A stretch of 36,427 bases of DNA from Gammaproteobacteria bacterium (GTDB lineage Bacteria; Pseudomonadota; Gammaproteobacteria; Ga0077536), in contig JADLEV010000044.1 of the NCBI GenBank assembly GCA_020845935.1, positions 1 to 36,427 of the forward strand. The letters are read 5' to 3'. Positions 1-36,427 of the stretch are shown piece after piece. The notes beneath the pieces were generated by a model that saw only the letters and a program-made list of their open reading frames with translations, was not told the origin of the DNA and did not search any database. A program made the position numbers and the translations under genes. How positions within the stretch are numbered: the first letter of the stretch is position 1; every line of letters begins with the position of its first letter.

Positions 1-26
1 AAAACCCCGCCTCGGCGGGGTTTTTT
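1..26. terminator. Rho-independent terminator, probably bidirectional
   Basis: A perfect 7-bp GC stem (CCCCGCC / GGCGGGG) with a 2-nt TC centre is flanked by AAAA on the left and TTTTTT on the right. It lies 20 nt beyond the stop codon of the minus-strand DUF3014 gene, so it would end that transcript. The T-run on the plus strand would also end a transcript arriving from the left of the window. Confidence 0.85.
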
Positions 27-45
27 ATTTCATCCGCTTCGAGCG

Positions 46-858
46 TCACCGCAACGCCGCGCGCAATTCCTGCAACTTCGGTTTGATCCGCGCTGTGTTC
101 GCGGTGCCGATGCGGGCGAGCAGGCGTTGTCCGTACGATCGCGCCTGCACTTCGGGGTCCGCAAACTCGTAGAACACCTTCGGTTGCACCAGCCGCACGG
201 GTTCGGCGACGGGGGCTGCCGCCAGCAGGTCGTCGAGCGCTTCGAGGACACGCTGGTGAAACGAGGCGTTCGGTGGCGCGATCCCGGCGTACCCCTGTTG
301 CAGCAGCGGGTAGAGGCGTCGGTAAAGCGCGACGACCTGCGTGACATCGGCAGCCTCGATCAGCGCGACATGGCGCTCGTAACGCGCAGCGTTGGTGTCG
401 GCGATGAAGGTCTCGCCGTCACGGATGGCGATCTGAAAGCGGGCCGATGGCGGTTCGATCAGACGCAGCTGTTGCGGCATTCGTGCGCGCGGCAGGCTGT
501 CGATGGCGACGACGAGCCGGCGGGCGAGTTGGTCGAGGTTGAACAGTTCGCGCAGCGCCGGCTGTTCGATCACGGTGCCGAGCGCCGCGGCGATGAAACC
601 GTCGCTCTCGGTGAGCGCGGGTAACGGTTCGGCCGGGGGCTGATCTTCAGCGGTCTCGCTGATCGAGGCGGGGCCATCTGCGGTGTCATTCGTCGCGGGC
701 GCGTCGATCGCCGTTGCGGTCGGTTGGGGCGCCGCGGTCGAATTCACCGGGGGCGGCAACACCGTCGGCTCGGGTGCAGGCGCTTGATTTCGAGCCACCA
801 GCCAGGCAATTCCCGCGACACTGATCGCGGCGATGAGCAGGAAAATCGACCGTTGCAT
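46..858 (-). CDS. DUF3014 family membrane-anchored protein
   Basis: This encodes 270 aa. An N-terminal hydrophobic segment (about residues 5-22) is followed by a long Pro/Ala/Thr-rich linker (about 25-80), which suggests an inner-membrane anchor with a periplasmic domain. The C-terminal domain (about 85-265) has the pattern of the DUF3014 family, including the stretch around VFYEFADPE near the end. The ATG is preceded by a strong GGAGGAG ribosome site. The family has no established function. The gene stands alone, divergent from the GlgC-like gene, with a terminator behind it. Confidence 0.8.
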   Translation of the reverse strand: MQRSIFLLIAAISVAGIAWLVARNQAPAPEPTVLPPPVNSTAAPQPTATAIDAPATNDTADGPASISETAEDQPPAEPLPALTESDGFIAAALGTVIEQPALRELFNLDQLARRLVVAIDSLPRARMPQQLRLIEPPSARFQIAIRDGETFIADTNAARYERHVALIEAADVTQVVALYRRLYPLLQQGYAGIAPPNASFHQRVLEALDDLLAAAPVAEPVRLVQPKVFYEFADPEVQARSYGQRLLARIGTANTARIKPKLQELRAALR

Positions 859-970
859 GACCGCTCCTCCGGGAACACGCCATCAGTCTACCAGCCCCCC
901 TCCCGAAGCCGGACGCGGGGGAGGTCACGCGTCACTTTGAGAACGATGCCGTGCCGCCATCCCGGCGGAC

Positions 971-994
971 TATAATGCGCGGCCGCCGAAGAGG
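971..994 (+). promoter_or_regulatory. Consensus -10 box and ribosome site of the GlgC-like gene
   Basis: A perfect TATAAT lies at 971-976, followed by GCGC. Initiation near 983 would leave a leader of about 20 nt containing GAAGAGG (988-994), 9 nt before the ATG at 1004. No good -35 hexamer is visible at the usual distance, so the promoter may depend on an activator. Confidence 0.45.
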
Positions 995-1003
995 TTCTGT
1001 GCC

Positions 1004-2227
1004 ATGCTGATCCCGGACATCCAAGAAACCCGAACGTTCATTCTTGCCATCGGCCGCGGTGATGGCCTGGCGCCGCTGACCGACAGCCGGACCGTCGCGG
1101 CGCTGCCGTTCGGCGGCAACTACCGCATCGTCGATTTCGCACTGACCAACTGCCTGCACTCGGGGTTGCGCCGCATCTTCGTGATGACCCAGTTCAACCC
1201 GCTGTCCCTGCACAACCATCTGCGCGACGCCTGGTCGATCTTCAGTACCGAGTTGGGCGAATACGTCATGCCCATCACGCCGCCGATCCGCGGCGAGGCG
1301 ACCGGCTACAACGGGCCGGCGCATGCCTTGTTTCACAATCTGTATCTGCTGCAACGGACCAACGAGAAGCAGGTTCTGATCGTCTCCGGCGAACAGATCT
1401 ACCGGATGGATTACGCCACGGCGCTGCTGTTCCATGCCAAGCAGGATGCCGACGTCACAATGGCGACGATCGATCACCGTCTCGCCAGCGGCGGCCAACT
1501 GGCGGAGCAATTGCTGCTGGACGGAGATCGCATCACGGACATCACCGCGGCTCCCACGGCCCCGGCGGTTGCGGCCGAAGCGGCACAGGGACCGCTCGGC
1601 GTATACATCTTCTCGCGCCAGCTCTTGATAGAGTTGTTGCACCAGCGCGGTGATGCCGGCACGCAGGGCGCGACGCTCGCCGACCTGGCGCGCGACGCGC
1701 TTGAGCAGGGATCTCGGGTGTGCGGTTACCGCTTTGGTGGTACCACCGGTCGGGTGACGCCGGATCAGTATTGGCGTGACCTGCACAGCATCGACGATTA
1801 CTACGAAGCCAACATGGATCTGCTGCGGCTGGAACCGTTGCTCGACCTGTACCAGACCGACTGGCCGATCCGCAGCTATCAGCCCCAGTGTCCGCCGGCG
1901 CGCACCGTGCCCGGGCGCTCCGCCACCGAAGGCATCTGCGTCAACTCGATCATCACCGCCGGCTCGATCATTGCCGGCGGCGGCGTCAGCCAAAGCGTGC
2001 TCAGCAATTCGGTATACATCGATGATGGCGCCACGGTCGAGGCATCGATCCTGATGCCGACGGCGCGCGTCGGCGAAGGCGCGCGGCTGCATCGGGTGAT
2101 CTGCGATCGCGGGGTCGAGATTCCGCCGCGTGCGCGCATCGGTTTCGATCTCGAACTGGATGCACGCCGCTTCACGGTGACGCCCAAGGGGATCGTGGTC
2201 GTATCCGCCGACGCCAGGTTCGATTGA
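1004..2227 (+). CDS. GlgC-like ADP-glucose pyrophosphorylase homologue, probably catalytically dead
   Basis: This 407-aa protein aligns over its whole length with bacterial ADP-glucose pyrophosphorylase: an N-terminal nucleotidyltransferase fold, then a left-handed beta-helix (about 290-400) ending in the typical DARRF and GIVVV region. Key residues differ from E. coli GlgC. The G-G-R-G-T-R-L loop reads I-G-R-G-D-G-L (16-22), losing its Arg. The effector-site Lys of R-A-K-P is Val31. The catalytic Asp of A-G-D-H is Glu130 (S-G-E-Q-I-Y). The sugar-phosphate Lys of F-V-E-K-P is replaced in I-T-D-I-T-A-A-P. It is therefore probably a regulatory subunit or pseudoenzyme, comparable in principle to GlgD. 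No other glycogen gene is nearby. Confidence 0.85.
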   Translation: MLIPDIQETRTFILAIGRGDGLAPLTDSRTVAALPFGGNYRIVDFALTNCLHSGLRRIFVMTQFNPLSLHNHLRDAWSIFSTELGEYVMPITPPIRGEATGYNGPAHALFHNLYLLQRTNEKQVLIVSGEQIYRMDYATALLFHAKQDADVTMATIDHRLASGGQLAEQLLLDGDRITDITAAPTAPAVAAEAAQGPLGVYIFSRQLLIELLHQRGDAGTQGATLADLARDALEQGSRVCGYRFGGTTGRVTPDQYWRDLHSIDDYYEANMDLLRLEPLLDLYQTDWPIRSYQPQCPPARTVPGRSATEGICVNSIITAGSIIAGGGVSQSVLSNSVYIDDGATVEASILMPTARVGEGARLHRVICDRGVEIPPRARIGFDLELDARRFTVTPKGIVVVSADARFD

Positions 2228-2243
2228 GGAAGCGCTGCAAGAA

Positions 2244-2319
2244 TCAGGGCTTTCGCGCGCCCGGTGAGAGGTAATACCTGGGGCGACTCTGAACAAGCCC
2301 GGCAGGGACTTGTTCAGAG
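2244..2319. repeat. REP-like palindromic element, copy 1
   Basis: A perfect 11-bp inverted repeat, CTCTGAACAAG (2287-2297) and CTTGTTCAGAG (2309-2319), encloses an 11-nt loop. Upstream lie the block TCGCGCGCCCGG (2253-2264) and GGCGACTC (2282-2289). A second copy at 6217-6276 shares all these blocks. The element lies between two convergent genes and lacks a T-run, so it is not a classical terminator. Confidence 0.7.
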
Positions 2320-2330
2320 CCTAACGGAAG

Positions 2331-2945
2331 TCAGTAACCAATCGTGAACCGCGCCTTGAGGTGCTTGCCCTGTTCCAGTTCGTCGACCATCGCAATGGCG
2401 TAGTCGTCGTAGGAAATCCGGCTGTTGCCTTCGGCGTCCTTGACGACGACTTCGGTGCCGAGCCGGAATCTCCCGGTGCGTTCGCCCGGTCCGATCATCG
2501 CGGCCGGCGAAAAGAACGTCCAATCGAGGTCGGTGACCCCGCGCAGCAGCTTCAGCGTCCTCATGCCTTCTTCCACCGGCGCTTTCCATTCTTCCGGCAA
2601 CTGTATCGTGTCGAACAGCCGCGGACCGTCCGGCGCGGTCAGCAGCGATGCCGCGCCACCGACGATGAGGAGGCGCCGGACCCCGCTGGCGCGAACCGCT
2701 TCGATCAGGTTTTCAGCCTGGCCGGGGATGAAACTGGCGGCGCTGATCACGGCGTCGTGACCGCGCAATACGTTCGCCAGCGGCGCCGGCAAGGTGAAGT
2801 CTCCGGTCGCCGCCTTCAGGCCCGGTCGCGGCACGATGCGTTCCGGATGGCGCGCGATGCCGGTGACCTGGTGGCCGCGCTGCAGCAGTTCCGCGCCGAT
2901 ACACCTGCCGATCTTGCCGCTGGCTCCGATGAGTGCAATGTTCAT
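2331..2945 (-). CDS. NAD(P)-binding oxidoreductase (NmrA/YwnB-like atypical SDR)
   Basis: This 204-aa Rossmann-fold protein begins MNIALIGASGKIG, with the G-A-S-G-x-I-G dinucleotide-binding loop at residues 7-13. The motif I-V-G-G-A-A (about 95-100) and the length fit the short NmrA/YwnB-like group of NAD(P)-dependent oxidoreductases and epimerase-like proteins. The substrate cannot be told from sequence. The ATG at 2945 was chosen over an upstream in-frame start because AGGAG lies 11 nt before it and the Rossmann motif starts immediately. It converges on the GlgC-like gene and diverges from selD. Confidence 0.8.
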   Translation of the reverse strand: MNIALIGASGKIGRCIGAELLQRGHQVTGIARHPERIVPRPGLKAATGDFTLPAPLANVLRGHDAVISAASFIPGQAENLIEAVRASGVRRLLIVGGAASLLTAPDGPRLFDTIQLPEEWKAPVEEGMRTLKLLRGVTDLDWTFFSPAAMIGPGERTGRFRLGTEVVVKDAEGNSRISYDDYAIAMVDELEQGKHLKARFTIGY

Positions 2946-3070
2946 GGTCGTTGTTCTCCTGCATTGGTAGCGACGGAGAGTATACGGGATGCGGCCGCAT
3001 CGAAGGCGAGCGTACGCGACCTTGCCGGGATCCTGGGGGCACGTTGCACGTGCCCGTGCGGGGCTCATTT

Positions 3071-3076
3071 AGAATG
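3071..3076 (+). promoter_or_regulatory. Possible -10 box of selD
   Basis: TAGAATGC resembles the TATAATGC box ahead of the GlgC-like gene and lies 30 nt before the selD start. A TTGCAC at 3044-3049 is too far (21 nt) to be a standard -35, so support is limited. Confidence 0.3.
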
Positions 3077-3105
3077 CACCGGTCACCACCAGCACGAGAT
3101 ATTCC

Positions 3106-4140
3106 ATGTCCGAAATCTGTCTGACCGAATACAGCCATGGCGCCGGTTGCGGCTGCAAGATCGCACCCGCGCTCCTCGATGTCATTCTGAAGAGCAATTT
3201 ACCGCCGGTGGCGGATGCGCGCCTGCTGGTCGGCACGCAGTCGCGCGATGACGCGGCAGTGTATGACCTCGGCAATGGCACCGCGATCATCAGTACCACC
3301 GACTTCTTCATGCCGATCGTCGATGATCCGTTCACGTTCGGTCGCATCGCCGCGACCAACGCCATTAGCGATGTCTACGCGATGGGCGGGCGGCCGCTGC
3401 TCGCGGTCGCGATCTTCGGCTGGCCAATCGACAAGCTCGATACCGAGGTGGGCCGGACCGTCGTCGAAGGCGGCCGCCGCGCGGCGCAGGATGCCGGGAT
3501 CATGATTGCCGGTGGCCACAGCATCGATGCGCCGGAACCGATCTTCGGACTCGCCGTGACCGGCATCGTCGCCATCGATCACCTGAAACAGAACAGCACT
3601 GCGCGCCCCGGCGACCTGCTGTATCTGACCAAGCCGCTCGGTATCGGCATCCTGACCACGGCGCAGAAACGGAAGATCCTCAAGCCCGAGCATGAACGGA
3701 TCGCGCCGGAGTTGATGTGCCAGTTGAATCGCATCGGCGAAGCCTGTGGCGCGCTGCGCGGTGTCTCGGCGATGACCGATGTCACCGGCTTCGGCCTGCT
3801 CGGCCATCTGCTCGAGGTCTGCGAAGGCAGCGATGTCCGTGCCGAGATCGAATTCGCCCGCGTGCCGGTGCTGCCGGAGGTACCGCAATACCTGGCGCAG
3901 GGCAGCGTGCCGGGCGGTACCGAGCGCAACTTCGCGAGCTATGGTCATCTGGTTGACGTTCTGAGTGACGCGCAGCGCCAGCTGCTGTGCGATCCGCAAA
4001 CCAGCGGCGGGCTGCTGGTCTGTGTTGCGCCCGAAGGCGAAGCGGGGTTCCTCGCTCTGGCCGCGCGGCATGACTTGCAGCTTGCGCCGATCGGCCGGTT
4101 GTTGCCGCCGGCGGCAGGGCCGCGGGTCCGCGTGGTGTGA
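3106..4140 (+). CDS. selD: Selenide, water dikinase (selenophosphate synthetase)
   Basis: This 344-aa protein makes selenophosphate from selenide and ATP, the Se donor for selenocysteine and selenouridine. The N-terminal glycine-rich loop SHGAGCGCK carries Cys15 and Lys18, which correspond to catalytic Cys17 and Lys20 of E. coli SelD. This is the Cys form, not a selenoprotein form. The PurM-like fold follows, with D-D-A-A-V-Y, T-T-D-F-F and Q-T-S-G-G-L-L motifs. Length equals the family norm. No selA, selB or selenouridine synthase is nearby, so its use in this cell is not shown here. Confidence 0.95.
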
Positions 4141-4228
4141 GCTGCGGCCGGCAGCGATGCCGACGGCCGGTCTCGAGCTTGCCGGCTCGCGGTCGCAGAA
4201 CTTCGTCCGGAACGGGGGTGCCAATCCC

Positions 4229-5494
4229 TCAGGCGTGGTAGCGGTGGACCGCCCGGACCATCGCTTCGACGTTGGCGCGCGGCGTGTTCGGCGGCAGGCC
4301 GGCGGAACTGTCGAGAATGAAGCCGCCACCCTTGCCGACCTGCTCGAGCAGGCGGCGTGCATAGGCGTCGATGTCCTCGGGCGTCCCGGCGCTCAGCAGC
4401 GTGACCGGCACGTTGCCTTGTAAACAAACGACGTCGCCGAGCACTTCCTTGGCGCGGAACAGGTCGGTGCGTTCGAACTTGTAGATTGCCTTGCCCCGCG
4501 GAATGTCGGCGATGAGTTCGAGCCGCGATGTGCAATCGCCTTCCCAGAACACCGCCGGCACGAGGCCGCCATCGATCAGCGCAATGATGACCTCGCGCAA
4601 GCTGGGCCAGTAGAACCGGCAAAACTGTTCTTCCGACATGAAACCGCCCAGGCCCCAGTGCAGCGGCATGAACACGTGGCTGCCGGGCCGTCCCGCCGCG
4701 GCACGCAGCGTGTGCCGGATCGTGAACACCTTGACCTTCTCGATCGCCGCGAGCAGTTTGTCGGGTTGGCGCCGCATGTCGAGCAACGCACCCTTGGCGC
4801 CGCGCATGTAATCGGCAATATGGTCGAAAGGCGCCGAGGCGAAGCCGCCGCTGAAGGAGGGGAAACCGAGCGCCGCCATTTCCATGGCGAAGTCCCGCAA
4901 CTGCTCGATGTTGCGCCGCAGTTGTTCGCCGACCAGGGTCAGCCGATCCAGCACGGCCCGGAACTCCGGTTCGGTAAAGGCGAGTGTTCCGGCAATGATC
5001 TGCGTCGAGGCCAGGGCCGGCAGCAGCGGAAACCGCGCAAGGCCCGCCAGCGCGGACGCGATGCGCGGCAGATAGACATTCAGGTGAAATCCGGTCGGGT
5101 CGAGCAGATAGTCGTCATACTCGTCCGCCCGCATGAACTCCTGATCCAGGTACTGGTACGGCGAATCGTCCGGGACGCCGTGGCCAGGCCAGCGCAGACC
5201 CTGGATGTCGAGGGCTTCCAGCGAAGGCCCATAGAACGCCGGCATGAAGGGGGCCTGGAACAGATCCGGCTGCAACTCGAGCGTCAGCCGGCGGACCGCC
5301 GCGCCGACCTTGACCGGGTCGTACATCGTTGCCCGGAAATCCAAGCCGTCCTGATGGGCCGCCCATCCGCTCAATTGCAGACTGAAGGGTGTGCGATCGG
5401 GCGACCTCAAGGCGACGGCGTCGAGCACGCGCTGGCGGCGCGCCGCCAGTGCCGCGGCAGCCGCGCCCGTATCGACAATCTGTTCTGCCTTCAT
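4229..5494 (-). CDS. Uroporphyrinogen decarboxylase family protein (not HemE)
   Basis: This 421-aa protein has a C-terminal half typical of the URO-D / corrinoid-methyltransferase superfamily: an EGDCTSRLE segment, K-E-V-L-G-D, Q-G-N-V-P, the GTPED-like helix and the GGFIL...LPPNTP ending. It lacks the N-terminal M-R-Q-A-G-R signature of HemE, is longer than HemE, and also lacks the His-x-Cys zinc site of MtaA-type methyltransferases (E-G-D-C instead). It belongs to an environmental branch of unknown substrate, perhaps methyl transfer. The ATG at 5494 has GGGGAG upstream. It converges on selD with no obvious functional link. Confidence 0.8.
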   Translation of the reverse strand: MKAEQIVDTGAAAAALAARRQRVLDAVALRSPDRTPFSLQLSGWAAHQDGLDFRATMYDPVKVGAAVRRLTLELQPDLFQAPFMPAFYGPSLEALDIQGLRWPGHGVPDDSPYQYLDQEFMRADEYDDYLLDPTGFHLNVYLPRIASALAGLARFPLLPALASTQIIAGTLAFTEPEFRAVLDRLTLVGEQLRRNIEQLRDFAMEMAALGFPSFSGGFASAPFDHIADYMRGAKGALLDMRRQPDKLLAAIEKVKVFTIRHTLRAAAGRPGSHVFMPLHWGLGGFMSEEQFCRFYWPSLREVIIALIDGGLVPAVFWEGDCTSRLELIADIPRGKAIYKFERTDLFRAKEVLGDVVCLQGNVPVTLLSAGTPEDIDAYARRLLEQVGKGGGFILDSSAGLPPNTPRANVEAMVRAVHRYHA

Positions 5495-5586
5495 CTGCAA
5501 AGCTCCCCTCGTGTTTCCTTCATGGCGCTGCGCCGGGCGCAACGTAAACGACTACTCCATGCCCCGGCTGACCGCGATCACCGAAG

Positions 5587-5614
5587 CACGGTTCCGGCCG
5601 CCGCGGAAACCGTG
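5587..5614. repeat. Hairpin in a divergent intergenic region
   Basis: CACGGTTCCG (5587-5596) pairs with CGGAAACCGTG (5604-5614), a 10-bp stem with one bulged base and a 7-nt loop. It lies between the divergent URO-D-family and FimV-like genes. It could be an operator or transcript hairpin. A GTGACA at 5612-5617 overlaps its right arm and could serve as a -35, but no convincing -10 follows. Confidence 0.4.
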
Positions 5615-5680
5615 ACAAAATTCCCTTGGAGCGGTTTGCTCGTTCGATCCCGATCGCGACCACCTGACCTTCGAACCACG

Positions 5681-6169
5681 ATGCCACTACCTCTGCCACT
5701 GTCGCTGCTGCTGCTCGGGCTCGCCGTGCTTGTCGCGATCGTCCTGGGCGCGGGCATCGTGCCGGGGCGGCGGCGCGATGCCCAACATCGTCTCGCCCAG
5801 GAGCGCGAGGCGCGCCACCAGATCGCGCGCAAGGCCGCGGCATCCGTGCCGAAAGCTCCCGTGCGCGAAATCGACCTGTCGCAATCCGACGTCATCTCCA
5901 TTCGCGGCGAGATCGATCGCTGCATTGCGCAGGAGCGTTGGGAAGAAGGATCGAAATGGGCCATGCACGCGATCCAGACCCAACCGAACCAGCCCGATTT
6001 TCAGCTCAAGCTCGCCGAGATTCATTGCCGCGCCGGACAACAGCGCGAGTTCCGCGCGCTGTTCAACGAGTTGGCGGCCAGGCTGCCCGTGACCGATCCC
6101 CGCCGGCGCAAGCTGTTCGCATTGGCTCGCGCGGTCATGTCTGACCCGGGGGCGACGCCTCGCCCCTAG
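5681..6169 (+). CDS. Membrane-anchored FimV/TPR-like protein
   Basis: This 162-aa protein has one N-terminal transmembrane helix (about residues 5-27), a charged linker rich in Arg/Ala, and a helical domain (about 70-150). The stretch FQLKLAEIHCRAGQQREF and the following FNELAARL resemble the TPR-like helices of FimV/HubP polar-scaffold proteins. Full FimV has a LysM domain and is much longer, so this is a short orphan version. The role, perhaps protein-protein contact at the inner membrane, is inferred. The ATG directly precedes the membrane helix; no strong ribosome site is visible. Confidence 0.65.
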   Translation: MPLPLPLSLLLLGLAVLVAIVLGAGIVPGRRRDAQHRLAQEREARHQIARKAAASVPKAPVREIDLSQSDVISIRGEIDRCIAQERWEEGSKWAMHAIQTQPNQPDFQLKLAEIHCRAGQQREFRALFNELAARLPVTDPRRRKLFALARAVMSDPGATPRP

Positions 6170-6216
6170 GACAGCAGTGCAAGAGTCTGACCTTCGCCCG
6201 GGAAGCGCGGCGACAG

Positions 6217-6276
6217 TCAGAGCTCGCGCGCCCGGGATGGCGACTCAGAACAGGTCCAGGACGGGCTTGTTCCGAG
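6217..6276. repeat. REP-like palindromic element, copy 2
   Basis: The imperfect stem CTCAGAACAGG (6244-6254) / CTTGTTCCGAG (6266-6276) matches at 9 of 11 pairs around an 11-nt loop. It is preceded by TCGCGCGCCCGG (6224-6235) and GGCGACTC (6239-6246), exactly the blocks of copy 1 at 2244-2319. It again lies between convergent genes. Confidence 0.65.
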
Positions 6277-6281
6277 TTTGC

Positions 6282-7595
6282 CTAGGCAATCCCGGCAAGC
6301 ACCTCGTGCAGGATCGCGAACAGCCGTTCGATGTCGTCGGGCGCGATGATCAGCGGTGGCGACAGCGCGATGATGTCGCCGGTCGCGCGGACCAGCAGCC
6401 CACGTTCGAAGCAGCGCAGATAGACCTCCATACCCCGCGCACCCGGTGCGCCGAAACGTGGTGCCAACTCGATGCCGGCAACGAGGCCGATGGTGCGGAT
6501 GTCGACGACATGCGCGGCACCGCGCAAGGCATGGGCCGCATCCTGCCAGACACCGGACAACGATGCGGCGCGCTCGAACAGCGCTTCGTCGCGATACAGA
6601 TCGAGCGTCGCCAGCGCCGCGGCACAGGCCAGCGGATGACCGGACCAGGTGTAGCCGTGGAACAGTTCGATCGCTCCCGGTGGCGCCTGCTCCATGAAGG
6701 TCTGGTGAATGTGGTGGCGCACCAGAACCGCGCTCATTGGCACGGCGCCGTTGGTCAATCCCTTGGCGACGGTCATCAGGTCCGGCTGCACGCCGAAATA
6801 ATCGGCGCCGAACGCGGTACCGAGCCGGCCGAAGCCGGTGATCACTTCATCGAAAATCAGCAGGATGCCGTGCCGATCGCAGATCTCGCGCAGGCGCCGC
6901 AGATAGCCGCGCGGCGGGATGAGCACGCCGGTCGAACCGGCGACCGGCTCGACGATCACCGCGGCAATGGTCGAGGCGTCATGCAGCGCGACGATGTGTT
7001 CCAGCGCGTCGGCCAACTCGACGCCATGTTCCGGTTCGCCGCGGCTGAAGGCATTGCGTGCGAGGTCATGCGTGTGTGGCAGATGGTCCACGCCCGGCAG
7101 CAGGGGCGCGAACAGTTTGCGATTATTGCTGATGCCGCCGACCGACATGCCGCCGTAGCCGACGCCGTGATAGCCGCGTTCGCGTCCGATCAGGCGGGTC
7201 CTGGCGCCGTCGCCGCGCAGCCGGTGATAGGCCACCGCGATCTTCAGCGCGGTATCGACCGCCTCCGAGCCGGAATTGCCGAAGAACACATGGTCGAGAT
7301 CGCCGGGCGCGAGCGCGGCCAGCCGCGTCGCGAGTTCGAATTCGGCCGCGTGTCCCATCTGGAACGCGGTGACGTAGTCGAGCCGAGCCGCCTGCGCCTG
7401 AATCGCGGCAACGATGCTTTGGCGGCAGTGGCCGGCGTTAACGCACCAGAGTCCTGCCGCGCCATCGAGGATCCGCCGGCCATCGACCGTCGTGTAGTAC
7501 ATGCCCTCGGCCGCGGCCAGCAGGCGTGGTTGCGCCTTGAACTGGCGGTTCGCGGTAAAGGGCAGCCAACAGGCTTCGAGGTCGAGGTCGTGCAT
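6282..7595 (-). CDS. Omega-amino acid:pyruvate aminotransferase (class III, PLP)
   Basis: This 437-aa class III aminotransferase moves the amino group from an omega-amino acid or amine (for example beta-alanine) to pyruvate. N-terminal LWCVNAGH and FFGNSGSEA (about 104-112) are typical of the omega-amino acid:pyruvate subgroup. D249-E250 in FDEVITGFGR contacts the PLP ring, and K278 in TVAKGLTNG is the Schiff-base lysine. Length is normal. The exact substrate is not fixed by sequence. It has a recognisable promoter (7626-7654) carrying a palindrome and is transcribed divergently from the hydrolase gene. Confidence 0.9.
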   Translation of the reverse strand: MHDLDLEACWLPFTANRQFKAQPRLLAAAEGMYYTTVDGRRILDGAAGLWCVNAGHCRQSIVAAIQAQAARLDYVTAFQMGHAAEFELATRLAALAPGDLDHVFFGNSGSEAVDTALKIAVAYHRLRGDGARTRLIGRERGYHGVGYGGMSVGGISNNRKLFAPLLPGVDHLPHTHDLARNAFSRGEPEHGVELADALEHIVALHDASTIAAVIVEPVAGSTGVLIPPRGYLRRLREICDRHGILLIFDEVITGFGRLGTAFGADYFGVQPDLMTVAKGLTNGAVPMSAVLVRHHIHQTFMEQAPPGAIELFHGYTWSGHPLACAAALATLDLYRDEALFERAASLSGVWQDAAHALRGAAHVVDIRTIGLVAGIELAPRFGAPGARGMEVYLRCFERGLLVRATGDIIALSPPLIIAPDDIERLFAILHEVLAGIA

Positions 7596-7619
7596 GGTTT
7601 TGCGCCGGATGAGATGGAT

Positions 7620-7654
7620 CGGCCCATTATCGGGCCGTTCCCCGAACCTGTCAC
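7620..7654 (-). promoter_or_regulatory. Sigma70 promoter with a palindromic operator candidate
   Basis: On the minus strand, GTGACA (7654-7649) and GATAAT (7631-7626) are separated by exactly 17 nt, each one mismatch from consensus. The -10 sits in the centre of the perfect palindrome CGGCCC-GATAAT-GGGCCG (7620-7637), so a dimeric repressor could block it. It drives the aminotransferase gene starting at 7595. Confidence 0.6.
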
Positions 7655-7707
7655 AAAAGGTGGCCGGTATCCAGAATTGGCCCTGGCGGCCGATGAAGCC
7701 AGAACCG

Positions 7708-8547
7708 ATGGCTGCGACTACCGCGACAATCCTGCTTTCGATCTATTCGCTGTTGCTGTTGGCGATGTACCTGAACCAGCGCAACCTGCTGTTTGTAGGC
7801 CGCCGTCGCGATCCGGCCGTGGTCATCGATGCCCGGCCGATTACGCTGTGCAACGGTGCCGTGACGCTGCGCGGCTATGAGGTCAACTCCGGGCGTGCCG
7901 ACGCCGTGCTGTACTTCTGCGGTAACCGGGAACACGCCGCCGACAATCTCGACCGGCTGCGCTCGGCGCTCCCCGAGGCAACCTGCTATGCCTTCGATTA
8001 CCGCGGCTATGGGTACAGCGAAGGCTCGCCCAGCGAAGCGGACCTGTTCAGTGATGCCTTGCGGATTTACGACTGGATCGCCGCCACCCACGCACGGGTA
8101 TCCCTGGTCGGCCGCAGCCTCGGCAGCGGCGTCGCCATCTATGTGGCGGCACACCGGCCGGCACAGAAGCTGCTGCTGGTGACACCGTACGACAGCATCA
8201 CCAGCATCGCGGCACGCCGCTATCCGCTGCTGCCGGTCCGCCTGCTGCTGAAGGATCGGTTCGAATCCTGGCGCTATGCACCGGCCGTGCGCGCCGAAAC
8301 GCTGGTGGTGAAAGCGGATAGCGATCAGGTCGTCCCGCACGCTCATACCGACGCATTGCTGCGGGCTTTCGGATCCCCCACCCCACGTCACGAGGTGCTG
8401 GCTGACACCGAGCACAACAACATCGTCGAGGCGCCCGGCTTCGCTGCAACGTTGCGCGCCTTCCTCGGCTTGCCTGCCGAGGCGACTGGTTTGGCACCGC
8501 CGCGGCAGCAGTTCAAGGCGGCCGGGTCGGTGCGGCCGGCAGCCTGA
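7708..8547 (+). CDS. Membrane-anchored alpha/beta hydrolase
   Basis: This 279-aa protein starts with a transmembrane helix (about residues 5-22) followed by an Y-L-N-Q-R-N-L-L-F segment, as in the BEM46/ABHD-like hydrolases. The nucleophile elbow GRSLGSG gives Ser137, the acid is probably Asp206 in ADSDQVVP, and His236 in TEHNN completes the triad. DYRGYGYSEGSPSE (about 97-110) is also typical. The substrate is unknown; small esters or thioesters are usual. An in-frame ATG at 7693 would add five residues, and neither start has a clear ribosome site. Confidence 0.8.
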   Translation: MAATTATILLSIYSLLLLAMYLNQRNLLFVGRRRDPAVVIDARPITLCNGAVTLRGYEVNSGRADAVLYFCGNREHAADNLDRLRSALPEATCYAFDYRGYGYSEGSPSEADLFSDALRIYDWIAATHARVSLVGRSLGSGVAIYVAAHRPAQKLLLVTPYDSITSIAARRYPLLPVRLLLKDRFESWRYAPAVRAETLVVKADSDQVVPHAHTDALLRAFGSPTPRHEVLADTEHNNIVEAPGFAATLRAFLGLPAEATGLAPPRQQFKAAGSVRPAA

Positions 8548-8628
8548 GGCTGCCCCGGGCAGGTTTCCGCCGCGCCGGTTTCAGTGCATGCTGTTACCCG
8601 GAAACACCCACTCGACCGGAGCATCTCG

Positions 8629-9717
8629 ATGAGCCAACTCACCCTAACGGCCGCACCGGCCGCGATCGCCGCACTGTTGCTGATGGCGCAAGCGGCCTCA
8701 GCCGAAGTCCCATCGACCCAGCGGCAGTACCTGCTGGAGCGGGCGGGGGACCGGTATCAACTGGCGCTGAAGACCGTGCCCATCCCGGCGCTGGGCGCCA
8801 ATGACGTATTGCTCAAGGTCCGTGCCGTCTCGCTGAACCGGCGCGATGTCTATGCGCTGACGCCCTCGCCGCGCGGTGACGCCAGCGGTCAGGGCATCGT
8901 CTCCGATGGCGCCGGCGAAGTCGTCGCGGTCGGTAGCGCGGTGACGCGGTTCAAGGTCGGTGACCGGGTCGTCGGCACCTTCGACAGCGTCTGGATCGAT
9001 GGCGCCTCATCGGGCTATCTGCCGCGCAACGGCATGCTCGCCGAATATGCGATCTCGCCAGAGACGACATTGTTGCCGATCCCCGCCTACCTCTCCTTCG
9101 AGGAAGCGGCGACCTTGCCGTGCGCGGCGGTGACAGCCTGGAACACGCTGTTCAAGGCGGCGCAGGTCAAGCCCGGCGATTACGTGCTGCTCGAAGGCAC
9201 CGGCGGCGTATCGATTTTCGGCCTGCAACTCGCGGTCGCGGCGGGTGCCAAGCCGATCATCACGAGTTCCAGCGACGACAAGCTGCGCCGCGCCCGCGAG
9301 CTCGGCGCGGTCGGCACCGTCAATTACCGGACCGTACCCGAGTGGCAGCATGAGGTGCTGAAGCTGACCGGCAACAAGGGGGTGCAGCATGTGCTCGAAG
9401 TCGGCGGCAAGGACACCTTGCCGCGCGCCATCGCGAGCCTCGCCCCCGGGGGCCACATCGGCCTCATCGGCGGCTTGTCGGAAGGCGGTTTCGTCCGCGA
9501 GCGGCCGGAGGAGCGGTTGAAGGAGCGTAACGCCCGTCTGTCGAACATCTATGTCGGCTCCCGTACCGATTTCGAGCAGATGAACGCGTATTTCGAGCAA
9601 CACAAGATCAAAACGATCATCGACAAGGTGTATGACTACGAAGCCGCGCCCGCCGCATTCGAGCAAATGCAGAGCGGTGCCTTCTTCGGCAAGATCGTGA
9701 TCCGGGTCGGGAAGTAG
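8629..9717 (+). CDS. Zinc-independent MDR (quinone-oxidoreductase-like) with a signal-like N-terminus
   Basis: This 362-aa medium-chain dehydrogenase/reductase has a GroES-like half (about 30-150) with S-L-N-R-R-D and GDRVVGTF, and a Rossmann half with EGTGGVSIFGLQLA (about 185-198). The structural zinc cysteines of classical alcohol dehydrogenases are absent, so it fits the NADPH-dependent quinone-oxidoreductase branch. Unusually, it begins with about 25 mostly hydrophobic residues ending A-S-A before E-V-P, like a signal peptide but without an Arg/Lys n-region. The ATG at 8629 has GGAG 7 nt upstream; a GTG at 8584 is a less likely start. Confidence 0.85.
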   Translation: MSQLTLTAAPAAIAALLLMAQAASAEVPSTQRQYLLERAGDRYQLALKTVPIPALGANDVLLKVRAVSLNRRDVYALTPSPRGDASGQGIVSDGAGEVVAVGSAVTRFKVGDRVVGTFDSVWIDGASSGYLPRNGMLAEYAISPETTLLPIPAYLSFEEAATLPCAAVTAWNTLFKAAQVKPGDYVLLEGTGGVSIFGLQLAVAAGAKPIITSSSDDKLRRARELGAVGTVNYRTVPEWQHEVLKLTGNKGVQHVLEVGGKDTLPRAIASLAPGGHIGLIGGLSEGGFVRERPEERLKERNARLSNIYVGSRTDFEQMNAYFEQHKIKTIIDKVYDYEAAPAAFEQMQSGAFFGKIVIRVGK

Positions 9718-9794
9718 GCTCGCGATCATTCCGCCGTCGCGGCGCGGGATTGTCGTGGACGGCGCTCTGCCGCATCCGGCGCAGGAACCGCGTG

Positions 9795-12641
9795 ATGCCT
9801 CGCGCTGACGCCCGGACGTTTGCCGCGCTGTGCTGCGCGCTGGCGCTGGTCTGTCTTGACCAGGGCGCGCGGGCGCAGGCTGCCGCGGCCGCGCGCACGG
9901 CGCCGCTGGCGAGTCAGGTGCCGCCGGACCCGAGTGTCCGGTCCGGCACGTTCGACAACGGCTTGCGCTACTACATCCGCCGCAACACCGAACCGCGCAA
10001 TCGCGCCTATCTGCGTCTGGTCGTCAATGTCGGCTCGCTGCACGAGAATGCTGACGAACGCGGCATCGCCCATTTCCTGGAGCATATGGCGTTCAATGGC
10101 ACCGAGCATTTCGAGAAGCAGGCGCTGGTGCGGTTCATGGAATCGATCGGCATGCGGCTCGGCCCGGGCATCAACGCGTCGACTTCGTTCGATCAGACGA
10201 TCTACAGGCTCAGTGTGCCGACCGAGGTGCCAAAGCATCTGGAGATTGCGCTGCAGATCATCGAGGACTGGATTCAGGGCGTGACCCTGGATCCGACCGA
10301 AGTCGAGCTGGAACGTGGTGTCGTGCTCGAGGAATGGCGCGGCACGCAGGGGGCGCAATCCCGGGTCCGCGATCAGCATCTGCCGGTATTGCTGAACGGC
10401 TCCCGTTATGCGCAACGACTGCCTATCGGCACTGCGGCGAGCATCAACGCGATCGACGCCGACAAGCTGCGCGGTTTTTATCGCACCTGGTATCGACCCG
10501 ATCGCATGGCGGTGATCGTGATTGGCGATTTCGATGCGGCGGCAATCGAGCGTCTGGTCCGCGACCGCTTCGGCAAGGTGTCCGCGGCAGCGGCGGCCAG
10601 CCCCGCGGCGCCACCAGCCACGGTGCCCGGGCACGCCGAGACGCTGTTCTCAATCGTCACCGATCCCGAAGTGCCGGGTCAGTCCCTGCAGATCGTGCAC
10701 AAGCTGCCGGCGCAGAACGATGCAACCCACGAGGGTTTCCGGCAGCGGCTCGTGCGTCAGCTGGGCAATACCCTGCTGTCGTTGCGCCTGCAGGAGCGGG
10801 CATTGCAGCCGGAGGCCCCGTTTCTGGCCGCCAGCGCCGGCTTTTCCCGCCAGACCCGCACGATTGAAACCCATACCCTGGCAGCGACCGTTGTCGCCGA
10901 TGGTGTCGAGCGTGGTCTTGCCGGGTTGCAGCGCGAGGTGGCGCGCATCGCGCGCCATGGCTTTACCGAGACCGAACTGGAACGGGGCCGGGCCACGCTG
11001 TTGCGGATGGCGCAACTTGCCGGCGCCAACCGCGACAGGATGCAGTCCGAATCCTTCGCCAACGCCTATACCGAGGCCTTCCTGACCGGTGTACCGCAGC
11101 CGGCGATCGACTACGAAGTGGCGCTGTTCGAGCGGTTCGTGCCGGACATCGGCCTCGCCGAAATCAACACGCTGGCGCACACCTGGCTGGACGATCGGAA
11201 TCGCGTCGTGCTGGTCACGCTGCCGCGCAAGGACGATATCGCGTTGCCGCGGCAGGAGTCCCTGGCGGCGGTGCTGGCGGCGACCCGGGATGCCGATGTC
11301 GAACGGTATGTCGATGCCGCGACGCCGGCCGCGCTGGTCGCGGCACCGCCGCGGCCAGCGCCGGTCGTCATGGCGCGCGAACGCGCCGGCGGCCTCATCG
11401 AATGGGAACTCGGCAACGGCGTCCGCGTCGTGCTGAAGCCGACCGACTTCAGCGAGGATTTGATCCTGGTGCGCGGCATTTTGCCGGGTGGCACGTCGTT
11501 GGCAGACGATGACGAACTCGTCGCGGCGCAGACCGCAGCGGCGGTACTGGCGGCGGGTGGTGTGGGTGACCTCGACCCGCTGGCGCTGCAACGGACGCTG
11601 ACCGGCAAGGTTGCCGATGTCCGGCCGTTCCTTGCCGAGGGCGAAGTCGGCATCAGCGGTCGGGGCTCGGCGACGGACCTGCGAACGCTGTTCGAACTGA
11701 TCTACGCTCGCTTCACCGCCCCGCGCGCTGATCCGAATGTCTACGCGGTGCAGCTGAATCAGCTGCGGATCGCGCTGGAAAACCGCGACCGCAATCCGGA
11801 GACCCGGTTCAACGATGCCTTCAATCGGCTGCTGACCGCGGATCATCCACGCGCGCGGCCGCTGACGATCGATCGGCTTGGCGAGATGAGTCTCGATCGT
11901 TCGCTCGAGTTCTATCGCGAGCGGTTTGCCGATGCCACCGGCGCGACGTTCATCTTTGTCGGCGATATCGATCCGGAACGGTTGCGACCGCTGGCCGAGC
12001 AGTACCTTGGCGGCCTGCCAGCGGCCGGCAGGCGCGAGGCCTTTCGTGATCGCGGCATCCCCATCGTGACCGGGATCCACCAGGAGACGGTACGCGCCGG
12101 CCGTGAACCGAAGAGCGCCACCGCGATTTCCTTCCATGGCGAATTCGAGGTGCACGATGCCGTGCGTCGGACGCTGCTTGCGGCGACCGCGCAACTGCTG
12201 CAAACGCACCTGCGCGAGGTGTTGCGCGAGGAATTGAGTGGCACCTATGGGGTATCGGTCGAACCGCGCGTGCGCTGGTTGCCGGCCGGCGGGTATTGGC
12301 TCGCGATTCGCTTCAGCTCGGCGCCGGAACGGGCCGAGGAGCTGCTGGCGCGGGTCTTTACCGAAATCGCCGGGTTGCAGCGGCAGGGCCCGGCGGCCGA
12401 ACGCGTGGCCGAAGTGCGGGCCGCGCTGTTGCGCAGCCACGAGACCAACCTGCGGCGCAACGAGCACTGGTTGTCGGTGTTGACCGACAGCTATCGCAAC
12501 GAGCGGAATCCCGGCGCGGAATCGCTGCTGAGATATCCCGAGCGGGTCGATGCCGCGACGCCGGAGGCAATCCGCGATGCATTGCGGCGCTATCTGACCG
12601 GCGATCATTACGTCCGCGTGACGTTGCTGCCGGCGCCATGA
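9795..12641 (+). CDS. Exported M16-family zinc protease (PqqL-like)
   Basis: This 948-aa two-lobed insulinase-family peptidase has a signal peptide (about 1-28, G-A-R-A-Q-A). The inverted zinc motif H-F-L-E-H is at 93-97, and Glu173 in the E-R-G-V-V-L-E-E segment fits the third ligand, 76 residues on. The C-terminal lobes lack a second zinc motif, as usual. N-terminal sequence around FLEHMAFNGTEHF resembles periplasmic PqqL. It would degrade peptides in the periplasm. The ATG at 9795 is preceded by AGGAA at 8-nt spacing. Its TGA overlaps the next gene's ATG (ATGA), indicating translational coupling. Confidence 0.9.
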   Translation: MPRADARTFAALCCALALVCLDQGARAQAAAAARTAPLASQVPPDPSVRSGTFDNGLRYYIRRNTEPRNRAYLRLVVNVGSLHENADERGIAHFLEHMAFNGTEHFEKQALVRFMESIGMRLGPGINASTSFDQTIYRLSVPTEVPKHLEIALQIIEDWIQGVTLDPTEVELERGVVLEEWRGTQGAQSRVRDQHLPVLLNGSRYAQRLPIGTAASINAIDADKLRGFYRTWYRPDRMAVIVIGDFDAAAIERLVRDRFGKVSAAAAASPAAPPATVPGHAETLFSIVTDPEVPGQSLQIVHKLPAQNDATHEGFRQRLVRQLGNTLLSLRLQERALQPEAPFLAASAGFSRQTRTIETHTLAATVVADGVERGLAGLQREVARIARHGFTETELERGRATLLRMAQLAGANRDRMQSESFANAYTEAFLTGVPQPAIDYEVALFERFVPDIGLAEINTLAHTWLDDRNRVVLVTLPRKDDIALPRQESLAAVLAATRDADVERYVDAATPAALVAAPPRPAPVVMARERAGGLIEWELGNGVRVVLKPTDFSEDLILVRGILPGGTSLADDDELVAAQTAAAVLAAGGVGDLDPLALQRTLTGKVADVRPFLAEGEVGISGRGSATDLRTLFELIYARFTAPRADPNVYAVQLNQLRIALENRDRNPETRFNDAFNRLLTADHPRARPLTIDRLGEMSLDRSLEFYRERFADATGATFIFVGDIDPERLRPLAEQYLGGLPAAGRREAFRDRGIPIVTGIHQETVRAGREPKSATAISFHGEFEVHDAVRRTLLAATAQLLQTHLREVLREELSGTYGVSVEPRVRWLPAGGYWLAIRFSSAPERAEELLARVFTEIAGLQRQGPAAERVAEVRAALLRSHETNLRRNEHWLSVLTDSYRNERNPGAESLLRYPERVDAATPEAIRDALRRYLTGDHYVRVTLLPAP

Positions 12642-13558
12642 GTTGCCGAGCGAGAGGCGACCTGGTGCCGAGGGGGACGCGAGCCGCGTGCGCCTGGGCC
12701 CTGCTGGTCAGCGTTTGCCTGCTCGCGCCGCCAGCGCTGGCGCGCGACGAGTCGCTGTTCTGGAAAGTCGAATCCGGCACGGCCGTGGTGTATCTGCTCG
12801 GGTCGATCCATGTCGGCACGCCGGAGCTGTATCCCTTTCCCGAAGTGGTGGAGCAGGCGTTCGCGGCCAGCGATCGACTGGTGCTGGAAGTGGATGTGAC
12901 CGAGCTGGACCAAGCGCAGGTCGGCGCGCTGACCTTGCGTCTCGGCCTGGCCACGGACGGGACGACGTTGCAGGCGCTGTTGCCGGCCGAGCTGTACGCC
13001 GCGGCGGAGGCGGAGATGCGGCGGCTTGGTCTTGCGATGGCACCGTTCCAGGTGATGAAGCCGTGGCTGTTCGCGCTGACTCTGATGCAACTGGGAACGG
13101 AGCGGCAGGGCTTTGCGGCCGAACAAGGGGTCGATCTGCACTTTGCGCGGCGCGCGACCGGGAAACAGGTGCTCGGGCTGGAGACGATCGACGAGCAACT
13201 CGGTCTGTTCGATAACCTGACGACCGCGCAGCAGATCCTGCTGCTCCAGAACTATCTGCACGATCTGCGACGTACCCGAGAAGGTATCGAGCAATTGGTC
13301 GCGGCCTATCGGCGGCTGGACGCCGCCTGGATCCGCGACTTCCTGTTCGAATCGCTGCAGGAGGATCCCGCCAACGCGGCGCTGTATGACATCGTCCTCG
13401 ATCAACGCAACCTGCGCATGGCGGCAAAGCTGGATTCGATGCTGCGGGGCGAGGACACCCACTTCGTCGTGGTCGGCGCCGCGCATCTGTTCGGTGACCA
13501 GGGCCTGGTCGCGCTGTTGCGGCAGCGAGGTTACGAGGCCACCGACGGTCTCGAGTAA
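12638..13558 (+). CDS. TraB/GumN family protein (Tiki-like fold), exported
   Basis: This 306-aa protein has a signal peptide (to about residue 35, P-P-A-L-A). The two GxxH motifs of the TraB/GumN family are G-S-I-H (55-58) and G-A-A-H (about 280-283), with E-T-I-D-E-Q between them. The family is related to the Tiki metalloproteases, so a periplasmic metal-dependent hydrolase is plausible but unproven for bacterial members. The ATG overlaps the protease stop by 4 nt, so the two are co-expressed. It converges on the macrodomain gene with a 24-nt gap and no visible terminator. Confidence 0.85.
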   Translation: MSCRARGDLVPRGTRAACAWALLVSVCLLAPPALARDESLFWKVESGTAVVYLLGSIHVGTPELYPFPEVVEQAFAASDRLVLEVDVTELDQAQVGALTLRLGLATDGTTLQALLPAELYAAAEAEMRRLGLAMAPFQVMKPWLFALTLMQLGTERQGFAAEQGVDLHFARRATGKQVLGLETIDEQLGLFDNLTTAQQILLLQNYLHDLRRTREGIEQLVAAYRRLDAAWIRDFLFESLQEDPANAALYDIVLDQRNLRMAAKLDSMLRGEDTHFVVVGAAHLFGDQGLVALLRQRGYEATDGLE

Positions 13559-13582
13559 TCCTTGAACCAGGCCGGGCCGGTT

Positions 13583-14122
13583 CTATTCGGAGCGCTCCGA
13601 ACGAGTGTCGTCACCGAGCGGTGCGAGTTCCCGCTGGTAGTAACCGAGCGCCTGTTCCGAGAAACAACAGAAGACGACCTCCCGCAGCGAGGTCGCGGTG
13701 GTGACGAACTGCCGCACGGTGCGCACCGCGATGATCGCGGCTGCATCTGCCGGAAAACGATAGACGCCGGTGCTGATGCAGGGAAACGCAATCGAGCGCA
13801 GGCCGAGATCGGCGGCGAGCTCGAGGCTGCGCCGGTAGCACGAGGCGAGCAATTCCGGTTCACCGTTGTGGCCGCCGGTCCAGACCGGACCGACCGTGTG
13901 AATGACGTGCTTCGCCGCGAGCCGGAAGCCGGGCGAGACCTTGGCAGCGCCGGTCGCGCAGCCGTGCAGGGTGCGGCAGAACGCCAACAGCTCCGGTCCG
14001 GCGGCGCGGTGGATCGCGCCATCGACACCACCGCCGCCGAGCAGCGACTCGTTCGACGCATTGACGATCGCGTCGGTCGCGAGCTGCGTGATGTCGCCGA
14101 CGAGGGCACGCAGCTCGGTCAT
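13583..14122 (-). CDS. Macrodomain protein (O-acetyl-ADP-ribose deacetylase-like)
   Basis: This 179-aa single-domain protein binds ADP-ribose derivatives and probably removes acyl or ADP-ribosyl groups. The MacroD-type motifs are clear: G-D-I-T near residue 9, NASN then [10 protein letters not shown] (about 22-38), and [11 protein letters not shown] (about 114-124). It starts 4 nt after the stop of the upstream DUF5916 gene on the same strand, so the two form an operon. A link to the outer-membrane-type partner is not obvious, because the macrodomain has no signal peptide and is cytoplasmic. Confidence 0.9.
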
Positions 14123-14126
14123 GCGC

Positions 14127-16310
14127 TCAGAAGCGGAATGTCCTGCTGTACTTCAGCAGGAGCTCCGAGGTGACCGGTTCCATGCCGCGAAAGGCTCCCT
14201 GCGCCCGGAAGTTGTAGTTGGCCACCAGGAACAAGTCCTCACCGGCGCGGCGGTTGTAGCGCAAGCGGCTGTTCATGCCGACCGAGCGCGAAATATTGTC
14301 GTACTGCAGCAGATTGACCCACGACCAGCGGGCGTTGAACGCCCAATTCGCGCGCAACTGGATCAGCTTCGTTTCGAAGTTTCCCTCCGGCAGCTCGATG
14401 TCGTTGTAGTCGTAGTTCATGCTGAGGAACAGGTGCCGTCCCGGTCGCCAGTCCACGCCTCCCTCGAATGCGAATCGGGTCCCGCCGTAATACTTGCCGG
14501 TCCAGACCATCAGGCGCGGCGCCAGCGTGCGCTCCGGCGCCAGCCGCAGTTCGACCCCCAGCCGATCGAAGGTGTAATCGCCGGTCTGGATGATGACGCC
14601 GCGGCTGATCGCGAAGGGTTCGAGCAACACTTCCCGGCCGCGGAACAGATACAGGCCGATCAGATCGCCGCGATGGTTCTCCAGTTCGATCGGGCGAAAC
14701 ATCAGTGCCTGACTTTCGACGCCGCCATCACCGCGCACGTACTGATCGAAATGCAGCATCGCATGCATCGTGCGCAGCACCGGATGCTCCGGCCGCAGGC
14801 GATAGCCGAGCAGTACCTGGGTGCGTTCCGTGTCGACGCGATTGGCGAAGCCAAGCGCCGGATTGAAGTTTCTGCCAAAGCGATCGTGCGCCAGCATGCC
14901 GTGCGGCCCTTCGCCCGAGTTGATGCCGATGTGCGAACCCCAGGCCCATTGTCCGCCCGCGGTGCCCTCGGTGTCGCTCTGCTGGTACCAGAGGTTGGCA
15001 CTCAGCGAATGCGTCCGGGTGAATTGCGTGTTGCGATAGCGGAAATCGACGCCCCCGACCATGTTGTCTCGATTGGAGCGCGGATCGCCATAGGTGACGA
15101 TGGCGCCGACGCTCGATTCGTCGAACACGTTCGCCGCGGCGCGGGCGACCAGCAGCAGTTTCTCGTCGACGCTGCCGCTGGCGGCCTGATCGACCACCAG
15201 ACCGCCGATGTTCCAGCGGCCGATCCGGCCGGTCAGCTTGGCGCCGGCGCGCAGATCGACCGGCTGGCCGGCGAGGTCGAGGCCGATGCGGCGGGAAAAG
15301 AACGGCAAGCCGTTCTGGTTCATCCCGCCCAAGCCGCCGAAGGAAAAGATGTCGGCGTCCTGCAGGAAGAAATCGCGCTTCTCGGGGAAGAACAGCGAAT
15401 AGCGGGTCAGATTGACCTGGCGGTCGTCGACCTCGGTCGCCGAGAAATCGGTGTTCAGCGTCAGCACGCCGGTCAGCGACGGCGTGAACTTGTAGAACAC
15501 ATCGAGCGATGGCTCGAGGCGCAGGTCGTTGTCGTCCGCGACATGGTTGCGCGCGCGGATGAGCGATACCGACGGCACGAGGTCGAGACCGAGCCCCTGT
15601 TGCAGTCCGGACAGCCCGGTCATCAGGCCGGTCGTGCCCAGGTTGACCGCGCGGCTGTAGGACGACCAGGCAACCCGCTCCTTTTTGCGGGCAATGCCGC
15701 GGGCGATGGTGAAGCCCCAGTCCGGATTCGCCGGATCGAAGTTCAGCGTCTTGAACGGGATCGCGATCTCGGCGGTCCAGCCCTGCGCGTCGATGCGCGC
15801 CTCGCCGAGCCAGATGCCATCCCAGTCCGAATTGACACGGGCGGAATCCTCGAACAGCCCATCGTGCCGCACGCCATTCGGATTGATCTGGAAGAGGTAG
15901 CCGGAGCGCTGGCTGTCGAACGGATCGAGGATGAGCTCCAGCAGGTCATCGAACATCGCCCCCTGGCCTTGAATCATCTGCCGCGCGCGGATCTCCTGCG
16001 GCGCGCTGTCGTGCAAGCGTGCGCCGAGATAGAGGTAATCATCGTCGTAGCGCAGGTAGAACGCACTCGCCTCCGAAGGTTCGCCGCGGTCGACCGGAAC
16101 GATCTGATGCAGGTCGCGAATGACGCTGGCGCTGCTCCAGGTATCGTCGTCGAGGATGCCGTCGATACGCGGCGGGGTCGCGGTGCGTTCGATGGCGATC
16201 GACTTGCGGTCGGTGTTGGGCTGCGCATCGGCGATGGATGCGAACAGCGCCAGCAACAGTAGGGGCGTGCGGCCAACGTGGCCGGCAATGGCAGACGAGG
16301 ATTCGATCAT
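14127..16310 (-). CDS. DUF5916 protein with N-terminal CBM9-like domain, exported
   Basis: This 727-aa protein has a signal peptide (to about residue 29, S-I-A-D-A). The N-terminal part (about 38-200), with [10 protein letters not shown] and W, is the carbohydrate-binding family-9-like sandwich. The rest (about 220-727) is the DUF5916 region, rich in alternating hydrophobic residues and ending Y-S-R-T-F-R-F, the terminal Phe typical of outer-membrane beta-barrels. It is probably an outer-membrane protein of unknown ligand. The ATG at 16310 sits directly before the signal peptide; longer in-frame starts are less likely. Confidence 0.85.
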
Positions 16311-16489
16311 TGGCAGTCGGTGGTTGTCGGGTTCCGTACGGGCCGGACAATGTTGGGGCGGCTGATGATGCCCGGTCCGAAACGGATTCGGCCGCGCCGG
16401 TGCCTGGCGGCGCGCGCGCATTGTCTCCCATTTCATGCTGGAAGGCACCGGGGATCCTATTGGTGGGAGTAATCGGCGCGTCGGCGCCG

Positions 16490-18220
16490 TTACGGTGCTT
16501 CTATGTGATCGAGCAGCAATTGCAATGATTCGACGCCGCGAAAGTCGTTGATGTCGAGCCGGTAGACCCCGCGGATGCGTTCGGCGGTGCTGGCGAGCGC
16601 GGCACGTGGTGCGTTGAACAGCATCGCATCGATGCTGGCGCCGGAGCCGTCCGGGCGCAGGCGCAGCTTCAGATGATTGGAGCCGACGATGCGTCGATCG
16701 AGCACTGTGACTTCGCCGTCGAAGCGTGGTTCGGGGCAGCCCTGGCCCCAGGGCAGCACCTCGCGCAGCGAGCGCGCCAGGTCGAGCGTGAAATCGCGCG
16801 TGTCCAGCGCGCCATCGGAGAGTATCTGCCTTGTCGCATCGGCCGGGTCGAGCGCGTCGCGTACGGTGGCATCGAACAGGGCGCGGAAGTGAGCGAGATC
16901 GTCGCGCGCGATCGACAGGCCGGCCGCCATCGCATGGCCGCCGAATCGGTGCAGCAGATCGGGCTGGCGCGCGGCGATGGTCGCCAGTGCATCGCGCACA
17001 TGCACGCCGGGGATCGAGCGCGCCGATCCCTTCAATTGGCCCTGCTCGCCCGGCGCGAACGCGATCACCGGGCGATGCAATTGGTCCTTGATGCGTGAGG
17101 CGAGAATGCCGACCACGCCTTCGTGCCAGGACTCATCGAACAGACAGACCCCCGCCGGATCGCTGCCCGGCAGATGCATCGTCGCGAGGATGGCTTCGGC
17201 GCGCTGGCGCATCTCGCGCTCGATGGCGCGCCGCTCGCGGTTCAGGTCCTCCAGCACCTGCGCATGTTGCTGGCAGGTGGCCGGGTCGTCGCTCAGCAAG
17301 GTCTCGATGCCGATCGCCATGTCGGCCAGGCGCCCGGCGGCGTTGAGTCTTGGCCCGAGCGTGAAAGCGATGTCGCTGCTGCGCGTGCGGCCGACGTCAC
17401 GTCCGGCCGCTTGCAGCAGTGCCACGATCCCGGCGCAGCAGCGGCCGGCACGGATCCGTTTCAAACCCTGCGCGACCAGGATGCGGTTGTTGCCATCGAG
17501 CGCGACGACATCGGCGACGGTGCCGACCGCGACCAGGTCCAGCAACTCGGCGAAGTTGGGTTCGGCGCGCGCCCGCGTCGCGAACCAGCCGCTCGCGCGC
17601 AGCTTCGCGCGCAGCGCCAGCAACAGATAGAACATCACGCCGACGCCGGCCAGCGCCTTGCTCGGAAACGCGTCGTCGGGCTGATTCGGATTGACGATGG
17701 CATCGGCATCGGGCAACGCGGCGCCAGGCAGATGATGATCGGTGATCAACACCTGGATGCCGGCCTCCTTCGCGGCCCGGACCCCGGCGATGCTGGCGAT
17801 GCCGTTATCGACCGTGATCAGCAGATCCGGCCGCCGCGCGGTGGCGAGCGCGACGATCTCCGGCGTCAGGCCATAGCCGTATTCGAAGCGGTTCGGCACC
17901 AGGTAATCGACCTGCGTTGCGCCGAGCGCACGCAGGCCGCGCAAGGCGAGTGCGGTCGCGGTCGCGCCATCGGCGTCGTAATCGCCGACGACGAGGATCC
18001 GCGCATCGCGATCGAGCGCCTCGTGCAGCAACGCGGTCGCCGCTTCGATGCCGCGCAGCGTGTCGAAGCCGAGCAGCCGGCCGGCCGAGAGATCGAGTTC
18101 GCTGGGATCGACGATGCCGCGCGTCGCGAGCACGCGACGCACGATTGGATGCAGCGACGCGGGCAGCGTCCGCGCTTCGCCCGGTGTCCGGCGGACGATG
18201 ATTCTGCCGCCCTCAGCCAT
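16490..18220 (-). CDS. recJ: Single-stranded-DNA-specific exonuclease RecJ
   Basis: This 576-aa DHH-family 5'-3' exonuclease acts in recombination and mismatch/base-excision repair. The metal-binding motifs are visible: GDYDADG (Asp80, 82, 84), V-D-N-G (137-140) and D-H-H (161-163). The DHHA1 motif GGHAMAAGLS and the C-terminal OB-like domain follow. Length matches E. coli RecJ. The ATG overlaps the end of the RpfE-like gene by 8 nt, so recJ is the last gene of a coupled five-gene operon. Confidence 0.95.
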   Translation of the reverse strand: MAEGGRIIVRRTPGEARTLPASLHPIVRRVLATRGIVDPSELDLSAGRLLGFDTLRGIEAATALLHEALDRDARILVVGDYDADGATATALALRGLRALGATQVDYLVPNRFEYGYGLTPEIVALATARRPDLLITVDNGIASIAGVRAAKEAGIQVLITDHHLPGAALPDADAIVNPNQPDDAFPSKALAGVGVMFYLLLALRAKLRASGWFATRARAEPNFAELLDLVAVGTVADVVALDGNNRILVAQGLKRIRAGRCCAGIVALLQAAGRDVGRTRSSDIAFTLGPRLNAAGRLADMAIGIETLLSDDPATCQQHAQVLEDLNRERRAIEREMRQRAEAILATMHLPGSDPAGVCLFDESWHEGVVGILASRIKDQLHRPVIAFAPGEQGQLKGSARSIPGVHVRDALATIAARQPDLLHRFGGHAMAAGLSIARDDLAHFRALFDATVRDALDPADATRQILSDGALDTRDFTLDLARSLREVLPWGQGCPEPRFDGEVTVLDRRIVGSNHLKLRLRPDGSGASIDAMLFNAPRAALASTAERIRGVYRLDINDFRGVESLQLLLDHIEAP

Positions 18221-19208
18221 GCGCGAATACCGGCTGCTGTCGTCGCCAGAAGCACAGCGCATCGAACCGCGTGAGCGTCCAGAGCTCGCGCTCGGTCTCG
18301 ATGAGGACGCGATTGCACACGCCCTCGCGCACCAGCGCGCGCAGCGTCGCCGCGAGCGAGGCGAGGTATGCCAGCGGCGACTGCGCCAATTCAGAATCCG
18401 GGACGACCAGCAGCAGGGCCGGCGCACCGCGCCGCGCCCGCAGTTCCGCGCGCAGCGTCGCGGCATCCGGCAACGGCAACCAGGGACGACCGAGCCGCGT
18501 TGCCAGGGCGCGCGACAGGGGGTCATCGGCGAACACCAGTTGCGGCGTGGCCGTGGCATGGTCCGGAACTGCCGGCGATGCAGCGCCGCCCCACAGCCAG
18601 AAACTGTTGATCGGCAGCGCGCCGCGCCGCTCGCGCGCCGCATTGCCCGGCGCGGCGTGCAGCACCATCTGCGCATCGTTGAGCCAACGCCGCTGCCGCA
18701 TCGCGTCGGTGCCGGCCGGCAGACTGCGATCGTAATCACCCCGCGCGACCGCATCCGGCGCCGGTGCGGTGGCGTTGGCCGGGGCATCAAGACCGAGGTA
18801 CCAGCGCCGCGCCGAACGGCCGCGGTACAGTTGCCAGCCCGGTCCACCCAGTTCGGCGTTGAGCAGGGCGATGAGGGCATCCGCCTCGGCGACGTCGAGC
18901 GCGAACGATGCCGCGGTGAGCAGGCGCAGCGTCGCGCGATCGGGCTGCAGACAGACCGGATCGGCGCGCAGCCAGTGGCGCGCTGGCGCGTTGACGGCAT
19001 CGCCTTCGCGCATCAATTCGGCCAGAGATCCGCTGATGCTGGCCGAGGGGTCGAGCAATTGCCGCTGCCGCAACCAGGGATCCCGCACCGGCGGTGTGGC
19101 GTGCCGGGCGCGGGCGAGCAGTGAACGCAGGGTTGGCAACGCCGCATCGTCGGCGCTGTCGCGATCCGCAGCGAGGCCGGGAACGAAGAGGGTCAGTACG
19201 CCCGCCAC
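18213..19208 (-). CDS. RpfE-type / phosphoglycerate-mutase-like protein
   Basis: This 331-aa protein resembles the family found next to recJ in Xanthomonas-type genomes under the name RpfE, and elsewhere as phosphoglycerate-mutase-like. The recognisable segments are LTLFVPGL at the N-terminus, W-L-R-A-D-P-V with the following L-Q-P-D-R (about 78-90), and the C-terminal WTLTRFDALCFWRR. The biochemical role is unknown. It starts with GTG at 19208, the only in-frame start before thrC's stop codon, and no strong ribosome site is visible, so translation may be coupled to thrC. Confidence 0.75.
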   Translation of the reverse strand: MAGVLTLFVPGLAADRDSADDAALPTLRSLLARARHATPPVRDPWLRQRQLLDPSASISGSLAELMREGDAVNAPARHWLRADPVCLQPDRATLRLLTAASFALDVAEADALIALLNAELGGPGWQLYRGRSARRWYLGLDAPANATAPAPDAVARGDYDRSLPAGTDAMRQRRWLNDAQMVLHAAPGNAARERRGALPINSFWLWGGAASPAVPDHATATPQLVFADDPLSRALATRLGRPWLPLPDAATLRAELRARRGAPALLLVVPDSELAQSPLAYLASLAATLRALVREGVCNRVLIETERELWTLTRFDALCFWRRQQPVFAHG

Positions 19209-19247
19209 GACACCGCGCGCCAGGGCCTGGAGGCTTTCGAGGTGGCG

Positions 19248-20309
19248 TTACAGAGGTTCGACACTCGCACGCCTGACGTCGTCCAGCGCCGCCGGAACCT
19301 TCAGCACCGGCGCCGTGTTCGACGCGATCGCGGTATCGGGGTCCTTGAGCCCGTGGCCGGTGACCGTGCAGACGATGGTGCTGCCGGCGCGACTGCGGCC
19401 GCTTCTGATATCGGCGATTGCGCCGGCGACCGAGATCGCCGACGCCGGTTCGCAGAAGATCCCTTCCTTGCTTGCGAGCAGCTTTTGCGTGGCGAGGATG
19501 GTCGCGTCGTCGTGCGCCGCGAACCAGCCGTTCGAGGCGCGGCTTGCGTCCCAGGCGGCATCCCACGACTGCGGATGGCCGATGCGGATCGCGGTCGCGA
19601 CCGTTTCCGGTTGATCGACCATCTGGCCGGAAATGAATGGCGCGGCACCGGCCGCCTGATAGCCCGCCATCACCGGCAGCGCGCCGCCGTTGGCGCATTC
19701 GCGATAGCCGAGCCAGTGCGCGGTGATGTTGCCGGCATTGCCGACCGGAATGCAGTGATAGTCCGGCGCGCGGCCAAGCGCCTCGACGATTTCGAATGAG
19801 GCGGTCTTTTGGCCCTGGATGCGATAGGGGTTGATCGAGTTGACGATGGTCACCGGCGCCTTGGTCGCGACTTCCTTCACCAGCCGCATGCCGTCGTCGA
19901 AGTTGCCCTGGATCTGGATGACGATGGCGCCATGCATCATCGCCTGCGCCAGTTTGCCCATCGCGATCTTGCCTTCCGGGATCAGCACGAACGAGCGGAT
20001 GCCGGCGCGCGCGGCATAGGCCGCCGCCGAGGCCGAGGTGTTGCCGGTCGAGGCGCAGATGATCGCCCGCGAACCTTCATGCACCGCCTGCGTCACCGCC
20101 ATCGTCATGCCGCGATCCTTGAACGAGCCGGTTGGATTGAGGCCCTCGAACTTGACGTACATCGTCACGTCCTTGCCCAGTTCACGCGGAATGTTCAGCA
20201 GCGGGATCAGCGGGGTGTTGCCCTCGCACAGCGTGATGATGCGCATGCCGTCGACCACCGGCAGGCGATCGCGGTAACGGTGCAGCAGGCCTTGATAGGC
20301 AGTGGTCAT
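19248..20309 (-). CDS. thrC: Threonine synthase
   Basis: This 353-aa PLP enzyme converts O-phosphohomoserine to threonine. The lysine that binds PLP is K64 in G-S-F-K-D-R-G. The S-T-G-N-T-S-A-S-A motif (about 82-90) and the glycine-rich phosphate site P-V-G-N-A-G-N fit the short (Bacillus-type) threonine synthases. The ATG at 20309 was chosen because TTGGAG lies 9 nt upstream; a TTG start at 20324 would overlap that site. It follows hom by 17 nt in the same operon. Confidence 0.95.
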
Positions 20310-20326
20310 GACTCGGTACTCCAAAA

Positions 20327-21646
20327 CTATTCCAGATGTTCCAGCCGCAGCCGGGTGACCGGCCCCGACACCGAGGGCAAGGCCTCGATGCGTGCGATCG
20401 CGGCGTTCATCGCCGCCTCGCGGATGCGCTGGGTGATGATGATGACCGGCACCACGTCCTCGTCGGCCAGCGGCTCGCGCTGGCTGATCGCCTCGATGCT
20501 GATCTGCTGCTCGGCGAGGATGCGGGTCACTTCGGCCAGCACGCCCGGCTTGTCGAGCGCATGCATCCGCAGGTAATAGCCGGTTTCGATCGCGCCCGGC
20601 TCGAGGATCGGCACGTCGGTCAGCGCGTCGGGCTGAAACGCGAGATGCGGCACGCGGTTCTCCGGATCGCTGGTCAGCACGCGCGCGACATCGACCAGAT
20701 CGGCGACCACCGCCGAGGCGGTCGGCTCGGATCCGGCGCCGGCGCCGTACAGCAGCATCGGTCCGGCCGCGTCGCCGCGTACCAGTACGGCGTTCATCAC
20801 GCCGTTGACGTTGGCGATGAGGCGCTGCTCCGGGATCAGCGTCGGATGCACGCGCAGTTCAATCCCATCGGGTGTGCGCCGGGCGATGCCGAGCAATTTG
20901 ATGTGATAGCCGAGCTGCGCTGCGTAGCGGACGTCCTCGCGGGAAACCTGGGTGATGCCCTCGACCAGCACCCGCGGGAACTGCAACGGGATGCCGAACG
21001 CGATCGACGCGAGGATGGTCAACTTGTGCGCGGCATCGATGCCTTCGATATCGAAACTCGGATCCGCCTCGGCATACCCGAGCGCCTGCGCTTCCTTCAG
21101 CACATCGCCGAACTCGCGCCCGGCCGTGCTCATCGCGGTCAGGATGTAATTGCAGGTGCCATTGATGATGCCGGCGAGCCATTCGATGGTGTTGCCGGCG
21201 AGCGCCTCGCGCATCGTCTTGATGATCGGAATGCCGCCCGCGACCGCCGCCTCGAACGCGACGATGACCCCGGCCGCATGCGCCGCGGCGAAGATCTCGT
21301 TGCCGTGCAAGGCGATCAACGCCTTGTTCGCGGTCACGACATGCTTGCCGTTCGCGATCGCTTGCAGCACCAGCGCACGCGCCGGCTCGATGCCACCGAT
21401 CAGTTCGACGACCACGTCGATGTCGGGCGAGTTGACGATGGCGAACGGATCCTTGAGCAGCTTGATGCCGCCGAGATCGGCGCGCCGCGGCTTGTCGATC
21501 GAGCGCGCCGTGGCGCAGCGGATCGCGATGGCGCGGCCGGCGCGCCGGGTGATTTCCGCGGCATTGCGGCGCAGCACGTTGATGGTGCCGCCGCCAACGG
21601 TGCCGAGCCCGAGCAGGCCGACACGGACCGGAGCGAGCTGGCTCAT
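20327..21646 (-). CDS. hom: Homoserine dehydrogenase
   Basis: This 439-aa enzyme reduces aspartate semialdehyde to homoserine, the branch point to threonine and methionine. It has an N-terminal G-L-G-T-V-G-G-G Rossmann loop, N-K-A-L, the catalytic region I-N-G-T-C-N-Y-I-L and A-D-P-S-x-D-I-x-G. A C-terminal ACT domain (from about 350, with K-P-G-V-L-A) suggests feedback control by an amino acid, usually threonine. It is the monofunctional form, without an aspartokinase domain. The ATG overlaps the alaC stop by 4 nt (ATGA). Confidence 0.95.
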
Positions 21647-22830
21647 TTGACGTCCCGCGTGCGCAGCAGGTCGCGAATGCCACGTACCGCCTGGCGGGTG
21701 CGATGGCGGTTTTCGATGAGGCCGAAGCGCACGTACTCGTCGCCATAGATGCCGAAGCCAACCCCGGGAGCGACCGCGACCTTCGCCTCGCGCAGCAGCA
21801 TCTTGGCGAATTCGAGCGAGCCTTCGGCGCGGAATGGCTCCGGAATCCTGGCCCAGACGAACATCGTCGCCTTCGGCCGCGTCACCTGCCAGCCGATCGA
21901 TTCGAGGCCGTCGCACAGCGCGTCGCGGCGGCCCTGATAGAGATCGCGGATCTCCTGCACGCACTGCTGCGGCCCTTCCAGCGCGGCAATTGCGGCGACC
22001 TGGATGGGCGTGAAGGTGCCGTAGTCGAGATAGGACTTCATCCGCGCCAGTGCCTGCACCAGTTCGCGGTTGCCGACCATGAAGCCGACGCGCCAGCCGG
22101 GCATGTTGTAGCTCTTCGACAGCGTGAAGAATTCGACGGCGATGTCCTTCGCGCCGGGCACCTGCATGATCGACGGTGCGACATAGCCATCGAAGACGAG
22201 GTCGGCATAGGCCAGATCCTGGATCACCCAGATGTTGTGTTCGCGCGCGATCGCGACGATGCGTTCGAAGAAACCCAGCTCGACGCACTGAGCGGTCGGG
22301 TTGCTCGGGAAATTCAGCAGCAGCGCCTTGGGCTTTGGCCAGAGTTCGCGGATCGCCTTCTCCAGCTCGGCGCAAAAGACATCGAGGTCCTCGCCGATCG
22401 GCACATGGCGGATATCGGCGCCGGCGATGACGAAGCCATAGGGATGGATCGGATACGCCGGATTGGGGACCAGCACGGTGTCGCCGCGCTCGACCATCGC
22501 CAGCGCCAGGTGCGCCAAGCCTTCCTTCGAGCCGATGGTGACGATCGCTTCGGTCTCCGGATCCAGTTCGACCTGAAAGCGGTCGCGGTACCAGGAGCAG
22601 ATCGCGCGGCGCAGCCGCGGAATGCCACGCGACTGCGAATACCGATGCGTGTCGCCGCGCTGCGCCGACTCGACCAGCTTGTCGACGATGTGCTGCGGGG
22701 TCGGCTGATCGGGATTGCCCATGCCGAAATCGATGATGTCCTCGCCGGCGCGTCGGGCGGCGATCTTCAATGCGTCGACCTGATTGAAGACATACGGCGG
22801 CAGCCGTTCGATCCTTGGAAAATTGCTCAT
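21643..22830 (-). CDS. alaC: Alanine-synthesising transaminase (AlaC-type)
   Basis: This 395-aa class I/II PLP aminotransferase makes alanine from pyruvate and glutamate. The start F[11 protein letters not shown] is typical of AlaC. N-F-P-S-N-P-T-A (about 173-180) is the substrate-binding region, and K239 in [10 protein letters not shown] binds PLP. The ATG at 22830 is preferred over a GTG 9 nt upstream because it matches the family's N-terminus. It leads the alaC-hom-thrC-rpfE-like-recJ operon; a promoter candidate lies just upstream. Confidence 0.9.
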
Positions 22831-22860
22831 GGCGGGCACTCTAGCGCGAAAAAAGGATGC

Positions 22861-22889
22861 AACGTACCGGCGCGATCAGGCGCTGTCAA
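22861..22889 (-). promoter_or_regulatory. Promoter candidate of the alaC-recJ operon
   Basis: On the minus strand a perfect TTGACA (22889-22884) is followed, after 17 nt, by TACGTT (22866-22861), a weak -10. The -35 contains the TGA stop codon of the upstream dehydrogenase gene, so the promoter starts exactly where the previous gene ends. Confidence 0.45.
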
Positions 22890-24067
22890 CGCGGCGGAAA
22901 GAGTGTCACCCAGGCGGCGTTCTTGCGCGATGACGCGACGCAGGCCTCGACGAAGGCGACGCCGCGCACGCCGTCCCGCACGGTCGGATAGATCACCTCC
23001 GGATCGAGCGGCGTGCCGGTGCGTTTGGCATGGATCGCTGCGGCCGCTTCGGCGTAGATGTTGGCGAAGCCCTCGAGGTACCCCTCGGGATGACCCGACG
23101 GCGTCCGGGTCAGCCGCGCCGCGGCCGGACCGGCGCCGGCACCGCCGCGGCTGATGCGCTGCGGCGGCTGGCCGAGCCGTGTGACCTGCAGATAGTTCGG
23201 ATCCTCCTGTGCCCATTCGATCGCGCCCTTCGATCCGTAGACGCGCAGTTTCAGCCCGTTCTCGTGACCGACCGCGACCTGGCTGCACCAAAGCATGCCG
23301 CGCGCGCCGCTGCCGAAGCGCAGCAGGGCGTGCGCATTGTCATCGAGTCGCCGGTTCGGGACGAAGGTATGGACCTCGGCCGACAGCGCCTCGACTTCGA
23401 GGCCGGTGACGAACTCGGTGAGATGGAACGCATGCGTGCCGATGTCGCCGGTCGCGCCGCCGGCGCCGGACTGGGCCGGGTCGGTGCGCCATGCCGCCTG
23501 CTTCTGGCCGGTCTGCTCAATCGGCTCGGCCAGCCAGTCCTGGAGGTACTCGACGTGCACGACGCGGATTGTGCCGAGCTCGCCCGCCTGCACCAATGCG
23601 CGGGCGTGGCGGATCATCGGATAGCCGGTGTAGTTGTGCGTCAGGATGAACAGCGCGGTGCTCTCGCCGGCGAGTCGGGTGAGCGCCTTCGCGTCGCGCA
23701 GGTTCGAGGTCAGCGGCTTGTCGCATATAACGTGGATGCCGCGTTTCAGGAACTCGCGCGCGACCGTGAAGTGCAGGTGGTTCGGCGTCACAATCGCGAC
23801 CGCCTCGATGCCATCCTTGTGCCGCGCCTCGCGTCGCGCCATCTCCTTGAAGTCGGTGTACGTGCGGCGCGGGTCGAGGCCGAGCTCGGCGCCGGAGGCG
23901 AGCGCGCGCTCCGGCGTCGAGGACAATGCGCCCGCGACCAGCTCGAACCTGTCGTCGAGCCGCGCCGCGATGCGATGCACCGCGCCGATGAAGGCGCCGG
24001 TACCGCCACCCACCATGCCGAGCCGGATGCGCGGGCGTCGTGTTTGTTCCGTTGCTTCGATGGTCAT
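22886..24067 (-). CDS. Gfo/Idh/MocA family sugar dehydrogenase
   Basis: This 393-aa protein has an N-terminal Rossmann domain (G-M-V-G-G-G-T-G-A at about 17-25) and the family signature C-D-K-P-L (about 115-119), whose Lys contacts NAD(P) and substrate. The C-terminal alpha/beta domain includes G-D-I-G-T-H-A-F-H-L. Members oxidise inositols and sugars; the substrate here is unknown. The gene lies 12 nt downstream of a sugar-isomerase-like gene on the same strand, a frequent pair in inositol or uncommon-sugar breakdown. Confidence 0.9.
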   Translation of the reverse strand: MTIEATEQTRRPRIRLGMVGGGTGAFIGAVHRIAARLDDRFELVAGALSSTPERALASGAELGLDPRRTYTDFKEMARREARHKDGIEAVAIVTPNHLHFTVAREFLKRGIHVICDKPLTSNLRDAKALTRLAGESTALFILTHNYTGYPMIRHARALVQAGELGTIRVVHVEYLQDWLAEPIEQTGQKQAAWRTDPAQSGAGGATGDIGTHAFHLTEFVTGLEVEALSAEVHTFVPNRRLDDNAHALLRFGSGARGMLWCSQVAVGHENGLKLRVYGSKGAIEWAQEDPNYLQVTRLGQPPQRISRGGAGAGPAAARLTRTPSGHPEGYLEGFANIYAEAAAAIHAKRTGTPLDPEVIYPTVRDGVRGVAFVEACVASSRKNAAWVTLFPPR

Positions 24068-24079
24068 GAGCGTGTCTCC

Positions 24080-25135
24080 TTAGCCGATGCCCAGCAACCG
24101 CCGATTCAACGCCGCGTCGCGACCGCCGCCCGCAAAATCGTCGAAGGCCTTCCCGGTGACGCGGATGAGGTGGGCACGGACAAACTCGGCGCCTTCGCGC
24201 GCGCCGTCCTCGGCATTCTTCAGCGCGCACGCCCATTCGACCGTGGCCCAGCCCGGATAGTCGTACTGCGCGAGCTTCGAGAAGATCGCGCCGAAGTCGA
24301 TCTGGCCATCGCCAAGCGAGCGGAACCGGCCGGCGCGAGTGACCCACGATTGATATCCACCGTAAACGCCCTGGCGTCCGGTCGGATTGAACTCGGCGTC
24401 CTTGACATGAAACATCCGGATGCGCTCGTGGTAGATGTCGAGGTGCGCGAGATAGTCGAGGCATTGCAGCACGTAGTGCGACGGGTCATACAGCATGCAG
24501 GCGCGCGGATGTCGGCCGACCCGCTCCCAGAACATTTCATAAGTGATGCCGTCGTGCAGATCCTCGCCCGGATGGATCTCGAAGCAGACATCGACGCCGC
24601 AGGATTCGGCGTGATCGAGGATCGGCCGCCAGCGTCGCGCCAGTTCGTCGAACGCGGTCTCGATCAGACCAGCCGGCCGCTGCGGCCAGGGATAGAGAAA
24701 CGGCCAAGCCAGTGCGCCGGAAAAGGTCGCCATTGCCGAGAGGCCAAGATGGCGCGACGCGGTCAGACATTTCTTCACCTGATCGACGCCCCAGGCCGCG
24801 CGCTCCGTCGGTTTGCCCCGCACCGCGGGCGGCGCGAACCCGTCGAACACATCGTCATAGGCCGGATGCACCGCGACCAGTTGTCCCTGCAAGTGCGTTG
24901 ACAGCTCGCTGATCGCGACCCCGTTGTTGCGCGCGATGCCGGCCAGATCCTCGCAATAGGTCTTCGACGCCGCGGCCCGATCCAGATCGAACAAACGCAC
25001 ATCCCAGCTCGGCACCTGCACGGCATCGTAGCCGCAATCGGCGGCCCAGTCGGTGATGCCATGCCAGGAATCGAACGGCGCCGCATCACCCGCGAACTGC
25101 GCCAAAAAAATGCCCGGGCCCTTGATCGTTTTCAT
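24080..25135 (-). CDS. Sugar phosphate isomerase/epimerase-like TIM-barrel protein
   Basis: This 351-aa protein belongs to the xylose-isomerase-like TIM-barrel superfamily (AP endonuclease family 2 fold). Metal-ligand-type residues appear in V-C-F-E-I-H-P-G-E (about 175-183), Y-D-P-S-H (about 208-212) and the later F-H-V-K-D. An isomerase, epimerase or dehydratase acting on a sugar or cyclitol is likely. A strong GAGGGAGAA ribosome site precedes the ATG at 25135, just after the stop of the malonyl-CoA decarboxylase gene. Confidence 0.85.
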   Translation of the reverse strand: MKTIKGPGIFLAQFAGDAAPFDSWHGITDWAADCGYDAVQVPSWDVRLFDLDRAAASKTYCEDLAGIARNNGVAISELSTHLQGQLVAVHPAYDDVFDGFAPPAVRGKPTERAAWGVDQVKKCLTASRHLGLSAMATFSGALAWPFLYPWPQRPAGLIETAFDELARRWRPILDHAESCGVDVCFEIHPGEDLHDGITYEMFWERVGRHPRACMLYDPSHYVLQCLDYLAHLDIYHERIRMFHVKDAEFNPTGRQGVYGGYQSWVTRAGRFRSLGDGQIDFGAIFSKLAQYDYPGWATVEWACALKNAEDGAREGAEFVRAHLIRVTGKAFDDFAGGGRDAALNRRLLGIG

Positions 25136-25149
25136 CGAGTTCTCCCTCG

Positions 25150-26571
25150 TCAGCGCCTGGCCAGGCCGAGGACGACGCTCGATGCCGCGACCTTGCCATC
25201 GCTCGCGTAGGCTTCGTGGTTGATTTCGATCTCGCTCTGCTTGTACAGGTAGTTGACCATCATCCCGGCCGACTCGCGCAGGCCCTTGGCCGAGGTATCG
25301 CCGAGCCAGTTGATCCGCTCGATGCGCGCACCGTTGGAGAGGTGAAAGCGCGCGACGGCATCCTGTGGCCGCCCGTCCGCTCGCGTCTCGCGTACCAGGT
25401 AGCGCGCGCAGAGCCGCGTCAAAGGCGCTTCCAGCAGGCGCACCGCCTCGGTCTGCGCGGGCCACGGCCCGGCGAGCAGGCTCGCCAGCGCCTCACCGGC
25501 TGAGGCCTTGTTTGTGAGTTGCAACAGAGCTTGCGCCTCGGCGGGCAGCAACAGATCCCCATGGGGATCTGCGAGCAGCGGCTCGATCCAGGATCGGAAT
25601 CCCGGAACCGGCGAGAGCGTCGCGAAGATCTCGATCCTGGGGAAGTCCTGCGCGAGCAGGTCCACCACCCGCTTGATCAGGAAGTTGCCGAAGCTGATGC
25701 CGGCGAGTCCCCGTTGCGCGTTCGAGATGGAGTAGAAAATCGCCGCCTTGGCCTCCTGCGGATCGAGCGCGGCGGCGCTTTCATCCAGGAGCGCCTGGAT
25801 GTTGCCGGCCATCTGCGTGACCAGCGCCACCTCGACGAAGATCAGCGGCTCGTCGGGCATGCGGGGATGGAAGAAGGCGAAGCAGCGCCGGTCGGAATCG
25901 AGCCGGTTTTTCAGATCCTGCCAGGACTGGATCGCGTGTACCGCCTCATAGCGGATCAGCTTTTCCAGCAGCGCGGCCGAGGTGTCCCAGGTGATCCGCC
26001 GCAGTTCCAGGAAACCGACATCGAACCAGGCGGCCAGCATCCGCCGCAGATCATCGTCAAGACCTTGCAGCGCCACGTCGCCGCGCAGGCGCTGCAGCAC
26101 ATCGGCGCGGAGATCGACCAGGAACTTGACGCCATCGGGCAGTGCGGTGAATTGGGTCAGCAGCCTGGCGCGCGGCGGGATCAGCGCCTCGCGGAGCTTC
26201 GCCTCGGCAAGGCGGCGCGAGGCATCGTCCTCGGCCGCCAGAAACTCCGCCGCGGCGGCGCTGACGGCCTCCTGGTCGGTCGCGAACTCCTCGGCCAGCA
26301 GCGACAGGAACCGGTGTTTGCCGTCCTCGTCGAGCGCGAGGTAGAGGTGACCCAGATCGGCGGCGCGGGCGCGCGCCGAGACGTCACCACCGCGCGCCTC
26401 GATGCAGGCGGTCACGCGGGCGCGCACGCGCACGAGATCCGCCTCCGGCAGCGACGGATCGCAGGCGGAGCCCGCCAGCCGCAAGCGTGCGGCATCGGCG
26501 ATGCGGCGCCACTGCTCCAGCAACGTGTGCATCGTGCGATCGAGCAGTGAGGTCGGCTGGTTCGTGGTCAT
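25150..26571 (-). CDS. Malonyl-CoA decarboxylase
   Basis: This 473-aa enzyme converts malonyl-CoA to acetyl-CoA and CO2. It has the helical N-terminal domain (to about residue 170) and a GNAT-like catalytic domain with the S-N-A-Q-R-G-L-A-G-I-S-F-G-N region and a C-terminal A-R-F-H-L-S-N-G-A containing the catalytic His. Length and motifs match bacterial MCD. It is the first intact gene of a three-gene set, with the isomerase 14 nt downstream. A decayed xylA end lies 33 nt upstream on the same strand. Confidence 0.92.
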   Translation of the reverse strand: MTTNQPTSLLDRTMHTLLEQWRRIADAARLRLAGSACDPSLPEADLVRVRARVTACIEARGGDVSARARAADLGHLYLALDEDGKHRFLSLLAEEFATDQEAVSAAAAEFLAAEDDASRRLAEAKLREALIPPRARLLTQFTALPDGVKFLVDLRADVLQRLRGDVALQGLDDDLRRMLAAWFDVGFLELRRITWDTSAALLEKLIRYEAVHAIQSWQDLKNRLDSDRRCFAFFHPRMPDEPLIFVEVALVTQMAGNIQALLDESAAALDPQEAKAAIFYSISNAQRGLAGISFGNFLIKRVVDLLAQDFPRIEIFATLSPVPGFRSWIEPLLADPHGDLLLPAEAQALLQLTNKASAGEALASLLAGPWPAQTEAVRLLEAPLTRLCARYLVRETRADGRPQDAVARFHLSNGARIERINWLGDTSAKGLRESAGMMVNYLYKQSEIEINHEAYASDGKVAASSVVLGLARR

Positions 26572-26604
26572 GACTTTGATCTGGGTAGGGCGCCTGCGAC
26601 CAGG

Positions 26605-26855
26605 TTACCGATAGCGGTTGACGGTGTCTTCCAGCAACTCCTGCCGGCCCGAGCGCGGCGTCGGGTTGAGCTCATCGCCCAGTACGCGTGCCGCGTTCTC
26701 TTCGAGCGAACCGTCTCCCGCCGAGCATCCGTTGCGCCGCCGCGCTCTGCCAGCCAGCATAGCGCGCCTCCAGCGGCACTTCGAGGGCACCGTCTTCGAA
26801 TATCCGCGCCGCGGCGAGCAGGGCTCTGGCGCAGCAATCCCTCGCGCGTACCGCC
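26605..26855 (-). pseudogene. xylA: Xylose isomerase (xylA) 3' remnant, frameshifted
   Basis: Read on the minus strand, 26855-26717 encodes [16 protein letters not shown] and R-Y-A-G-W-Q-S, then Q-R-M-L-G-G. After a one-base insertion (the base at 26716) the next frame continues D-G-S-L-E-E and ends S-G-R-Q-E-L-L-E-D-T-V-N-R-Y-R before a TAA. Together this is the C-terminal 80 or so residues of xylose isomerase (compare the A-R-M-I-E-D-G, R-Y-S-G-W-N and S-G-R-Q-E-Q-L-E-N-L-V-N of E. coli XylA). The N-terminal four-fifths is absent; transposase sequence lies there instead. Confidence 0.8.
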
Positions 26856-26902
26856 ATCGTGAGACGCGCAGGCGATGGCGCGACTGAAATGAAAGCTGGA
26901 AC

Positions 26903-27901
26903 CTACTCGATGGCCCTGGCGTAAAGCACTCGCAAGCGATCGACGCCTCGGATCCAATGCCATCCTCGGCGCATGGCGAGAGATTGCAGACGCCTGGGTG
27001 CGCCGATGAAGGATTCGAAGCGTGCTTGGCGCGCGAACACAGTGCTGAGCCAGGTGCCGGGATTGAGGCTGAGTCGGCACAATAGCGATGAAGGCATTTC
27101 CGGGATGAATCCTCACTTGCCGGGAACGGCGCAACGTCCAGTCGACGCGGCGGGTTCCAGATAGTCGCGCCACCGAAACGGAAGCGCATCGATGTCCTCG
27201 GCGTGCCCGGCGAAGGGCAAGAGTCGAGGCCAAGCCGCGCGCGGTCCTTGGGCTGGGCTCATTTCTGGTGTTTGCATCCGCTGCTGCACCGAGGTGAATT
27301 CTGAGGTGGCAAGAGACTCGGCCAACTGCGCCCGGATGGGATTCAGATCGACATAGGTCATGGCGGTCAACAGCGCACCCGCATTGAACAGTGCCTGCGA
27401 CTTGAAACGGCCCTCCCAGAACCGGCCGGTGCAGCCGTCCTCGGCGTTGGCCTGCCGGGCGAGCGATTGGTTGAGACAAGGCATGAACCAGCTCCAGTCC
27501 GCGAGCCGGGCGCGCCACAGGTTCAGCGTCGCCTGAACCTGCGCCTGCTCGGCGGCGGTCAGGGATTCCTCCTGGAGATAGCGTTGGATGATTACCGGTC
27601 CGGTGAAGAACCGGGTCCAGCGCTGGGCAACTTCTCTGTCAGTCCAGACCAAGACCCGCTCGGGTGAGAGTCGGGCGACCAGATGCTAATGATTGTTCAT
27701 GACCGCGCGCGTGCAGAGCTCGGTGGCGAAGGCTTCAGTCAACGATGCCAGCCGCTCGCGGCCCCAACTCTTGCAATGCTCGAACGACTTACCCGTGACC
27801 GGATCGTCACCGCAAAGCAAGGCACGCCGGACGCAGCGGCCGATGCAGTGGTAATAAGGGTTATCGATGACGGAAACGAGACTGCTGCGGGGCCGTGTCA
27901 T
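26903..27901 (-). pseudogene. RAYT (REP-associated Y1 HUH transposase) with two in-frame stops
   Basis: One continuous frame from ATG 27901 to TAG 26903 encodes a 332-codon transposase of the gammaproteobacterial RAYT type. It starts N-P-Y-Y-H-C-I-G-R-C-V-R-R, contains Q-A-N-A-E-D-G-C-T-G-R-F-W-E-G-R-F-K-S-Q and Y-V-D-L-N-P-I-R-A, and ends R-G-W-H-W-I-R-G. A TAG at 27688-27686 falls between the two His of the HUH motif (N-N-H-stop-H-L-V), where the family has Tyr. A TGA at 27115-27113 replaces what is probably an Arg (K-[R]-G-F-I-P). No frameshift is visible, so decay is recent or the stops are tolerated. Confidence 0.85.
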
Positions 27902-27930
27902 CTGTGACCTCCAGGGATTTGCATTAGAGC

Positions 27931-27943
27931 CGGCATCCTGCCG
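27931..27943. repeat. Small REP-type hairpin next to the RAYT start
   Basis: CGGCA-TCC-TGCCG, a 5-bp stem with a 3-nt loop preceded by TTAGAGC, lies 30 nt upstream of the RAYT start codon. RAYT genes are commonly flanked by REP hairpins of this form. It is short and could be chance in GC-rich DNA. Confidence 0.35.
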
Positions 27944-28002
27944 ACGAGGTTGACGCTACTCGGGGGCTTGTCGACGTGTCAATGGGTGGGTGTCTCAGAA
28001 TA

Positions 28003-28143
28003 TTCATGACCACGAGACAAACCACCTTCGAATCGTTCCTCGGCGCGCCACGCAGGTTGCAGACGCTCGCTTCGACGAACGGCTGGAAGTGGATCCGAGG
28101 TGATGGTCGTTCCCGAAGTCTATACGCCAAAGCCAACGAATAG
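28003..28143 (+). pseudogene. C-terminal relic of a second RAYT transposase
   Basis: On the plus strand, 28021-28143 encodes T-T-F-E-S-F-L-G-A-P-R-R-L-Q-T-L-A, then G-W-K-W-I-R-G and L-Y-A-K-A-N-E-stop. This aligns residue for residue with the end of the minus-strand RAYT (R-F-E-S-F-I-G-A-P-R-R-L-Q-S-L-A, G-W-H-W-I-R-G, L-Y-A-R-A-I-E-stop). Nucleotide identity is only moderate, so it is an older, separate copy rather than a recent duplication. Nothing of its N-terminal part, including the HUH motif, is present. Confidence 0.75.
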
Positions 28144-28240
28144 CGCAATCCGGCTTTTCTGAACGTTGAGCTGACCTGCTAGGCGATATTCGTACCACCT
28201 GATTATTCGGGAGGATAGCCCTTCGGGAAGCGAGGGGACC

Positions 28241-28504
28241 ATGAAGAAGACACGATATGCGGAAGTGCAGATGGTCAAGATCCTGCGCGAGGCAGACAAG
28301 ATGCCCGTGGCAGAAGTGGCCAAGAAGTACGCCGTCAGCGACCTGACGATCGACGCCTGGCGCAAGCGCTTTGGCCAACTACAGGCAGTCGACGTCAAGC
28401 GACTGCGTCAGCTTGAGGTGGAGAACAGCCGCATGAAGAAGCTGGTGGCCGAACGGGATCTGGATATCGAGATCCTGCAGGAAGTCGCCGCAAAAAAATG
28501 GTGA
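28241..28504 (+). CDS. IS3-family transposase OrfA
   Basis: This 87-aa DNA-binding half of an IS3-family transposase is probably of the IS407-like subgroup. It has a helix-turn-helix (V-A-E-V-A-K-K-Y-A-V-S-D-L-T-I-D-A-W) and a C-terminal leucine-rich coiled coil (L-R-Q-L-E-V-E-N, then L-V-A-E-R-D-L-D-I-E-I-L). It starts after GAAGCGAGGGGACC. The heptamer A-AAA-AAA (28492-28498) is in the correct phase for the -1 frameshift that normally makes OrfAB. With orfB truncated, only OrfA or a very short fusion can be made. Confidence 0.85.
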   Translation: MKKTRYAEVQMVKILREADKMPVAEVAKKYAVSDLTIDAWRKRFGQLQAVDVKRLRQLEVENSRMKKLVAERDLDIEILQEVAAKKW

Positions 28505-28527
28505 GCGCGTCCGTTCGCCGCCAGCAG
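28498..28527 (+). pseudogene. Truncated IS3 orfB, first ten codons only
   Basis: The reading frame -1 to orfA begins M-V-S-A-S-V-R-R-Q-Q, the usual OrfB start of this IS subgroup, and then loses all similarity. No DDE residues remain. From 28528 to 28636 no gene is recognised; one plus-strand frame runs I-F-R-A-T-L-R-R-Y-R-D-D-L to a TAG at 28622 and may be the tail of a displaced gene. Confidence 0.6.
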
Positions 28528-28636
28528 AGTGGGCCCGGCAAGAACAAGACGGTGCTGGCGGATTTTCCGAGCGACGCTGCGCCGCTATCGCGACGACCTC
28601 GCCGCAACCGCGGCGGCCAGGTAGCCCGTCAGATAT

Positions 28637-30397
28637 TCAGAACGCGTCGTTGGGCAGTGCCATCAGTCGGCCACTGCCGGCGAGGATTGCCTGCAAATAG
28701 CCGTCGCAGCGCGGCAGGAAGTGATCAGCATAGAACGCTGCGGTGATGAGGCGGGCGCGTCGTGCGTCGCCGTGTTGCCGCATCGCGCCGAGGGCGGCTC
28801 GGGCCATCTGCCAGCCGCCGCAGACGGTACCGAACAACATCAGGAAATTCGCCGCGGCAGCGCCGATTGCGTGCGGATCGCGCGCGTGTTCGCGACGCAC
28901 CCAATCGTGCGCCGCGCGCAGCAGGCCGAGCGCGTGCGCAAGACGCCGGTGCAGCACGCGCAGCTCGTCGTGTTCGGTGTCGGTCAGCGCGTCCGCGCTG
29001 GCCTGGATATCCGCCAGCAGGTCATCGAGCGCGGCGCCACCATCGCGCAGCACCTTGCGACCCAGCAAATCCTGCGCCTGGATCGTGGTCGTGCCTTCGT
29101 AGATCGTCGAGATGCGCGCATCGCGAACATACTGCGCGGCACCGGTCTCTTCGATGTACCCCATGCCGCCATGCACCTGCATCGCGAGCGAGACCAGCTC
29201 TTGCGCCAACTCGGTACACCAGCCCTTGAGTACCGGCGTCAGCAACGCGAAGCGCGCTTCGTGGCGACCGCGTTCCGACTCCGGTCCGCGCTGCGCGAGA
29301 TCGAGTTCGGCGCCGGTGGTGTAGCAGAATGCGCGCATCGCCTCGATGCCGGCCTTCTGCAGCAGCAGCATGCGCCGCACGTCGGCATGTTCGATGATCG
29401 GCACGTGCTCGGCGCGGCCATCGGCGGCGCGGCCCTGGATTCGTTCCCTGGCATAGGCGAGCGCGCGCTGGTAGGCGCGTTCGCTGAGGCATAGTCCCTG
29501 CATGCCGACCGCCAGCCGGGCACGGTTCATCATCGTGAACATGCAGGCGAGCCCTTCGTGTGGCGGGCCGACCAGATAGCCGATCGCGCCGCTGAATTCC
29601 ATCACGCAGGTCGGGCTCGCATGAATGCCGAGCTTGTGCTCGACGGCGATCGGCCGGAATTCATTGCGCGCACCGATGGCGCCGTTGGCCGCGACCAGGA
29701 ACTTCGGCACCAGAAACATCGAGATGCCCTTGACGCCGGGCGGCGCATCCGGCAGACGCGCCAGCACCAGATGAAGGATGTTCTCGGCGCCATCGTGATC
29801 GCCCCAGGTGATGAAGATCTTCTGCCCGGTGAGGCGATAGTGATCGCCCTCGGGTTCGGCCCGCGTGCGCAGCGCGGCGAGATCGGAGCCGGCCTGTGGC
29901 TCGGTCAGATCCATGCAGCCGGTCCACTCTCCGGTGACGAGCTTCGGCAGATAGGTCGTGCGCAGTGTTTCGCTGCCGTGCGCTTCGATCGCCAGCACCG
30001 CGGCCTGCGTGATCATCGGACACAGCGAGAACGACAGATTCGCTGATTGCCAGATTTCGTTGACCGCAACCGCGACGATATTCGGCAGGCCCTGACCGCC
30101 ACGCGCCTTGTCGGCAATGAGGCCGGGCCAGCCGGCAGCGACGAAGGCTTGATACGCGGCAGCGAAACCGGCAGCGGTGATGACGTTGCCGTCGACCAGA
30201 CGGGAGCCTTGCCGGTCGCCGATCTGGTTGAGCGGCGCCAGCACCTCGGCGCCAAAAGTCGCCGCCTCGCGCAACACCGCTTCGATGACGTCGGGGGTCG
30301 CGTCCTCGTAGCCTGGCAAATGCGCGATGACATCACTGCCGGCGAGTTCGCGCAGCACGAACAACTGCTCCGCCAGCGGCGCGCGATAGGTATCCAT
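28637..30397 (-). CDS. Acyl-CoA dehydrogenase (long, C-terminally extended type)
   Basis: This 586-aa FAD enzyme introduces the first double bond in fatty acyl-CoA oxidation. T-E-P-Q-A-G-S-D-L (about 155-163) and F-I-T-W-G-D-H-D (about 184-191) are the flavin/substrate-binding stretches, and M-Q-V-H-G-G-M-G-Y-I-E-E-T with Y-E-G-T-T-T-I-Q-A-Q-D follow. The Y-E-G-T segment contains the Glu expected as catalytic base. It is longer than the roughly 380-aa classical enzymes and has the extra C-terminal domain of the AcdA/FadE5-like branch. Its ATG overlaps the preceding stop (TGATG at 30399-30395). Confidence 0.9.
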   Translation of the reverse strand: MDTYRAPLAEQLFVLRELAGSDVIAHLPGYEDATPDVIEAVLREAATFGAEVLAPLNQIGDRQGSRLVDGNVITAAGFAAAYQAFVAAGWPGLIADKARGGQGLPNIVAVAVNEIWQSANLSFSLCPMITQAAVLAIEAHGSETLRTTYLPKLVTGEWTGCMDLTEPQAGSDLAALRTRAEPEGDHYRLTGQKIFITWGDHDGAENILHLVLARLPDAPPGVKGISMFLVPKFLVAANGAIGARNEFRPIAVEHKLGIHASPTCVMEFSGAIGYLVGPPHEGLACMFTMMNRARLAVGMQGLCLSERAYQRALAYARERIQGRAADGRAEHVPIIEHADVRRMLLLQKAGIEAMRAFCYTTGAELDLAQRGPESERGRHEARFALLTPVLKGWCTELAQELVSLAMQVHGGMGYIEETGAAQYVRDARISTIYEGTTTIQAQDLLGRKVLRDGGAALDDLLADIQASADALTDTEHDELRVLHRRLAHALGLLRAAHDWVRREHARDPHAIGAAAANFLMLFGTVCGGWQMARAALGAMRQHGDARRARLITAAFYADHFLPRCDGYLQAILAGSGRLMALPNDAF

Positions 30398-31407
30398 CAG
30401 ATATCGATGCAAATCTTGCCGATGTGCCGGCGCGCGCGCAGATGCTCCAGCGCGGCGCGCAGCTCGGCGAGCGGGAAGACGCGGTCGATCACCGGTGCCA
30501 GCCGGTGTTGCACGACCGCCGCGACCAGTTCGCGCAACATCGCGCGGCTGCCCGGCGAAATGCCCTGGAGACGTACGTTCTGCATGATCGCGACCGGGAT
30601 GTTCAGTTCGGCGCGCGCGCCGCCGAGCACCCCGATCACGCTGATCATGCCGCCGATGCGCACCGCGCGCAGCGATTGGCGGAAGGTGTCACCGCCACCG
30701 GTTTCGACGACGTGATCGACACCACGGCCGCCGGTCAGCTTGACGATGGTCTTGCCCCAATCGGGGTCGGCGCGATAGTTGATGACGTGCGCCGCGCCGA
30801 GCGCACGCAACCGGTCGAGCTTCAGATCGCTCGAGGACAGCGCGAACACCTCGGCGCCGGCGAGCCGCGCGATCTGCACCGCGAACAACGCCACGCCGCC
30901 GGTGCCCTGCGTCAGTACCGTCTGCCCCGGTCCAATCTCGCCAAGTTCGATCAGCGCATGCCAGGCGGTTGCCGCGGCGCAGGGCAGCGTCGCCGCATCG
31001 TGGAACGACAGCGACTCGGGGATTTCGACGACGGCATCCTCGCGAAACGTCCGCAGTTCGGCCGCGACGCCATCGCAGCGTGCACCGAGATCGTGATCGA
31101 AACAGCCGGGCAGTGGCGGACCGGCTTGCCAGTCCGGACAGAAACAGGAGATGACGCGATCGCCGATGCGCCAGCGGCTGACACCGGGGCCGAGTTCGAC
31201 CACTTCGCCGGCGCCGTCCGACAGCGGGATCAGGTCACCCTGTTTCTGCATCGAGCCATAACCGCCGCCGGCGGCGATCAGATCGCGGTAGTTCAGCGAC
31301 GCGGCGCGCAATCGGACCAGAATCTCGCCGGGGCCAGGTTGCGGCGCCGGGCGCTCGACGAGGTGCAGATTGTCGAGCCCGATCGGGTCGATGATGGCTG
31401 TGCGCAT
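30397..31407 (-). CDS. Zinc-independent alcohol dehydrogenase / quinone oxidoreductase (MDR)
   Basis: This 336-aa MDR-superfamily enzyme has an N-terminal GroES-like domain (S-L-N-Y-R-D-L, I-G-D-R-V) and a Rossmann domain with T-Q-G-T-G-G-V-A-L-F-A-V-Q-I-A (about 163-177). No structural-zinc cysteine cluster is seen, so NAD(P)H:quinone or enoyl reduction is likely. It is only distantly similar to the exported MDR at 8629 and has no signal peptide. It overlaps both neighbours by one base (TGATG at each junction), so its translation is coupled to mscL and to the acyl-CoA dehydrogenase. Confidence 0.88.
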   Translation of the reverse strand: MRTAIIDPIGLDNLHLVERPAPQPGPGEILVRLRAASLNYRDLIAAGGGYGSMQKQGDLIPLSDGAGEVVELGPGVSRWRIGDRVISCFCPDWQAGPPLPGCFDHDLGARCDGVAAELRTFREDAVVEIPESLSFHDAATLPCAAATAWHALIELGEIGPGQTVLTQGTGGVALFAVQIARLAGAEVFALSSSDLKLDRLRALGAAHVINYRADPDWGKTIVKLTGGRGVDHVVETGGGDTFRQSLRAVRIGGMISVIGVLGGARAELNIPVAIMQNVRLQGISPGSRAMLRELVAAVVQHRLAPVIDRVFPLAELRAALEHLRARRHIGKICIDI

Positions 31408-31829
31408 CAGTTCCGCTTGGCCAGCAGATCGCGGATCTCCTCGAGCAGCACCTCGTTGCGCGGCGGCGCGGCGGGTGCCGCCGGCGGCTGTTCCCGCTTC
31501 AGCCGGTTCAGGCCCTTGACCAGCAGAAACACGCAGAAGGCAACGATGATGAAGTCGAGGATCGTGTTGATGAACGAGCCGTAGTTGATGGTCGCGGCAC
31601 CGGCTGCCTTGGCGGCTTCGAGGCTGGCGTAATCGCCCTCGCTGAGATTGATGAACAGATCGGAAAAGTCGACGTTGCCCATCAGCTTGCCGATCGGCGG
31701 CATCAGGACATCGTTGACCATCGACGTCACGATCTTGCCGAACGCGGCGCCGATGATGATGCCGACCGCCATGTCGGCGACGTTGCCTCGTACCGCGAAC
31801 TCCTTGAACTCCTTCAGCATGTTGCTCAT
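31407..31829 (-). CDS. mscL: Large-conductance mechanosensitive channel
   Basis: This 140-aa inner-membrane channel opens under membrane tension to relieve hypo-osmotic shock. The N-terminal helix [14 protein letters not shown] is followed by TM1 with the glycine-rich gate [10 protein letters not shown] and V-N-D-x-L-M-P-P-I-G. A periplasmic loop, TM2 (about 86-106) and a charged cytoplasmic tail complete it. A strong GGAGGGGG ribosome site precedes the ATG. It is the first gene of a coupled operon with two lipid-type oxidoreductases. Confidence 0.95.
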
Positions 31830-31856
31830 GAGTTGCCCCCTCCAGAACCCGGTGGT

Positions 31857-31894
31857 GAAACAAAAGCGGAGACGGCGGTAGTGCCGTCCCCGCT
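31857..31894 (-). terminator. Rho-independent terminator behind the EthD-like gene
   Basis: On the minus strand AGCGGGGACGGC pairs with GCCGTCTCCGCT (one mismatch) around a 6-nt loop, followed by TTTTGTTTC. It lies 9 nt after the TAA of the EthD-like gene and separates it from mscL. Confidence 0.75.
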
Positions 31895-31903
31895 GCGTAC
31901 CGC

Positions 31904-32734
31904 TTAGGTCTGCGCCAGGCCGACGATTTCGGTCGTCAGTGCGATCGGATTGACGCTCGAGAAGTTCGGCACGTCGTCGCGCAGCGTTTGCCCGTGCTGG
32001 GTGCCGGCCTTGTCGAACACCTCCTGCTTCGCGATGTAGATGTTGATGCTTCCCACATAAGGCGCCTTCGAGCCATCCTGCGCGGCGACGCCGCGGCGCA
32101 GTTCGAAGCGATGGATCGCGTCGGCGCCATACAACTTCATGATCAGCGGCATGTGGTGATCACGATAGTAGTTGGTATCGAACTTCACGCCGTCCGAGTT
32201 CGGATAGGCGATCGCCAGACAGCGCTGGCCGATCTTGGTCGCTGACGAGGGCGAACCGGCCATGCCGATGATTTCGTCGGTCTGGATCACCGGTTGCGCG
32301 TTGGTGAAATTCGGTACGTCCTCGATCATCTTCGGGCCGTGCTGCTGGCCACCTTCATCGAACTTCTGCTGATCGCCGACCCAGATATTGATCGACGCGA
32401 CGAAGTCGGCGGGTGGCGCGCCTTCTGGCGATATCACCTTGCGCAGTTCGAAGCGCTGAATCGCGTTGCCGAACAGATCCATGATCAGTTTCAGATGATG
32501 GTCGCGGTAGTAGTCGAAGTCGAACCTGGTGTCCGCGGCCTTGGGATACAGGATGGTCAGACAACGGCCACCAGCGACCGAGTCCTTGGCGTATGCGCCG
32601 CGTGGCAGCGTCGCGCCAAAGATGCCGGCGACGGTGCCGAGCGTGAGCGCCCCTCCGGCGGCTTTCATCATCGTGCGCCGCTGTGCGGCGTATGGGGTCA
32701 GGATTTCATTGTGCTGCGAATCATGGTGCGACAT
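31904..32734 (-). CDS. Tat-exported protein with two tandem EthD-like domains
   Basis: This 276-aa protein has a twin-arginine signal (Arg19-Arg20, then a hydrophobic stretch to about residue 49, G-A-Y-A). Two similar halves follow (about 55-157 and 170-272). Each has R-C-L, Y-Y-R-D-H-H, R-F-E-L-R, S-I-N-I, Q-H-G and D-V-P-N-F in the same order. The pattern is of EthD-type ferredoxin-like (dimeric alpha/beta barrel) domains, which usually work as cytoplasmic dimers. Here a tandem copy would form the pseudo-dimer in one exported chain. The ATG at 32734 has GGGAGG upstream. The function is unknown. Confidence 0.8.
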
Positions 32735-32769
32735 GGTGCGGTGCCTCCCTCGCTTGGAATGGGTAATCG

Positions 32770-32775
32770 ATTGTA
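32770..32775 (-). promoter_or_regulatory. Possible -10 box of the EthD-like gene
   Basis: TACAAT on the minus strand is one mismatch from consensus and lies 35 nt before the start codon, leaving room for a leader with GGGAGG. No good -35 is seen. Confidence 0.35.
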
Positions 32776-32836
32776 GCATCGGGCCTTGGCGTGCCTGGTC
32801 TGGCAATCGCGGCAATTCGTCGGTTCCCGCCGCCGG

Positions 32837-33610
32837 CTATTCGCTGATCAGTTGCGATGTATAGCCGGCTTCATCAACCGGATTCAGGTCGTTCTCGGCA
32901 CAGACGAATTCGTACAGTTCGCTGTCACGGTCGCGACTGTAGGCGAACCGGCGGTGCCACGGTTTCGCCAGGGCCTTGGCATCGGTCACGACCATCTCGA
33001 TGACCAAGGTGTCCGGCTCGCCCGGCGCGAGGTGAAAGCGTTCGCTGATCCGCAACTGATCGCTATGGCGCATGCCCTGACCGAGGTCGACCGTGTCCTT
33101 GATGCCGACCGTGTCGACGACCAGGGTGTCGCCGTCCCAGCTGCCAATCGAATGGCCGAAGAACCCGGTCTCGAGATCGTCCGGATGCGGACGGCCATCG
33201 GTCCAGATCTTGCGCCACTGCATCCAGGCCTCGTGCAGGATGGTGACGCGGCCGGGCGTGAACAGGAATTCGATCGGGTACTGCGCCGTGCCCATCATGC
33301 CCGGCATTCCCGGCGGCCGGCAGTTCGAGCCGCGCCGCGGCGCCTGGCCCTGGTTGTCGCGGACGAGTTGCTGCCAGCGCTGGTAATCGGCGAGGTATTC
33401 GCCGATGAACTCCGGCTGTTCGACTTTGGTGCCGGCCGGAGTGCGCTGCAGAAACCACACTCCGCCCCAGTCCGGCAGCTTGTCGAGTGTCGCATAGTGC
33501 CCTTGCGGATGCGCGGTGGCGGGAGGCTCGGCGAGCGCGGCCGGAGTGCTGGCGATGGTGGTGAGGAAAACGGCGGCTTTGATACCGGATGAGGAAATCG
33601 ATACGCGCAT
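32837..33610 (-). CDS. Exported protein of the G-x-W-x-G-D-x-L-V-V family, copy 1
   Basis: This 257-aa protein has a signal peptide ending at about residue 27 (A-A-L-A). The mature protein has Cys97 in C-R-P-P-G-M-P, D-G-R-P-H (138-142) and S-I-G-S-W-D-G-D-T-L-V-V-D-T (154-167), followed by beta-rich sequence. The gene at 34720-35598 shares all three blocks in the same order and near-identical spacing, so the two are paralogues. No function is known to me; a periplasmic lipocalin-like or beta-barrel binding protein is a guess. The ATG at 33610 has GAGGGAG upstream. It diverges from the DUF6152 pair. Confidence 0.75.
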   Translation of the reverse strand: MRVSISSSGIKAAVFLTTIASTPAALAEPPATAHPQGHYATLDKLPDWGGVWFLQRTPAGTKVEQPEFIGEYLADYQRWQQLVRDNQGQAPRRGSNCRPPGMPGMMGTAQYPIEFLFTPGRVTILHEAWMQWRKIWTDGRPHPDDLETGFFGHSIGSWDGDTLVVDTVGIKDTVDLGQGMRHSDQLRISERFHLAPGEPDTLVIEMVVTDAKALAKPWHRRFAYSRDRDSELYEFVCAENDLNPVDEAGYTSQLISE

Positions 33611-33770
33611 GGGATCTCCCTCGTTCTCCCGACACACGGTCAGGAGTGGATTGTGGGGCTGGTGCCAACTATATATGTATGGCAGCAGGGTGGCGTAGTC
33701 TTTATCGCAGTGTACCGGGCACGGTGGGGGGATAGCGTGCCTTCGTTGCTCACAGCCGAGGGGGATTCCA

Positions 33771-34181
33771 ATGAACCGATGGTTCTGTAGGGTTGCATTC
33801 CTGTGTGTGCTCAGTGGCAGTGCCGTGGCGCATCATTCCTTCGCTTTGTTCGACCAGACCAGGAAGATCACGCTGGCGGGCACCGTGAAGCAGTTCGTCT
33901 GGACCAATCCGCACGCGCTGATTTATCTCGATGTCACCGGCGAACAAGGCGCCATCGACACCTGGCAACTGGCGATGAACAGCCCCAACAATCTGCGGCG
34001 GCAGGGTTGGCGCAAGGACACGCTGCAAGCCGGGCAGAAGGTCACCATCGTGCTGCATCCGCTGCGCGACGGCAGCAAGGGTGGCTTGTTTCTGGCGGTG
34101 ACGCTTGCGGACGGTACCGTGCTCGGCGATCCGAACCGTGCCCCGAGCGACGGACCCATCAACGTGCCGACCGTGCCATGA
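33771..34181 (+). CDS. DUF6152 family exported protein, copy 1
   Basis: This small 136-aa protein has a signal peptide whose predicted cleavage (A-V-A, residues 18-20) leaves a mature chain starting with His21-His22-Ser-Phe. The family pattern G-T-V-K-x-F-x-W-T-N-P-H (about 37-48), S-P-N-N-L-R-R-x-G-W and H-P-L-R-D-G is present. DUF6152 has no known function. The strong GAGGGGG site before the ATG supports this start. The stop overlaps a possible ATG of the second copy (ATGA at 34178). Confidence 0.85.
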   Translation: MNRWFCRVAFLCVLSGSAVAHHSFALFDQTRKITLAGTVKQFVWTNPHALIYLDVTGEQGAIDTWQLAMNSPNNLRRQGWRKDTLQAGQKVTIVLHPLRDGSKGGLFLAVTLADGTVLGDPNRAPSDGPINVPTVP

Positions 34182-34222
34182 GCGTGGGTCGGGTAGCTTG
34201 TTGCGAAAGGGGATGGCAGGCG

Positions 34223-34627
34223 ATGAAAAAAGCGATGATTGCGATACTGACGGCGGCGCTGCTGGTGTATTCGGTACCGGCACGGCTGCATCATTCCGGC
34301 GCGATGTACGACCAGACGCGCCGGGTCGATATCGCCGGCGTGGTCACCGAATTCAATTGGTCCAATCCGCACGCGTCGTTTCGGGTCGATGTCACCGGCA
34401 GCGACGGCAAGATCAGCAGTTGGCCCGTGGTCATGGGCAGTCCGAACAACCTGGTTAGGCGCGGTTGGAAACGAACCTCGCTGCAAAAGGGTGATCGGGT
34501 GACAGTCACGATCTTTCCGCTGCGCGACGGCACGCCCGGCGGCTATTACGTCAGCGTCTTGCTCGCCGACGGCAAGCGGCTGGATGGTGACCCGCCGGAG
34601 GCAGGCGCGGGCGAAGGCGCGCGTTAG
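34223..34627 (+). CDS. DUF6152 family exported protein, copy 2
   Basis: This 134-aa protein is a paralogue of the preceding gene. After the signal peptide (about 1-20) it shows His23-His24-S-G, F-x-W-S-N-P-H (44-50), S-P-N-N-L-V-R-R-G-W and F-P-L-R-D-G, matching copy 1 throughout. The ATG at 34223 directly precedes a K-K n-region and has GCAGG upstream. An in-frame ATG at 34178 that overlaps copy 1 would add 15 residues and spoil the signal peptide. The two copies are cotranscribed and divergent enough for distinct roles. Confidence 0.82.
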   Translation: MKKAMIAILTAALLVYSVPARLHHSGAMYDQTRRVDIAGVVTEFNWSNPHASFRVDVTGSDGKISSWPVVMGSPNNLVRRGWKRTSLQKGDRVTVTIFPLRDGTPGGYYVSVLLADGKRLDGDPPEAGAGEGAR

Positions 34628-34654
34628 GGAAGTCTTGCGGATCAGTGCCTCGGA

Positions 34655-34683
34655 GGCTGGTGCGGATCGGTGCCGGACCAGCC
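34655..34683. terminator. Stem-loop between convergent genes
   Basis: GGCTGGT (34655-34661) and ACCAGCC (34677-34683) form a 7-bp stem around a 15-nt loop, in the gap between DUF6152 copy 2 and the convergent GD-LVV paralogue. No T-run follows, so termination is uncertain. Confidence 0.3.
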
Positions 34684-34719
34684 TTCTCTGCACAGGTGCA
34701 GGAGGGACTCGATCCGAGC

Positions 34720-35598
34720 CTACCTAGCTCCGGTCGCCTCGCGCTCACGACGCTCCGTCTCGGCCTGACCCTTGTCGGTCCCTGGAATGTCCTCGTTCAG
34801 ATTCGGCAGGCACTCGACTTCCGGAATATCGCTGTAGTCGGAGCGCAGCCAGCGTTTGGTGCTCTTCCATTCACCCTTCCAGTTGTTCGGGTCGGTCAGC
34901 GTGAATTCGATTTCGAGCATCGTGCCGTCCTCCACCAGCCGATAGCGCTCGACGATCTCGAACGCGTCACTGATCGGAATGCCGCTGTCGATCCAGTGCT
35001 CGTTGGTTTCGAAATACTTGGTGTGGACCACCAGTTCATCGCCCTCCCAGCGGCCGATGGATTCACCGTTGTAGGTCGGGATGGCGAGATCGGGATCGGT
35101 GTGCTGACGGCCGTCGAGGTAAATGATCCGCAGGCTGTTGGTGAAGCCGTAGACCTGATAGATCGCGGTCGGCAACTGGATCATCGCGATCGGCCAGACC
35201 CGGGTCATGATCATTGGCATGCCGGCCGGATAGCAGCGGCCGATGCTGTCGCGGTAGGACCTGCCGGCCGCGCGTGCCTCGGCCGCTTCGCGCAGTGCGG
35301 TCTGCCCCGGCTCGAAGAATTCGGGATACGGCGGGCCGAACATAAAGTCCGAGAAGGCGCGGCGCAGGTCGATGAACCAGGTGCTGGTCAGATCGAATGG
35401 CGGCTTTGGCCGCGGCGCCGCGAGATTCTGCGGCGCCAGCGCGCCGTAGTAGCCATCGTGCTTGTGCGACAACTCGTCGAGCTGCTCCTGATTCAAGCCA
35501 CCGGTCCGCTGCCGCTGCGCGGTGGCGGTCGTTGCCGCAAGTATGAAGGTCAACAGCAGAACGATATCGACGCCGCGGCGTCGGCCCAATCGGTTCAT
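34720..35598 (-). CDS. Exported protein of the G-x-W-x-G-D-x-L-V-V family, copy 2
   Basis: This 292-aa protein has an Arg-rich n-region and a signal peptide ending near residue 27 (A-T-A). It shares with the gene at 32837-33610 the blocks C-Y-P-A-G-M-P (Cys122), L-D-G-R-Q-H (161-166) and S-I-G-R-W-E-G-D-E-L-V-V-H-T (180-193). The N-terminal 90 residues and the charged Glu/Arg tail are its own. The ATG has GGAGGAG upstream. Together with copy 1 it flanks the two DUF6152 genes. The function is unknown. Confidence 0.75.
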   Translation of the reverse strand: MNRLGRRRGVDIVLLLTFILAATTATAQRQRTGGLNQEQLDELSHKHDGYYGALAPQNLAAPRPKPPFDLTSTWFIDLRRAFSDFMFGPPYPEFFEPGQTALREAAEARAAGRSYRDSIGRCYPAGMPMIMTRVWPIAMIQLPTAIYQVYGFTNSLRIIYLDGRQHTDPDLAIPTYNGESIGRWEGDELVVHTKYFETNEHWIDSGIPISDAFEIVERYRLVEDGTMLEIEFTLTDPNNWKGEWKSTKRWLRSDYSDIPEVECLPNLNEDIPGTDKGQAETERREREATGAR

Positions 35599-35706
35599 GG
35601 TGGCTCCTCCCCGGTACGGTCATGGCCGCAGTTCAAGCCTAACAGCCTGGCGGACCCGAAACCATCCGCCCGGCGTTGAAACGCCTTGTCCTGCGGTGCC
35701 GCCGGA

Positions 35707-35712
35707 TATACT
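35707..35712 (+). promoter_or_regulatory. Possible -10 box of the MFS gene
   Basis: TATACT is one mismatch from consensus and lies 18 nt before the start codon. The palindrome GGCGTTGAAACGCC (35672-35685) lies just upstream, where a -35 or an operator could be; no convincing -35 is spaced correctly. Confidence 0.3.
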
Positions 35713-35730
35713 CCGCCGCACTTGGATGCG

Positions 35731-36427
35731 ATGACGATGGCACGGCAACACTGGTTCAACAAGGAAATCCTCGGCTGGGCGATGTTCGACTTCGCCAATC
35801 AGGCATTCACGCTGGTGATCCTGACGACGATGTTCCAGGTGTACTTCATCGAGTACATCGTCCCCGGCGATCCGTCGCGTGGCCGTCAGTTATGGGCGAT
35901 GTCCGGAATGATCACCGAAGTGTTCGTGCTGGTGAGCGCGCCGCTGCTCGGTGCCCTCGGTGATTTCTTCGGCGCCAAGAAGAGGCTGCTGTTCTGGTCC
36001 TATCTCGGCTGTGTCGCCTTGACGACGACGCTGGGCCTCGTTCCGCCCGGCGCGGCGGCCTGGGGCATGGTGCATTTCATCGCCGCTTACCTGTTCTTCG
36101 CCGCGGGCGAGAACTTCCTCGCCTCGTTCCTGCCCGAACTCGCCGACCATCGCGATATGGGCCGCGTCTCGGCCTTCGGCTGGACCATGGGCTATGTCGG
36201 CGGTTTGCTGTCCCTCGCCGGTGCGGTCGCCATCACCCATTTCTGGGCCGGCGCGACCGGCTATCGTCTGGTGGCCGCATGGTCGGGGCTGTTCTTCCTG
36301 GTTGCGGGATTGCCGACGTTCCTGCTGCTGCGCGAACGCAAGCAGGCGGAGACCATGCCGCCAGGACAGAATCTGTGGACGATTGGCTTCCACCGGCTCG
36401 GCCATACCTTTCGCGAACTGCGCACCT
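35731..36427 (+). CDS. MFS transporter, UMF1/Atg22-like, partial (runs off the window)
   Basis: The first 232 codons are present. The start (M-T-M-A-R-Q-H-W-F-N-K-E-I) leads into W-A-M-F-D-F-A-N-Q-A-F-T-L-V-I, the signature of the UMF1 family of major-facilitator transporters (related to yeast Atg22). About six hydrophobic segments follow, with G-D-F-F-G-A-K-K-R between TM2 and TM3 as the MFS loop motif. It is an inner-membrane permease; the substrate is unknown (some relatives export amino acids). ATG 35731 or 35737 could be the start. Confidence 0.85.
   Translation, partial: MTMARQHWFNKEILGWAMFDFANQAFTLVILTTMFQVYFIEYIVPGDPSRGRQLWAMSGMITEVFVLVSAPLLGALGDFFGAKKRLLFWSYLGCVALTTTLGLVPPGAAAWGMVHFIAAYLFFAAGENFLASFLPELADHRDMGRVSAFGWTMGYVGGLLSLAGAVAITHFWAGATGYRLVAAWSGLFFLVAGLPTFLLLRERKQAETMPPGQNLWTIGFHRLGHTFRELRT

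Follow-up and report, generated by a model that had tools for sequence, protein, structure and literature searches.

The question raised by this locus is whether two exported DUF6152 proteins and the two proteins of another family that enclose them act as a single device in the cell envelope. The window, that is, the whole stretch of DNA that was analysed, comprises 36,427 nucleotides of a gammaproteobacterial contig (JADLEV010000044.1), and its source assembly is a 2.16-Mb draft judged to be 62.5% complete. The genes concerned are the following; to the right of the last of them a membrane transporter gene begins.

31407-31829, minus strand: mscL, left of the EthD gene
31904..32734, minus strand: Tat-exported protein with a double EthD domain (ORF 31904-32815, likely ATG at 32734)
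32837..33610, minus strand: G1, GD-LVV family protein with no Pfam or NCBIfam model (ORF 32837-33637, likely ATG at 33610)
33771..34181, plus strand: D1, DUF6152 protein (PF19649) with a signal peptide and a predicted OB-fold
34223..34627, plus strand: D2, second DUF6152 protein (PF19649), about 40 bp downstream of D1
34720..35598, minus strand: G2, the other GD-LVV family member, in convergent orientation to D2

The initial annotation had described two DUF6152 paralogues flanked by two paralogues of a motif-defined family, and this was borne out, more strongly than first put: all the genes are present, the motifs are seen and the paralogy is real. In detail, D1 and D2 match the Pfam model of DUF6152 with E values of 2.8e-35 and 1.8e-30 (scores of 120.8 and 105.3 bits against a cut-off of 27) and share 51% identity (E 1e-43). 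G1 and G2 are 32% identical (BLASTP, E 1e-14) and carry the motifs CRPPGMP and CYPAGMP, DGR, and SIGSWDGDTLVV and SIGRWEGDELVV, respectively. A hydrophobic N-terminal core is present in each of the four proteins. The G+C content of the quartet is a little below that of the window. As a check for contamination of the contig, thrC was examined and found to have its close matches within the same family and class, which leaves the origin of the quartet itself undecided. Elsewhere in the window, a transposase-like gene, by eye of the REP-associated type, is apparently split across two frames (26568-27901), and a short frame resembling an IS3-type OrfA transposase appears to be a remnant (28241-28504).

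The fifth protein had been proposed as a member of the same system, which did not hold. The EthD domain is called twice in it (Pfam E 3.4e-7), it belongs to TIGR02118 / PF07110 with a TIGR02118 score of 102.6 bits against a cut-off of 30.5, and its N-terminus has the Tat motif RR-T-M-M-K. Its gene has a G+C content of 0.608, compared with 0.66 for the remainder of the window. Among the loci examined the EthD profile matched the window alone; thus, this gene is a local neighbor downstream of G1, outside the conserved unit, and was ruled out as a component. The related claim that none of the five proteins has a known function needs correction in that EthD is a named family; G1 and G2 match no Pfam or NCBIfam family.

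In a test set beforehand, it was asked whether DUF6152 and the GD-LVV family occur mostly apart in other genomes, and they do not. Eighty related loci were fetched by similarity to D1 and D2, and in these a G gene lies within 1 kb of 138 of the 150 DUF6152 genes; near the other 12, some of them close to contig ends, no G gene was seen in the flanking sequence covered. Part of the neighborhood shared among the 80 loci is due to common descent. Since these loci are best matches and not a random draw, even samples of two classes were also used. In the Alphaproteobacteria (289 genomes), G was found in five genomes and DUF6152 in 45, and all five genomes with G have DUF6152, an overlap with a hypergeometric chance of about 1e-4 by our estimate from the counts. 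In the Gammaproteobacteria (321 genomes), DUF6152 was found in eight genomes and G in three, and both genomes with a strong DUF6152 match also have G. The search showed no DUF6152 in any of 35 other genomes of the window's family. A third DUF6152 gene of the window's own genome, placed on another contig, again adjoins a G gene.

All 37 genomes chosen through the loci contain both families, and the number of paralogues per genome reaches 94 for D and at least 73 for G. A very large expansion of paralogues is seen in the genomes of loci L061, L062 and L088 (G082, G083 and G092), where DUF6152 genes number 36 to 94 and those of the GD-LVV family at least 73. In Sphingobium nicotianae (G065), all eight D and all eight G genes among the matches listed are adjacent to each other, and we estimate that at the gene density of this genome a D gene would by chance be found no more than 1 kb away from a G gene in less than 1% of cases. 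D and G neighbors also recur on plasmids of Croceibacterium, Novosphingobium and Sphingobium, where they are annotated, if at all, as "DUF6152" and "hypothetical protein".

The phylogenetic trees separate D1 from D2 and G1 from G2 of the window, with support of 0.94 for D1, 0.95 for G1 and 1.0 for G2, while the deepest D2 grouping is poorly supported (0.16). Judging from these trees, D and G are each retained in two versions that parted long ago. Proteobacterial quartets contain one gene of each class, and the four classes are found together in 31 of 84 loci, with at least four arrangements. Most gammaproteobacterial quartets are arranged G1- D1+ D2+ G2-, as in the window, and those of sphingomonads G2+ D1+ D2+ G1+; further orders are D1+ D2+ G2+ G1- and the variant D D G2+ G1+. 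The two D genes of Acidobacteria are both placed on the D1 side of the tree, and the pair may there have arisen, or been homogenized, separately. The unit is found repeatedly, with its genes variously ordered, in Proteobacteria and Acidobacteria, and the persistence of the four classes together despite rearrangement argues for a joint function. The earlier suggestion of two versions of one device gains support from the same pattern.

In one alphaproteobacterial genome a single ORF of 381 amino acids (L108:4046-5191, minus strand) encodes a D domain and, behind it, a G domain. A search among the relatives of genome G397 gave no further D-G fusion. At L136:1381-2493 a GD-LVV match lies inside a long frame of 371 amino acids, which may be another fusion, and at L067:3432-5942 three GD-LVV genes stand in tandem on one strand.

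The expected co-occurrence across genomes was only in part confirmed: in the alphaproteobacterial sample all genomes with G have DUF6152, but a divergent branch of DUF6152 does without G. This single-copy branch (AHHGW type) is the usual one in the alphaproteobacterial sample. At 20 of its loci (L113-L132) no G gene was found within 3 kb, and in all 20 the DUF6152 gene directly adjoins a gene of the DUF6644 type with four transmembrane segments, often only a few bases away. DUF6152 as a whole is consequently not tied to G. Tandem pairs of DUF6644 genes also occur in the vicinity of D/G loci, in 15 cases out of 80, and no such gene was seen beside the window's own quartet. Taken together, the 20 loci and the pairs near quartets make D with DUF6644 look like the basic pair, which G would have joined in other lineages.

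The GD-LVV family was ruled out as a member of a known family. No Pfam match was found among 75 members scanned, no NCBIfam model applies, and the family profile gave no convincing match against PDB sequences. The AlphaFold2 model of G1 (mean pLDDT 86.1) resembles CRABP2 and CRBP1 in Foldseek (E about 6e-4, probability 1.00) and shows the calycin fold. The best matches reach TM values of about 0.3 on the query and 0.5-0.6 on the target, which indicates the same type of fold and not a near relationship. On the model, G is a predicted calycin barrel of the retinoid- and fatty-acid-binding type. Cysteines C106 and C246 are nearly invariant in the family, and the polar residues R142, E199 and D219 are invariant; the conserved polar residues (C106, R142, E199 and D219) would fit an enzyme as well. 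A search of open-access papers for a calycin family in Acidobacteria returned nothing relevant.

The AlphaFold2 model of D1, a confident one like that of G1 (mean pLDDT 85.8), resembles in Foldseek the OB-folds of LysRS, SSB and PriB, a likeness which is read as one of fold only because D is exported; the D profile gave only chance-level matches against PDB sequences. The signal peptide of D1 has its predicted cleavage at AVA|HHS. HHS is kept in 149 of 150 relatives, and in 137 of the 150 a site of the signal-peptidase type directly precedes it, so that the mature N-terminus of D is probably His-His-Ser/Gly. HH[SG] and then PH are conserved in 172 of 173 D proteins, a count which is biased upward, since HHS formed part of one of the two patterns by which the 80 loci were retrieved. 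All 23 divergent D proteins, which were found without that pattern, keep HH[SG]...PH.

The genes around the quartets give a hint of the substrate. For 15-16 of the 80 loci, a gene of the RPE65 family (stilbene-dioxygenase type) is present no more than about 8 kb away; with an average of about five such genes per genome, we estimate that about two of the 80 would be expected by chance. In the tree these neighbors fall into at least three separate clades, which suggests repeated association and not one inherited cluster (five of the 20 background sequences were wrong-frame picks forming a meaningless outgroup, and the rest were used). The one RPE65 gene compared with solved structures matched lignostilbene dioxygenases and their kin with E values of 1e-114 to 1e-105, and an apocarotenoid oxygenase with 1e-34. 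Next to gammaproteobacterial quartets there is a SnoaL-esterase fusion, the SnoaL part of which matches the SnoaL-like structures 8abt and 8abv, which we take to be those of the lyase LdpA. An exported protein of repeated SnoaL domains is positioned between the quartet and a gene of the lignostilbene-dioxygenase type in L013:9736-12756 (fused to an esterase), L016, L017, L022, L025 and L052. Genes of TonB receptors are common near quartets, which is weak evidence, as such genes are abundant in sphingomonads. For lignin dimers of the beta-1 and beta-5 types, a route through an NTF2 lyase and a lignostilbene dioxygenase (LSD) has been published (PMC11323797, PMC12997858). An RPE65/LSD gene was found in all 27 other genomes of the search, and the window's genome gave no match in its 62% complete assembly.

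Based on the above, G1-D1-D2-G2 probably form one functional unit, which is exported and probably periplasmic. That D and G are partners outside the inner membrane is very likely, judging from their linkage, the classes kept together and the fusion. In the mechanism that we prefer, G would hold a hydrophobic small molecule in its predicted barrel in the periplasm, D would bind G as an obligate partner and would dock on, or signal to, DUF6644 in the inner membrane, and a metal might sit at the invariant His-His...Pro-His set of D. Such a module would serve the uptake or the extracytoplasmic processing of hydrophobic compounds, which in several lineages could be lignin-type aromatic dimers or stilbenes, a last step that is conjectural for the genome of the window itself. 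The parts of this mechanism differ in strength: a ligand role of G is somewhat favored, the complete chain from the ligand of G through D to the membrane end at DUF6644 has a little less than an even chance, and a metal carried by the conserved histidines of D is doubtful. The widest proposal is speculative and somewhat unlikely as a whole, namely that DUF6152, the calycin family and DUF6644 compose a new envelope system of three components, with D coupling the G barrel to the membrane protein in a doubled heteromeric device; this would have multiplied to dozens of copies in Acidobacteria and in some Proteobacteria and would serve the capture or oxidative processing of plant-derived aromatics.

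Metal could also be the center of the system, if D were to bind copper or another metal through its N-terminal histidines and pass it to DUF6644, in the manner of CopC and CopD, with G added later as an accessory, either a supplier or a user of the metal. The copper histidine brace is defined by an N-terminal histidine and a further histidine (PMC10952591), and the sequence pattern of D, a predicted mature HH[SG] with a conserved PH, would be compatible with it. The two-gene unit of D and DUF6644 at all 20 loci without G agrees with such a role, as do the invariant H and K of DUF6644 and its weak matches to DUF2214 (3.5e-5), CopD (0.0011), SirB and UPF0093. The similarity to CopD is, however, weak, with the model matched by only three of 22 DUF6644 members (best E 0.0011); furthermore, D is modelled as an OB-fold, DUF6152 is the only family reported for it and that of CopC is not matched, and copper genes are not among the recurrent neighbors of the loci. 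A search of the PDB with DUF6644 gave no match. D-DUF6644 was not assigned to the CopC/CopD group itself, on account of the fold of D and the weak similarity to CopD, and the explanation through metal transfer is judged unlikely.

The barrel of G could instead belong to an extracytoplasmic enzyme of calycin fold and not to a carrier, D being its regulatory or metal-bearing subunit and the paralogue pairs acting on different hydrophobic substrates. The invariant polar residues and the catabolic gene neighbors speak for an enzyme, and dozens of D and G genes per genome (up to 94 and at least 73) would be expected of substrate-specific paralogues; yet the nearest folds are those of ligand-binding proteins and Pfam recognizes no catalytic family in G, which makes an enzyme improbable. 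That D and G merely spread together as a horizontal cassette, with no joint function, is highly improbable: the patchy distribution of DUF6152 (none of 35 genomes in the same family, eight of 321 in the class) and the slightly lower G+C of the quartet would agree with it, but the same classes are held across several gene orders, a D-G fusion exists, and the proximity of D and G exceeds what the gene density of S. nicotianae would produce.

A full-text search of the open-access literature found neither DUF6152 nor DUF6644 named in any paper, and no described system containing these families was found there. Three families with no assigned function, one of them with no database model, are joined in one recurrent unit, of which soil Acidobacteria and some Proteobacteria have dozens of copies per genome. 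An understanding of its role would help to explain hundreds of "hypothetical" genes and may uncover an envelope step so far missing from the handling of metals or of hydrophobic aromatics from plants. With the quartet, the D-G fusion found in nature and the pair of D and DUF6644, the question lends itself directly to experiment.

Among known families and systems, D1 and D2 belong to DUF6152 (PF19649), and DUF6644 (PF20349) is their neighbor in other genomes. In the pathways of LdpA/PcfL with lignostilbene dioxygenase from Novosphingobium and Sphingobium SYK-6, the NTF2/SnoaL and LSD components have homologues which adjoin some of the quartets, whereas the sections of their descriptions used here make no mention of the D/G quartet and the window's genome shows no LSD gene. 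The predicted barrel of G is most similar in fold to the intracellular lipid-binding proteins CRABP2 and CRBP1; unlike them, G is exported, bacterial and about twice as long, has a conserved cysteine pair and gives no sequence match. Similarly to CopC/CopD and to histidine-brace proteins, D is exported, has a predicted N-terminal histidine and is paired with a membrane protein of four transmembrane segments. Although D has a predicted OB-fold in place of the CopC fold and DUF6644 is only weakly CopD-like, by analogy the two may work in a CopC/CopD-like way.
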